Origin: Bryobacterales bacterium
GTDB lineage: Bacteria > Acidobacteriota > Terriglobia > Bryobacterales > UBA6623
Reading direction: 5' to 3'
DNA: 64,000 nucleotides
NCBI GenBank assembly: GCA_022824585.1
Contig: JAJDZN010000072.1
Coordinates: 1 to 64,000, forward strand
Shown: positions 1 through 64,000 of the stretch, piece by piece
Layout: every line of letters starts with the position of its first letter
Position numbering within the stretch: position 1 is the first letter of the stretch
Notes under the pieces: model-generated
Told to the model about the DNA's origin: nothing
The model's database searches: none
What the model saw: only the letters and a program-made list of their open reading frames with translations
Translations under genes and position numbers: made by a program

Positions 1-623
1 TTCAGCTGGACCCACTTCTCAGCGTCTTTGGAGTGCGCCAGCCAGACGCATCGGACCCCCCGTTCTTTGATGAACCCCGAATAGAGCATGACGTATTTGC
101 TGCCGTAACGCTCGAGCGGATACTCGTAGACTCGGGTGTAAGTCGCGTTTCGCGTGCCGATGTTCGCCGCCTGGATGCTCACGCCCCGATGCTCGAAGCG
201 AATCCCGTCTCGACTGGTCCAGAGCTCGGATCGCGAGTTTTTGGTGTGTCCCCACATGTAGAATTCGCCCTTCTCTTCGATCCAGCGGATATCCGGAGCA
301 GACGGGCCCGTGATGACCGGATTGGCCTCGTACTCCGTCCAAGGGCCGCCGAGACTGTCGGCGTACGCCATGCTGATCGCCACGTGCTTGTGGGGAGCGT
401 AGTACAGGTAGAACTTGCCCAATGGATTCTCGATACGTCCTTGGGTCCTGATGATGGAAGGATGGATCAGCTGCTGGGTCGGGGCGTAGGCTAGATCCGT
501 CGGGTGTAGGGCGACGCCTTGAAACGTGAATTCGGGTAAGGGGCCCGCTGCTTGCAGCGAACATGCAGAAAGCAGAAGGATGGCGCAACGCCACGCCAGC
601 GCGGCTAGTCGATTCGTTCTCAC
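1..623 (-). CDS. Secreted glycosyl hydrolase-like five-bladed beta-propeller protein (GH43/GH32-like), 3' end outside the window
   Basis: Reverse-strand reading from a GTG at 623 is open to the window edge: VRTNRLAALAWRCAILLLSACSLQAAGPLPEF...LIHPSIIRTQGRIENPLGKFYLYYAPHKHVAISMAYADSLGGPWTEYEANPVI...DIRWIEEKGEFYMWGHTKNS. Signal peptide plus propeller-like motifs. Absent from the ORF track because it has no stop in the window. Confidence 0.75.
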   Translation of the reverse strand, partial: MRTNRLAALAWRCAILLLSACSLQAAGPLPEFTFQGVALHPTDLAYAPTQQLIHPSIIRTQGRIENPLGKFYLYYAPHKHVAISMAYADSLGGPWTEYEANPVITGPSAPDIRWIEEKGEFYMWGHTKNSRSELWTSRDGIRFEHRGVSIQAANIGTRNATYTRVYEYPLERYGSKYVMLYSGFIKERGVRCVWLAHSKDAEKWVQL

Positions 624-678
624 TGCACTGTCCGCGATTGCATTGATCCTACTACTGTGAGGACACGATAGCTCGCGG

Positions 679-1449
679 TCAGCCGCCGCCATGAGTGAAG
701 ATGATCACGTGCTGGGACGGCAGGAACTCCAGCACTTCCACGAGATCGAATCCGGCAGGCTCGATCTCAGATCGGACCTCGGCAACGCTCATCTTGTGGA
801 GAGGGTGGATTGGCAAATCCGGCTGGTCCTTGCGGTACTCGACCACGACTAGGCGTCCCGCGGGCTTGAGCGATCGCCGGATGTGGGCGAGCGTGAGAGC
901 GGGGTGGGCAAGTTCGTGATACACGTCCACCAGCAGGACGAGGTCCACTGCGGATTCTGGCAGGCGCGGGTCGCGGGGAGTTGCGAGAACCATCTCGACG
1001 TTCTCGATGCCGCGGTCGCGCAAGTTCACTGCGAGCATGTCGAGCATTTCCTGCTGGATCTCGACCGCGATCACCTTGCCTGCACGTCCCACCTTCCTGG
1101 CGAGCCGCCAGCTGAAGTAGCCCACTCCGGCGCCCAGATCAACCACCGTGGCGCCGGGCTGGATATCAAGCGCGTTGACGAGCCTGTCGGGCTGCTCTTC
1201 GCGCTCGCGCTCCGGGCGGGTTAGCCAGTCGGCATAGACCCAGCTCATCGCCGGGGCGATCTGCCTCGGCCTCTGTGCGTCATGGCTGTGTTCCTGTTGA
1301 GCGCTCAGCCGTTGCCACGGGCTGGCGGAGACCAGGCCAATGAATACAGCCGCCAGAACGCCTGCCAGGCGGGCGGCCTCGATCCGGCCTGTGCTACGCA
1401 GCGAGCAGGCCATGGCGTTCCATGAGGGCGCGCAAGTCTTCCCTGTCAC
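679..1449 (-). CDS. Class I SAM-dependent methyltransferase, probably exported (true start may be a downstream Met)
   Basis: VVDLGAGVGYFSWRLARKVGRAGKVIAVEIQQEML, SAM-binding motif I and following; N-terminal hydrophobic segment. Confidence 0.85.
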   Translation of the reverse strand: MTGKTCAPSWNAMACSLRSTGRIEAARLAGVLAAVFIGLVSASPWQRLSAQQEHSHDAQRPRQIAPAMSWVYADWLTRPEREREEQPDRLVNALDIQPGATVVDLGAGVGYFSWRLARKVGRAGKVIAVEIQQEMLDMLAVNLRDRGIENVEMVLATPRDPRLPESAVDLVLLVDVYHELAHPALTLAHIRRSLKPAGRLVVVEYRKDQPDLPIHPLHKMSVAEVRSEIEPAGFDLVEVLEFLPSQHVIIFTHGGG

Positions 1450-2329
1450 CCGCGTCCATGGCCACCAACGGCGGCCGCACGCTCCCGGCCGGGATGCCGG
1501 CCAGGGCCATCGCAGTCTTGATCATCGAGACCTTGTAGCCGGGCCGGCGACTGCGCAACTCGTACATCGGCAGCACCAGATCGTCCAAGATGCCGTTGAC
1601 ATCGGTGAAATTGCCTTCGCGCGCCAGTTCGCGGATGCGCAGCGCGGTTTCCGGCATGAAGCACGCTAGGCCCGAGGTGAACGTCTCGACGCCCAGCTTC
1701 CAATAGCTAGGCACGAACGGCTCGGCCATGCCGTTGATCCAATGGAAGCGGTCGCCGAAATGGCGGCGGACCTGGAGGTAGTGGGACAAGTCGCCGTTCT
1801 CGTCCTTGACGATGCAGATGTTCTCCACTCGGGCCAGCCTCTCTAGCAGGGAAAGAGGCAGCGTGCCGCTCCACTTTGTCTGGTACAGGATGACGCTGAT
1901 GCCGGCGGCTTCAGCCACCGAGCGATAGTAGTCGGCAAGGCCGCCTTCGTTGGGGTCGGCCATGTAGGGTGCGATGCAGAGCACGGCCTTCGCGCCGGCG
2001 CGTCGGGCGTAGACGGCCTGTGTGCGCGCCGTCCGCCAGCTCTGGCCAACGCCGAGGATCAGGTATGCGCGCTGGGGGACCAGTTCCCCGGCGATCTCGC
2101 AAATCCGCTCGTACTCTGGCAGGCCGAGGGCGTGTAGTTCCCCGTTACTGCCGCAGAACGAGAGCGCATCGAGCCCGGCCACGAGCATGCGTTCGGCGTG
2201 GGCCCGCAATGCCGGCTCGTCGAGTTGCAGGTCTGCGTCCCACGGGGTGACGGGAAACCCAATCGTGCCTTGGGGGAATTGGTTTGCTTGCGACATCTGT
2301 CTTTGCAGCCCGTGCCTGATGCGTTCCAA
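1394..2329 (-). CDS. Dihydrodipicolinate synthase (DapA)/N-acetylneuraminate lyase family protein
   Basis: GTIGFPVTPWDADLQLDEPALRAHAERMLVAGLDALSFCGSNGELHALGLPEY...; ILYQTKW; ICIVKDENGDLSHYLQ. Confidence 0.85.
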   Translation of the reverse strand: MERIRHGLQRQMSQANQFPQGTIGFPVTPWDADLQLDEPALRAHAERMLVAGLDALSFCGSNGELHALGLPEYERICEIAGELVPQRAYLILGVGQSWRTARTQAVYARRAGAKAVLCIAPYMADPNEGGLADYYRSVAEAAGISVILYQTKWSGTLPLSLLERLARVENICIVKDENGDLSHYLQVRRHFGDRFHWINGMAEPFVPSYWKLGVETFTSGLACFMPETALRIRELAREGNFTDVNGILDDLVLPMYELRSRRPGYKVSMIKTAMALAGIPAGSVRPPLVAMDAGDREDLRALMERHGLLAA

Positions 2330-2607
2330 GATAACAGCACTGGCGTTGGCACGCGCCCAAGCCCATCCGGCCTAGATCCCGCACTCAATCTGGAGGAGAA
2401 CGAGCGCTCGTTCAGGTCCACTGTGAACTCCCGCTGCACCAAGAGGTGAGCGGCTCGGAGGCGGCGGCGACAGCGGGCTCCCAACGCGCTGCCGCTTCCG
2501 TTGGGTTTGCCGCAAGTGTGAAACGAGGCATGCACGGGACTTCGCCGGAAGTTGCGCGCGGTTCTTGCGTTATCCAATAGCCATTTCAATCTGGCTATAA
2601 CAGCTAC

Positions 2608-2904
2608 ATGAAGCGAGCCAGTGTCAGTCAAGCGAAGAATCGCCTCAGAGCCCTCCTCGCCGTGGTGCGGCGCGGCGAAACAGTCCTTGTCACGCATCGC
2701 GGCAAGCCTGTGGCCCAGATCTGCCCCATTGACGCCGAATCGCTGATCGACGAAGCGGCAATGGACTTGATCGAAGAAGGAATCATGAACCCTCCTAGAA
2801 TGCGCCTCGACCTGCCCTCGTTTCTGGCCGCACCCAGACCCCGCCTTCCTGCCGGACACAGTGCTAGCCGCTCGGTCGCCGAGGAACGGAACGAGGGTCG
2901 GTGA
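2608..2904 (+). CDS. Phd/YefM-family type II antitoxin
   Basis: MKRASVSQAKNRLRALLAVVRRGETVLVTHRGKPVAQICPI, typical prevent-host-death N-terminal domain; C-terminal RLPAGHSASRSVAEERNEGR resembles a toxin-binding tail. Confidence 0.8.
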   Translation: MKRASVSQAKNRLRALLAVVRRGETVLVTHRGKPVAQICPIDAESLIDEAAMDLIEEGIMNPPRMRLDLPSFLAAPRPRLPAGHSASRSVAEERNEGR

Positions 2905-3023
2905 AGGATCGGGACTCTCCAGCCTTGGTTGCGTGCAGGGAGGATCGAGCGCCACTCGACCTTGTTTGCTCTGACGCCCGGCTCTGTCAAGCCGCGGGCC
3001 GGGAGGGCTTCTCGGTGGCTTGA
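2901..3023 (+). pseudogene. Internally deleted PIN-domain (VapC-like) toxin remnant
   Basis: GTG start overlaps the antitoxin TGA (GTGA). Translation VKDRDSPALVACREDRAPLDLVCSDARLCQAAGREGFSVA* looks like the PIN N-terminus (DxSALVA) joined to the PIN C-terminus (LD.VC.D.RL..AA.REGF.V). Confidence 0.55.
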
Positions 3024-3474
3024 TTCCATGCGACACGCCACCACTTGGGCGAGCGTATCGGGCGCGTGAAAGCTCGTGCTCTGGAGTGCGTGCCGCCCTG
3101 GGCGCTCCACATCTGCCGTCGCCGTCCCGACAGCGGGCTATTCGGGGCAGATCATGGACGGATCGCCCACGGGGCATCTAGAGCGCTTCCTTCGGCGGGC
3201 CGCATCGCATCGCGGCCGCCGGCAGGCGGCGGAGGTTCATGCTCCCGTCACCCGCGGCCCAGAATCTGCCCATTCTGCGCACTCCCGCGTCTGGAACAGG
3301 GCTGCCTGCGGCGGGAACCCGGCAACTGCGTGCGGGCTTTCTGCGGGGGTGCCGCCTATGGTAGATTGGAACCTTGAGAGGAGCGGGCGGCGCTGCCGCT
3401 GCCAGCCCTCCCATCCAACCGTCCCCAGCAGCGCCCAGGCGTGCCGACGCTTGCGGTTCTCACGTGCGGCTCCC

Positions 3475-4029
3475 ATGGACCAAGCAGTAGCCAATCGTTA
3501 CGTTTCAGCCTTGGCCGAGGTCGTCGCACAGCAAGACTCGGAGCTATCGCCCGAGGCGGCGTTGGAACAACTGGAGGCCTTTGGCGAACTGCTGGAAGGG
3601 TCTGCGGACTTGGCTGCCGTGCTGCGCTCGCCCTCGATCCAACCCGGCGACAAGCGCCGCTTGATCGAGCAGGTCGGCGGCCGCCTCGGCCTTGCTCCGC
3701 TCATTGTCAACTTTCTATTCGTCGTCACGGACCGCCGCCGCATGCGGCACTTCTCCCTGATTGCCGATGGATTCCGCGCGTGGCTTGACAGCCACCGTGG
3801 CAGAATCGAGGTCCAAGTGCGCGCCGCCGGCCCGATCGGCCCCGACCAGAGGGCCGACCTCGAGGGCCGCTTCCGCGAGCTGACCGGCAAGGACATCCGG
3901 GCGAGCTATGCAGAGGATCCCGCCCTGCTCGGCGGCGGCTTGGTGCAGGTGGGCTCGACCCTGTACGACGGATCGCTGCGGGCGGCCTTGGGGTCGCTGG
4001 CGGCCAGGCTGGCGGCTGGTGACCGCTAG
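3475..4029 (+). CDS. atpH: F1F0 ATP synthase subunit delta
   Basis: [21 protein letters not shown]...[56 protein letters not shown]; directly upstream of atpA. Confidence 0.92.
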
Positions 4030-4055
4030 CCGCTCTTGGTAGAGGAACGATTCGA

Positions 4056-5594
<1,539 letters not shown>

Positions 5595-5596
5595 AG

Positions 5597-7928
<2,332 letters not shown>

Positions 7929-8015
7929 CGTCGTCGCGAGCCTGCGCGAAGCACGCCGGCCGACAGCTGGGTGCACCGAACATCCGGCGCTGCGAGCCAG
8001 GCCGGGCGTGCGGCC

Positions 8016-9467
8016 CTATGGGAGCAGGCGTGCGGGCTGCGGTGCCGCGACTTGGCCGGGTGGGCGCTGCTCTGTTCCGGGCACGCCGCGGTCTCCCAGC
8101 GCCGATTTGGCCTGGGCGGCAAGTCGCATTAGGCGCTCGACCACCTCTGGGTGCTTCGAGGCGAGGTCTTGCTGGCTTCCGATGTCTGCTTCCAAATCGA
8201 AAAGCAGCGGGCTGCTCGATCCCGCCGTCCCGAAGTGCGGGTGCCGGTTGGTGGGCTCCGGGAGCGGGACAAACAGCTTCCATTTTCCGGAGCGAACGGC
8301 CTGAAGCTCGTCTTCGCGATAGTAGTACAGTTCGTCTCGCGGGGAACGGGCGGCGCCTCTTCCGAGCAGCGCGTCACCCACGTCCACCCCGTCGATGTCG
8401 CGACCGGCCGGAACGTCGGCGCCCGCCAGCGCCGCCAGTGTTGGCAGCATGTCCAGCATGCTCATCAGCTCGCCGGACTGGGTGCCTGCCGGGATCGTGC
8501 CCGGCCACCACGCGATCGCCGGAACGCGGAACCCGCCCTCGGCAGTGGTGTAGCCGCGCCCGTGGAGCGGCAGGTTGCTGCCGCGCACGGGACTGCTCAG
8601 ATCCGGTGCCAGCGGAGCGCCGTTATCCGAAGTCCACAGGACAAGCGTGTTGGCACTGAGTCCCCTCTCGACGAGTCTGTCAAGGATCTGGCCCGTCGAC
8701 CAGTCGAGTTCTTCGACCGAATCGCCCCACGGGCCGTTGGCACTCCTGCCGCGGAACGCGTCGCTGGCGAACGGTGCCGCCGTGCTGCCTGGCATGGCGT
8801 GCGCCAGATACAGGAAGAACGGGCGATCAGCGTGCTCGTCGATGTAGCGCAACGCTTCTTCGGTGTAGCGCTTGGTAAGCAGGTCGCGGTCCACCGGCGC
8901 CTCGATCACGGACTCGTCCCGCAGCAACGGCAGGGGCGGCCACTCGTCCCCGTCGAAGCGCTGGCGATTCCGGTTGCCCAACTGGCGCGTCATGTCGTCG
9001 CTGTACGGAATTCCCAAGTACGAGTCGAAGCCATGCCTGGTCGGCAGGAATTCCGGTTGGTCGCCCAAGTGCCACTTGCCGATGATGGCGGTGGCGTAGC
9101 CCGCGGAGCGCAGCAGTTCGGCGACGGTGAGCTCGTCCGCGTGCAACCCGTAGGGAGAGATCGGGCGCAAGACCAAGCCGTCGCGAGGGTTGGTGTGCAG
9201 GCCGATGCGCTGCGCGTAGCAGCCCGTCATCAGGCTCGCCCGCGACGGAGTGCATACGCCCGCGCTGGCATAGAAATGGGTCAGCTTGCGGCCCTCGCGG
9301 GCCATCCGGTTCAGGCTGGGCGTCCGGTGGTGCCTCGAGCCGAAGGGCTCCGTGTCTCCGTAGCCGAGGTTGTCGGCCAGCAGCAGGACTATGTTCGGCG
9401 GCCGCGCCTGCGTCGGCACCGGCAACAGGGCGGCCAGCAGGACCGCAGCGCCCAGCAGCGCGGTCAC
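8016..9467 (-). CDS. Type I (formylglycine) sulfatase, secreted
   Basis: [37 protein letters not shown]...[11 protein letters not shown] (C-x-P-x-R); [14 protein letters not shown]. Confidence 0.93.
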
Positions 9468-10906
9468 GCGAATAGATCCTCGATGACCGTCCCGCCGAAG
9501 TCGGTCAGCTTTTCGTGGCGGCCGTTATGCAGGTACCAGAGTTGGTTCTGGTCCAAGCCGAGCGCGTGCAAGATGCTGGCGTGAAAATCGCGCATTATGA
9601 AGGGCCGGTCCGCGGCGTGCAGTCCGAACTCGTCCGTGGCGCCGATGGCCTGGCCGCCCCGCACTCCGCCTCCGGCGAACCACATGGTATAGCCGTGCGG
9701 GTTGTGGTCGCGGCCGTTGCCGTCTTGGGACGTGGGCAAGCGCCCGAACTCCGCGCCCCAGATCACGAGCGTGCGCTCCAGCAGGCCCCTCTGCTTGAGG
9801 TCCTGGAGCAATGCCGCGATCGGCACGTCGCTGTGTCCGGCCATCTTTTCGTGGTTCTGCTTCAGGTGCTTGTGCGCGTCCCACTGCATGCTCAGCGGGC
9901 CGCCGCCGGAGTAGATCTGGAGAAAGCGCACGCCGCGCTCGACCAGCCGCCGCGCCAGCAGCAGTCGCGTGCCGAATTCCCTGGTGTGGTCCTGCTCCAG
10001 CCCGTATGAGCGCTTGGTCGCGTCAGTCTCCTTGGTCAGGTCGACGGCTTCCGGTGCGTGGGACTGCATGCGGAAAGCCAGTTCGTAGGCGGCGATTCGA
10101 GCCTGCATCTCGCTGTCCAGCGGACCGCTGTCGATTTCGTTCATCGCCTGCAGCAGGTCTAGCATGCCGCGCTGGCGGGCCTCCGTCATCCCCGCGGGAC
10201 GCTTCAGGTGGAGGATTGGGTTGGGGCCGGGCCGGAGCAGCGTGCCCTGATAGACCGACGGCAGGAATCCCTGGCTCCAGCACGACGTGCCGCCCTCCGG
10301 CGTGCCCTCAGGCTGGGGCATGACCACGTACGCGGGCAGGTTCTCCGATTCCGACCCCAGGCCGTAAGTCACCCACGAGCCGATGCTGGGGTGGGTCGCG
10401 AACAGGCGTCCGTTGTGAACCTCGTACATTGCCGGAGCGTGCACGACGCTGTGCGTGACGAACGATCTGACGAAACAGATGTCATCGACATGCCGGGCGA
10501 CGTTCGGGAACAGCTCCGAGACCGGCAGCCCGCTCTGGCCGTAGCGTTGGAATCGCCACGGCGTGCCCAAGATCGGGTTCGTGCCGTCCGTGAACTGGCC
10601 CCCGACCGTGCCGAAGCTCTCCGGCAGCGGCTCGCCCGCGCGCCGGTTGAGCATCGGCTTGGGATCGAACGTGTCCATCGAACTGGGCGCGCCGACGTTG
10701 AAGATGAAGATGACCGCGTCGGCCGTGGCACTGAAGTGCGGCCGCTTGGCGCGGAGCGGATTCGCTGCGGACTCGGCCAATGCGGTCCGGGCCAGCAAGT
10801 GCTGCAGTGCGAGCGCGCCGAATCCGTTGGCGGCGCGGAACAGCAGGTCGCGCCGTGAAGTCGCGCCGCGCGTGGCTGCGTCGCTAGGGTCGGTAGACGA
10901 ATTCAT
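9464..10906 (-). CDS. DUF1501 domain-containing protein, Tat-exported
   Basis: [24 protein letters not shown] (Tat-like); [64 protein letters not shown]. Confidence 0.93.
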
Positions 10907-13070
10907 TGCGGTTCAGCAAGGCGAGCGCGAAATCGTGCAGCGCGTGGGACCCTGAGCGGAGAAAGCTGTCGGCCAGGGCGCGCTCGGCCGCGGTAGGCTG
11001 GCGCGCCAGCGCGAACTCGAACGCGCGCCTGACTTGGCAACCCGTGTCGGACTCGCCGCAGTGCTCCAGGATGCGGCCGGCGAGGGAGCGGGATTGATCC
11101 TGCATGAAGTCGCTGTTGAGCAGGCTCAGCGACTGCAGGGCGTGAGTCGACGTTTGTCGCACGGAGCACGATGTCATCGTGTCGGGCTGGTCAAAGTTGG
11201 CGAGGAACGGCAGGCGCACCGTGCGCTTGTTCAGCAGGTACAGGCTGCGCCTGTCGTGCTCGTGCCGGTCGGGTGTGACGGGCCAGAGGTTGTCCGGCTC
11301 CGCTTCGGTGAAGATCAGGTCATAGACCTCCCTCTCGATCGGGATGCGCACCGGCCGGCCGGTCAGCGAGCGGTTGAGGCGGCCCGAGGCCGCCAGCGCG
11401 CTGTCTCGTATCGCCTCGCCGGACAAGCGCCGGCGATGCGCTCGCCAGTACCAGAGGTTGTCAGGATCGATCGCAGCCTGCTTCGGGTCGATCTCGGAGG
11501 ACTGCCGATAGGCGCTGGAGAGGACGATCAAGCGGTCGATGGCCTTGACGCTCCAGCCCTCGCCGGCAAAGCGCAGCGCCAAGGCATCGAGTAGCTGCGG
11601 GTGTGTCGGCATGCCGCCCAGCAGCCCGAAATTGTTCGGATCCTGCATCAGGCCCCGGCCCATGCGAAATTCCCAGATGCGGTTGACCATCACGCGCGCT
11701 ACCAAGGGATTCTGCCCCGAGGTCAGCCACTGTGCCAGTGCGGACCTGCGTCCGGATCCGGCGGACGGCGCATCCAGGCCGAGCGCTCCGACCGCTTGCG
11801 GGAATCCGGGCGTGACGGCCTTGCCCTTGTGGCGGTAGTCGCCGCCTTCCAAGACATGGCTGGGCGGCGCTTCTTCAAGGTTGGCCACCGCGAAGGCCGC
11901 TGCGGGAGGAGCGGGCCGATGCAGTTCCAAGGCGTGCAACTGCTGCCTTAGGGCCGCCCGACGCTGCCGGGTGTGTGGCGGCATGAGCGGAACGATCTCG
12001 TACCAGACTGGTCTGATCTGCGACTCGGCTTCCTTGGCCAAGCGCGCCTGCTGTTCGGTACGGTCGTCTTCGGCAATCTCGAGCGCTGCGGCGAAAGCGG
12101 GCTCGAGATTTGACCGCTTGCGTTCCCGAACCTGGGTCTTGAATGGTTCTTCGATCTCCTTGAGCTGGGCCTTGATCGGTTCAACACGGGCTTCGTGCTC
12201 GGCAATGGCCTTCTCTTGGGCGGCGATCTGCTCCTCGCTCGCGATGGGCAGGTCCTTCAGTTCGGTCGCTCCGAAGAAGGACTCCAAGCGGTAGTAGTCC
12301 TCCTGGCTGATCGGGTCGAACTTGTGGTCGTGGCAGCGCGCGCACTGTACTGTCAGCCCCAGCAGACCCTGTCCCACGCCAAGCGCCATTTCTGTCAGCA
12401 CCTCTTGGCGAGCCTCCTCCTTGTCCTGGTTGCCGGAGGTGACATGGCGCGGCCCCGCGCCGTGAAACCCGGTCGCTACCAGAGACTCGGAGCTATCCGG
12501 GAAGAGCTCGTCACCGGCCACCTGCTCCCGCACGAAGCGGTCGTAGGGCTTGTCGGAATTGAACGCGCGGACCACATAGTCGCGGTAACGCCAGCCGTGC
12601 TCCCTGTAGCCGTCGCGCTCGAAGCCGTCCGTGTCGGCGAAGCGGACAACGTCCAGCCACTTCTGCGCCCAGCGCTCGCCGTAGTGCGGCGACGCCAAGA
12701 GCGAATCGACCAGACGCTCGTAGGCGTGTGGCGTCGGATCGGACAGAAATGACGCCACCTGTTCGGGCGTTGGCGGCAGGCCTGTCAAATCGAGGCAGAC
12801 GCGGCGCAGCAAGCGTGCGTTGCTCGCTTCAGGCGATGGCTCCAGACCCTGCTCTCGCAGCGCTTGCCGGATAAACGCGTCGATCGGATTGCTCGCCCAA
12901 GCGGTCTCGATCAGGGGCGGCTCAGGCCGTGTCGGCGGGCGAAACGACCAATACTGGCTGGACGGCTCCGAGCCAGCTGCTGCGGCTAGGGGGCCAACCC
13001 CTAGCAATGCGCCTAGACACATCGCCGCGGTGGCCAGCGATCCGATCAACGCCCGGCCCACGAGACCCAT
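10884..13070 (-). CDS. DUF1549/DUF1553 domain-containing protein
   Basis: [22 protein letters not shown]...[23 protein letters not shown]...[38 protein letters not shown]-terminal [22 protein letters not shown]. Confidence 0.93.
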
Positions 13071-13091
13071 TATATGGACATCCTGCTCTTG

Positions 13092-14540
13092 CTAATGGGT
13101 ATCTCTCTCGGGAGCCATCGATTCCCGCTGCCGCTGGATAGCCGCTTCGATTTCCGCCACCACCTCCGGATAGCGGTCGGCGACGTTCCATCTCTCGCCG
13201 ATATCGGTGCTGAGATCGAACAGTTGCGGCGAGCGGTGCTTCTGATGGTTGGCGTATCCTCTCCAGCCGATCTGTTTCTCCGTGCCCAGGGAGTCCCAAG
13301 ACTCCAGGACCAGCTTGAAGTCGTCCACGCGGGCCGCCCACAGATCGCCGGGCTGGCCATAGTAGAACCACTCGTTTCGCGGGCTCGGCTCGCCTCGCAG
13401 CAGCGTGCCCGACAGATCGAGCGAGTCGAGCTCCTTCCCCTCTGGAAGGCTTGCGCCCGTCAGCGCGGCGACCGTGGCCATCAGGTCCACATTGACGCCG
13501 ATCCCGTCGACCACGGCCGGACGGATCGTTCCCGGCCAGTAGAAGATGCCTGGCACGCGCAGCCCGCCGTCCCAGCCGGTGAGTTTTCCGTCCCGCAGCC
13601 CGCCGGGCGAGCCGCCGAGGTCAAAGTACGTTAGCCAAGGACCGTTGTCGCTGCTGAACCAGATCAGGGTGTCGTCGGCCACTCCGGCTCGCTCCAGCGC
13701 GCTGACCACCTCGCCGACCGACCAGTCGAGCTCTTCGATCACATCGCCATAGAGCCCCGCCTCGCTGTGCCCCTCGAAGCCAGGCGAGCGGAAGATAGGC
13801 ACGTGCGGCATGCTGTGGCCGATGAAGAGCATGAAGGGCTGGTCGGCCTGCTCGCCGATCCAGCGCACTGCTTCCTCGGTGTATCGCTTCGTCAGCGTGG
13901 GCTGGTAGGCCGGCGTCTCGACGGCCTCCTTCTGGCGGTACAGCGAGATGGGGAAGTCGGCGCTGGTGGCGTTCTTGATGTTCTCGTAGGTCCGCTCGAA
14001 GCCTTCCCGCAGCGGCGCGTCGTTGCTGCCGACGAGCCCGAAGAAGGCGTCGAAGCCCTGGTCGTTGGGATGTGAGCCTTGGTAGTTGAAGCGTCCGGTC
14101 AGGCCCCACTTTCCGATGTACGACGTCGCATAGCCCCGCTGCTTGAGCATTTCTGCCATGGTGACCTCGTCGTCGGGCAGATCAGCCCACAGATTCTTGC
14201 CGTTGCGGTGGATCCGGATCGGCATCCGTCCGGTCACCAGCGCGACGCGGCTCGGATTGCACATCGGCGCGGAGGCGTAGAACGAGGTCCAGCGCTGGCC
14301 CTCCCGGGCAATGCGGTCGATGTTCGGAGTCCGAATCAGAGGGTGGCCTTGAATCGAAATGTCCCCGTACCCGAGGTCGTCGGCGAGGATGAGCACGATG
14401 TTCGGAGGCCGCGTATCGGTCGGCGCGCCCGCATCGCAGGCCGCGATCGCCGCGGCCAGCAGGATGGCTCCGAGCGTTGCGAGGGGCGTTCGCCGCACAG
14501 GGCGACATGAATCCGTGCGGGTGGATCGCGATGGTGGCAT
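13092..14540 (-). CDS. Type I (formylglycine) sulfatase, secreted
   Basis: PPNIVLILADDLGYGDISIQGHPLIRTPNIDRIAREG...CNPSRVALVTGR; FSSDNGPW. Confidence 0.94.
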   Translation of the reverse strand: MPPSRSTRTDSCRPVRRTPLATLGAILLAAAIAACDAGAPTDTRPPNIVLILADDLGYGDISIQGHPLIRTPNIDRIAREGQRWTSFYASAPMCNPSRVALVTGRMPIRIHRNGKNLWADLPDDEVTMAEMLKQRGYATSYIGKWGLTGRFNYQGSHPNDQGFDAFFGLVGSNDAPLREGFERTYENIKNATSADFPISLYRQKEAVETPAYQPTLTKRYTEEAVRWIGEQADQPFMLFIGHSMPHVPIFRSPGFEGHSEAGLYGDVIEELDWSVGEVVSALERAGVADDTLIWFSSDNGPWLTYFDLGGSPGGLRDGKLTGWDGGLRVPGIFYWPGTIRPAVVDGIGVNVDLMATVAALTGASLPEGKELDSLDLSGTLLRGEPSPRNEWFYYGQPGDLWAARVDDFKLVLESWDSLGTEKQIGWRGYANHQKHRSPQLFDLSTDIGERWNVADRYPEVVAEIEAAIQRQRESMAPERDTH

Positions 14541-14714
14541 GGGCTTGCTGAGCCTATCATTGTCTCCACTTCGGCGACCGGACCTCCATTCGCACGCTGG
14601 GCGAGCGCCGAGGCGCTGCCGCCCCTGCTTGGCGGCCCGCGGCCCGATGATGGTAATTTGATTCTCTAGTCCGGGTCGCAGGCACCGTATCGCGCCGAGG
14701 CCGGATTTCTGGTC

Positions 14715-17072
14715 ATGGCTGCGCTTGGCATTCCAACGGCAAGAGTGCCGGTGCTACTGCGGGCGGCGGTAGCGCTGCCTGCCGCCCTGTTCGCTTGGTT
14801 CTGTTCGCTGGTGCCGCACGTCTCGTCCGGCGGATCGCTCTATTGGGAGATCGGCTGGATCCCGCAGCAAGGCATCGCGCTGAGCTTCTTTGTCGATGGG
14901 TTGAGCCTGCTCTTCGCCCTGCTCATCACCGGAATCGGCACGCTGATCGTGCTCTACGCGAGCGAGTACATGCTGGGCCACCCGCAGCTGCTGCGCTTCA
15001 CCGCGTTTCTCCTGGCCTTCATGCTCTCGATGCTGGGGCTGGTGCTGGCGGACAACCTGATCGCCCTGTTCATCTTTTGGGAACTCACCGCCCTGACATC
15101 GTTCCTCTTGATCGGCTACAAGCACGAGGACGCGGCCGTGCGGCGCGCGGCGCTGCAAGCCCTGCTGGTCACCGGAGTGGGAGCCTTGGCCATGCTGGCC
15201 GGATTCGTGCTGCTCGGCGAGGCGGCCGGCACGTACAGCCTGCGGGAATTGCTGGCCGGGGACGCGAGTCTGGCCGGCGCCTCGCACTATCCGTGGATCT
15301 TGGCGCTGGTCTTGGCTGGTGCCTTCACCAAGTCCGCGCAGTACCCTCTTCATTTCTGGCTGCCCAACGCGATGGCAGCGCCGACCCCGGTGTCGGCCTA
15401 TCTTCACTCGGCCACGATGGTCAAGGCCGGGGTGTTCCTGCTGGCCCGGATGTCGCCCGTGCTCGGCGGGACCGAGGCGTGGAGTGTGACGCTGGTCGGC
15501 TTTGGCGCGGTAACCGCGGTCTATGCCGCATTGGCCTCTGTGACCCGTACGGATCTCAAGCAGGTCCTGGCTTACACCACCGTGATGGCCTTGGGCACGT
15601 GTGTGATGTTTCTCGGTCTGCCCGGCGAAGCGGCAGGTACGGTGCATTCCGCCGCTGTTGTCGCGGCCACGGCCTTCATCCTCGTGCATGCCCTGTACAA
15701 GGCTGCATTGTTCATGGTTGTCGGCATGATCGAACGCGCGACCGGCAGTCGCGACCTGGCCCGCCATGGCGGTCTGCGCCACGTGCTCGGTCCGGCATTC
15801 GCGGGCGCGGCGCTCGCTGGTGTCTCGATGGCTGGCTTGCCCCCGTTCATCGGCTTTGTCGGCAAGGAACTGCTGTATTCGAGCGCTTATGAATCGGGAT
15901 TCGGCGGGCTTGCCCTGTTCGCCATCTTCGCTGCTAGCGCACTCGTAGTGGCGGCCGCCCTGATGGTGGCCGTGCTGCCGTTCTTCGGAGAGATGAAGCA
16001 GTCTGCGCGGGATGCGCACCCTGTCAGTTGGCAACTGTGGATCGGTCCCCTGTTGCTGGGACTGCTCGGCTTGGTCGCAGGAGTCGCGAGCGGTCCCGTG
16101 TTTCGCGCTCTGGTGTTGCCCGCTGCTGCGGCGATCGCACCGTTGCCGGAGCGTTTTGAGCCCGGGCTGTGGCACGGCTTCAACGCCCTGTTGCTGCTAT
16201 CGCTCGCCACTTGGGCCGTTGGGGCGCTTGTCTTCTGGAAGCGGCCTGCCATCCTGTCGTGGCCGGCGGCGCGCCTGGACCGCTTGCCGGTCACTGGCGA
16301 CCGAGTCTATGACGCGACCATGGATGGGATCGCGCGTTTCTCCGCAGCGCTGACCCGCCGCATGCAGTCCGGCATCCAGCGCCGCTACATTCTGGTGGTC
16401 TTCGCCACTCTGGCTCTGAGCGTCGGCGCGACCCTGGTGGCCAAGGACGCGATTCACCTGCCTTCTCGAGTGCCCAGCGTGACCTTCGGGGAGTGGGCCT
16501 TGGTGGCCGTCATCGCAGCGTCCGTTCTCACCGTCATCCTGACCAGGTCGCGCTTGCTGGCGATCTGTGCGCTGGGCGTGGTCGGCACGGCCATCAGCCT
16601 CGTCTTCCTGCTCCGAGGGGCGCCCGACGTGGCCTTGACCCAGCTGATTGTCGAGACCCTCGTGGTTGTGATCGTCGCCATCGTCTTGCTCAAGCTGCCC
16701 GACTTCCGGAACGAGATCCGCCAGCCGCTCTCGGCGCGCTGGCGCGACGGGGCGGTCGCGGTCGCGGTCGGCGCGGCGACGACCCTGGTCCTGCTCGCGG
16801 TCACCGAACGCCCGCCGCAGCTGGAACTGACCGAGTATTTCGAGTCGATGGCGGTTCCGGGCGGCCGCGGGCACAACATTGTCAACGTCATCTTGGTCGA
16901 CTTCCGCGCCTTGGACACGCTGGGCGAGATCTCGGTCTTGGTGCTTGCCGCCGCCGCCGTCTGCGCCCTGATGCGTCGCCGCTTTCGCTACCGCTTCGAT
17001 CGCGTCCAGCGGCTGCAGCGCGGGCACGCGGCGCGGTCCGCCCGCGCGCGGGTATCGAGGGAGGGCGCATGA
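14715..17072 (+). CDS. mrpA: Na+/H+ antiporter subunit A, Mrp/MnhA family
   Basis: 785-aa polytopic protein with NuoL/MrpA motifs (SFFVDGLSLLFALLITGIGTLIVLYASEY; MAAPTPVSAYLHSATMVKAGVFLLAR); first gene of the seven-gene mrp set. Confidence 0.95.
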   Translation: MAALGIPTARVPVLLRAAVALPAALFAWFCSLVPHVSSGGSLYWEIGWIPQQGIALSFFVDGLSLLFALLITGIGTLIVLYASEYMLGHPQLLRFTAFLLAFMLSMLGLVLADNLIALFIFWELTALTSFLLIGYKHEDAAVRRAALQALLVTGVGALAMLAGFVLLGEAAGTYSLRELLAGDASLAGASHYPWILALVLAGAFTKSAQYPLHFWLPNAMAAPTPVSAYLHSATMVKAGVFLLARMSPVLGGTEAWSVTLVGFGAVTAVYAALASVTRTDLKQVLAYTTVMALGTCVMFLGLPGEAAGTVHSAAVVAATAFILVHALYKAALFMVVGMIERATGSRDLARHGGLRHVLGPAFAGAALAGVSMAGLPPFIGFVGKELLYSSAYESGFGGLALFAIFAASALVVAAALMVAVLPFFGEMKQSARDAHPVSWQLWIGPLLLGLLGLVAGVASGPVFRALVLPAAAAIAPLPERFEPGLWHGFNALLLLSLATWAVGALVFWKRPAILSWPAARLDRLPVTGDRVYDATMDGIARFSAALTRRMQSGIQRRYILVVFATLALSVGATLVAKDAIHLPSRVPSVTFGEWALVAVIAASVLTVILTRSRLLAICALGVVGTAISLVFLLRGAPDVALTQLIVETLVVVIVAIVLLKLPDFRNEIRQPLSARWRDGAVAVAVGAATTLVLLAVTERPPQLELTEYFESMAVPGGRGHNIVNVILVDFRALDTLGEISVLVLAAAAVCALMRRRFRYRFDRVQRLQRGHAARSARARVSREGA

Positions 17073-17500
17073 ATACCCTGATCCTGCGCGAGACCACGCG
17101 CGTGCTGTTCACGTTGATTCTCGTGTTCTCGGTGGCAACGCTCTTGCGCGGCCACGACGCTCCGGGCGGGGGCTTCGTCGGCGGGTTGATCGCGTCGATC
17201 GCGTGCAGTCTCTACGTCTTCGTGGCCGATGCGAAGGACGTGCGCCGCTTGGTTCGCACCGATCCGCTCAAGACCGCCGCCGCCGGGCTATCGTTGGCGG
17301 TCCTTTCGGGGTTGATCGGAATCCTCTCGGGCGGGGGTACGTTCCTGTCCGGCCAGTGGGTGGAGATCGGCGGTGTCAAGCTCGGCACGCCGCTCCTGTT
17401 TGACTTCGGAGTCTACTTGGTGGTCGTGGGAGCGGTGCTCACCTTCGTGCTCGAGATCAAGGAGCCCACTCCCGAGCCTCCGGCCCGCGGCGACAAGTGA
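17069..17500 (+). CDS. mrpB: Na+/H+ antiporter subunit B, MnhB
   Basis: MNTLILRETTRVLFTLILVFSVATLLRGHDAPGGGFVGGLI; ATGA overlap with mrpA; start reassigned from the ORF track. Confidence 0.94.
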   Translation: MNTLILRETTRVLFTLILVFSVATLLRGHDAPGGGFVGGLIASIACSLYVFVADAKDVRRLVRTDPLKTAAAGLSLAVLSGLIGILSGGGTFLSGQWVEIGGVKLGTPLLFDFGVYLVVVGAVLTFVLEIKEPTPEPPARGDK

Positions 17501-17513
17501 TCACGGTGCTCTG

Positions 17514-17909
17514 ATGGAGACGGTCATCGCAGTCTTGGTTGGGGTCTTGATGGCCTCGAGCGTGTATCTGATGCTGCGCCGGAACTTGGTGCGCTTCGTC
17601 CTGGGCTTGGCGCTGATCTCGCACACCGCGAACCTGCTGATCTTCTCCTCCGGCGGCCTGCAGGCCAGGTTTCCTCCGCTGATCCCTCCGGGAGAGCTGG
17701 TGCCGGGTCCGGACGTGGCGAATGCCCTGCCGCAAGCGCTGATGCTCACGGCGATCGTGATCTCGTTCAGCGTGTTCGCCTTCTTGCTGGTGCTGGCCTT
17801 CCGCACCTATCAGCGCTTGGAAACGGTAGATCCCGACTCGATGCGCTCCGCCGAGCCCATGTCGGCCGGGGCCGGGGCGGACGGGCCGGCTCCGGGAGGC
17901 CCGCAGTGA
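17514..17909 (+). CDS. mrpC: Na+/H+ antiporter subunit C, MnhC/NuoK-like
   Basis: METVIAVLVGVLMASSVYLMLRRNLVRFVLGLALISHTANLLIFSSG; DVANALPQALMLTAIVISFSV. Confidence 0.94.
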   Translation: METVIAVLVGVLMASSVYLMLRRNLVRFVLGLALISHTANLLIFSSGGLQARFPPLIPPGELVPGPDVANALPQALMLTAIVISFSVFAFLLVLAFRTYQRLETVDPDSMRSAEPMSAGAGADGPAPGGPQ

Positions 17910-19441
17910 GCTGGCTGCTCGCCGCCGCCATCGTGCTGCCGCTGGCCTGCGGGATTCTCGGTCTGTTGCTGCGGCCTCACCGCGCCATGCAGCAGGCGGT
18001 CAGCTTGGTGGCGGGCATTGCGCATCTCGGGATCGCGACATCGCTGCTGGAAACGGTTTGGCGCGAGGGCATCCTAGTGGTGCAGGTCGGCGGGTGGCCG
18101 GCTCCGTTTGGGATCACGCTCGTCGCCGACCACCTCAGTGCCGCCATGGTGCTGATCACCTCCGTCATGGGCGCCGCGACGATCGTCTACGCCCTCTGCG
18201 ACATCGACGAGCGCGCGCTCGTCAAGGATTTCCACCCGCCCCTGCAAGCCCTGATCGGGGCGGTCTGCGGCGCGTTCCTCACCGGTGACATCTTCAACCT
18301 CTACGTCTGGTTCGAGGTGATGCTGATCGCTTCCCTGGCGCTGCTGATTTCCGGGGGGCGCAAGGCGCAGCTGGACGGCGCCGTGCGCTATGCCGCGCTG
18401 AGCCTGGTCGCCACCACGCTGTTCCTGAGCGGCATCGGCCTGCTGTACGGAATGACCGGCACGCTCAACATGGCCGACCTGCACTTGCGGGTGCAGCAGG
18501 TCGAAAACCAAGGGCTGCTCTCGGTCGTGGCGATCCTGTTCATCGTGGCGTTCGGCATCAAGGCGGCGGTCTTCCCGCTGTTCTTCTGGCTGCCGGCCAG
18601 CTACCACACGCCGAAAGTGGCCGTGTCGGCGATCTTCGCGGGGTTGCTGACCAAGGTGGGCGTGTATTCGATGATCCGGGTCTTCACGCTGATCTTCACC
18701 CACGACGTCGGCTATACGCACGGCATCTTGCTCTGGACCGCCGGCCTGACGATGGTGACCGGCGTGCTGGGCGCCGCCTCGCACAACGAGCTCAGGCGCA
18801 TTCTGTCGTTCCACATCATCAGCCAGATCGGATACATGGTCCTCGGGCTGGCCCTGTTCACGCCGCTGGCCCTAGTGGGCGCGGTGTTCTACATCTTGCA
18901 TCACATCATCGTCAAGGCCAATCTGTTCTTCGTGGCGGGAGCGGCCGAGCGGCTGTCGGGATCGAGCGACTTGAAGACCCTGGGCGGCGTGTATCGCGAG
19001 CAGCCGCTGCTGGCGGCGCTGTTCTTCGTGCCGGCCTTTTCGCTGGCTGGCTTCCCGCCGCTGTCCGGATTCTGGGCGAAGCTGTTGGTGATCAAGGCGT
19101 CGGTTGAGAGCCAGCAGTACTGGATCGCCGCGGTGGCCTTGGCCGTCGGGTTGCTGACAATGTATTCGATGACCAAGATTTGGGTCAACGGGATTTGGAA
19201 GGCGCGGCCTGCCTCTGCGGAGAAGCCTCCGCCGCTGTCGCGGGCCAACCGCGCGCTGCTGCTGGGCCCGATCATCTGCCTGGCGGCCATGACGCTAGCA
19301 ATCGGCTTGTGGCCGGGACCCCTGTATGATTTGGCGGAGCGCGCCGGGCACGAAGTCATGGACCCGTCCAACTATGTCGAAGCGGTCTTGGGGCATAGCG
19401 AGACTGCTGGCCTTGGCGCCGGCGCGGGAGTGGGCGAGTGA
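17906..19441 (+). CDS. mrpD: Na+/H+ antiporter subunit D, MnhD
   Basis: 511-aa NuoM-like protein; ITLVADHLSAAMVLITSVMGAATIVYAL; LFFWLPASYHTPKVAVSAIFAGLLTKVGVYSMIR. Confidence 0.95.
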   Translation: MSWLLAAAIVLPLACGILGLLLRPHRAMQQAVSLVAGIAHLGIATSLLETVWREGILVVQVGGWPAPFGITLVADHLSAAMVLITSVMGAATIVYALCDIDERALVKDFHPPLQALIGAVCGAFLTGDIFNLYVWFEVMLIASLALLISGGRKAQLDGAVRYAALSLVATTLFLSGIGLLYGMTGTLNMADLHLRVQQVENQGLLSVVAILFIVAFGIKAAVFPLFFWLPASYHTPKVAVSAIFAGLLTKVGVYSMIRVFTLIFTHDVGYTHGILLWTAGLTMVTGVLGAASHNELRRILSFHIISQIGYMVLGLALFTPLALVGAVFYILHHIIVKANLFFVAGAAERLSGSSDLKTLGGVYREQPLLAALFFVPAFSLAGFPPLSGFWAKLLVIKASVESQQYWIAAVALAVGLLTMYSMTKIWVNGIWKARPASAEKPPPLSRANRALLLGPIICLAAMTLAIGLWPGPLYDLAERAGHEVMDPSNYVEAVLGHSETAGLGAGAGVGE

Positions 19442-19914
19442 GGAATCCGTTCCATTACAACCTGCTGCTGGCCGTGGGCTGGTGCGCGCTGATGGGTCGG
19501 CTCACTGTGGCCGATCTTGCCGTGGGCTTCGTGCTCGGGGGCATCGCGCTCAGCATTTCCAGCCCGATGTTCGGCCGCATGCGCTATTACGATCGGGTCT
19601 TCAATCTCGCCCGCCTGCTGCTCTATTTCATGCGCGTGTTCCTCGCTTCCTGTGCTCGCGTCGCATGGGATGTCCTCACGCCCGTCCACAAGGCGCGGCC
19701 CGCGATCGTGGCGATCCCGCTGAGCGTCAAGGACCCGATCCAGATCGTCACTCTCGCGAACCTGATCTCGCTCACGCCCGGCTCGCTCAGCCTCGACGTG
19801 AGCCCGGACCACAAGACGCTGTATGTGCACTGCATGTTCGTCGATGATCCGGACGAGGTCCGCCGGGACGTCAAGGCGGGTCTGGAGCGGCGTGTGATGG
19901 AGGCTCTGCAATGA
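19438..19914 (+). CDS. mrpE: Na+/H+ antiporter subunit E
   Basis: Position in operon; TLANLISLTPGSLSLDVSPDHKTLYVHCMFVDD. Confidence 0.93.
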   Translation: MRNPFHYNLLLAVGWCALMGRLTVADLAVGFVLGGIALSISSPMFGRMRYYDRVFNLARLLLYFMRVFLASCARVAWDVLTPVHKARPAIVAIPLSVKDPIQIVTLANLISLTPGSLSLDVSPDHKTLYVHCMFVDDPDEVRRDVKAGLERRVMEALQ

Positions 19915-20246
19915 GCGGAATGGGGGAGCATGCCGTGATCCTCGCGTGGGGGATCGACATCTGCGCCGCGCTGGCGCTGTCGGCGATCTTGATCGCGTTC
20001 GTGCGCATGGTGAAGGGGCCGACTCTGGTCGACCGAGTGGTGTCGGTGGACCTGATCACCGTGTTGGCAGTGGCGGTCGTTGGCTTGTTCGGCATCGCCA
20101 GCGGCCACTCGGCGATCCTCGATGTGGCGGTCGCCACGGCATTGGTTGCATTCTTGGCCACGGTCGCATTCGCTTGGTTCGCGAATCGGCGCGCCGACCA
20201 GTTCGAGTCCAATACGACGCCGGGCCGGGCTAAGGAGGGCGAGTAA
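19911..20246 (+). CDS. mrpF: Na+/H+ antiporter subunit F
   Basis: AILIAFVRMVKGPTLVDRVVSVDLITVLAVAVVGLFGI; overlaps mrpE by 4 nt. Confidence 0.93.
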   Translation: MSGMGEHAVILAWGIDICAALALSAILIAFVRMVKGPTLVDRVVSVDLITVLAVAVVGLFGIASGHSAILDVAVATALVAFLATVAFAWFANRRADQFESNTTPGRAKEGE

Positions 20247-20620
20247 TGGCGGAGATGGGCTCGCTGCGGGACTGGATCACGGCAATCGCCTTGGTTTCGG
20301 GCGGCTTCTTCCTGTTCGTGGCCAGTCTCGGCGTGCTGCGCCTGCCGGACGTGATTGTCCGCATGCATGCCTTGACCAAGGCCGGCGCCCTCGGTGCCGG
20401 GTTGGTCTTTGTCGCCTCGGCCGTGCATTTCCGGGACCCGGCCAGCGTCACCGTCTCGCTGCTGACGATCATTTTTCTCTTGTCCACAGCGCCAGTTGCC
20501 GCGCATGCGATTGCCCGCGCAGCCTACCGCTTGGGCGTCCCGCTGTGGGAAAAGACGCACCTCGACGAGTGGCAGGGCAAGTATGCTCCCATGAGCAAGT
20601 CTGCCGAGAGCTCGGAATAG
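20246..20620 (+). CDS. mrpG: Na+/H+ antiporter subunit G
   Basis: LFVASLGVLRLPDVIVRMHALTKAGALGAGLVFVA; overlaps the mrpF stop. Confidence 0.93.
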   Translation: MAEMGSLRDWITAIALVSGGFFLFVASLGVLRLPDVIVRMHALTKAGALGAGLVFVASAVHFRDPASVTVSLLTIIFLLSTAPVAAHAIARAAYRLGVPLWEKTHLDEWQGKYAPMSKSAESSE

Positions 20621-20734
20621 GCGCGTTCCGGACCACTCCGCGGTGCCAGCATCCTGGGGCGGCTTGGCTGCAGCGCCCGGTCGGCGCACCTCTGCCGGGA
20701 TTGTGATCACGCGCCTGCCCGCGACAGGCAGCTA

Positions 20735-21376
20735 TCACTCCAAGCGCCGGATTCGTATGTTGCGGAACCAGACCCGGCTGGCGTGGTCCTGCAACACGAT
20801 CCTGCCAGACCGCGCTTGGGCGAAGGCTTCGTCCTTGCCGGCCGCCCGGGCCCTTGCGGCGAAGTCCGGACTGCCCAGGTCAAACTCCACCACCTTCCGG
20901 CCGTTGAGCCAGTGCTCCACCCGGTCGCCGCGCGCTACCACGCGCAGGGTGTTCCACTCGCCGGGCGCGGGCGACCGATCATCCCGCGGCGCGTACAGCC
21001 CGTAGGCCGATCCCGCCCTGCGGTTGGCATGCTGTTGCGAGGCTGGGCGCGCGTTGTCGGCGAGTTGGTACTCGATGGCGGCTCCGTTCGGGTTTCCGGT
21101 GCCCGCAAACCTGTAGAAGACCCCGCTGTTGCCGAGCTCCCCCAGCTTCCACTCGAGGCGCAGGTCGAAGTCCCCGTAGTCTTCAGAAGTGGCTAGGTTT
21201 CCGGGCCGGCCTTCGACCAGCAACACGTCGTTCTCGACCCGCCACCCGCCGCTCGTCTCCGCTCGGGGGTGCACCGTCCACCCCGAGAGGGTCGAGCCGT
21301 CGAAGAGCGGCTCGAAGCCAGGTTCTCCAGCGAGCGCGACGCCGTGGAGCGCCAGCAGGGCAAGTGCGAGTCTCAT
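20735..21376 (-). CDS. DUF1080 (3-keto-disaccharide hydrolase-like) secreted protein
   Basis: GFEPLFDGSTLSGWTVHPRAETSGGWRVENDVLLVE...YGDFDLRLEWKLGELGNSGVFYRF...; C-terminal VWFRNIRIRRLE. Confidence 0.93.
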   Translation of the reverse strand: MRLALALLALHGVALAGEPGFEPLFDGSTLSGWTVHPRAETSGGWRVENDVLLVEGRPGNLATSEDYGDFDLRLEWKLGELGNSGVFYRFAGTGNPNGAAIEYQLADNARPASQQHANRRAGSAYGLYAPRDDRSPAPGEWNTLRVVARGDRVEHWLNGRKVVEFDLGSPDFAARARAAGKDEAFAQARSGRIVLQDHASRVWFRNIRIRRLE

Positions 21377-22854
21377 AGTTCGAGCACCTGCTCGCTTTCG
21401 AGATCGAAGCCCATCGCCTTGTTGCGGCGATGGGCCTCCACGCCCAGGCTCACTGCGACTTGGGAGCGGTAGCCGAGCTCGCCATCGAGCGGGGCGGGCT
21501 TGCGCGTCCGGATCGACTCCAGGAAGTGCTGCCGGAACGACTTCGACGGCGGGGCCTCTATGTGTAGCGACGGCATGACCGACAGCGCCTCGGCTCGCTC
21601 TTCGAACACCACTTGGAAGTAGCTGTCGCGCTCCTCGCCGGGAGACCGGATCTGAGGCCGAGACCGCGAGTCCTCGTCATAGCGCTGCTTCCAGCGCGGC
21701 TCTGCCAGCAGCGAGGACAGCACTTGGCGCTTGCGTCTCTCGGACAGGCCCGGGAAGTTGGTGGGCCGCACGGGGCGGCGCTCTTCGCTCCACGTTCCCA
21801 TGGCGTCCAAGCCGGCGCTCGCGACCCGCTCCTTGAATCCGTCGATGAAGGGCTCCTCCGGTACCAGGCGGATGCTTCGCGGGCGCAGGTGGTTGCCTTC
21901 GAAGTGGATGTTGGCCTCGTGGCCGCGCACGACGATAGGGAGCTCTACCGAGTTCTGGAGGGAGCCGGAGCACACGATGGTGTGCTTGCTGGGAAAATCC
22001 AGCGCCACGACGAGCGTGTCCGGCACCTCCATCACGGACTGGGGAGTGCCGTAGTTCCCGCCGGCAGAGACCGCCCGAATCGGGAACTCCCGGCCGAGGA
22101 CTTGGATCAGCGGCGTGACGTGGTGGTAGTACAGGTCGGTGGCAATCCCGCCGGAGTAGTCGCGGTAGCGCCTCCAGCGGAAGAACCTCTCGCGTGAGAA
22201 CGGCCTCTTCGGGGCGCTGCCGAGGAAGGCTTCCCAGTCCAAGTTCTCGGGACTGGCCGACTCGTCGATGGGGTAGTTGAACGGGGGCTCCCGGGTGTTG
22301 CGGCTACGGCTCGTCTGGCTCCAGAGGATCTTCCCCAGCAGGCCTGCCGAGACCAGCTTCCGAGCAGGCTCCCAGATCCCGTGGGCGATGTGTTCGCTGT
22401 CCACAGCGAGGATGCGACCGGTCTGCGTGGCGGTTTCCACCATCTGCTTGGCCTCGGCAATGGTCAAGCTCATCGGCTTTTCCACGTCCACGTCCTTGCC
22501 GGCCCGCATCGCTGCGATCGCCATTGGTGCGTGCCAGTGGTCGGGGGTGCAGACGATTACCGCGTCCACGTTCGGATCATGGATGAGGTCTTCGTAGCGC
22601 CGGTACCCCTTCGCCGATGTCTGCGTAACGCCTTGGTCTAGCCGCGGAGCGTAGATGTCGCAGACGGCGGTGACCCTTGAATCCCGGCTTTCGCTGAACT
22701 CGTTTAGGTGGCCGCGGGAAATATTGCCCAAGCCGATCACCCCGATACCGATGACGTCGTTTGCGCCTCGTATCCTCGAGTACGAGGCAGCTGTTGCTGC
22801 GATGGCGGCCCGACCTGCAAAGCCCCGGCGGGTAAGTGGCGTCATTGAAGGCAT
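21373..22854 (-). CDS. Gfo/Idh/MocA family oxidoreductase
   Basis: IGVIGLGNISRGHLNEF...AVCDIY...VDAVIVCTPDHWHAPMAIAAMRAGKDVDVEKPMSLTIAEAKQMVE; overlaps the DUF1080 gene start by 4 nt. Confidence 0.94.
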   Translation of the reverse strand: MPSMTPLTRRGFAGRAAIAATAASYSRIRGANDVIGIGVIGLGNISRGHLNEFSESRDSRVTAVCDIYAPRLDQGVTQTSAKGYRRYEDLIHDPNVDAVIVCTPDHWHAPMAIAAMRAGKDVDVEKPMSLTIAEAKQMVETATQTGRILAVDSEHIAHGIWEPARKLVSAGLLGKILWSQTSRSRNTREPPFNYPIDESASPENLDWEAFLGSAPKRPFSRERFFRWRRYRDYSGGIATDLYYHHVTPLIQVLGREFPIRAVSAGGNYGTPQSVMEVPDTLVVALDFPSKHTIVCSGSLQNSVELPIVVRGHEANIHFEGNHLRPRSIRLVPEEPFIDGFKERVASAGLDAMGTWSEERRPVRPTNFPGLSERRKRQVLSSLLAEPRWKQRYDEDSRSRPQIRSPGEERDSYFQVVFEERAEALSVMPSLHIEAPPSKSFRQHFLESIRTRKPAPLDGELGYRSQVAVSLGVEAHRRNKAMGFDLESEQVLEL

Positions 22855-23170
22855 TGTAGTCGTAATGGACTTCGCCGGGAGCTTGGTCTTGTGGTTGACT
22901 TGGCTCGACTTCCCGCGACTATGGCGTCGACCCTTCGATCTCTATGCCGAACGGAGAACTCGCGCGCTAGCTCTATCGGGGACTCGGAATTCACGGGCAC
23001 TTGCCGATTCCGCGTCCCGCCCTTCCAGTCGGCGGGTGTCAGCGACCGAGCGCAATGTAGATCGCTTCACAGCATCGTCGCCCCCGCCTCCGGGCACTGC
23101 GGATGCTGAGCCTTCCGATGTCGTTCGGGTCCGTGAGGTCGACCATCGGCGGCACCTACTTGAATTCCAA

Positions 23171-25663
23171 TCAGGCACCACCGGAGAGCATCCGCGCCAG
23201 CCCGCCCAGGGCCTGCTCGATACGTGCTGCGTCGACGTTCTCCGGTAGTGGGACTGTGAGGACCGGACGGTTGGTTTCCGGGTCTGTCCGAACGAGTTGC
23301 GAGATGCCAGCCGGTGCGGTCGTGGGTGCCCCCCCTGGGGCCTGCTGCGCGACTTGGCCAGTGGGTTGGGCTGTCGGTCCGGCCAGCGCTTCGAGAAATC
23401 TAGCCCCGGCTTCGAAGAGCCCCGTCAGCGCCACCTCGATGCCGGGTGCGGCCGGAGGACGGTCGGCACCCCCGCCGGGCGGTGGCCCTGGCGTGTTGAC
23501 CGGCGACGGAGGGGGTTTTGGCGGCGTCGGGGTGTCGGGCTGCGCGCCGGAGGTTTGATCGGGTACTCCGGGCTCCTCGCGCTCGCCCGAGTCTGGTCCC
23601 GGATCCGCGGCCGGCGGGACAGACTCTGCCTGGCGCTCGCCACTATGCGCAGGCCCGGAGTCTTCATCCATCATCTCCTTGACCACTTTGAGAAATGTCG
23701 AGCGTCCAAGCTTCTCGAAGCTCACCTCGTCGGCCGTTGAATCGAAGAGCCCTGAAAACAGGGCTTTCTTCAGTTGCATCGTCTCCCAGACCCGCACTTC
23801 GATGCTCCCTTCCGTCAGCATGTGAATCACTTGCACGGGCTGGGCCTGGCCCATGCGGTGCACCCTTCCGATGCGCTGCTCCAACCGTGCCGGATTCCAG
23901 GGCGGCTCGAAGTTGATGACGGCCGATGCAGACTGGAGGTTGAGGCCCACCCCGCCCGCATCCGTCGACAGAAAGACCATGCAGCTGGGATCCTCTCGGA
24001 AGCGGTCCATCAGTGCGCCGCGCTTGGGCGAGGGAACGCCTCCGTGCAGGGAAACGAAGTCGATCCCTAGCTTGGCCAGTTCCTCTCCGGCGAGGCGGGT
24101 CATCCGCTCGTACTCGCTGAAGACAACGACCTTCCGTCCCTCCTCGACCGCGAGTTCGCGGATGATCTCTTTGAATTCGTCGAGCTTGGGAGAGTGGTTC
24201 GTCTCCTTGTCGAACAGGAATGTCGAATTGCAGAGCATCCGCATGTTCTGGATCGCACAAGTGATGCGGCGCAGGTCCACTTCCGACAGCCAGCCCTGTC
24301 TCTTCCATTTGCTCATCAGCCTGCCGAGAATCTCGTACTGCTCCGCGTAAGGGCCAGCTTGCTGCTCGGTTAGCGGAACGGAGAATACCTGATCGGTTCG
24401 CTCCGGCAGCTGCTTCAGCACCTCGTCGCGCCTCCTGCGTAGCAAGAGAGGCTCCAACTGCCTGTGGATCTGATTCAATCCGCGATAGCCGATCAGCTTG
24501 CCGGTCTCTGTGGTCTCGACGTGGTCGTGCAGGAAGCGGAAGGCGGGTCCCAGTGCGCGACCGTCCACGAACTCAACGACCGAGTAGAGTTCTTCGACTT
24601 TATTCTCCAGTGGCGTCCCAGTCAGCACGAACGCGTAACGGCTCTTGAGCTGCTTGACCGTTTGCGCCGTCTTGGTGGCCCAATTCCGGATGCGCTGCGC
24701 TTCGTCGAGAATGATCAGGTCGGGCGCGAGGGCTTGGATCGCCTCCATGTCCCACCGCACCAGTTCGTAATTGATGAGGTTGAAGAACTTCGCGTCCTCG
24801 TAGCGCTTGATCCTTCGTCGTCTGTCGCCGTCGACGACCTGCACGGACAGGTCGGAGAATTTCTCGATTTCGGTCTTCCACTGGTACTTTACGGAGGCAG
24901 GCGAGATCACCAAGACGCGCTCTATTCCCCGCCGACGCTTCAGGAGCGCGGCTGCTGCGACGGCTTGGACGGTTTTTCCCAGTCCCATGTCGTCGGCCAG
25001 CACAACGCGGCCGCGGCTAGCCGCAAACAGGACACCGCGCATCTGGTACGGAAACAGCGAGACCTTCACCAGTCCGGGAAGGATCGATTGGCCCGCCTCG
25101 ATCTTCCTGAGCTGCTCGCTCTCCCACGCGAGGCCTTCGGCCCGCTCGTTCACGCGGTCTACGTAGTCGATGACGTCGCTGTAGACAACGGCCGTCCCGT
25201 CGGCACGCCGCAGTTCCCCAAGAATGGAGGCGAAGCGGGAATACTGTGCCTTCGGCAGGAGCCCTGATTCGTCGAAGTAATCGGCTGCGACCGCCCCGAG
25301 CATCGGATCGGGCCTGTCGGGAAGCTTCAACTGCACTTCAAGGCTCTCCCCGTACAGGAGGGAGAGGGAGGCGCGCTCGCGCTCGTAACGCTTGTGCTCC
25401 AGCTTCGAGCGGTACCGGCGACGCAAACGTGCAAGCAGGCTCTCGATGTGCTTGCATGTTCCCAAGGTGTTGCGGGCGAAATCGGGACAGGAGCAGTAGT
25501 TGTCGAAGAGGCCCGGGCCGCGCATTGCGATCCTGTACTCGGAGCCGCTGGCTGAAAGCACCTGGTAATCGCCGAACGGCTGGCCCTTGGGCTGAGAGAG
25601 GATCTGCTTGATTGCTTCGCTCGCGCGTTTCTGGCGTGCTTGGATCTGTTCTTCGACTAGCAT
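23171..25663 (-). CDS. SNF2-family DEAD/DEAH helicase with N-terminal SWIM zinc finger and proline-rich C-terminal tail
   Basis: CSCPDFARNTLGTCKH (SWIM CxC..CxH); LADDMGLGKTVQAVAAAA; LDEAQRIRN; FLSTDAGGVGLNLQSASAVINFEPPWNPARLEQRIGRVHRMGQ. Confidence 0.95.
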   Translation of the reverse strand: MLVEEQIQARQKRASEAIKQILSQPKGQPFGDYQVLSASGSEYRIAMRGPGLFDNYCSCPDFARNTLGTCKHIESLLARLRRRYRSKLEHKRYERERASLSLLYGESLEVQLKLPDRPDPMLGAVAADYFDESGLLPKAQYSRFASILGELRRADGTAVVYSDVIDYVDRVNERAEGLAWESEQLRKIEAGQSILPGLVKVSLFPYQMRGVLFAASRGRVVLADDMGLGKTVQAVAAAALLKRRRGIERVLVISPASVKYQWKTEIEKFSDLSVQVVDGDRRRRIKRYEDAKFFNLINYELVRWDMEAIQALAPDLIILDEAQRIRNWATKTAQTVKQLKSRYAFVLTGTPLENKVEELYSVVEFVDGRALGPAFRFLHDHVETTETGKLIGYRGLNQIHRQLEPLLLRRRRDEVLKQLPERTDQVFSVPLTEQQAGPYAEQYEILGRLMSKWKRQGWLSEVDLRRITCAIQNMRMLCNSTFLFDKETNHSPKLDEFKEIIRELAVEEGRKVVVFSEYERMTRLAGEELAKLGIDFVSLHGGVPSPKRGALMDRFREDPSCMVFLSTDAGGVGLNLQSASAVINFEPPWNPARLEQRIGRVHRMGQAQPVQVIHMLTEGSIEVRVWETMQLKKALFSGLFDSTADEVSFEKLGRSTFLKVVKEMMDEDSGPAHSGERQAESVPPAADPGPDSGEREEPGVPDQTSGAQPDTPTPPKPPPSPVNTPGPPPGGGADRPPAAPGIEVALTGLFEAGARFLEALAGPTAQPTGQVAQQAPGGAPTTAPAGISQLVRTDPETNRPVLTVPLPENVDAARIEQALGGLARMLSGGA

Positions 25664-25916
25664 GACTCGCTTCTTTGCCTACCCGCGGCGGCACCCGGCC
25701 GCGCATGGTTTCCAACTATCGTAGCGATCCCTGACCAGACCTCCGCTGCGGCTGAGGCGAGGACGCGCGTTGCCTTGCCGCTAAGTTCTGCGAGGCCCGT
25801 TGCCTCCGGCTGAAGCGGGGGGCAGGGAGGCGTGCCAGCCGTCCTGCGGAGACTTGAGAGTGGACTGTCGCAGGCCGCTATGATTCCCGGCCGCGGAGCG
25901 GTCGTCACTATTCGAG

Positions 25917-27395
25917 GTGTGCGAGAATCACGTCTTGAAGCCAGCGGTGGCGTCCATATTGCTGATCGCTTGCTGCCTCGTGGCGGCCACGCGATTCGAG
26001 GATCCCAAGCCGCCCGAGCCGGCCTCTATCGAAGAGCGCGCCGCGGTCGAGCCGACAGCCCATCCCGGCGTAACGCTCCACGCACGGCCCGCACCGCTCG
26101 CGCCCGGGGCGGTGACCGAAGACTGGCCGGCTTTTCTCGGTCGCAGCGGACAGCCGGCCTCCGGCGAGACCAACCTCTTGCGCGCGTTCGGACAGGACGG
26201 GCCGAAGCTCTTATGGGAGCTGTCCAAAGGCACCGGCTACAGCTCGCCATCGATCCAAGGCGACTACCTCGTATACCTCCACCGTTCAGGGAACGAAGAG
26301 GCTATCGAGTGCCTGCGGCCCGAAACAGGGGAGCGCTACTGGAGCTATCGGTACCCGACAGATTTCAGCGACCGCTATGGCTACAACAACGGTCCGCGCT
26401 CGAGTCCGGTCATCGATGGCGACCATGTGTACACCTACGGTGCGCAAGGGAAGCTGCACTGCCTCCTTCTCAAGACGGGACAGGTCGTCTGGCGCCGCGA
26501 CGTCGCCGCCGAGTTCAGGGTGCCCCAGGACTTCTTCGGGATCGCCACAACGCCGTTGATCGAAGGGGACCTGCTGATCTTGAACGTAGGCGCTCCGGGT
26601 GGTCCCGAGGTGGTCGCCTTCGACAAGTTGACTGGACGCATGGTCTGGGGTGTTGGCGACCAGTGGGGGGCCAGCTACGCAACCCCGGTCATCGCCCGTG
26701 TCCACGGCAAGCGGCGGCTGTTCGTGCTCGGCGGCGGCGAGAGCAGGCCTCCGACCGGCGGGCTGCTGTCAATCAATCCGCTCGACGGCGGGCTGGACTT
26801 CAGATTCCCCTGGCGCAGCCGCAGTTTCGAGTCTGTCAATGCATCCTGTCCGGTCGTGACCGGCAATCGGGTGCTTGTCTCGGCCACTTACCGTACCGGA
26901 GCGGCGCTGATCGAAGTGAAGTCCGACTGGACATTCGCCAAGCTCTGGGAGAACTCCGATTTCGATCTGCACTGGACGACCGCCGTCTACGATCAAGGCC
27001 ACTACTACGCGTTCTCGGGCCGCAACGAGCCAGACGCGAAGCTGACCTGCGTGAATGCCGGCAGCGGGGAGACGGTTTGGAGCGAGTCTCTGGAGTGGCA
27101 GGAAACTGTGCAGGTGCAGGGAGAGGCGCGGGCCTTCCACGCCAGTCCCTTGCGGGGCAACTTGCTGAAGGTAGACGGCAGGTTCCTCGCACTCGGCGAG
27201 CACGGGCACCTGATGTGGCTGGATCTCTCTCCTGCGGGCCCGAAAATCTTGGACCGCGCCAGGCTGTTCTTGGCCCGCGAGACGTGGGCCCCGCCGGTCA
27301 TCAGTCGCGGGCTCCTCTACGTGAGCCAGAACTCGCGTTCCATCGACCCGCCCGCCGGCCCGCGCTTGCTCTGCTTTGACTTGCGGGGCCGGTAA
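25917..27395 (+). CDS. PQQ-binding-like beta-propeller repeat protein, secreted
   Basis: DWPAFLGRSGQPASGETNLLRAFGQDGPKLLWELSKGTGYSSPSIQGDYLVYLHR; repeated propeller blades. Confidence 0.9.
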   Translation: MCENHVLKPAVASILLIACCLVAATRFEDPKPPEPASIEERAAVEPTAHPGVTLHARPAPLAPGAVTEDWPAFLGRSGQPASGETNLLRAFGQDGPKLLWELSKGTGYSSPSIQGDYLVYLHRSGNEEAIECLRPETGERYWSYRYPTDFSDRYGYNNGPRSSPVIDGDHVYTYGAQGKLHCLLLKTGQVVWRRDVAAEFRVPQDFFGIATTPLIEGDLLILNVGAPGGPEVVAFDKLTGRMVWGVGDQWGASYATPVIARVHGKRRLFVLGGGESRPPTGGLLSINPLDGGLDFRFPWRSRSFESVNASCPVVTGNRVLVSATYRTGAALIEVKSDWTFAKLWENSDFDLHWTTAVYDQGHYYAFSGRNEPDAKLTCVNAGSGETVWSESLEWQETVQVQGEARAFHASPLRGNLLKVDGRFLALGEHGHLMWLDLSPAGPKILDRARLFLARETWAPPVISRGLLYVSQNSRSIDPPAGPRLLCFDLRGR

Positions 27396-27460
27396 CGGCA
27401 GCGGCGGCGAACCGTCCTGCAGATGCCATCGGTTCCGCCCGCACGGCCTGAGCGCGGTTG

Positions 27461-29812
27461 TCACGGTTGCTCCGGTAACACCTCGAACAGCATTGCCGTG
27501 CGGTCGACGAACACCTTGCGCAGGCCCCAGCGACCAGGCTGGCTCGCCACGGCTCGGGCCTGTGGGAAGTAAGGGTCGCGGGGGTCCACGTTGAAGACCA
27601 CGTAGTCGATACCGTGCTGTCGCAGCAGCGCCGCCGCAGATGTGTGCGCGGCGCCCGGGGAAACCTCGATTCCGACGAATTCAAAGGACTCCGGGCGCAC
27701 CCGCTCCCAGCCGCCTGCGGGGGCAAGCACCGCGAACTCCAGAGTGGCCTGCGTAGCCGCCGCTCTTCCGGGATGCACCAGCTCGATTCCGTCCACGACC
27801 AAGCTCCGGTCGAAGCGGATCTCGAGTTCCATTCCCGATGCTGCCGGTTGGCGCGATGTCCACCTGGTGAACGGATTCCCGTCAATCATCCGATCTGCGT
27901 GCCACGGCAGAGGCTGCGCTCGCGGGATCCACTGCGGACTCGCGGGTACGGGGCGGCCGTTGCTAAGCACGCGAAACTCGGAGGCCGACCAAGAAGTGGC
28001 GTTGTGGTCGCGAGCCTGCTCCACGCGCACCCCTCGGACGGGGCGCGGCGGCCACGCTGCGCGGACCGCGCTGTCAGGAGAATGGGAGGGCTTCAGGGGA
28101 GCTAGCACCGCATCGGACAGGTCTTGGTTCTCCAGCCCTTGGTAGGAAACAAGGAGTTCTGCATCGAAGTACGCTTCCGGCAGGTCGGTGAAGGACAGCA
28201 CGCGCATCTCGTTGCCGCCGAGCTGGCCGATCCGGTCAGCCAGCAAGAAGAACTTCACGTTTCTGGCTAGGTGCCATTTCTGAGGCTCCAGGCGGAGCGC
28301 CGCCCGCCACGGCAAGCCTTCCACGCTCCACAGGTCGGGGTGGTACCAGCGCGAGCGCTGGCCGGGCCATGACGTGACGCACTGGCCGGCCAGCAAGAGC
28401 GCGACGAGACCGTGGCGCAGCCGGAGCGGTGCCATCTCCAATGCCATGCCGATGGCTAGCAGGGCGAACGGCAAGCTGGGGATCAGGAATCTCGCTCCGG
28501 CGTTGGCAAACCAAGGTGTCGCGCTGACCACGGCCGCAGCGAGCAGGGCGCGGGTCAGCGGTCTCTTCCAAGCGAGCAGGGCGATTGGCAGCAGCAGGAT
28601 CATCCAGCCCAGCGAGCCGGCGTAGCGCTCGCCGAAGACTAGGTCGAACGGTGCTGCGAGGAGCTGTTCCCAGCGGTCGAACGGGCCCTGGCGATAAGAG
28701 CGCATCGCGAACTTGTAGGCCGTCTCCCACTCAACGCTGAAATACGGATTGGGGAACCAGCTGTTGAAGAATGGCGCGAGGGGATTGCCCGTGAAAATCG
28801 CGTTCTTGACCAACCAGGGCAGGCCGACAATAGCTGCAGGGACTCCGGCCCATACGAGCAGTCCCGCCGCGGACCTCGCCGAGCTTCCTTGGAACAGGCG
28901 GTGAAGCGCCGCCGCGAAGGCAGCGGTGACCGCGATCACGCCCGTGTACTTGATGGCGAACGAGAACCCGATCAGAACTCCGAGGACCACTAGCCATTGC
29001 CGCTCTCCGTCGCGCCACCACAGCAGCAGCACGCAGAAGACTGCGAACAGAGCGAAAGCCAGGGCGCAGTCGTTGTAGGCGGAGGTCGCGTCCGGGATGA
29101 CGACCGGGCACGTGAAGTAGACCACCGTGGCGAACGCGCCCGCGAGCTCGGCCCGGAATCTCTTGGCAAGGCATAGGATCCCGCCCGCCGTGGCGATCAG
29201 AAAAGACAGGTGGACGAGCTTTGCCGCTGATTCGCGCCCGATCGCGTAGGCGAACAGGTACAGCATCTCCGCCCCCTGCGAGAGTTGGGCGTAAACGTTG
29301 GTGGTGATCGCTTCGAAGCCGTGCGACCGGTAGTAGCGGTGCACGAGGCCGAGGTGATAGCCCATTGCATCCGTTCTGGTTTCGGGCGCAAGCGTGTGGA
29401 CGACGTACAGAATGCCGTAGACCGCGGCTGGAACGTAGAGGAGCAGTCGCGCGAAGCGTGGCGCAGAGCTAGGCTCCAAAGCCAATGCCGGCCACTTCCA
29501 ACGGCCCCACCGGTACCAAGCCAGCGCGATTGCCGCGAACGTGCCCAGCGCAGTGGTGTCGTAGAACCATCCGGCGGCGCAGAGAGCGAAGACCAACGTG
29601 CTCAGCACCGCGGATCCGCAGCCGAAGGCGAGCAGCCAGCCCTCCGCCGACGTTAGCTTTCCTCGCAGGCCGCGCAGCTGGCCAATCGCTGTCCGGCCAA
29701 TCAGACAGGCCGTTACAACAGCAAGCGTGCCTCCGGCCAGCACGCTTGCCAGTCGATCCAAGGCTTCGAAGAGCGTGGCTTCCATGTGGGTCTGCGACCA
29801 GCGCTTGACCAA
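27461..29812 (-). CDS. GT39-like (ArnT/PMT-type) membrane glycosyltransferase with C-terminal discoidin-like domain
   Basis: Polytopic N-terminal two thirds (PETRTDAMGYHLGLVHRYYRSHGF...); C-terminal WHADRMIDGNPFTRWTSRQPAASGMELEIRFDRSLVVDGIELVHPG. Confidence 0.75.
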   Translation of the reverse strand: MVKRWSQTHMEATLFEALDRLASVLAGGTLAVVTACLIGRTAIGQLRGLRGKLTSAEGWLLAFGCGSAVLSTLVFALCAAGWFYDTTALGTFAAIALAWYRWGRWKWPALALEPSSAPRFARLLLYVPAAVYGILYVVHTLAPETRTDAMGYHLGLVHRYYRSHGFEAITTNVYAQLSQGAEMLYLFAYAIGRESAAKLVHLSFLIATAGGILCLAKRFRAELAGAFATVVYFTCPVVIPDATSAYNDCALAFALFAVFCVLLLWWRDGERQWLVVLGVLIGFSFAIKYTGVIAVTAAFAAALHRLFQGSSARSAAGLLVWAGVPAAIVGLPWLVKNAIFTGNPLAPFFNSWFPNPYFSVEWETAYKFAMRSYRQGPFDRWEQLLAAPFDLVFGERYAGSLGWMILLLPIALLAWKRPLTRALLAAAVVSATPWFANAGARFLIPSLPFALLAIGMALEMAPLRLRHGLVALLLAGQCVTSWPGQRSRWYHPDLWSVEGLPWRAALRLEPQKWHLARNVKFFLLADRIGQLGGNEMRVLSFTDLPEAYFDAELLVSYQGLENQDLSDAVLAPLKPSHSPDSAVRAAWPPRPVRGVRVEQARDHNATSWSASEFRVLSNGRPVPASPQWIPRAQPLPWHADRMIDGNPFTRWTSRQPAASGMELEIRFDRSLVVDGIELVHPGRAAATQATLEFAVLAPAGGWERVRPESFEFVGIEVSPGAAHTSAAALLRQHGIDYVVFNVDPRDPYFPQARAVASQPGRWGLRKVFVDRTAMLFEVLPEQP

Positions 29813-29944
29813 GCATACGGACTTCGGCCAGAGCCCGCACGCCGAACCGCACGCAGCGTTCCATCACAGCCCGAGTCGGGCGCGACGGATTCCAGTGGCC
29901 TCTTCGCAGCGCACGGGACGATCGCATGCCGGTGCCGACAGCGA

Positions 29945-30193
29945 TCAGCGGGACCGCCGGCTCTCGTAGATCAACTCGCGCGCCTCGGGCCAGGTCTGCC
30001 CCTCGAGCGGGTCAGGGCTGTTCGGGTCGCCGACTCTCAGATCGGGGAGAGTGTACTGGTTCGGGATTGATGGATCATCTAGCACGCGCCGTAGCCCATC
30101 CTCGACGACGGCGCGAAGTGAACGTCCCGTCTTCTGGGCGTGGCGCTTGGCTCGAATCAGGATCTCATCGTGAATCTCGATCGTCGTCTTCAT
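29945..30193 (-). CDS. VapB-like type II antitoxin
   Basis: MKTTIEIHDEILIRAKRHAQKTGRSLRAVVEDGLRRVL...WPEARELIYESRRSR, RHH-type VapB signature. Confidence 0.8.
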   Translation of the reverse strand: MKTTIEIHDEILIRAKRHAQKTGRSLRAVVEDGLRRVLDDPSIPNQYTLPDLRVGDPNSPDPLEGQTWPEARELIYESRRSR

Positions 30194-30463
30194 GGCCCAT
30201 ATTAAACATAGGAGATGACATGGGGGCATCGCTTCAGTGCAGCGCGAATGCTGCTACGGCGGAACGCCAGAGTGTCCACCCGAGCGGGAAAGCGCCATCC
30301 GCTGCGTTTCCGGGATCCGAGGACAGGGCAGAATCTGCTGACGTTCGAAGAGTTGCGCGGAATCTGCGGGAGCCGCAGGCGAGACCGCGGAGGGAAATGC
30401 CATCCTGCGCGGGACCGAACGCGCAGACCGTCGCGTCCGTGTTACGGTCGGCCTTCATCGTGC

Positions 30464-31171
30464 CTACCTTCGTCTCAGGGGCTTAACGGCGTACTTGAGA
30501 ATGCACCACAGAGCCCAGACCCCGTCTCTGGGGCGGATCTTCTTGCCTTGCTCGTAGGTCCTGCCGTGGTACGAAATCCCTACCTCGTAAACGCGCGCCC
30601 CGGCCTTGGCGATCTTCGCTGTGATCTCCGGCTCGATGCCGAACCGATCTTCTTCCAAGACGATAGACTGCAGCAGCTCCCGACGAAAGACTTTGTAGCA
30701 CGACTCCATATCGGTCAGGTTCAGATCCGTTGCTAGGTTCGATAGCAGGGTCAGCAGGCGGTTTCCCAGATAGTGCCGGAAGTACAGGACGCGGTGCTCG
30801 CTGGAGGTCAGGAAGCGCGAGCCGTACACGGCGTCCGCCCTGCCTTCCAACAGCGGGTTGAGCAGTTTGGAGTAGTCGGCGGGGTCGTATTCCAAGTCCG
30901 CGTCTTGGACGAGTACGAAGTCCCCCGTGGCTGCCTCGAATCCTGTTCGCACGGCCCGGCCCTTGCCGCGATTGCGATCATGCCGGAGCAAGGTGACGTT
31001 CTCAGCGCAGGCAGCGATCCCCGCCGCAACGTCCGCCGAGCCGTCCGTCGAGGCATCGTCGACGATGATGATCTCGGTCGGAACATCCACGGCCTGGACG
31101 CGAGCGACGACCTCTTGCAAGGTGCCGGCTTCGTTATACGTGGGGATGACCACCGTCAGCGTTGCAGGCAA
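30464..31171 (-). CDS. Glycosyltransferase family 2 (dolichyl-phosphate mannose synthase-like)
   Basis: TVVIPTYNEAGTLQEVVARVQAVDVPTEIIIVDDASTDGSADV...FVLVQDADLEYDPADYSKLLNPLLEGRADAVYGSRF. Confidence 0.93.
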   Translation of the reverse strand: MPATLTVVIPTYNEAGTLQEVVARVQAVDVPTEIIIVDDASTDGSADVAAGIAACAENVTLLRHDRNRGKGRAVRTGFEAATGDFVLVQDADLEYDPADYSKLLNPLLEGRADAVYGSRFLTSSEHRVLYFRHYLGNRLLTLLSNLATDLNLTDMESCYKVFRRELLQSIVLEEDRFGIEPEITAKIAKAGARVYEVGISYHGRTYEQGKKIRPRDGVWALWCILKYAVKPLRRR

Positions 31172-31337
31172 GCTGGGTCGACTCCTTGGCGGGCGACGCG
31201 AGCGTTTCGGCCCGTGATCGCCTCAGACGCCAAGTATGCAACAGTCTGGAACATCGCCGGTCTGCCGGGAACTAGCGGATCGGCGGCTGCGCGGGTCGAG
31301 ACCCATTGCAGCCTCGGCGATTGGGGCGTAGCGTAGG

Positions 31338-32873
31338 ATGGATTCGTTGTCGGACGAACCCAAGCGTGTGCCAAATCCGACCGGCCGAGTGTATCTGGTG
31401 GGCGCCGGGCCGGGCGATCCGGACCTGCTCACGCTTCGCGCGCATGAGCTCTTGCGGGCAGCCGACCTAGTCCTGTATGACAATCTCGCCTCGCCCGAGG
31501 TGCTGGAACACGCGTCTCCTTCAGCGCAGCGCCGCTACGTGGGCAAGAAGCGTGCCCAGCACGCCTGTACCCAAGCCGAGATTAACGGCTTGATGGTCGC
31601 CGCAGCTCGCGAAGGCAAGGTCGTGGTTCGGCTCAAGGGCGGCGATCCGTATGTGTTCGGCCGCGGCGGGGAAGAGGCTCTCGGCCTGGCGCGTGCCGGG
31701 ATTCCGTTCGAAGTCGTTCCCGGAGTGACTTCTGCGCTCGGAGCGGCGGCCTACGCCGGCATGCCGCTGACGCACCGGGACCACACGCAGGCAGTCACGC
31801 TGGTGACGGGGCACGACGTCGACCAGATCGATTGGCCGTCTCTGGCAGGCCGCCAGACGCTGGTGGTTTTCATGGGCCTGACGTCCGTTCCCGCGATCGC
31901 CAAGCGACTGATTGGTGGGGGGATGCCCCCGGACACTCCGGCTGCGGCGATCCGCTGGGTGACGCGCGGAGACCAGAGGGTGGTGACGGCCTCGATCGCC
32001 GACCTGCCGATGGCGATCCGGCGGGAGGGCCTGCGTCCGCCCGCCCTCGTGGTCATTGGCGACATTGTTGGCCTGCGCGAAGACATCGACTGGTTCGACA
32101 AACTGCCGCTCCGGGGCAAGTCGGTGGTCGTCACCAGAGCTGCATCCCAGGCTGCGTCTTTCTGCGGCGCCTTGCGCCGGCTAGGGGCGCGGGTGATTCC
32201 GATTCCCGCGATCGCCTTCGAGCGGCCTTCTAGCTGGGCTCCGGCCGACGCTGCGATTGACGGGCTCGAACGCTACGACTGGGCGATTTTCACCAGCGTC
32301 AACGGCGTCAATCACTTCTTGGAGCGCCTCGACGCAAGCCCGCGGGATCTCCGCCACTTGCCGAAGCGAATCGCCGCGATCGGCTCGGCCACGGCCGACC
32401 GCTTGCGGGAGTTGCATCTCAAGGTTGAGCTCGTGCCGGACCAGTTCGTAGCGGAGGCCTTGGCGGAGGCGTTTCTCGAACGCGACATGCGCGGCAGCCG
32501 CGTGCTGCTGCCGCGAGCCGAGGAAGCTCGCAGCGTGCTGCCGGAGCAACTGGCTGCGATGGGGGCGGAGATCGACGTGGTTCCCGTCTACCGCACGGTT
32601 GTGCCGGAGGCGTCGCGCCAATTGGCCGAGCGCGCTTGGTCTGCCGATCCCGTGCCGGACTGGGTCACGCTGACAAGCTCTTCGACGGCTCGCATGCTGG
32701 CGCAAATGGTGCCGCTAGATCGCCTGAAACGTTCCAAGCTGGCCTCCATCGGGCCGGTCACATCAGCCGCTGTCCGGGAATTGGGCCTGCCGATCGCCGT
32801 CGAGGCGCAACGATTCACGACCGATGGCTTGGCCGAGGCACTGTGCATCGCTGTCACAGGCGCGATACGGTGA
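31338..32873 (+). CDS. cobA-hemD: Fused uroporphyrinogen-III C-methyltransferase / uroporphyrinogen-III synthase
   Basis: N-terminal VYLVGAGPGDPDLLTLRAHELLRAADLVLYDNLAS...VVRLKGGDPYVFGRGGEEAL; C-terminal HemD-like KSVVVTRAASQAASFCGALRRLGARVIPIPAIAFERP...WVTLTSSSTARM. Confidence 0.94.
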   Translation: MDSLSDEPKRVPNPTGRVYLVGAGPGDPDLLTLRAHELLRAADLVLYDNLASPEVLEHASPSAQRRYVGKKRAQHACTQAEINGLMVAAAREGKVVVRLKGGDPYVFGRGGEEALGLARAGIPFEVVPGVTSALGAAAYAGMPLTHRDHTQAVTLVTGHDVDQIDWPSLAGRQTLVVFMGLTSVPAIAKRLIGGGMPPDTPAAAIRWVTRGDQRVVTASIADLPMAIRREGLRPPALVVIGDIVGLREDIDWFDKLPLRGKSVVVTRAASQAASFCGALRRLGARVIPIPAIAFERPSSWAPADAAIDGLERYDWAIFTSVNGVNHFLERLDASPRDLRHLPKRIAAIGSATADRLRELHLKVELVPDQFVAEALAEAFLERDMRGSRVLLPRAEEARSVLPEQLAAMGAEIDVVPVYRTVVPEASRQLAERAWSADPVPDWVTLTSSSTARMLAQMVPLDRLKRSKLASIGPVTSAAVRELGLPIAVEAQRFTTDGLAEALCIAVTGAIR

Positions 32874-32897
32874 TAATATGCGAATGCGAAGGTCGCC

Positions 32898-33425
32898 ATG
32901 AGGTACGTGCAGGCAGGCGAGCAGCAGCTGGTAGTGCTTGAGCCAGAGCACGACACGCTCCGGCAACTCGTGCAGCAGGCCGGCTTCACGGCCAACATCA
33001 CAAAAGAGGCGCGTCGCGTGACAATCGAAGTCAGCGCCCTCGAACCGTCGGGCCCGCTGCTGTTGTTCGACGCCGGCGACCCCGCCAACCTAGGATGGTT
33101 CTCGCGCTGCCAGTTCTATGTCGATTCCCTGTCGGGCGTCGTCCTGCAGACGCCGTTGGTCATTTCCAATTGCCATAGCGGCAGCGAGGTCGATCGCGAG
33201 CGCCTGCGCATTTCCATGGCCACCGAGGTCCCGGCCGGCTTCAGGCTGGCCGGCAAGAAGAGCCTGAGCGAGCAGGTGGTCTACGCGTTGTTGTTCAACC
33301 TGCTGACGGCTCTGCGGGACACGGGCGTCGCGCTTTGCGGCAGCGCGGGCCTGCAGCCGCTCGCAGGCGCCGCCCGCCGCGCGCGGCCGGCCAAGGATCG
33401 GGCTACCAGGGCCACCAAGCGCTGA
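32898..33425 (+). CDS. Hypothetical protein, 175 aa
   Basis: ATG 24 nt after the cobA-hemD stop; MRYVQAGEQQLVVLEPEHDTLRQLVQQAGFTANITKEARRVTIEVSALEPSGPLLLFDAGDPANLGWFSRCQFYVD; no family recognised. Confidence 0.65.
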   Translation: MRYVQAGEQQLVVLEPEHDTLRQLVQQAGFTANITKEARRVTIEVSALEPSGPLLLFDAGDPANLGWFSRCQFYVDSLSGVVLQTPLVISNCHSGSEVDRERLRISMATEVPAGFRLAGKKSLSEQVVYALLFNLLTALRDTGVALCGSAGLQPLAGAARRARPAKDRATRATKR

Positions 33426-34845
33426 GCTGCTGCTCGAGCGTTCTCCGGATCTCGGCGTGCTCGCTGGAGTCGGCTAGGTTTGCTCGCTCGCGCGGGCGGG
33501 CATCGGCCAGCCGGTACAGCTCCGGCGGCTCGGTTTCGTTCTGGATGTACTTCCACTCCTGAGTTCGCACCATCTTGGTCCGATAGCTCGGCTCCATGGT
33601 CGGTCGCAGGACTTGGGTGTGGCGCGGAACCCCGTCCTCGTCGTCCGGGGCCAGATTCGGCGGTAGCACGTCCGGGGCCAGATCCCCGTAGGCCGCCGAT
33701 GTGAACAGTGCCGGGCGGCCTTGTGCCGCCCCAAGCACGGATTCCGCGACAGATTCGCCGGAGGCATCCTCGGGGAGCTCGCCGCCGGTCAGCTCGGCCA
33801 GGGTCGGGAACAGGTCGGCCGACTGGGCCAGGGCGTCCGTCCGCGCCCCCGCCGGAATGCGGCCCGGCGCCCACCACAGCAGCGGCACGTGCAGCAGGGC
33901 GTCGTATAGGAACATGCCCTTGCGGACCATGCCGTAGTCCCCCATGAAGTCGCCGTGGTCGGCAGTCAGAACGACGATCGTGTTCTCGGCGAGCCCGTTG
34001 GCCTCCAACGCCCCGAGCAGCCGACCGAGCGGACGGTCCACGCCCCACTCGACCTGAGCGTAGTAGTAGCGCATCGTCTCGGCCAGGTCTTCGCGGTCCA
34101 GCTCGCCGAACCCCATGGCCCGGGCGTAGCGCCCGAGGCGGGCGCTCACCGCCGCCGGGTCGGCACGTTCCGGCATGACCATGTCGCTGGAGTCGTATCT
34201 GGCGGCGTAGCGCGCCGGGGCCATGTAGGGCGGGTGCGGATCGAAGTAGCTCACGTGCAGGAAGAACGGATCGCCGCCCGCCTGTCCCAAGAACTTGATG
34301 GCCGACTCGGTGTTGATGTGCGGGTAGCAGTCCTCCTCCGGCCAGTACACGGCCGAGTGCCAGTGGGGCGGCACGAAGCCGTTGTAGGCGCGGAACGGCT
34401 CCCGGTCGCGGATATCGGCGTAGTCGAGTTCGGCGAGGGCTTCGTCCGTCAACGTGTGGTTCTTGCCCACCCAGGCCGTTTGGTAGCCGCGCCGGGCGAA
34501 GTGCTCGAGCATCGACCCCTTCCAGGCCAACTTGTCCCCATCCCGATTCGTCAGCGAGCCGTGCTCGTGGGGGTGCTGGCCGGAAAAGCAAGACTTCCGC
34601 GTCGGAACGCACACCGGCCCGCTGGAAAAGCCGTTGCGGAACAGCATGCCCTCCCGTGCCATGCGGTCGAGATTCGGGGTTCGCACGTTCGGATGGCCCA
34701 CCGTGCCCATGCAGTCGCCGCGCATTTGGTCCACCGTGACAAAGAGCACGTTGGTTGGAGCGTCGGCGGCCCGGCCGGCGTGAAAGGCGGTGGATCCGGC
34801 GGACAACAGCAGGGACTGGGCGAATCTGCGGCGGCTAATGCTCAT
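33403..34845 (-). CDS. Type I sulfatase, exported
   Basis: MSISRRRFAQSLLLSAGSTAFHAGRAADAPTNVLFVTVDQMRGDCMGTVGHPNVRTPNLDRMAREG...CVPTRKSCFSGQ; start reassigned to 34845. Confidence 0.92.
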   Translation of the reverse strand: MSISRRRFAQSLLLSAGSTAFHAGRAADAPTNVLFVTVDQMRGDCMGTVGHPNVRTPNLDRMAREGMLFRNGFSSGPVCVPTRKSCFSGQHPHEHGSLTNRDGDKLAWKGSMLEHFARRGYQTAWVGKNHTLTDEALAELDYADIRDREPFRAYNGFVPPHWHSAVYWPEEDCYPHINTESAIKFLGQAGGDPFFLHVSYFDPHPPYMAPARYAARYDSSDMVMPERADPAAVSARLGRYARAMGFGELDREDLAETMRYYYAQVEWGVDRPLGRLLGALEANGLAENTIVVLTADHGDFMGDYGMVRKGMFLYDALLHVPLLWWAPGRIPAGARTDALAQSADLFPTLAELTGGELPEDASGESVAESVLGAAQGRPALFTSAAYGDLAPDVLPPNLAPDDEDGVPRHTQVLRPTMEPSYRTKMVRTQEWKYIQNETEPPELYRLADARPRERANLADSSEHAEIRRTLEQQLSAWWPW

Positions 34846-34967
34846 GGCGGGGCCAGTATGACAAATCGCGAAGTGCCTTCTCGGCCGCGGCCGGCCGCGC
34901 CGGTCCGCCGAGGCTCTCGCATAATGGAACTTGGGGCGAAGCCGCCCGTAGCTTCCGCGCCTGCGCA

Positions 34968-37900
34968 ATGCAGTCCCGCTTCGATCGCATACGCCTGCTC
35001 AACGAGTGCTTGGCAGAGCGCATCCTCGTGCTTGACGGGGCGATGGGCACTGGGCTTCAGGAAGCGAGGCTCACCGCGGAGGACTTTGGCGGCGCCGCCC
35101 TGGAGGGCTGCAACGAGAACCTCGTGCTGACCCGGCCTGACGTTGTGCAGAAGATCCACAGGGGCTATTGCGAGGCCGGCGCGGACATCATCGAAACCAA
35201 CACGTTCGGCGCGATGGACATCGTGCTTGCCGAGTACGGGCTCCAAGACGACGTTGCCCGCATCAACGCAGAGGCCGGCCGCTTGGCTCGCGAAGTGGCC
35301 GATGCTTTCTCCACAAGCGGCAAGCCGCGCTTCGTTGCGGGTGCCATGGGGCCCTCGACCAAGTCGATCACGGTCACGGGCGGGGTGACCTTCGCCGAGC
35401 TCGTGTCCACCTACCGCGACCAGTCTCTCGCTCTGGCCGAGTATGCGGACCTGCTCATCCTCGAGACTTGCCAGGATACCCGCAACGTCAAGGCCGCGCT
35501 TATCGGCATCGGACAGGCTTTGCGCCAGTACGGCCTGCGAATCCCCGTGATCGTATCGGGCACCATCGAGCCCATGGGATCGATGCTGGCCGGCCAGGGC
35601 GCCGAAGCCCTGTCCGTGTCGCTGGAGTACGCAGAACTGCTCGGCATCGGACTCAACTGCGCCACGGGTCCGGAATACATGACGGACCACATCCGAACGA
35701 TCCACGAGACGGCGACTCCCCTCGTGTCGTGCTACCCCAACGCGGGCCTGCCCGACGAAGACGGCCTGTACGGAGAGACACCCGATTCGCTGGCCTCGGT
35801 GCTGGACCGCTTCGCGCGGAACGGCTGGCTGAACATCGTCGGCGGCTGCTGTGGCACGACTGCCGCGCACATCCGCTCGATTGCGCAGATGGCGCAGGGA
35901 CATGCCCCGCGCCGCCACAGGCCGGACCGGGGCACGAAGTTCACCGGCATCGAGGTGGTGGAAGCGTGCGAGGACAACCGTCCCCTGCTGGTGGGCGAGC
36001 GGACCAACATCGTGGGATCGCGCCGCTTCAAGCGGCTCATATCCGAAGAACGCTTCGAACAGGCCTCCGAGATTGCCCGCGCGCAAGTGCGCGGCGGTGC
36101 CCAGATCATTGATGTCAACCTCGAGAATCCAGACCGCGACGAGTTGTCTGACATCGATTCCTTCTACGGGCTGCTGATCAAGAAGATCAAGGCTCCGATC
36201 ATGATCGACAGCACCAATCCGGCCGCGGTGGAACGCGCCCTGACGTATTGCCAAGGCAAGGCTATCGTGAACTCGATCAACTTCGAGAACGGGGAGGAGC
36301 GCTTCGACCAGGTCGTGCCGCTGCTTCGCCGCTACGGCGCTGCCGTGGTCGTAGGCACAATCGACGAGGATCCCGAGCAGGCCCAGGCGATCACCCGAGA
36401 GCGCAAGCTTGCCATCGTCGAGCGCGCCCACGGCCTGCTCACTGGGAAATGGCAGCTCGCCGAAGAGGATCTGGTATTCGACCCGCTGGTGTTCCCGTGC
36501 GGCACGGGTGATGCCAACTACATCGGCAGTGCCGTGGAGACCATCGAGTCCCTGCGGCTGATCAAGTCCCGGCTGCCCCGCGTGAAGACGCTGCTCGGAG
36601 TGAGCAACGTCAGTTTCGGCCTGCCTCCGGCGGCCCGCGAAGTCGTCAACGCCGTGTTCCTGCACGACGCCACGAAGGCCGGGCTCGACCTGGCGATCGT
36701 CAACACGGAGAAGCTGCGCCGCTTCGCCTCGATCACCCCGGAGGAGCTGCAGCTGGCCGAAGGGCTGTTGCACAACCTGCCGTGCGATGGCATCGACGCA
36801 CCGCAGGACCACCGGCTTCAGGCCCCGGAGCAAAAGGCGGCCCTGAACCAGCTCCACATCGCGAGGGTCACGGAGCACTTCCGCGGGGCCGTCGAGAGTC
36901 GCGGGCCGAAAGTGCAGGACCTGCCTCTGGACGAACGGCTGGCGAGGTACGTCGTGGACGGCACCAAGGAAGGGCTGTTCCCCGACCTCGACCAAAAGCT
37001 CGCCGATAACGTGGCTCCCCTCGAAATCGTCAACGGGCCGCTCATGGAAGGGATGAAGCGAGTGGGCCGGCTATTCAACAACAACGAGCTGATCGTGGCC
37101 GAAGTCCTGCAGTCCGCAGAGGCGATGAAGGCGGCTGTGGACCACCTCGAGCCGCACATGGAGAAGACCGCCGATGCCAACAAGGGCAAGATCGTCCTTG
37201 CCACGGTCAAGGGCGATGTCCACGACATCGGCAAGAATCTGGTCGACATCATCCTCTCCAACAACGGCTACACCGTGCTGAACCTGGGCATCAAGGTGCC
37301 GCCGGAAGAGCTGATCAACGCGTGCCGGGAACACCAGCCCGACGCCATTGGCCTGTCCGGCCTGCTGGTCAAGAGCGCTCAGCAGATGGTAGTCACGGCC
37401 CAAGACCTGCGCTCGGCCGGCGTGTGCGTTCCGCTGCTGGTGGGCGGTGCCGCGCTGAGCGCGAACTTCACGCGCAAGCGGATCGCTCCTTCCTACGGGG
37501 ACCTGACGTGCTATGCCAAGGACGCCATGAATGGCCTGGCCCTGCTGGACCGGGCGCTGGACCCGGCGGCAAGAGCTGACCTTGAGGCCGAGCACGCGCC
37601 GGTCCGAGACGATGCTGGCCGCGACCGGCAAGGGGCCGCCTCCGCGAAGACCGCGCGCAGCTCGCGGGTGCGCGCGGACGTGCCGCCGCTGAAGTGCCCC
37701 TACGACGCGCGCCGGTGCGAGGACGTTCCGCACCTGCGCGAGCTGTGGCAGTACATCAATCCCGCCATGCTCTATTCGCGGCACCTCGGCTTCAGGGGCA
37801 ACTTCAAGCGGGCACTGGCCGACCGCGACGAGAAGGCGCTAGCGCTGCACGCGGCGGTGGAGGACACCAAGGCCGACGCCGAGCGCTACATGAAGGCACG

Positions 37901-38474
37901 AGCCATCTGGCGTTTCTTGGACGCGCAATCCCACGGAAACTCGATCCGGCTGTTCGAACCTGGCAGCGATGTGCTGCTGCACGAATTCTCGTTCCCGCGC
38001 CAGCGTCGCGCCGAGGGCCTGAGCCTGGCGGACTTTATCGCGCGCCCCAACGGCTACCGGGATTCGGTGGCCCTGTTCTGCGTGACGGCGGGAGAGGGCA
38101 TCCGTGACCGATCCGAAACCTACCGCGACCGCGGGGAGTACTTCCGGTCGCACGCGATCCAAGCCTTGGCGATCGAGACGGCCGAGGCCTGTGCGGAATG
38201 GGTCCACCGGCGCATCCGCGAGGATTGGGGCTTCGCCGATCCGGCAGGCATGACCATGGAGGATCGGTTTCGCTCGAAATATCGCGGCCGGCGCTACAGC
38301 TTCGGCTATCCGGCCTGTCCGAACCTGGAAGACCAGCGCGGGCTGTTCAAGCTGCTCGATCCGTCCGAGATCGGCGTGACACTGACCGACGGCGACATGA
38401 TGGATCCGGAGGCCAGCGTTAGCGCCGTGGTCTTCCAGCACCCCGATTGCATCTACTTCGACGTGAATTCCTAG
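34968..38474 (+). CDS. metH: Cobalamin-dependent methionine synthase
   Basis: RILVLDGAMGTGLQEARLTAEDFGG; GGCCGTTAAHIR; VGERTNIVGSRRFKRLI; TVKGDVHDIGKNLVDIILSNNGY; C-terminal activation domain RGRRYSFGYPACPNLEDQ. Confidence 0.96.
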   Translation: MQSRFDRIRLLNECLAERILVLDGAMGTGLQEARLTAEDFGGAALEGCNENLVLTRPDVVQKIHRGYCEAGADIIETNTFGAMDIVLAEYGLQDDVARINAEAGRLAREVADAFSTSGKPRFVAGAMGPSTKSITVTGGVTFAELVSTYRDQSLALAEYADLLILETCQDTRNVKAALIGIGQALRQYGLRIPVIVSGTIEPMGSMLAGQGAEALSVSLEYAELLGIGLNCATGPEYMTDHIRTIHETATPLVSCYPNAGLPDEDGLYGETPDSLASVLDRFARNGWLNIVGGCCGTTAAHIRSIAQMAQGHAPRRHRPDRGTKFTGIEVVEACEDNRPLLVGERTNIVGSRRFKRLISEERFEQASEIARAQVRGGAQIIDVNLENPDRDELSDIDSFYGLLIKKIKAPIMIDSTNPAAVERALTYCQGKAIVNSINFENGEERFDQVVPLLRRYGAAVVVGTIDEDPEQAQAITRERKLAIVERAHGLLTGKWQLAEEDLVFDPLVFPCGTGDANYIGSAVETIESLRLIKSRLPRVKTLLGVSNVSFGLPPAAREVVNAVFLHDATKAGLDLAIVNTEKLRRFASITPEELQLAEGLLHNLPCDGIDAPQDHRLQAPEQKAALNQLHIARVTEHFRGAVESRGPKVQDLPLDERLARYVVDGTKEGLFPDLDQKLADNVAPLEIVNGPLMEGMKRVGRLFNNNELIVAEVLQSAEAMKAAVDHLEPHMEKTADANKGKIVLATVKGDVHDIGKNLVDIILSNNGYTVLNLGIKVPPEELINACREHQPDAIGLSGLLVKSAQQMVVTAQDLRSAGVCVPLLVGGAALSANFTRKRIAPSYGDLTCYAKDAMNGLALLDRALDPAARADLEAEHAPVRDDAGRDRQGAASAKTARSSRVRADVPPLKCPYDARRCEDVPHLRELWQYINPAMLYSRHLGFRGNFKRALADRDEKALALHAAVEDTKADAERYMKARAIWRFLDAQSHGNSIRLFEPGSDVLLHEFSFPRQRRAEGLSLADFIARPNGYRDSVALFCVTAGEGIRDRSETYRDRGEYFRSHAIQALAIETAEACAEWVHRRIREDWGFADPAGMTMEDRFRSKYRGRRYSFGYPACPNLEDQRGLFKLLDPSEIGVTLTDGDMMDPEASVSAVVFQHPDCIYFDVNS

Positions 38475-38502
38475 GCTTGCCCGACGCCCTTGTCCGCAAG
38501 AA

Positions 38503-39675
38503 TCAGGGGGCTGGCGGGCTCCAGATCGTGGCGCCGATGTAGCGTTCCGGCCCGCTCGCTTCATCGGTGAAGTAGTACACCGACACGACCTTGCCATCGG
38601 GCCGCTGGATCGAGCGCACGTACCCAATGTCGCGGCTGGCACCGTCGTCGCGCAGCGTAATCTCCCCGCCCCAAGTCCTGCCGTTGTCGCCCGAGAGTCG
38701 CGCCCGGATGCTGTACGGCTCCGCCCGGTAGCCGTAGACTAGGCAGATGCGGCCGTCCTGCAACTGGATCATCGAGGGTGGATTGCCCACGCCGGTGTCG
38801 GGGACGGCTTCGCCGAGGTACTCCCAGTTCGCGCCGTCATCGGCGGAAAGATACGCGCCGATCCATCGCTTCGTTTCGTCGCGCATGCGCACCGTGACCA
38901 GTATCTCGGTATCGGAGAGCCGTACCGAGGCCGGCATGATCGAGAAGCCCGCTTCCGGCTCGGGTCCGATCCAGCCCAGCAGGCTCCACGTCGCGCCGCC
39001 GTCCGTCGTGCGCACGCACAGCGGCCGCCCCTCCTTGCCGTCGGACTTGGCCGCGGTGATGAACAGGGTGCATTGGTCCTCGCTGTCGACGATGTAGTCC
39101 GTGCGCGGCGCGATGCCGGGCGAGTCGAAGGCCGGCAGCCGGAACGGCCCGTCCCAGCTGCGCCCGCGGTCGTAGGAGTGAAAGACGCGCCCGATACCCG
39201 CGTGGATGCTGTTAGTGCGGACCGTGAGCGCGAAGTCCGGGTGCGTGAAGTCGATTCCGCCCTCGCTGTCACGGAGTTCCGGGATGGTGACGCCCGGCCG
39301 CGTTACGCCATGCAAGTAGCCGCCCTCGGTCAGCAGATAGCCTGCGGCGCCCGGATCTTCGAGCGCCCAAGTCTCGCCGCCGTCCATGCTGCGCGCCAAC
39401 ATGGGAATCTCGGGCATTTCGCGGTCAATGTGGTGGCTGTCGCCGAGATCCTTGTACCAACCCTTGCCGAAACCGACGAGGATCTCGTCGCCCCAGCTCC
39501 AGATGCCATGGTTGGCAGGCCAGCCGCCGAACATGCCCTGCTCGAAGTAGACCTTGACGTGGCGAGCCTCCGTCGCGCTGGGCGCGTCCGCTGCCGCCGG
39601 TTCTGACGACGGCGGCGCAGAGCAAGCCGCCAGGGCAAGCGCGACAAGCAGCGAGGTCGCGGAAGTACGTTGCAT
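38503..39675 (-). CDS. Sialidase-like (BNR-repeat) secreted lipoprotein
   Basis: MQRTSATSLLVALALAACSAPPSSEPA (lipobox-like); SMDGGETW, SYDRGRSW, TTDGGATWSLLGW, SADDGANWEYLG, SGDNGRTWGG (BNR/Asp-box motifs); start reassigned to 39675. Confidence 0.88.
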   Translation of the reverse strand: MQRTSATSLLVALALAACSAPPSSEPAAADAPSATEARHVKVYFEQGMFGGWPANHGIWSWGDEILVGFGKGWYKDLGDSHHIDREMPEIPMLARSMDGGETWALEDPGAAGYLLTEGGYLHGVTRPGVTIPELRDSEGGIDFTHPDFALTVRTNSIHAGIGRVFHSYDRGRSWDGPFRLPAFDSPGIAPRTDYIVDSEDQCTLFITAAKSDGKEGRPLCVRTTDGGATWSLLGWIGPEPEAGFSIMPASVRLSDTEILVTVRMRDETKRWIGAYLSADDGANWEYLGEAVPDTGVGNPPSMIQLQDGRICLVYGYRAEPYSIRARLSGDNGRTWGGEITLRDDGASRDIGYVRSIQRPDGKVVSVYYFTDEASGPERYIGATIWSPPAP

Positions 39676-39809
39676 CACCTGATTCTCCTTGATCGCCGAC
39701 GCGCACGGCTCGTGCCGACGGTGCCGTCGCGTGCACTCGCTAGTGTATCCGACGGCTTCCGCGCCGTACTTGGAGGAGAGCCGCGGGCTGGCTGGTAAAA
39801 TCCCCTTAC

Positions 39810-42800
39810 ATGACCCTGCGATTGTTGCCTCTTGTGGCGCTGCTGGCGGCCAGTCTGTCGGCCCAGACCAAGCTCCTTCGATATCCCGACATCCACGGCG
39901 ACCGCGTCGCGTTCGTGTACGCTGGCGACCTCTGGACCGCATCGAGCCAAGGCGGCCGGGCCGTCCGGCTGACTGCCCATCCGGGCCTCGAGTTGTTTCC
40001 GAAGTTCTCGCCGGACGGCAGGTGGATCGCGTTCACGGGGCAGTACGACGGTGACGAGCAAGTCTATGTGGTTCCCGCTGACGGCGGCGAACCGCGACAA
40101 CTGACGTACTACCCCGCTCGCGGCCCGCTGGCGCCGCGCTGGGGCTACGACCACCATGTGTACGGCTGGACCCCCGACGGAGCAGCCGTGCTGTTCCGTT
40201 CGACCCGCGAGTACTGGGGGGCCAAGGACGGCCGGCTCTACACGGTGCCGCTGGACGGCGGGCTGCCCTCGGCTCTGGCCATGCCGGTATCAGGCGCGGG
40301 GGACATTTCCTCGGACGGCAAGCGCGTGGCGTATGCTCCGTTGTTCCGGGATTTCCGCGCTTGGAAGCGCTATCAGGGCGGCTGGGCCCAAGACCTGTAC
40401 ATCTTCGACTTGGACAGCGGCACGGCCGAGCAGATCACGGACCATGTCCGCAGCGAGCGCGACCCGATGTGGATCGGCGCTGACGTGTACTTCGCCTCCG
40501 ACAGCGATGGCACGCTCAACCTGTACCGCTATTCCACGAAGACCAAGCAGACGCGGCAGCTCACTCGCGAAACGGTCTGGGACGTGCGCTGGCCATCGAG
40601 CGACTCGCGCGGTCGCATCGTTTACGAGCTCAACGGGGAACTGCGCGTCTACGACACCAAGGCCGGCAAGTCCCGCGCGATCTCGATCAGCGTTCCCAGC
40701 GACGGCGTCGCGAGGCGGCCGAGACGCGTCTCGGCGGCCGACAACGTCGAAGACTATTCGCTGAGTCCGAAAGGCAAGCGCGCGGTGTTCAGCGCGCGCG
40801 GCGACATCTTCACGGTTCCGGCCGAAAAGGGCCCGACCCGGAACCTCACCAAGTCGTCCGATGCCCATGATCGCTCGCCGAGCTGGTCGCCCGATGGCAA
40901 GCGGATCGCGTTCGTGTCGGACATGTCGGGCGAACAGCAGGTCCATGTCATCGACCACATGGGCGGCATCTCGGAGCAACTGACGGAGAGGGCAAGCGGT
41001 CGGTTGTACAGCTTGGTCTGGTCTCCGGACTCCGAGCGGATCGTGTTCTCCGACCAACTGGGCAAGGTGTACGTGCTGGACGTGGCGACGAAGCAGGTCA
41101 AGGAGATCGCGGACGAGCCGCGCGGCAGGATCACCGATTACGAGTGGTCGCCGCGCGGGGGCTATCTGGCGTTCACCGTCAGCGTGGCTTCCCGTGTCAA
41201 CTCGATCTTCATTTGGGATGCCGCCGCCGACAAGCTGCACCAAGTCGGGGGTGCGATGTTCGAGGAATTCCTCCCTGTCTGGGGGAAGAAGGGCGACTTC
41301 CTGTACTTTCTCAGCGACCGTGAGTTTTCGCCGCTGATCTCAACCACGGAATGGAACTTCGCGACGAACCGCCAGACCGGAATCTTCGCCCTCGCCCTCC
41401 GCAAGGATGTGGCGCATCCGTTCCCGCCGCAGAGCGATGAGGCCGAACTCGACGAGGAAGAAGCCAACGATGACGGCGACAAGTCAGGCGACAGCGGCGA
41501 GACGGAATCCGCCGCCGAGGACGGAGACGAGCCGGAAGAAGGGCCCCTTGAGATTGATTTCGACGGACTCGGCGACCGTGTCGCCCGCCTGCCGCTGCCC
41601 GCGGACAACTATCGCGGCTTGGCCGCTGTGGAAGGGTCCTTGCTCGTGCTGCAGGACGGGCCGTTCTACTACGGGCGGAGTTCCGGCGTTGAGGCGAAGG
41701 TCAAGATTTTCGACCTCGAAGAGCGCGAGTTCAAGACAGTCACCGAGGCTGGCGGCTTCGCGCTCTCGGCTGACGGCAAGAAGCTGCTCGTCCGCAAGGG
41801 GGCGGGCTTCAGGCTGGTGGACGCCAAGCCCGACGCCAAGGATGCTAAGACGATCTCCACTGGCGGGATGGAACTCGACCTGGTGCCGAGCGAGGAGTGG
41901 ACCACCATCTTCAACGAGGTCTGGCGGAGATATCGAGACTTCTTCTACGTCGAGAACATGCACGGCTACGATTGGCCGGCCCTTCGTGACCGGTATCGGC
42001 CGTGGCTGGCGCATGTCAAGCACCGCTCGGACCTCAACTACGTGATTGGCGAGATGATCGCCGAATTGAATGTCGGGCATGCCTACATCTCCGGCGGGGA
42101 CTACGAGACTCCCGACCGCCCGAAGGTCGCGTTGCCGGGGGCGGAGTTCGAACTGGACGCGGGCAGCGGCCGCTACCGGATCTCCCGCATCTTGCGCGGT
42201 CACAACGAGGAAGACGAGTACCGCGCTCCTATGACCGAGATCGGCGTGGATGCGCGGATCGGGGATTACGTGCTCGCCATTGATGGCGACGACCTGCTGG
42301 CCGGCACGAATCCGTACCGCCTGCTCCGCCACAAGGCGTCAAGGCCGGTGGAGCTGACGCTGAGCGACACGCCCAGCCCCGACGGAGCGCGCAAGGTGTC
42401 GTACCGTCCCATCACGGACGAGTCCAACCTGCGCTACTTGGGCTGGGTGGAGGCCAATCGCGAGGCAGTCTCGGATGCCACCGACGGCAGGGTCGGCTAC
42501 CTGCACGTGCCTGACATGAGCTCGCGCGGCATCAGCGAGTTCATCAAGTGGTACTATCCGCAGCTCCGCAAGGAAGGCTTGATCGTGGACGTGCGCGGGA
42601 ACGGGGGCGGAAACGTATCGCAGATGTTGATCGAGCGGCTCCGCCGCAAGCTGCTCGGCACGCGCTTCTCCCGGACGATCGACGACTTCCGCACGTATCC
42701 GGGCGAGGTGTTTCTCGGGCACCTGGTTTGCCTGGTGAGCGAGAATTCCGCCTCGGATGGCGACATTTTCGCGGCGCGGTTCAAGCAGGCGGGCCTCGGT

Positions 42801-43094
42801 CCGCTGATCGGCAAGCGTTCTTGGGGCGGGGTGATCGGCATTACCTCGCACGGCCCCTTGATGGACGGCGGGGACGTGCGCGTGCCGGAGTTCGCGACCA
42901 ATGCGGTGGATGGCTCTTGGATCATCGAAGGACACGGCGTCGACCCCGACATCGTCGTGGCAAACGATCCCGAGGCCGTCATCGCCGGCCGGGACCAGCA
43001 GTTGGAGCGGGCCATCGAAGAGGTGCAGCGAAAGATTCGCGAGGAGCCGCGGCCGCTGCCTCGGCGACCAGAGGACCCCGTGAGGGTCCCCTAG
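39810..43094 (+). CDS. Tricorn protease-like S41 family peptidase with N-terminal WD40-like propeller
   Basis: AHPGLELFPKFSPDGRWIAFTGQYDGDEQVYVVPADGGEPRQLTYYPARG; C-terminal VRGNGGGNVSQMLIERLRRKLLG, SENSASDGDIFAARFKQAGLGPLIGKRSWGGVIGI. Confidence 0.95.
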   Translation: MTLRLLPLVALLAASLSAQTKLLRYPDIHGDRVAFVYAGDLWTASSQGGRAVRLTAHPGLELFPKFSPDGRWIAFTGQYDGDEQVYVVPADGGEPRQLTYYPARGPLAPRWGYDHHVYGWTPDGAAVLFRSTREYWGAKDGRLYTVPLDGGLPSALAMPVSGAGDISSDGKRVAYAPLFRDFRAWKRYQGGWAQDLYIFDLDSGTAEQITDHVRSERDPMWIGADVYFASDSDGTLNLYRYSTKTKQTRQLTRETVWDVRWPSSDSRGRIVYELNGELRVYDTKAGKSRAISISVPSDGVARRPRRVSAADNVEDYSLSPKGKRAVFSARGDIFTVPAEKGPTRNLTKSSDAHDRSPSWSPDGKRIAFVSDMSGEQQVHVIDHMGGISEQLTERASGRLYSLVWSPDSERIVFSDQLGKVYVLDVATKQVKEIADEPRGRITDYEWSPRGGYLAFTVSVASRVNSIFIWDAAADKLHQVGGAMFEEFLPVWGKKGDFLYFLSDREFSPLISTTEWNFATNRQTGIFALALRKDVAHPFPPQSDEAELDEEEANDDGDKSGDSGETESAAEDGDEPEEGPLEIDFDGLGDRVARLPLPADNYRGLAAVEGSLLVLQDGPFYYGRSSGVEAKVKIFDLEEREFKTVTEAGGFALSADGKKLLVRKGAGFRLVDAKPDAKDAKTISTGGMELDLVPSEEWTTIFNEVWRRYRDFFYVENMHGYDWPALRDRYRPWLAHVKHRSDLNYVIGEMIAELNVGHAYISGGDYETPDRPKVALPGAEFELDAGSGRYRISRILRGHNEEDEYRAPMTEIGVDARIGDYVLAIDGDDLLAGTNPYRLLRHKASRPVELTLSDTPSPDGARKVSYRPITDESNLRYLGWVEANREAVSDATDGRVGYLHVPDMSSRGISEFIKWYYPQLRKEGLIVDVRGNGGGNVSQMLIERLRRKLLGTRFSRTIDDFRTYPGEVFLGHLVCLVSENSASDGDIFAARFKQAGLGPLIGKRSWGGVIGITSHGPLMDGGDVRVPEFATNAVDGSWIIEGHGVDPDIVVANDPEAVIAGRDQQLERAIEEVQRKIREEPRPLPRRPEDPVRVP

Positions 43095-43104
43095 ACTAAG
43101 CTCG

Positions 43105-45438
43105 ATGTCGTTTGTTGCGTCGCAGCCCCCCTCATACAACCCCGCTTCGGCACGTCGGCACGGCGGTTGCCCTCGCAGCTCGATAGTGCCTCGACTGGCT
43201 GTTGGGATCGGCCTTTCGGCCTTGCTCGCCGCGCTCGTGCCGGTGCCGCGCCTAGCCGCCCAATCGGCAGAGACGACCGGTGGCGCAGCGGTGGTGTCCG
43301 GCGCCAGGGCCGTGCGGGCTCACACTTCGCCTCCGATCGTCGCCGCGGAAGTCACCGACCTGACAGTGACGCGAACGCAGACTTCCACAGAAGAGTTCGA
43401 CGTCTTCGTGGACACGTTGATTGCATCTCTCCAGTTCGGCAGCTTCGGGATCGGGCGGGCCTTGGGCAGCGACCCGGCCAATGACGGATTGATCCTGCCG
43501 TTGGACCTGCCCACGCCATTTTCCATCGGCGAGCCCGCGGGGACGAATCCTTCCGAAGGCTTGCTGTTTTGGTCCGGCAGCGCCTTCGCGCGCGACGTTA
43601 GCGGGACCGCGACCGATGGTCACGCCGTCCTTGGCGAGGTCGAGATCTCGATCGCGAGCTATGCCGATCCCCGCGCCAATGTGTCGTTCTTCGACCTCTT
43701 CGACCTCAACACAGGAGCTTCGAGAGCGGAATTCGAGTGGACGGACGTGCCTGTACAGGACGGTGCCTTTAGCGCTGGCACGGAAGGCGATGCGGTGCAG
43801 GGCAGGTTCTACGGCCGGAGCCACATCGGCGTGGGAGGCATCTTTCAGAGCGATGGACTGATCGGCGCGTTCGGGGCCCAGCGCGAGCATCCTGAAGCGC
43901 TCACGGTCGTGGAGGTCGGGCCCACCGCGCCGCCCTTGGGCCCGCTGCCCGCGGCGACACGGCTCCTGGGCGTAGTCTTGGGTGGACCGCCGGCGTTGCA
44001 CGAGCCCATGATTGGGGGGCAGGCGGAATTGGACTCGCCCCTGACCGACGTGCCCGTACCGTTAGGACCGTCGTCTCAAGGTGCGATCGACATCGGCGAG
44101 ATGAGCTTGAGCGTGCGCGGGGTTGTCGGTGGCGGTAGCGGCGACCACGGCCAGCTCTCCATGACCTTGCGGGTCGGTCTGGGGCTTGGCGATCTGCTGC
44201 CGGCCACGCTCAGCATGAGAGCGGAAGGCCTGGCGGGCCAGGATGGCCAAGCCGGATACTCGGCCCTCACGAGCACGATCGAGTTCGACTTGGGGCAGGG
44301 GCCCCAGCCGTTTCCAGAGGGTATCGAGGCGACCACGCTGACCGCAGGAGGGTTCGGATTCCTCACGAGTCCGACGGCGAGCGTTGCCCGCTGGAATGGC
44401 GTGTTGCAGGCTGAAGACATCAGCGACTCGCGCTGGCGGGGCAGTCAGGTCAGCGGGGATGTCTCCATCAGCGTGCATCTGGCGCCAGAGCCAGCAGTAA
44501 ACGTAGAGTTCTCCAACTTGTCCGACCAAGGCTCCGGTCGTGCCCTCGAGAGCATCTCTTGGACGTCGATCCCCGTTTCGAAGGGGAACTTCGTTGCAGA
44601 GGACGGTGCCAACCTGTTGCAGGGGGTCTTCGCGGGCTTGGACGGCACGAGCGTGGCGGGCATATTCCAGTGGGACGGCCTGTCAGGAGGATTCGCCGCG
44701 TCGAACATGAGCCGAGCCGTTCCGTTCCTCCCGGTCGGCCAGAGCTCGCCGGACGCGGTCGGCGAAGACGTCCGGCTGCATGTGAGCGTCCCTTCGCTCG
44801 ATGCCCAGCGCGGCATCATCGGCTCCATCGCGGAGGTCTCAACCATCGAGGGCCTGCTGCTGGGCGCGAGGCCCGAGGATCCCGCCGGGATGATCCAAGG
44901 CGTCCGGATCGAGCAGCTGCAGCTGGCGGACTTGCCGATCGGGGGTGTCGCGTCCGATGTCAACGGCCTTGGCGGCTGGCTTGAGGAGGGCTACTTCGGC
45001 GCGGCTGGGATCTATCGCGCCGACGAAGATCTCGTCCAGCGTCGCTGGGCTTCCGCGGCGCTGATGGTGGGAACCGGCTCGTCTTCCAACCCGCCCGATG
45101 TGAGCGCCACATGGACGGGCGAGATGGTTGGCATCGACACCAGCGGGTCGGCGACGGACGGAAACCTCGTCCGCGGCGATGCCAGCATCAGCCTGAGAAC
45201 TGCAACCTACCTGCTAGCGACGGTTTCCCTCACGGGCATCGTTGACCAGGCGAGCGGCCGGACGCGGCCCGACATGTGGTGGGGCGGCATTCCGGTGTTC
45301 AATGGCAGCTTCGAATCCTCGACCTCGCACCACGAGATCGCGGGCAGGTTCCTGGGGCCGGACCATCGCGAGGTGGCCGGCACGTTCGATTGGTACAGGA
45401 TTCAGGGTGCGTTCGGAGCCCGGATCTCGGCACCGTAG
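43105..45438 (+). CDS. Secreted protein with three TbpB-like beta-barrel signatures
   Basis: Hydrophobic leader (VPRLAVGIGLSALLAALVPVPRLAAQS); repeated GRFYGRSHIGVGGIFQSDGLIGAFGAQR / GVFAGLDGTSVAGIFQWDGLSGGFAASN / GRFLGPDHREVAGTFDWYRIQGAFGARI. Confidence 0.7.
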   Translation: MSFVASQPPSYNPASARRHGGCPRSSIVPRLAVGIGLSALLAALVPVPRLAAQSAETTGGAAVVSGARAVRAHTSPPIVAAEVTDLTVTRTQTSTEEFDVFVDTLIASLQFGSFGIGRALGSDPANDGLILPLDLPTPFSIGEPAGTNPSEGLLFWSGSAFARDVSGTATDGHAVLGEVEISIASYADPRANVSFFDLFDLNTGASRAEFEWTDVPVQDGAFSAGTEGDAVQGRFYGRSHIGVGGIFQSDGLIGAFGAQREHPEALTVVEVGPTAPPLGPLPAATRLLGVVLGGPPALHEPMIGGQAELDSPLTDVPVPLGPSSQGAIDIGEMSLSVRGVVGGGSGDHGQLSMTLRVGLGLGDLLPATLSMRAEGLAGQDGQAGYSALTSTIEFDLGQGPQPFPEGIEATTLTAGGFGFLTSPTASVARWNGVLQAEDISDSRWRGSQVSGDVSISVHLAPEPAVNVEFSNLSDQGSGRALESISWTSIPVSKGNFVAEDGANLLQGVFAGLDGTSVAGIFQWDGLSGGFAASNMSRAVPFLPVGQSSPDAVGEDVRLHVSVPSLDAQRGIIGSIAEVSTIEGLLLGARPEDPAGMIQGVRIEQLQLADLPIGGVASDVNGLGGWLEEGYFGAAGIYRADEDLVQRRWASAALMVGTGSSSNPPDVSATWTGEMVGIDTSGSATDGNLVRGDASISLRTATYLLATVSLTGIVDQASGRTRPDMWWGGIPVFNGSFESSTSHHEIAGRFLGPDHREVAGTFDWYRIQGAFGARISAP

Positions 45439-45501
45439 CGTCCGGCGCCTCGCGCCGGTCCCCCATGCCGGTGCCGGTTGCGCCAGCGGCGGCCCGGCCT
45501 C

Positions 45502-46014
45502 TCAGTAGACCGGCGTCCCGTACGGCACCGGCGTCTCGACGCGCTGAATCTCGCTGACCCTCGCAATCTTCCAGACCTCGCCGGCTCGCTCGAGGAAGAT
45601 CTGCTGAACCTCGTTGCGGTCCGCGTAGACATACTCCACTCGCACTTGGGCCTCTGGGCCGGCCTCTTCGGGCGCGTTCATGGCGATGCCCTTGATGTCC
45701 CTGTTGCGCTCGCGGAGGAATTCCGAGAAGCGCTCCGGCCCCATCTCTTCCATGCTCTGGCGGAGCGTGCGTTCCATCTGTCCCGTGTAGCAGTCCAAGT
45801 AATCGTCTACCAGCCCGTCCCGGGCAGCGTCGAGCATGGAATAGATCACATCCCGCGGTTCTTCCGGCCTGGAAGAGCCGAGGCCCAAGAAGCCGCTGTC
45901 GTCGCTGCCGCCAAAGTTCAGGCGCTCGAACCCGCCCTGGTACCAGGCGATGATCGCCAAGCCGGCAACGATGACCGTGACCGTGACTGCCTGCGCCTTC
46001 GCATCCTTGCTCAT
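45502..46014 (-). CDS. Small membrane-anchored protein (possible NTF2-like fold), last gene of SPFH/P-ATPase operon
   Basis: MSKDAKAQAVTVTVIVAGLAIIAWYQGG (TM), then DVIYSMLDAARDGLVDDYLDCYTGQMERTLRQSMEEMGPERFSEFL...EYVYADRNEVQQIFLERAGEVWKIARV; ATGA overlap with the upstream gene. Confidence 0.7.
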   Translation of the reverse strand: MSKDAKAQAVTVTVIVAGLAIIAWYQGGFERLNFGGSDDSGFLGLGSSRPEEPRDVIYSMLDAARDGLVDDYLDCYTGQMERTLRQSMEEMGPERFSEFLRERNRDIKGIAMNAPEEAGPEAQVRVEYVYADRNEVQQIFLERAGEVWKIARVSEIQRVETPVPYGTPVY

Positions 46015-47003
46015 GGCAGCGACGACTGGCGACTGCTGCCCCGCCGGATGATGTTCAGGTCGAGATTGCCGTCCTCGTCGACGATCGTCTTGCGCAGGCG
46101 CGGCAGTATCTCTTCCATCGTCTCCAGGAACAGGCGGCTGCGCGTCACTTCGGGGTTCCGAGCGTATTCCGAGGCCAGTTTCTCGAATCTGGCGGCGTCG
46201 CCCCGAGCCTGCTGGACGCGGCGTTCGCGGTAGCCGTGTGACGCGGACAGCATCTGCTGCGCCTGCCCGCGCGCCCGGGGAAGGATGTCGTTGGCGTAGC
46301 CCTCGGCTTCGTTGACGATCCGCGCGGAATCCGCCCTGGCCGATGCGACGTCCCGGAAGGCATCGGCCGCCTCCGCTGGCGGGGTGACCGAGCGGATGTT
46401 CACGGTCGAGAGCACGACCCCTAATCCGTGGCGGTCGATCAGCTCTTGCGACTGCCGCCGCACTTCCTCTTGGATCGCGATCTTCTCCGTCGTGAGGACC
46501 TCGTCCACCGCCCGGGTGGAGATCTGCCGCTCGAGAGCGGCTTCGACGGCGTTCGCGACCGCTAGGTCGACGTCGGCCGACCGGAACAGATAATTCGCCG
46601 GTTCGGCGATGCTGTATTGCACGACCGCTCGTACGTTGAGGATGTTCTGGTCGCCGCTGAGGAACTGGGAGAGCACGGGGTCGGCAGGCAGGGCGTTCGC
46701 CTCGTCGGCCAGCTCGCCCCCGATGAACGCGCGCTTCAACTCGCGGACCTTCAGCTTGTACACCTGTCCCACGGGCCACGGCCAGTGCCAGCCGACGCCG
46801 GGCATGACCTGATCGTTCGACAACGCCCCGAAGGTTGTCAGCACGGCCTGTTGCTCGGTGCGAATCACGTAGACGCCCGAGAACAGCCACAGCGCCGCGA
46901 GAGCGCCCGCCAAGTGGCGTGCCGAAACCTGCCGCAGGCTCTCGCCGAGCGGCCCGCCGGACGGGCTGTCGGTCGCCGGAGACGGGTGCGCGTGCTGGTG
47001 CAT
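46011..47003 (-). CDS. SPFH/Band 7 protein, HflK-like
   Basis: LWLFSGVYVIRTEQQAVLTTFGALSNDQVMPGVGWHWPWPVGQVYKLKVRE...SARIVNEAEGYANDILPRARGQAQQML; start reassigned to ATG 47003. Confidence 0.9.
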   Translation of the reverse strand: MHQHAHPSPATDSPSGGPLGESLRQVSARHLAGALAALWLFSGVYVIRTEQQAVLTTFGALSNDQVMPGVGWHWPWPVGQVYKLKVRELKRAFIGGELADEANALPADPVLSQFLSGDQNILNVRAVVQYSIAEPANYLFRSADVDLAVANAVEAALERQISTRAVDEVLTTEKIAIQEEVRRQSQELIDRHGLGVVLSTVNIRSVTPPAEAADAFRDVASARADSARIVNEAEGYANDILPRARGQAQQMLSASHGYRERRVQQARGDAARFEKLASEYARNPEVTRSRLFLETMEEILPRLRKTIVDEDGNLDLNIIRRGSSRQSSLP

Positions 47004-47011
47004 GGCCGGTG

Positions 47012-48007
47012 CTATTGCCCCCTCGTCAGCAGACGCAGCAATTCTGAGTCGGCGCTGAGGATCACGGTCGTGTCCTCGTCCAGGGCCTTGCGGTAGGCTT
47101 CCAAGGTCCGCGTGAGCTTGTAGAAGGACTGGTTGCGGGAATAGGCCGCGCCATAAACGCGAGCGGCAGCCGCGTCGCCTTCGCCCTTGGTGGTCTCGGC
47201 CTCCTTGTACGCCTTGGCTAGGATTTCCTCCTTCTTCCTGTCGGCTTCGGCCCGGATTCGCAGGGCCTGCTCCTCGCCCTCGGCGCGGTACTGCCGGGCG
47301 ATCCGCTCGCGCTCGGCGCGCATGCGGGCGTACACGCTCTGCTTGTTCTGCTCCGGCAGGTTGAGCCGCTTGAGGCGCACGTCGGCAATGCTGATGCCGT
47401 ACTCCTCCAGCGCTGCCGTACCGCTGCGCTCGGCCAACTTGTCGAGCACTTCCTCGGTCTTGACCTGTTTCGGCGACGTCGAGACGATTTCTTCCAAGTC
47501 GAGATTGGCGATCGTCGCCGCCAGGCCGGACCAAACCAGGTCGTGCAGGCGCATTTCGGCCGCTCTCTCGTTGCCGACAGCCTGCACGAACGCCTGCGGG
47601 TCGGCGATCTGCCACAGGGCATAGGTGTCGATGCTCAGGTTCTTCTTGTCCTTGGTCAGGAATTCCGAGCGCGGGGGGTTGTAGACCCGGAGCCGCCGGT
47701 CGAAGAGCTGCACTTGCTGCAGCAGGGGCACCTTGATGCTCAGGCCCGCGTCGGTAACGGTACGGACTGGCTTGCCCAATTGCGTGACCAGGGCGAACTC
47801 TGTCTCGCGCACCGTGAACAGGGCTGACCAGGCCAGGACCGCCACTCCCAGCGCCAGCAGCAGGTTGCGGTTGCGCTGCACCAGCCCGCGCCAGTCGAAC
47901 GGCTCCTTGGGAGCGTGGTCGTGATGGTGCCCGTGCGCATGCTGCTCGTCCCCGTGCTTGTGGTCATGGGAATGGCCGTGGTCGTGTGTGTGGTGGTGGT
48001 CGTGCAT
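47012..48007 (-). CDS. SPFH/Band 7 protein, HflC-like, with His-rich N-terminal extension
   Basis: MHDHHHTHDHGHSHDHKHGDEQHAHGHHHDH then TM and HflC-type FTVRETEFALVTQLGKPVR...YRAEGEEQALRIRAEADRKKEEILAKAYKEAETTKGEGDAAAARVYGAAYSRNQSFYKLTRTLEAYRKAL. Confidence 0.92.
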   Translation of the reverse strand: MHDHHHTHDHGHSHDHKHGDEQHAHGHHHDHAPKEPFDWRGLVQRNRNLLLALGVAVLAWSALFTVRETEFALVTQLGKPVRTVTDAGLSIKVPLLQQVQLFDRRLRVYNPPRSEFLTKDKKNLSIDTYALWQIADPQAFVQAVGNERAAEMRLHDLVWSGLAATIANLDLEEIVSTSPKQVKTEEVLDKLAERSGTAALEEYGISIADVRLKRLNLPEQNKQSVYARMRAERERIARQYRAEGEEQALRIRAEADRKKEEILAKAYKEAETTKGEGDAAAARVYGAAYSRNQSFYKLTRTLEAYRKALDEDTTVILSADSELLRLLTRGQ

Positions 48008-48010
48008 GGT

Positions 48011-51000
48011 CTATTCCCCCAGCTCGGCGGGCTCGAATGGCGGCGGCGGCTGTTGCATCTGGGCTCCCGGCGGCGCGACGATCACCCCCTCGTCCATTGT
48101 CCAGAGCGTGCGGCGGCCGCCCGAAGAATCGATGATGAGTTTCTTGCGGCCCGGCAGGATCTCTTCCATCGCTTCCAGGTACAGCCGCGTGGAAGTCGGC
48201 CCGGGAGCGGCGCGATAGGCTGACTCGAGCTGCTGGAAGCGCGCCGCGTCGCCGCCCGCGCGGTCCGTGCGGCTCGCCATGTAGCCGTGGGCCTCCTGCA
48301 CCAGCGCCTCGCCTTGGCCCCTGGCCAGCGCGACCTGCTCGTTGGCGTAGCCCTCGGCCTCGTTGATCATCCGGCTCTTTTCTTCCAAGGCCCCGGCGAC
48401 CTCGCGGAACGCATCGACGACCTCTACCGACGGGTGCATGTCCTGGAAGCGGACGTGCCGCACGCGCACCCCGGTGCCGTAGTCTGCAAGCCGCCGCTGC
48501 AGCTCTTCGGCGGCCCGCTGCTCGGTCCGGTGGCGGCCGGTGGTCAATAACGCATCCAGCGACACCGTGTTCACCACGCTGCGCAGCGCCGCTTCCGATG
48601 CGGCGCGGATGACGGCCTCGGGATCGAGCTGTTGGAAGATGTAGTCGTCAGGCCGGTCGATGTCGTAGTGCACCACGGCGGTCATCTCGATCATGTTCTG
48701 GTCGCCGGTCAGCATCAGCGTTTCCTCGTCCTCGAGCTGGATGCGGCCGTCCCTGTGCTGGAGGTTCCATTCGTAGGACGGAGGCTCGCTGAACGCCGCG
48801 TCGTCCGAAGTCCGGAATCCGATCTCGATCGCGCGAATCTGCCTTGCCCGCACGCGCGTCAGCCGGTCGACGGGCCACGGCAGCTTGAAGTTCAATCCGG
48901 GCTCTCGATTGGGCAGCACCCTGCGGCCGAAGCGCTCGACCACGCCCACTTCCTCGGTGCGGATGGTGAAGACTGCCGTGGACGCCCACAGCGCAAGCAG
49001 AGCGGCTGCGGCGGGCTTTGCCAGCAGCCGGCGGTTCTCTACCAGCCACGCGAAGCCCGCGGCGGGATCGATGCCGCGCAGGATGTCGAGGATCGCCCTC
49101 CAGAGCTGGGCGATGCCGACATGCGACCGCACGCGCTCCCAGCGCGAGAGCTGGCCGGCGGGCCGCTCGATGCGCAGCAGGCGCACCGAGTTGAGCATCA
49201 CGAAGATCGAGGAGATCTGGTGGACTCCGGCGGCTAGTGCCGGCCCCATCCAGCCGATGCCGGCGATGTAGACGGAAACCACGTTGACCACGCCGGCGAA
49301 GAGGATGATGTTCTGCCACACCGTGGTGACGGCCCGCCTGGAAACACCGAACAGCTTGGGCAGCCTCCCGATCTCCGGGTTGAGATCGACGACATCGGCT
49401 GCCTCGGCCGCGATGTCGGCGCCGGAACCCGAGATCGCCACGCCGACATCGGCTGCCGCCAGGGCGGGCGCGTCGTTGACGCCGTCGCCGATCATGGCAA
49501 CCTTGCGGCCCTGCACCTGCAGTTGCTTGATCCGGTCCAGCTTTTGCTCCGGCAGCAGTTCGGCCTCCACGTGCGTGATGCCGACCACCCGCGCCATCGC
49601 GTCGGCGGCCTTGCGACGGTCGCCTGTGAGCAGGATGATGTTGCTGATGCCCAGGTCCTCGATCTCGTGGACCGCATCGTGAGCGCCCTGGCGCGGCGTG
49701 TCTCGCAGCAAGATCGCGCCCGCGCAGCGGTCGCCCTCGGCGACCAGGACCGGGGTCGCCCCAGCCCGGTCGGAGGCGGTCAAGTAGTCTTCGAGGCCAT
49801 AGATGCCGTGGTCGTTGAGGAAGGCCTCGTTGCCGGCTCGGACGGTCTTGCCGCGATGGATGCACTCGGCGCCGCGCCCGGGCACGATCTGTGCGTCTTG
49901 GAATTCCCCGGCGGCGATCCCGCGCTCTTCGGCGGTGCGGACGATCACCTTGGCGAGCGGGTGGTCCGAGCTCGCTTCCGCGGTCGCCCCGAGAGTGAGC
50001 ACCTGTTCCTCGGTGTGGCCCGGGGCCACCAAGATATCGACGATCTCGAACTCGCCGGTGGTCAGCGTGCCGGTCTTGTCGAACACGATGGTGTCGATTT
50101 TGGAGGCCGTCTGGACGACCTGCCCTCCGCGGGCCAGCAGGCCGCGGCGGGCCAAGCCGCCGATGGCGGCAACCATGGCGGCGGGAGTGGCCAGGATCAG
50201 TGCGCAGGGGCACCCGACGATCAGGACCGCCACGGCCCGGCGCACGCGCTCGGTGGCCTCGACGTCGCTGGAGAGGAAATAGACCGCGCCGGCAGCCAGC
50301 AGGATGGCCGGCAGGAAGTAGCGGGCGTAGCGGTCCGCTTCCCGCACCACCGGCGCGGTGCGGTGGTCGCGGGCCTCTTCCACCAAGTGAATGAGCCGCG
50401 CTAGGGTGGACTCCTCCGCGGCATAGGTCACCCGGATGTGGAGCAGGCCGTGACCGTTCAGGGTGCCCGAGAATACTTCGTCCCCCTCGCTCTTGTCGCG
50501 AGGCACGGACTCTCCCGTGATGGGGCTCTCGTCGACCGACGATTCACCGCGTTCGACCGTGCCATCGGCGGCGATGCGCTCGCCGGCGCGCACGACGACC
50601 AAGTCGCCGGGCTCCAAGTCCTCGACATGGACTTCGACCTCCTCGCCATCGCGCAGCACGCGGGCATGGTGGGGCAGCTGGTCCACGAAGCGGTGGATCG
50701 CCCGTTCGGTCCGCCCGGCGGCCCAGGCCTCCAGGCCCTCGCCGAGGAGCATGATGAACATGGCCTCGGCGGCCGCCAAGTATTCTCCGATCGCCAGGGC
50801 CGCGCCCGCCGCGATGACGATCGCGAGGTCTGCCGAGATCTTGCGCTCGAGGAGCTCGGAAATGGCCCGGTAAAAGGTCTTGTAGCCCGCCAGCACCGCG
50901 AGGAAGATCGCTGTGTCGATTCCAAGCAAGGAATCGAAGATGCCGAACAGGTTCAGCAGCAGCAGGACGCCGACGACAACCGTGAACCCTACGTACTTGA

Positions 51001-51052
51001 TCTGCTCGCGGCGGTCGCGATTTATCGCATGGTCCTCGGAGACGACATGCAC
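48011..51052 (-). CDS. Fusion: P1B-type metal-translocating ATPase (about aa 1-640) + HflK-like SPFH domain (about aa 676-1013)
   Basis: SSVDESPITGESVP, VGCPCALILATP, FDKTGTLTTGEFE, SSDHPLAK, MIGDGVNDAPALAAADVGVAI; then TM and TAVFTIRTEEVGVVERFGRRVLPNREPGLNFKLPWPVDRL...MINEAEGYANEQVALARGQGEALVQEAHGYMASRTDRAGGDAARFQQL in a single open frame. Confidence 0.93.
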   Translation of the reverse strand: MHVVSEDHAINRDRREQIKYVGFTVVVGVLLLLNLFGIFDSLLGIDTAIFLAVLAGYKTFYRAISELLERKISADLAIVIAAGAALAIGEYLAAAEAMFIMLLGEGLEAWAAGRTERAIHRFVDQLPHHARVLRDGEEVEVHVEDLEPGDLVVVRAGERIAADGTVERGESSVDESPITGESVPRDKSEGDEVFSGTLNGHGLLHIRVTYAAEESTLARLIHLVEEARDHRTAPVVREADRYARYFLPAILLAAGAVYFLSSDVEATERVRRAVAVLIVGCPCALILATPAAMVAAIGGLARRGLLARGGQVVQTASKIDTIVFDKTGTLTTGEFEIVDILVAPGHTEEQVLTLGATAEASSDHPLAKVIVRTAEERGIAAGEFQDAQIVPGRGAECIHRGKTVRAGNEAFLNDHGIYGLEDYLTASDRAGATPVLVAEGDRCAGAILLRDTPRQGAHDAVHEIEDLGISNIILLTGDRRKAADAMARVVGITHVEAELLPEQKLDRIKQLQVQGRKVAMIGDGVNDAPALAAADVGVAISGSGADIAAEAADVVDLNPEIGRLPKLFGVSRRAVTTVWQNIILFAGVVNVVSVYIAGIGWMGPALAAGVHQISSIFVMLNSVRLLRIERPAGQLSRWERVRSHVGIAQLWRAILDILRGIDPAAGFAWLVENRRLLAKPAAAALLALWASTAVFTIRTEEVGVVERFGRRVLPNREPGLNFKLPWPVDRLTRVRARQIRAIEIGFRTSDDAAFSEPPSYEWNLQHRDGRIQLEDEETLMLTGDQNMIEMTAVVHYDIDRPDDYIFQQLDPEAVIRAASEAALRSVVNTVSLDALLTTGRHRTEQRAAEELQRRLADYGTGVRVRHVRFQDMHPSVEVVDAFREVAGALEEKSRMINEAEGYANEQVALARGQGEALVQEAHGYMASRTDRAGGDAARFQQLESAYRAAPGPTSTRLYLEAMEEILPGRKKLIIDSSGGRRTLWTMDEGVIVAPPGAQMQQPPPPFEPAELGE

Positions 51053-51276
51053 TGGTAGACAAAGATAGCAAAGACGGTCGTTGGCCTCCCTGATTAGCGG
51101 GGCCTCGGGCGTCGATCCATGTGCAATGGGCGCGACTAGCTAAGGTGATCGTCGCCGTGCGGCAGAGCCGCTCCGCCCTCGCCACGGGGTACCCGCAGCG
51201 CGCCCCTCGACCGGTGCCCGCCGCTGCCTCTACCGTCCCCCAGAAGCCGATCGGCGCATTGTACAATCACTGCTTC

Positions 51277-52899
51277 ATGCCCGGGAAGAGCTACGCGAAG
51301 GGCCCGACCATCCCCCTGATCGGCGAGACCATCGGGGATGTTTTCGACAAGGCGGTCGCGTCGCACTCGGACAAGGATGCCCTCGTCTCGCGCCACCAAG
51401 GGCTGCGGCTCACGTACGCAGACCTCGACAGGGGCGTGAGCGAAGTCGCGGCAGGGCTGTGGGGCTTGGGAATCCGTCCCGGCGACAGGGTCGGCATGTG
51501 GGCCTCGAGCTGCGTCGAATGGGTCTACCTGCAAGTTGCCACTGCCAAGATCGGAGCCGTCCTGGTCAACGTCAATCCCGCCTACCGCGCCCGCGACCTG
51601 ACATACATCTTGGAACGCTCGGGCATCAAGGCCATCTTCCTGCACGAGCAGGACGCCCGCGTGAACTACGCCGACCTGCTGGAGGAGGCGAAGGGCAGGA
51701 GCAATCACTCCCTGCGCGCTTCGGTGCTGCTAGGCACGTCGCAGTGGGACCGGATGATCGGCGGCGGAGTCGCTCCAGATCCCGGACCGAGAGACTTGCA
51801 CGAGGTCGTCAACATCCAGTACACATCCGGCACGACCGGCAGCCCGAAGGGCGTGCTGCTCACCCACCACAACATAGTCAACAATGCCCACCTCGTCGGT
51901 GCCGGGCTGCGCTGGACGCCCGCGGACATCCTGTGCATGCCCGTGCCCCTCTACCACTGCTTCGGCTGCGTCCTGGGTTCGTTGCAGTGCATCGTCCACG
52001 GAGCGACGCTCGTGCTGCCCTCGGCGCAATTCGACCCCTTGGCAACTCTCCAAGCCATTGACGAATTGCGCTGCACGACAGTCTACGGAGTGCCGACCAT
52101 GTTCGTCGCCGAACTCGACCATCCCCAGTTCGCCAGCTTCGATACCACCTGCCTGCGCACCGGGATCATGGCCGGCTCGCCATGCCCCGTAGAGCTGATG
52201 AAGCGGGTCGTGCGACAGATGCACTGCTCGGAGATGACCATCGCCTACGGCCAGACAGAATCATCCCCCGCCATTACGCAGAGCACTTGCGACGATCCGC
52301 TGGAGGTTCGCACTGCCACGGTCGGGCAGGCGATGCCGTGTACGGAGGTGAAGGTGATTGATCCGGAGACAGGCGAGACCGTTGACGTGGGTGTGCAGGG
52401 CGAATTGCTGACGCGCGGCTATCTCGTGATGAAGGGCTACGACAAGGATCCCGAAAACACGGCCCGGGCGGTTGACGGGGACGGCTGGCTGCACACCGGA
52501 GACCTAGCCACGATGCGCCCGGACGGCAACCTGCGCATCACCGGGCGCGCCCGGGAAATGATCATCCGCGGCGGCGAGAACGTCTATCCGAGGGAGATCG
52601 AGGAGTACCTGCACACGCACCCCGACATCGCGGACGTGTACGTCTTCGGCGTTCCTGACGAGCGCCTCGGGGAGCGCGTGGCGGCCTGGGTCAAGGCGCG
52701 CGACGGTTCCGGCCTCGCAGAAGAAGCAGTCAAGGCGTTCTGCCAAGGCCAGATCGCCCACTTCAAGATTCCCGAGCTGATTCGGTTCGTCGACGAGTTC
52801 CCGCTGACAGTCACCGGGAAGGTGCAGAAGTTCATCATGCGCGAGCGCGAGATCGAACTGCGCGGCCTCGCCGGGGCCGCCGCGGTGGAGACCGCCTGA
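51277..52899 (+). CDS. AMP-binding acyl-CoA synthetase
   Basis: NIQYTSGTTGSPKGVLLTHHNIVNN; TIAYGQTESSPAITQS; GWLHTGDLATMRPDGNLRITGRAREMIIRGGENVYPREIEEYLHTHPDI; start reassigned to 51277. Confidence 0.95.
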   Translation: MPGKSYAKGPTIPLIGETIGDVFDKAVASHSDKDALVSRHQGLRLTYADLDRGVSEVAAGLWGLGIRPGDRVGMWASSCVEWVYLQVATAKIGAVLVNVNPAYRARDLTYILERSGIKAIFLHEQDARVNYADLLEEAKGRSNHSLRASVLLGTSQWDRMIGGGVAPDPGPRDLHEVVNIQYTSGTTGSPKGVLLTHHNIVNNAHLVGAGLRWTPADILCMPVPLYHCFGCVLGSLQCIVHGATLVLPSAQFDPLATLQAIDELRCTTVYGVPTMFVAELDHPQFASFDTTCLRTGIMAGSPCPVELMKRVVRQMHCSEMTIAYGQTESSPAITQSTCDDPLEVRTATVGQAMPCTEVKVIDPETGETVDVGVQGELLTRGYLVMKGYDKDPENTARAVDGDGWLHTGDLATMRPDGNLRITGRAREMIIRGGENVYPREIEEYLHTHPDIADVYVFGVPDERLGERVAAWVKARDGSGLAEEAVKAFCQGQIAHFKIPELIRFVDEFPLTVTGKVQKFIMREREIELRGLAGAAAVETA

Positions 52900-55800
52900 T
52901 CAGCCGCCGCGCTGCAGGTCGGCCTGCTTGAGCACCCACTCGCGGATCACGCCGTAGCCCGGGTCGCCCGCTTCGTAGCGCACCCCGCCTTGGTGCCCGT
53001 CCTCGTCACCGGACTGGATATTGAGCGGCTTGCGCAGGAACTTGCTCTTTTCGACATCGTGCAGGTCCACCCGTGCTTGCATGCGCCGGTAGTTGCCCAG
53101 CAGCGCTTGGGGCGGGATGTAGCCCGCCGCGTCCGGCGGGTCCAAGTAGAGGGTAGGCACGCGTCCCGGCACGCCGTGGCAGGAAATGCAGGCGCGGTTG
53201 TCGCGCGAGTCGATGCGCGTCATCTCGGTGAACACGTAGTCGCGGAAGTGGATGATGTCTTCGATCCACTCGTCGGAATCGGCCAGCGCCCGGACATCGC
53301 TGCCTTGCTGCGCCTTGCTCTCTTCGGCGATGATCTCGCGCAGGCGCTTGCCGTAGATCTTGTCGTCGCTGTTGAGGATGTTCTGGATGCGGGTGCGGTA
53401 GAGCGGGCTCGGCTCGTGGTCGATCCAGGCCGTCAGCGCCTTCAGCACTTCGGGATGTCGGCGCAGCGCGGTCTTGTTGGCCAGCGCGATCGCCTGCTTG
53501 CGCACGTCCTCGGGCGAGTCTTCGGAGAACCACGAGGTGAACATGCCGACGAGCCTGTCCTTGGCCTCCACGATGGGATCGATCACGTCGATGCCCAACT
53601 CGTCCTTGGTGAACAGCGAGCCGGCGGTCTCGCCTGGCTCTAGCTTGAGGTAGTCCAGGCCGAAGATGTAGTTCGGCTCGGCGTCGTCGTTCGAGCCGAC
53701 CATGCGGAAAGTCAGCCGGTTCTGGCCAGCCTTGAACTCATGCACGCCCAGTGACACCGGGCCGGGAGCGGTGAGGCTCTCGCGGTAGAAGTCGATCGCG
53801 TCTTCGATGCTTTCGCCGTTGAGGAGCGGCTGGACGGTGCCCATTTCCCGGTCGTGAAGGAACGCAGCGATAATCTCGTAGGGCCCGCCTTCGGGCGCTT
53901 CCACCCCGAACGTGAGTTCGTTGCCGGGCAGCCCCTCGCGCCACCACAGGATCGTGTTGCGGCTGGTGAGGCCGTCCGGCACGAGCTGCTTGGTGGTGCG
54001 TCCGCCCGTCAGGTCCAAGACCTCTAGGTCCTCGGCCTCGGTGGCGCCTTCGATGGCCTCTTCCATGGTGGGGCCGCCCTCCTGATAGCGCAGCATCCAC
54101 TCCGTCGATGGCAGCCAGAAGAGCGCGTCCCCGCCGACGTGGTCGAACGCCGCCCGGCGGTGCAGCGTGGGGTTGTTGCCTAGCACCCGTCCCAGCAGCG
54201 TCGCCCTTTCGCTGTCCGCCGGGGATTGGTCCGTGGCGCTGGGGGCCGGCCTTCCCAGCAGGTGCGGCGCGGCGGCGATCGGGGACTGGCGCGCAGGCGG
54301 CACGAGCAGCTTGAAGAACTCGCGCTCGAGATCGGCGTTGTCCTCGCCCTCGCTGAACTGCCAGCGGACCCGCGATAGGAAACGGACCAGCGCTTCGGCA
54401 TCGTCCTGCCGGCCGGCATTCAGGAACGCATCGAGCTTGGCCAGCAGAGGACGGATCGTCTCGACGTCGCCGGAGAGCCGCAGGGCGCTGGGGTTGGACA
54501 GGGCCTTGGCCGCGGCAGCGACCTGTTCTAGGTCGTCGCCTTGCAGCAGTTCCAGCAGGTGGCGCTGCAAACGGGCCGAGTTCACGTTGGCGGCACCTTG
54601 CAGCGCGATGGACCTCCACGGCACCTGCCCGTCGTCGCTGCGCGTCTGGTAGATGCTGAGCAGGATGTCACCGATCAGCTCGGTCGCGCCGGGCGTCGAG
54701 TATCCGAGCTGGCCGGGGCCGCCGTCTCCGCCGCGCTCTTGGAAATGAGTCGCCGCCACGGCCGCCAAGCGCTGTTCGAGCAGGTCTCGCCGGTCTCCCG
54801 CCCGTTGCCGGGCAGACGACAGCATCCGGTACAGGTCTTCCAACTCGCGGTACTGCTGCTCGCGGTTGTCGGTGCCGGTCTGGTTCGCGATCTGACCGTT
54901 GACGATCAGCATCGAGGTCGTCGAGTAGCGCATCGCATTCTCGACGTGGCTGTTCGGTTCGGGCTGTTGCAGGACCGCGACCCAGGCGCGGTTGATGCGC
55001 TGGCGCAGCGGCGGGTTCCAGACCCACTGGTGCCACGCTGCCTTGAACGCGTAGGCCCGCACGCCCGGGAACGGATCGCGCATGGCATCGGCGAGTAGGT
55101 CGGCCAGTTCGTTGGCGTCCACTTGGGAGCGCGGCCCGACCAGGTCCGCCCGCATGATCAGGGATTGCAGGACCGATTGCCGCGTGCGCTCGTCACCGCC
55201 GCGATAGGCCGCTAGCACGGCTGGCCAGCCCTGATCGTCCAGGAGCAACTGGCGCAGCGACCAGAAGGCGGCTTCGCGGCACGCCTTGACCGGATCGGAG
55301 AGCCCAGAAATCAAGGCGGGGATGCCAGCCGGGGCCAGCGAGCCGCCAATGCCGAGGTAGCCGTAGTAGCGGACCTGCGGCATCTCGTCGTCGGTTGCGG
55401 CAATCATCAGGTCTGCGAAGTCCGCCCGGCCAGTGGTTTGCAGAGCCCGGACGCGGGAGAGCTTCTCCAAGGCGGATTCGTCGGGTCCCGGCTCGAAGTC
55501 GCTCCGTTCGAACGGCTGGGCGTCGCCCGGGAACAGGCGGCTGAGGGCGCGGATCACGTAGGCGTTGGTGACGAAGCCGGTCTGTGCCGAGCGGTTCCAG
55601 AGCCCGTATTCGAACTGCTTCTCCAGCAGCCAACGCACGGCGCGCTTGACCGGGGGGCTGTCCGGGCCCTGTCCCGCGGCCCGCAGGGCGATGAGCGACA
55701 CCGCCGTTGGCGCGGGGTCCCCCTCTTCATCGATTCGGTTCCAGGAGTCCGTGGCCTCGTCGTGCACACCGAGGTCGAAGCCCCACGATCCGTCCTCTTG

Positions 55801-57804
55801 CTGCAGGGCCAGCAGCCGCTTCATGTCGCGCTCGACCTGCGCTTCGAACGCCGGCAGCAGTTCCCGGGCCCGCTTGCCCAACTCGGCCTCGGCGTCGAGC
55901 TTGGCGAGTTCCTCGCGCGGGAGCAGATCGTGGAAGAACTCGATACGGTGGCCCAGGTCGTCGGTGACCTTGATCTGGACGTCGCCGGTGGCGACGATCT
56001 TCTCGGCCTTCTCGACCACGCCGGCAAGGTACTTCTCTTCGCCGCTGTCGCGCCACGCCCGCTCAAGGATCTCGGCCGCGAACTTGAAGACCACGTTCGG
56101 GCCGAAGTTAGAGCCCCTGCCCGCGGCGTTGATGCCCTGCGGGTCGTTGGTTTGCAGCACATAGTTGGCGGTACGCTTCTGCTGGTACGAGTGCAGCTTC
56201 TTGGGCTGGAAGGTGCGCTCGTGCTGCACCACGTTGCGGCCCGCCACGCGGCTGCCCGCGGGGGCGTCGCCGAGATCGTTGGGCGCCAGCGAGGTGTTCA
56301 CGGCGGCGTCGACGAGTTCGTTGGTCGGCCGCAGGCTCTCGTACATCGTGTTGACGAGCCGGCGGTGGTTCTGGACCGTCCCATCGGGGCGATAGCCGTG
56401 CCGCAGCGCGTCGGCGACGCCCCACACTCCGCTCTGGGTGTGGCAGCTCATGCAGTTCTCGCCGAAAAGGCTCGAGCCGTCCCGGACGCGGCGATGCACC
56501 GCGATGTTGCGCGGGCGGTGAATCAGCCAGGCGTCGATCTCGGCAAGGTGGTAGTAGATGGATTGGCGCAGTGCCTGCTGAGGTGTGTCGAACGGAGCCG
56601 GCTCGACCAGGCGGACTTCCAGCTCGTAGCCCGGCTGGTTCGCTTCCACCCGCAGGTAATACGTGCCGCCGGGCTGCACGCGGCGCGTGACGAACGAGCG
56701 GAAGTTGTCGTCTTGCTGGTGGATGCGCTCGTTGACGTCGCGGCCGTCGTAATAGGTGTAGACCTGCTCCGGGCCGGGGATCACCTCGGTGTCGGGATGG
56801 ATATAGGGCACTGCCTCGTTATTGCCGAAATCCTCACGCTTGGCGGCCTCGCGATGCTCCAGCTCCTCGGCCGTGGGAGTGCCCGGCTTGTACACCCGGA
56901 TGCGCGCGCTGACGACGGGTTCGACGAGCTGCAGGTTGGCCGTCAAGAGCTTGACCCTGTCGCCGCGGTAGACGAAGCGGTACCAATCGTCGGGCGAGCT
57001 TCCGGAGGCGGCGTTGTCGAAGTACTCCAGGTCGTCAGCGCCGCCGATGACGCGCAGGACTTGGTCGGCGTTGCCAGGCTCGAATGGCAGCAAGACCGCT
57101 TCTTCCGGGGCGTTGTTGGGCTCGGTTTCGAGCACGAGGTCACCCGAGACAGTCTGGGACACGTGCGCGACGTCGACAGTTATCGCTATGTCGTCGATGC
57201 CCGGCGTTCGTTTCGGAGCGGCCGCGGCAAGCCGGGCAAGCCCTTGGTCGCGATGGTACGGCGCCGTGGGCCAAGGCTCATCCGTGAGGGTTGTCAAGGA
57301 GAGTTCGTAAGTGCCTGCCCGCGGAGCCTTGTACGTCTGGTACACGTCCGGGTCCAGCGCATGCAGGACCTTGGTCCAGCCGTTCTCCTCGCCTTGCACC
57401 AGGTCCCCCCGGCTCATCGACGGAGTGGTTTGGGCAGTGCTCGGAGGAGGCCCGCTCCAGCGCGCTGAGATGCGGCCGTTGTCGGGAAGCCTGCCCGGGT
57501 TGGCGATGCCGGCTTGGATCCGAACCGTCTCGCCCTTGGCGAGATCCCACGAGCGTGTCCAGCTGCCGTCAAACTGGACCGTTTCGCCGAGGGCCGGTCC
57601 GGCCAGCAAAGCGCTCAGACACAGTGCGAGCAAGAGCAGACGGGAGCCTCCGGTTCGACGGACACAGTGCTTCCGAGATCCCGGATTCCTGGAGAACGAT
57701 TGCCCGGGGATCGCTGGAGCGTGGAGAGCGGTAATCGGGGTGGCCATGATCATGATGTCGATGTGCCCACGAAGCCTCGGCACCGTCGGCTTGCAGGTCT
57801 GCAA
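52900..57804 (-). CDS. Very large secreted diheme c-type cytochrome-like protein with toroid (QxDGSW) and HEAT-like repeats
   Basis: CMSCH (56440-56454) and CISCH (53175-53189); LLALQQEDGSWGFDLG...TAVSLIALRAAGQG; alpha-helical repeats; C-terminal region NRLTFRMVGSNDDAEPNYIFGLDYLKLEPG carbohydrate-binding-like. Confidence 0.8.
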   Translation of the reverse strand: MQTCKPTVPRLRGHIDIMIMATPITALHAPAIPGQSFSRNPGSRKHCVRRTGGSRLLLLALCLSALLAGPALGETVQFDGSWTRSWDLAKGETVRIQAGIANPGRLPDNGRISARWSGPPPSTAQTTPSMSRGDLVQGEENGWTKVLHALDPDVYQTYKAPRAGTYELSLTTLTDEPWPTAPYHRDQGLARLAAAAPKRTPGIDDIAITVDVAHVSQTVSGDLVLETEPNNAPEEAVLLPFEPGNADQVLRVIGGADDLEYFDNAASGSSPDDWYRFVYRGDRVKLLTANLQLVEPVVSARIRVYKPGTPTAEELEHREAAKREDFGNNEAVPYIHPDTEVIPGPEQVYTYYDGRDVNERIHQQDDNFRSFVTRRVQPGGTYYLRVEANQPGYELEVRLVEPAPFDTPQQALRQSIYYHLAEIDAWLIHRPRNIAVHRRVRDGSSLFGENCMSCHTQSGVWGVADALRHGYRPDGTVQNHRRLVNTMYESLRPTNELVDAAVNTSLAPNDLGDAPAGSRVAGRNVVQHERTFQPKKLHSYQQKRTANYVLQTNDPQGINAAGRGSNFGPNVVFKFAAEILERAWRDSGEEKYLAGVVEKAEKIVATGDVQIKVTDDLGHRIEFFHDLLPREELAKLDAEAELGKRARELLPAFEAQVERDMKRLLALQQEDGSWGFDLGVHDEATDSWNRIDEEGDPAPTAVSLIALRAAGQGPDSPPVKRAVRWLLEKQFEYGLWNRSAQTGFVTNAYVIRALSRLFPGDAQPFERSDFEPGPDESALEKLSRVRALQTTGRADFADLMIAATDDEMPQVRYYGYLGIGGSLAPAGIPALISGLSDPVKACREAAFWSLRQLLLDDQGWPAVLAAYRGGDERTRQSVLQSLIMRADLVGPRSQVDANELADLLADAMRDPFPGVRAYAFKAAWHQWVWNPPLRQRINRAWVAVLQQPEPNSHVENAMRYSTTSMLIVNGQIANQTGTDNREQQYRELEDLYRMLSSARQRAGDRRDLLEQRLAAVAATHFQERGGDGGPGQLGYSTPGATELIGDILLSIYQTRSDDGQVPWRSIALQGAANVNSARLQRHLLELLQGDDLEQVAAAAKALSNPSALRLSGDVETIRPLLAKLDAFLNAGRQDDAEALVRFLSRVRWQFSEGEDNADLEREFFKLLVPPARQSPIAAAPHLLGRPAPSATDQSPADSERATLLGRVLGNNPTLHRRAAFDHVGGDALFWLPSTEWMLRYQEGGPTMEEAIEGATEAEDLEVLDLTGGRTTKQLVPDGLTSRNTILWWREGLPGNELTFGVEAPEGGPYEIIAAFLHDREMGTVQPLLNGESIEDAIDFYRESLTAPGPVSLGVHEFKAGQNRLTFRMVGSNDDAEPNYIFGLDYLKLEPGETAGSLFTKDELGIDVIDPIVEAKDRLVGMFTSWFSEDSPEDVRKQAIALANKTALRRHPEVLKALTAWIDHEPSPLYRTRIQNILNSDDKIYGKRLREIIAEESKAQQGSDVRALADSDEWIEDIIHFRDYVFTEMTRIDSRDNRACISCHGVPGRVPTLYLDPPDAAGYIPPQALLGNYRRMQARVDLHDVEKSKFLRKPLNIQSGDEDGHQGGVRYEAGDPGYGVIREWVLKQADLQRGG

Positions 57805-57930
57805 CGCACCCGCCGGCCGCGAGAGTCCTTCGCTAGGTCCGAATCTTGGCAGCCGCTAGCAAGCGGTGCAGCCAACTCAAACCATTATAGGAGCGCGGGG
57901 CTGTCTTGGAAGTCGGAGGGCGCTCGATTG

Positions 57931-58980
57931 CTACGGGCGGCCGCCGAGCTTGGCCGAGATGTCAGCGGCGATCTGGCCGCCGTGAAATCGGCCGTTCTCG
58001 ATGAAGATCTCGTTCGTGTGCATGCCGGCCACGATTACGCCGGCGAGGTATACGCCGGATCGGTCGCTTTCGAGCGTGTCCGGATTGGTGCGGGGCTTCT
58101 TCGCTTCCTCGTCGAAGACGATGCCGAGGCTGGCCAAGAATTCCGTGTCTGGCTGGTAGCCGGTCATGGCCAAGACGAAGTCGTTCTTGATCGCCACAGG
58201 GCCATCCGGGGTCGTCAGATGCAGCGTTCCCGGCTCGATGCGGGTCACCGTGCTACCCAGATAGGCCTTGATCTCGCCGTGCTTGATGCGGTTGGAGATG
58301 TCGGGCAGGATCCAGTACTTGACCTTGGGGCTGAGTTCGGGATGGCGGTGGACCAAGGTGACGCGGGCACCGGCCCGGTGGCACTCCAACGCGCAAATGG
58401 CGGCGGAGTTCTGGCCGCCGATCACCGCTACGTCGCAGTCGAAGAACGGGTGCGGCTCGTGATAGTAGTGATGCACCTTGTCCAGATCTTCGCCGGGCAC
58501 TCCCATAAGGATCGGAATGTCATAGAAGCCGGTGGCGAGGATGACCTTGCGGGCCGAGTAGGCGCAGGCTTGGCCCAGGCGGTTCGTGCTGGCGACCGAG
58601 AATGCGCCGTCGCTGCCCGTCACCGCGTGGACTTGCTCGTACTGGTGGATGTCCAGCCGGTAGTGGCTGGCGACCCGGCGGTAGTATTTCAGCGCCTCGC
58701 CGCGGGTGGGCTTTTCCCGGACCGCCGTCATGGGAATGTCGCCGATTTCGAGCAGCTCCGGCGTGGTGAAGAACGTCAGATTCGTCGGGTACTTGTACAG
58801 GGAATTGACGACGCAGCCCTTCTCGATTGTCTTGACCGTGAAGCCGGCCTTTTGGACTTCAATCGCGCATGCGAGCCCCGTGGGCCCGGCGCCGACCACG
58901 ATGACGTCTACGGATGCGTCTGCCGAAGGGCCTGCCAACCCACAGTATAGGAATGGCCGCGAAAGGGCCTGGCGCGGCAA
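57931..58980 (-). CDS. ypdA: YpdA-family FAD-dependent pyridine nucleotide-disulfide oxidoreductase (putative bacillithiol disulfide reductase)
   Basis: VDVIVVGAGPTGLACAIEVQKAGFTVKTIEKGCVVNSLYKYPTNLTFFTTPELLEIGDIPM; VAVIGGQNSAAICALECHRAGARVTLVHR. Confidence 0.88.
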   Translation of the reverse strand: MPRQALSRPFLYCGLAGPSADASVDVIVVGAGPTGLACAIEVQKAGFTVKTIEKGCVVNSLYKYPTNLTFFTTPELLEIGDIPMTAVREKPTRGEALKYYRRVASHYRLDIHQYEQVHAVTGSDGAFSVASTNRLGQACAYSARKVILATGFYDIPILMGVPGEDLDKVHHYYHEPHPFFDCDVAVIGGQNSAAICALECHRAGARVTLVHRHPELSPKVKYWILPDISNRIKHGEIKAYLGSTVTRIEPGTLHLTTPDGPVAIKNDFVLAMTGYQPDTEFLASLGIVFDEEAKKPRTNPDTLESDRSGVYLAGVIVAGMHTNEIFIENGRFHGGQIAADISAKLGGRP

Positions 58981-59076
58981 TCGGTTCGGGGAGTCGGCCT
59001 AGAGGGTGCGGCAACGACGAGCAGGCCCGCAAACGCTCGGGTGGCTATTCCAGGGATCCGACGATGTTGCGGTTCG

Positions 59077-60204
59077 CTACCGTGACGGGCCGAAGTCTCT
59101 CTCAGGCTCGGTTCGACGCGGTATCTCATCAAAAGAGACGTAGCGAGTCCGATGCGGAACTGCCTCCCTCGCGAGCGGCTCAGCGAATGCTTTGGTTGTG
59201 GGTCCGCGTATGCTCTTCAGGAACGAGGAGATCGTGAGAGTTGCGCCGCGAGCGTCTGCTCCGCGAAGGTCCGTTCCGTCGAGTAGAGCTCCTCGGAGGT
59301 CAGCGTTGCGGAGGTTGGCATTCCGAAGGTCCGCGTCCCGGAAGTCGGCTCCGCGCAGGTTCGCCTTCTCGAAATTCATACTGCACAGAACGGCTCCAGA
59401 GAAATCTCCGTCGGCGAGGTTCGCGCGACAGCCTTCACGCCCATCGGATTCAAGCCAGATCTTGTGGTGTGCCAGCACATCTGCCAGGGGCTGAGCGCCG
59501 GGCACAGCCTGCTCGATGACCGCCTTTCCTCTGCGGTGCAGCTGCTCGATGACCGCGATCCTAAGCGCAAGCGCGCGGTCGTCCGCGGTGGTTGCGCTTC
59601 TCAGCAGGTTGTCGTTTTCGAAGGCTTGACGGTACCGATCTGCGAGATCCCCATAGTCCCTGCTGAGACTGTCCGCACACTCGATCTGATCGGAAGAGAG
59701 CCGATCCCCGTGCCTTGAAACGAGAAATCCGATGTCGAAGAGGTCTCGTGCCCTGATTCTGTTAGCGGCTGCATCCATCTTCTGGTCGAACAAGGCCGGA
59801 ATGCGGTAGGTGCGAATTCCATCGACGATTACGATATCGTCCGGGTTCGGCTCTGACCGAGAGCTCAGCTCGATCTTCAGAAGGCGATCTTCGCCGGTTT
59901 CTGGGTTGATGTAGTGAACCTTGAAACGCCGCCCCTTCCACGTGTCGTAGTCAGGGATGAAATCCGACATCGAAGCACCTCCGTCCCGAAGGCCGTCTCG
60001 CACTTGGTCCTTGATGGAGAACCGATCGCCACAGTCATCGAAGTCGAGGTCTTCCGAATGGCGGTTCAAGCCATATAAGAGCGCCAGAGCCGTTCCTCCC
60101 TTGAGCACGTAGGGTGTGGCCTGCAGCCGAAGTGCGACCGCTCTCATGAGACGTTCGTGGAGGCCTTCTTCCGGCGTTAGTCGAATACTACGGTGGGTAG
60201 CCAT
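59077..60204 (-). CDS. AbiEii/AbiGii-type nucleotidyltransferase fused to C-terminal pentapeptide-repeat domain
   Basis: LQATPYVLKGGTALALLYGLNRHSEDLDFDDCGDRF...RARDLFDIGFLVSRHGD, then CRANLADGDFSGAVLCSMNFEKANLRGADFRDADLRNANLRNADLRGALLDGTDLRGADARGATL (59236-59430). Confidence 0.88.
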   Translation of the reverse strand: MATHRSIRLTPEEGLHERLMRAVALRLQATPYVLKGGTALALLYGLNRHSEDLDFDDCGDRFSIKDQVRDGLRDGGASMSDFIPDYDTWKGRRFKVHYINPETGEDRLLKIELSSRSEPNPDDIVIVDGIRTYRIPALFDQKMDAAANRIRARDLFDIGFLVSRHGDRLSSDQIECADSLSRDYGDLADRYRQAFENDNLLRSATTADDRALALRIAVIEQLHRRGKAVIEQAVPGAQPLADVLAHHKIWLESDGREGCRANLADGDFSGAVLCSMNFEKANLRGADFRDADLRNANLRNADLRGALLDGTDLRGADARGATLTISSFLKSIRGPTTKAFAEPLAREAVPHRTRYVSFDEIPRRTEPERDFGPSR

Positions 60205-60737
60205 GCTTCGTAAAGCTCCAATTCTTCGGGGGGCAACTGTTTGCGCAGTGGTTTGAGGTACTCCTCGACCAAGTGCTCGATTTGTTCTGGAGTGCTGAGC
60301 CACTGGTTGATGCATCGCACCGTGACGTGTCGCGGATACTTCGCACTCCAGCAATCCCGCGTGTCAAGGAGCACGTAGTCTGCGATGGCTCGATAGTGGT
60401 TGGCGACCCATACCGGCCCAGAGCCCGGGGGGATATATTTCCCTTCTAGGATGTGGGCCATGTCTCGCACGCCCTTGCTGCCCAGGCTGGGTGTCGTATC
60501 GGTGAACCCGCCTGGCCCGGCAAAGGTAAGCGTGCGGGGACTGTCCTTGAGCGTTACGAACGGCACGCTACCATGCCAGTCGCCGGTGTGCTCGCCAGGC
60601 AGCCGTAGATTGAGGGCTGCATGGTACGAGAGATAGCGAGTTGGGGTTGTTACTGGGATCCGGACCGCGATATGGTACTCACCCATGGACGGATGCCACA
60701 TGGTCGGCATGAGATCGACTGAGCTTGCCCGAGACAT
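60177..60737 (-). CDS. Uncharacterised partner of the AbiEii-like gene (186 aa)
   Basis: MSRASSVDLMPTMWHPSMGEYHIAVRIPVTTPTRYLSYHAALNLRLPGEHTGDWHGSVPFVTL...WLPTVVFD*; 28-nt overlap with the nucleotidyltransferase start. The upstream part of the tracked ORF (to 61097) overlaps the DUF3604 gene and is discarded. Confidence 0.7.
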   Translation of the reverse strand: MSRASSVDLMPTMWHPSMGEYHIAVRIPVTTPTRYLSYHAALNLRLPGEHTGDWHGSVPFVTLKDSPRTLTFAGPGGFTDTTPSLGSKGVRDMAHILEGKYIPPGSGPVWVANHYRAIADYVLLDTRDCWSAKYPRHVTVRCINQWLSTPEQIEHLVEEYLKPLRKQLPPEELELYEAWLPTVVFD

Positions 60738-60783
60738 CTCAGTTCCATTCAAGCACGAATGGCGGCGCGTGTCAACCAGTTTT

Positions 60784-60850
60784 CCCTGAAATTCGTATAT
60801 TTTTTCGTTATATATTTCTATATAGACGGGTAAATATACTGCTATTTCGC
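60784..60850. promoter_or_regulatory. AT-rich divergent intergenic region, candidate promoter/operator
   Basis: cctgaaattcgtatattttttcgttatatatttctatatagacgggtaaatatactgctatttcg: strongly AT-rich inside a GC-rich window, between divergent genes, containing TATA-ttTC-TATA symmetry. Confidence 0.5.
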
Positions 60851-60975
60851 TCTTCGTTCCGATCAAGCAGAGGATGTCCGTCCGTTTCGGTCTCACCAAG
60901 CCGAGCGCTTCTTGGTCCAGCTCCCGCCGTTGGGCCACTGACGCTGGCCGGTCAAAACTGCTACTCTTCACGGCG

Positions 60976-63840
60976 ATGCCTACAAGAGCCCGGTTGATCT
61001 CTATCGCCGCCGGCGCATGCATGCAGTTTGCCCCGCTGCTGGCTGTCGAGACCCCCACCACGGTCATCGACCATCCGACGGCAAATGTCGTCGTCAAGCT
61101 CGAATTCGGCCTGCGAGCAACTGAGCCTCAGCGTTGGACTGGTCAGGCCAATGTTGAGCCCGGATCTGTTCAGGCAGTGTGGGGCTGGCACTTCGATCGG
61201 CCCGACCGTATCATCGGGGCCTCGGGCTGGGAGCTGGAAACCCGCTGGTACAGCCCGCCCGATGCCCGCTATCGACAACGCGAGGAGTTGCCGGGCGGAA
61301 TCAAGATCCTCCCCAACGGCGTATACCTCAGCGTCGAGGCGCGTCCAGGCGCGGTGGTCTCGGTCCAGACGAACCGAGGCGACTTCTCGTTTTCGCTCAC
61401 GGAACTCAGGCAGAAGCGGCGGATTGAAGTCCTCGACGGAGATGTCGCTGCGAGCGTTGCTCCCGCCGTCCGCGCGCTGACTAGGGGCGAGGCAAGCCAG
61501 CACGACTACCCCGCGGCGGCCTGGACCGAAGCCGGGCTCTTCGTCGCGTGGACTACCTTCCATAACGAAGCCAACGCGCTCTATCTCGCTTGGAAGAAAC
61601 AGGATGCCTGGCACACGTATCGCGTGACTCCGCGCTGGGGCGACTATTTCGGCACGGCGGTGGCGAGCGATTCCGAAGGGCGGATCCATGTCTTGTGGGC
61701 CGAGTGCGCCGATGGTCGCTGGAGGCTCGTGGACAAGGCATTCGATCCAGCCTCCGAGAGCTGGGACCCAGAGGTCTACGTATCTCCGACAGGCACGCGC
61801 CAGTACTTCCCAGTAGCCGTGACGGCGACGGATGGAAGCCCGTGGGTGGCGTGGCAGGAATTCCGAGGCGACCAGCTCGATGTCATGGCGGCGCGTTTCG
61901 ACGCGGATGGCTGGTCCGCGCCCATCAGGGTCAGCGAGTCTGACGCCAACGACTGGGCTCCCGACCTGGCCGCTGCCCCGGATGGGTCGGTTTGGGTGGC
62001 TTGGGACGGCTACGAACGCGGCAGCTACGACATTTTCCTCAGCCGACTGCTGCCCGGCTCCGCCGATGCGATCATCAGGGTGCCCGCAGACCACAACCGG
62101 GCGATCGAGCCGTCCGTGGCGGTGGATGCCGCCGACCGGGTGTGGGTGGCTTGGGCCGAGAGCGGCCCCAACTGGGGCAAGGACTGGGGCGTCTTGGGCC
62201 GCCCCGGAACGCAGTTGCGGGCCACCAGCGAGGTGCGCGTGGCCCGCTATGCCAACGGCGCTTGGTCCGAGCCGGTTCAAGCGCTGCAAGAGGCGGTCCC
62301 GGCATGGATGTCCGACATGCACGAGTACCCGGAACTGGTCATGGGAGAGCGCGATGTCCCCCACCTGCTCTTTCGCAAGATGATCCTGCGCTTGCCCGTG
62401 GAAGAGCACGAGTTGAAGGTCATGCTCGGCGACGAGCAAAGACGCATGCAGCCTTGGTACGACACCATCCGCGCCATGTCGTCAGTCCGCATGGCGGCCT
62501 TTGACGGCGCGCGTTGGTCACCTGTGACCGACCTTCCGCTAAGCTCGGGCGGCGCATACGCGCAGCTGGCGCTGGCGCGCCTCGATGGCGAGACGGTGGC
62601 CGTGTGGACCGGAGACGGCAGGACCTACCAAGATCCGCACGTGCACACTTCCCAATTGCGGTACGCCAGCCTCGATCTGGCCACGGAGCCCAGCGCCGAA
62701 GAGCGCATGCAGTCGTACCGCCCCGACTCCCGGGCCTTCCGGGACGCCGCTCCGTCCGAGGCGGCCGATCTCCAGCGGGTTCACAGCGCCCGCTGGGCGG
62801 ACAAGGGGCCGTTGCGCCTGTTCCGGGGGGACTTGCATCGACACACCGACCTGTCGGCGGACAGCCAGCGGGACGGCGACATCTTGTTCCAGTACCGCTA
62901 CGCGCTCGACGCAGGGGCGCTGGACTTCCTGGCCGTGACCGACCATTCCGGGGCCGAGCGGCTGCACTTCTACAAGTACCAATGGTGGAAGACGCGCCAG
63001 ATCGCGACCATGTTCAATCAGCCCGGGCGGTTCGCGACGTTTTTCGGCTACGAGCGGACCGTCACGTTTCCCGGTGGTCACCGCAACATCATTTCCGCGC
63101 GGAGAGACGCGCAGCCGGTGCCGATTTCCGACGAGGAGTTCACCGGCAATGAGAGCTGGGCCGACCGCCTCTACCCGGCGTTGCTGAAGCACGGCGACAT
63201 TGCGATCGCACACACGACGGCCGGCGGGGGCGGCACGGACTGGCGCCACAACGACGCGAGGGCGGAACCGGTCGTGGAGGTCTTTCAGGCGTTGCGAGGG
63301 TCTTACGAGGAACCGAACTCTCCGGGCAAGGCCAACACCTCCGCGACGGCCGGATACGTGTGGAATGCTTGGAAGAAGGGCTGGCGCATCGGCTTGCTGT
63401 CCAACTCAGACCACGAGTCCACGCATCAGTCCTATGCGTGCGTGTGGGCCAGCGAACTCACTAACACTGCGATTCTTGACGCGATCAAGCAACGGCGCAG
63501 CTACGCCGCGACCGACAACATCGTGCTGCAGTTCGAGGCAACCGCGGACAGCGCTCCAATGGTGAAGATGGGCGGCGAACTCGCCGCCTCGAACCCGCCG
63601 TCGCTCAGCTTCCGCGCGTCCGCTACGGCGCCTGTAGACTCCTTAGAGATCGTGCGGAGCGGGGAAGTGGTGTACTCCTCCAAGCCCGGCACGTCCGCGG
63701 TCGCGGTCGACTTCCGGGACGAGGATGCGCCCGGCGAGGGCTCGGCGCACTATCATGTCCGGATTGTTCAGCGGGACGGCCAGATCGCGTGGTCGTCGCC
63801 GGTTTGGATTGACTTCGAATCGTCCGCTGTCGCTAGGTAG
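60976..63840 (+). CDS. DUF3604 protein: N-terminal beta-propeller and C-terminal PHP-like domain
   Basis: Propeller repeats (SDSEGRIHVLWAEC, TDGSPWVAWQEFRGDQLDVMAARFDADGW, AAPDGSVWVAWDGYERGSYDIFLSRL); RLFRGDLHRHTDLSADSQRDGDILFQYRYALDAGALDFLAVTDHSG; start reassigned to 60976. Confidence 0.9.
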   Translation: MPTRARLISIAAGACMQFAPLLAVETPTTVIDHPTANVVVKLEFGLRATEPQRWTGQANVEPGSVQAVWGWHFDRPDRIIGASGWELETRWYSPPDARYRQREELPGGIKILPNGVYLSVEARPGAVVSVQTNRGDFSFSLTELRQKRRIEVLDGDVAASVAPAVRALTRGEASQHDYPAAAWTEAGLFVAWTTFHNEANALYLAWKKQDAWHTYRVTPRWGDYFGTAVASDSEGRIHVLWAECADGRWRLVDKAFDPASESWDPEVYVSPTGTRQYFPVAVTATDGSPWVAWQEFRGDQLDVMAARFDADGWSAPIRVSESDANDWAPDLAAAPDGSVWVAWDGYERGSYDIFLSRLLPGSADAIIRVPADHNRAIEPSVAVDAADRVWVAWAESGPNWGKDWGVLGRPGTQLRATSEVRVARYANGAWSEPVQALQEAVPAWMSDMHEYPELVMGERDVPHLLFRKMILRLPVEEHELKVMLGDEQRRMQPWYDTIRAMSSVRMAAFDGARWSPVTDLPLSSGGAYAQLALARLDGETVAVWTGDGRTYQDPHVHTSQLRYASLDLATEPSAEERMQSYRPDSRAFRDAAPSEAADLQRVHSARWADKGPLRLFRGDLHRHTDLSADSQRDGDILFQYRYALDAGALDFLAVTDHSGAERLHFYKYQWWKTRQIATMFNQPGRFATFFGYERTVTFPGGHRNIISARRDAQPVPISDEEFTGNESWADRLYPALLKHGDIAIAHTTAGGGGTDWRHNDARAEPVVEVFQALRGSYEEPNSPGKANTSATAGYVWNAWKKGWRIGLLSNSDHESTHQSYACVWASELTNTAILDAIKQRRSYAATDNIVLQFEATADSAPMVKMGGELAASNPPSLSFRASATAPVDSLEIVRSGEVVYSSKPGTSAVAVDFRDEDAPGEGSAHYHVRIVQRDGQIAWSSPVWIDFESSAVAR

Positions 63841-63850
63841 GAGGAGTTTC

Positions 63851-64000
63851 ATGCAGGTCGACGGAAAGGTAGTTGTCGTAACTGGCGCCGCGCGCGGGAT
63901 TGGGCGCGCGCTGGCCGAGCGGTTCGTGCAGGAAGGCGCTCGGGCGGTGGTCGCGGCCGACTTCGATGCTCCTGCCGTCCGCGCGACGGCCGACGAGATC
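63851..64000 (+). CDS. Short-chain dehydrogenase/reductase (SDR), truncated by window end
   Basis: MQVDGKVVVVTGAARGIGRALAERFVQEGARAVVAADFDAPAVRATADEI, Rossmann TGxxxGIG. Confidence 0.9.
   Translation, partial: MQVDGKVVVVTGAARGIGRALAERFVQEGARAVVAADFDAPAVRATADEI

What the first reader, a model, noticed from the sequence alone, without database searches (positions are those of the whole stretch)
48011..51052. P1B-type metal ATPase fused in frame to an HflK-like SPFH domain
One uninterrupted 1013-aa frame carries a complete P1B ATPase core (TGES, CPC, DKTGT, HP, GDGVND) with no N-terminal HMA domain. A roughly 40-aa linker, a new TM segment and a full HflK-type SPFH/coiled-coil domain follow (SPFH about 48011-49030). 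SPFH proteins form large membrane cages or microdomains, and HflK/HflC enclose FtsH. Covalent tethering would place a metal pump in an SPFH assembly, which I do not recognise as a described system.
Basis: partly seen in the sequence, partly recalled or inferred. Interest (0 to 1): 0.9.

Follow-up and report, generated by a model that had tools for sequence, protein, structure and literature searches.

The report
Metal pump fused to SPFH cage protein
In many soil, water and sponge-associated Acidobacteriota, and in some Armatimonadota, a metal-exporting pump is made as one protein with HflK, a subunit that in E. coli builds large membrane cages, together with two more cage subunits and a small partner protein, which points to an undescribed way of anchoring metal pumps in a membrane assembly.

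Summary
The fusion is real. One 1013-aa frame (48011-51052, minus strand) carries a complete P1B ATPase (residues 1-628), a linker, a ninth TM helix and an HflK-type SPFH domain (about 694-975). It is no assembly error: 76 fusion proteins were aligned, and samples show it in 41/150 genomes of the order, 20/396 across the phylum (Acidobacteriota) and about 12/251 Armatimonadota. It heads a conserved four-gene unit: [ATPase::HflK]-[HflC]-[HflK2]-[TM + NTF2-like protein]. Catalytic residues are invariant and both halves are under purifying selection. HflC here has a His-rich tail; in 38/100 related loci some subunit does. Relatives strengthen the metal link: similar SPFH trios begin with HflK fused to an ArsP_1/SO_0444-type Cu/Zn permease (also in this genome) or a CDF exporter, or carry an unfused P1B ATPase next door. 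Best reading: a metal-efflux platform in which the exporter is a built-in subunit of an HflK/HflC-type assembly. Assembly, metal and any role with FtsH are inferred, not shown. Full-text searches found no description; literature coverage was partial.

The parts
48011..51052 (-). Fusion gene: P1B ATPase::HflK, 1013 aa, GTG start, stop included
49169..51052 (-). P1B ATPase part, residues 1-628, 8 predicted TM helices, no HMA domain found
50204..50212 (-). CPC motif of M4 (residues 281-283), invariant in the 50-sequence alignment
50066..50080 (-). DKTGT phosphorylation site (325-329)
49472..49489 (-). GDGVND hinge motif (522-527)
49208..49222 (-). M6 signature HQISS (611-615); HQ present in every fusion listed
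49034..49168 (-). Variable linker with predicted short helices (629-673), relaxed selection in the two more distant comparisons
48974..49033 (-). Ninth TM helix (674-693), the TM of HflK
48128..48973 (-). HflK-type SPFH domain and coiled coil (694-975)
48755..48775 (-). Fusion-specific insert motif YEWNxQH (760-766): YEW[NDT] in 75/76 fusions; YEW in 0/7 unfused HflK, 0/98 HflC, 3/99 HflK2-class ORFs
47012..48007 (-). HflC-type protein, 331 aa (TIGR01932, 224 bits, cut-off 134)
47915..48007 (-). His-rich N-terminal tail of the HflC protein (residues 1-31), expected to be cytosolic
46011..47003 (-). Second HflK-type protein (HflK2), 330 aa (TIGR01933, 230 bits)
45502..46014 (-). Fourth gene, 170 aa: N-terminal TM helix plus NTF2-like fold; no Pfam family; ATGA overlap with HflK2

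Best explanation
This is a metal-efflux platform. The first gene encodes a transition-metal exporting P1B ATPase whose cytosolic C-terminus runs through a flexible linker into the TM helix and periplasmic SPFH domain of an HflK-type subunit. That subunit co-assembles with the HflC-type and second HflK-type proteins of the same operon, so the pump becomes a fixed stoichiometric part of an SPFH ring or vault in the inner membrane. His-rich cytosolic tails on one subunit, where present, may gather metal in place of the missing HMA domain, and the NTF2-like protein is an inner-membrane-anchored periplasmic accessory. Shown here: the fusion, gene order, conservation, intact catalytic residues, purifying selection and recurrence with other metal exporters. 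Inferred: assembly, topology of the assembly, export direction, metal identity and the roles of the tails and of the fourth protein.
For: Domains and motifs. Conserved frame in many assemblies. Gene order ATPase::HflK, HflC, HflK2 in nearly all of 100 loci of two phyla, and the fourth gene found in 82. FUS, HflC and HflK2 form separate groups with largely matching inner branching; fused ATPases form one clade apart from unfused CopA-like and ZntA-like pumps of the same order (100/97). Catalytic and CPC residues invariant in 50 sequences. Low dN/dS in both halves. Topology is coherent: an even number of ATPase TM helices leaves the linker in the cytosol, so TM9 takes the SPFH domain to the periplasm, where HflK/C lies in E. 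coli. Other SPFH trios start with HflK fused to ArsP_1/SO_0444-type permeases or to CDF exporters, or carry a separate P1B ATPase gene. Metal genes lie beside some of these trios: RND efflux, ZnuA, FeoB_N, CbiX. P-ATPase efflux platforms built by a non-SPFH scaffold exist in mycobacteria (PMC9374683).
Against: No complex was modelled or measured. The flanks of the window-type unit are mostly unrelated genes and no metal regulator was recognised (read by eye). Most loci (62/100) lack a His-rich tail by the threshold used. In the order no separate strong HflK was found beside these operons, so the complex may mainly serve FtsH there. One genome (G043) has a fusion lacking about residues 347-542, so pumping may be dispensable in that lineage.
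Confidence: 0.6

Rival explanations
1. The unit is an HflK/HflC-type regulator of FtsH in which the ATPase serves mainly as a metal sensor or regulator, so that membrane proteolysis responds to metal stress rather than the cage serving export.
For: In the order no separate strong HflK hit was seen in fusion-bearing genomes, apart from the ArsP-type trios of the window's family; the window's genome has one FtsH, on another contig; E. coli HflK/C encloses FtsH (PMC12048511).
Against: Genomes of g101 and f23 also have a further HflK-type match elsewhere, about 38-39% identical and mostly in a short frame. FtsH is not in the unit. Fusion of HflK to other exporter families fits export better than sensing.
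Confidence: 0.22
2. The ATPase no longer pumps and serves as a large membrane anchor for the SPFH subunit.
For: G043 carries a version lacking about residues 347-542, including GDGVND, while keeping TM helices and SPFH.
Against: CPC, DKTG and the key GDGxND positions are invariant in 50 fusions; dN/dS of the ATPase half is 0.03-0.08 in the informative pairs.
Confidence: 0.05
3. Two functionally separate proteins are made as one polyprotein and cleaved in the linker; the fusion only fixes the expression ratio.
For: The linker is variable and evolves fast in the two more distant comparisons (dN/dS about 0.44-0.47).
Against: Essentially unsplit in all well-assembled genomes seen; the few split cases (L099, L144, L145, L151) look like frameshifts in draft assemblies. 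The SPFH half carries a fusion-specific insert motif.
Confidence: 0.1
4. Assembly or annotation artefact.
For: The window is from a draft assembly (91.8% complete, 6.4% contaminated).
Against: The same frame recurs in dozens of independent assemblies, including one-contig genomes.
Confidence: 0.01

Closest known systems
E. coli HflK/HflC assembly with FtsH (PDB 7vhp, 7wi3, 9cz1; PMC12048511)
   Same: SPFH part is an HflK by curated model and best solved relative; neighbouring HflC gene; one TM helix with the bulk periplasmic
   Different: HflK carries a P1B ATPase at its N-terminus, there are three SPFH genes rather than two, plus an NTF2-like protein, and the SPFH domain has an extra YEWN insert
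P1B-type metal ATPases (solved: CopA 3rfu/4bbj, ZntA 4umv/4umw, CoaT-type 7qbz)
   Same: Complete catalytic core, CPC in M4, 8 TM; folds of 4bbj, 4umw and 7qbz are the nearest
   Different: No HMA domain found; M6 motif HQxxS matches neither the MxLSS of the CopA-like nor the ADMG of the ZntA-like pumps of this order nor the HEGST of 7qbz; C-terminal HflK fusion
PacL1-CtpC metal efflux platforms of mycobacteria (PMC9374683)
   Same: A P1B ATPase held in a high-molecular-weight membrane assembly by a scaffold from its operon; scaffold with a metal-binding motif
   Different: PacL1 is a small DUF1490 protein, not an SPFH protein; the partners are not fused; foci are independent of flotillin
SO_0444-family Cu/Zn efflux permease (NF033936, PF03773)
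   Same: Metal exporter that, in relatives, is also fused to HflK at the head of an SPFH trio
   Different: Unrelated transporter family, not an ATPase

Membership tests
P1B-type heavy-metal ATPase | Curated family score (TIGR01525) above cut-off | tested here: met
   562 bits against 346
P1B-type heavy-metal ATPase | TGES, CPx in M4, DKTGT, SxHP, GDGxND and about 8 TM helices | tested here: met
P1B-type heavy-metal ATPase | N-terminal HMA-type metal-binding domain (common, not universal, so not defining) | tested here: not met
   No HMA domain reported; a His-rich tail sits on the HflC partner instead
Named P1B subgroup (1, 2 or 4) | Subgroup M4/M6 signatures | tested here: not met
   CPC with HQxxS; HQ in every fusion listed; compared with unfused pumps of the order and 7qbz
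P1B-type heavy-metal ATPase | Metal-stimulated ATP hydrolysis and transport | not testable with these tools
   needs purified protein
HflK (TIGR01933) | Curated score above cut-off | tested here: met
   206.6 bits against 159.4
HflK (TIGR01933) | Single TM helix before the SPFH domain, C-terminal coiled coil | tested here: met
   TM 674-693, long helix 876-948 in a model of mean pLDDT 77
HflK/HflC-FtsH holoenzyme | HflC partner encoded next door | tested here: met
   47012-48007, TIGR01932 224 bits against 134
HflK/HflC-FtsH holoenzyme | Physical association with FtsH | not testable with these tools
   FtsH gene lies on another contig
PacL-type metal efflux platform | DUF1490 scaffold in the operon | tested here: not met
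   The operon proteins give no such Pfam match

The most novel reading that the evidence does not exclude
Bacteria repeatedly built transporter-in-a-cage machines. At least three unrelated metal-exporter families (P1B ATPase, SO_0444/ArsP-type permease, CDF) were joined to the N-terminus of HflK at the head of three-SPFH operons, so that exporters sit as integral subunits of a periplasmic SPFH vault that concentrates, confines or hands on the exported metal.
Probability: 0.45. Interest if true: 0.9.

Novelty: new variant of a known kind. Interest (0 to 1): 0.8.

Why it matters
What SPFH cages do for their membrane clients is an open question. Here the client is joined to the cage subunit covalently, and its likely substrate class (transition metals) is suggested by the pump and by independent fusions of other metal exporters to the same subunit, so the question becomes directly testable. 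It would give a structurally tractable route to a cage with a known cargo, and suggests that part of the HflK/HflC family serves metal homeostasis rather than FtsH control.

Tried and rejected
Artefact: rejected by recurrence in many assemblies. Inactive ATPase as the general rule: rejected by invariance and dN/dS. A named P1B subgroup or a metal from motifs: the M6 motif fits none of those compared, so no metal is claimed. Gene context of the window-type unit: neighbours mostly unrelated (read by eye; not scanned systematically). The 251-aa membrane protein upstream in g101 gave no Pfam hit. Rfam: no hits in the window. Plasmids: only ATPase-half matches in the rows listed, none covering 80% of the query. 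The N-terminal membrane domain in L208, L215 and L217 has no Pfam hit; aligned but left unassigned. Two Pfam calls failed because of wrong coordinates. Papers: nothing on SPFH-transporter fusions; preprints and most subscription papers are not held.

Full report
OBSERVATION. The minus-strand ORF 48011-51052 is a single 1013-aa frame. Curated models score both halves above their own cut-offs: TIGR01525 heavy-metal P-type ATPase (562 bits) and TIGR01933 HflK (206.6 bits); Pfam finds E1-E2_ATPase, Hydrolase and Band_7 and reports no HMA domain. The catalytic motifs are intact. An AlphaFold model from a 50-sequence alignment (mean pLDDT 76.9, pTM 0.52) gives ATPase TM helices, short linker helices at 637-672, a ninth TM helix at 674-693 and an SPFH domain ending in a long helix. 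The ATPase part has the fold of solved P1B pumps 4bbj, 4umw and 7qbz. Relative placement of the two halves is not reliable at that pTM.

NOT AN ARTEFACT. The same uninterrupted frame is found in all 11 genomes of the genus searched, including a one-contig genome, and in family and order members down to 55% identity. In samples it occurs in 41 of 150 genomes of the order (counting G496 and G536, whose frames are short, G043, which is shortened, and G519, which is split), in 20 of 396 genomes across the phylum in several families, and in about 12 of 251 Armatimonadota (eight of these are inferred from frame length and match position, the rest from fetched loci). A scan of one genome per species returned 80 loci with named records, nearly all Acidobacteriota MAGs (mostly Bryobacterales) and a few Armatimonadota; records labelled as other phyla (L092, L114, L127) are probably misbinned, L127 apparently being a duplicate of the Acidobacteria contig L125. 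The window lies in this group by its relatives.

A FOUR-GENE UNIT. In nearly all of 100 loci the fusion is followed by an HflC-type gene and a second HflK-type gene. A fourth gene follows in 82 loci; several of the others are cut by contig ends. It encodes an N-terminal TM helix and a domain without Pfam family, predicted with mean pLDDT 86 and resembling NTF2-like proteins (best E 1e-4, modest TM-scores). A maximum-likelihood tree puts fused SPFH, HflC and HflK2 into separate groups with largely matching inner branching; L155 of the fused set is left unresolved outside the main fused group, so single origin is likely but not proven by that tree. The ATPase tree puts all 21 fused pumps into one clade (100/97) apart from unfused pumps of the same order. 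The simplest reading is one old fusion with inheritance as a unit.

SELECTION AND MARKERS. CPC, DKTG and the key GDGxND positions are invariant over 50 fusions. dN/dS against six relatives is 0-0.08 for the ATPase (the zero comes from the nearest relative, which has almost no differences), 0.04-0.14 for SPFH and 0.04-0.47 for the linker. An insert in the fused SPFH carries YEW[NDT] in 75 of 76 fusions; YEW is in none of seven unfused HflK and none of 98 HflC. M6 carries HQ in every fusion listed, unlike the MxLSS and ADMG forms of the unfused pumps and the HEGST of 7qbz. A metal cannot be assigned from this.

METAL CLUES. HflC of this window begins MHDHHHTHDHGHSHDHKHGDEQHAHGHHHDH. By a threshold of six His in 20 residues near the N-terminus, 38 of 100 loci have such a tail: 30 on HflC, 8 on HflK2, 3 on the fusion, with overlap. 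The tail moves between subunits, as expected if any subunit of one assembly can carry it, but most loci lack it.

RELATED FUSIONS. The window's own genome and a complete genome of the genus have a second SPFH trio whose first gene is an ArsP_1 permease fused to an SPFH domain, beside RND efflux genes in the window's genome. The same architecture occurs in four other Acidobacteriota loci (L211, L213, L214, L218); in L213 the permease part scores 356 bits against a cut-off of 300 for the SO_0444 Cu/Zn efflux family. In L210, L216 and, weakly, L209 the first gene is a CDF (Pfam Cation_efflux)::SPFH fusion (the stricter NCBIfam model TIGR01297 is below its cut-off in both proteins tested). In L208, L209, L215 and L217 (all Armatimonadota) the trio is followed by a separate P1B ATPase gene; the one in L209 has a His-rich N-terminus, SPC and HEGST. 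So pump and SPFH trio also occur as neighbours without fusion, which independently supports a working link. A ZnuA protein is encoded next to the L208 unit, and FeoB_N and CbiX proteins near L210.

MECHANISM (inferred). In E. coli HflK and HflC alternate in a 24-subunit periplasmic assembly (PMC12048511). An ATPase with an even number of TM helices ends in the cytosol, so TM9 brings the SPFH domain to the periplasm, consistent with assembly in the same sense. The pump would sit at the membrane rim at fixed stoichiometry. Possible gains are clustering, stability of the pump, local metal capture by His-rich tails, and confinement or hand-over of exported metal. A functional precedent is the PacL1-CtpC efflux platform, which uses an unrelated scaffold (PMC9374683).

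LIMITS. No experiment and no multi-chain model. FtsH association is untested. Census numbers come from samples and from SPFH-half searches with frame length as the sign of fusion. Literature coverage is open-access only.

Noticed in passing
G000 contig C265, L180:5507-10178 (+); G008, L183:3687-8292 (+): Second SPFH trio in the same genus: ArsP_1 permease::HflK fusion, HflC, HflK; in the window's genome beside RND/CusB-like/outer-membrane efflux genes.
   Followed up: partly
G000 contig C98, L179:4018-8521 (-): A further ArsP_1::SPFH trio, with the permease split over two frames (one in-frame TAG reported); strain variant, pseudogene or co-binned contig.
   Followed up: no
L210:4540-6333, L216:15-1787, L209:3455-5419: CDF cation exporter fused to HflK at the head of an SPFH trio; in L209 the CDF part is weak and a separate His-rich P1B ATPase gene follows.
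   Followed up: partly
L208:5384-7261, L215:3656-5650, L217:3150-5024: HflK with an N-terminal membrane domain of no Pfam family, heading a trio followed by an unfused P1B ATPase gene.
   Followed up: partly
L077:8193-10712 (G043): Fusion lacking about residues 347-542 (GDGVND lost, CPC and DKTG kept) in one open frame.
   Followed up: no
L127 and L125: Two records named Cytophagales and Acidobacteria hold the same operon with identical coordinates and scores; probably a misbinned contig.
   Followed up: no
window 52900-57804 (-): 1634-aa ORF with two CxxCH-type haem motifs (CMSCH, CISCH), next to an acyl-CoA-synthetase-like ORF at 51121-52899; not studied.
   Followed up: no
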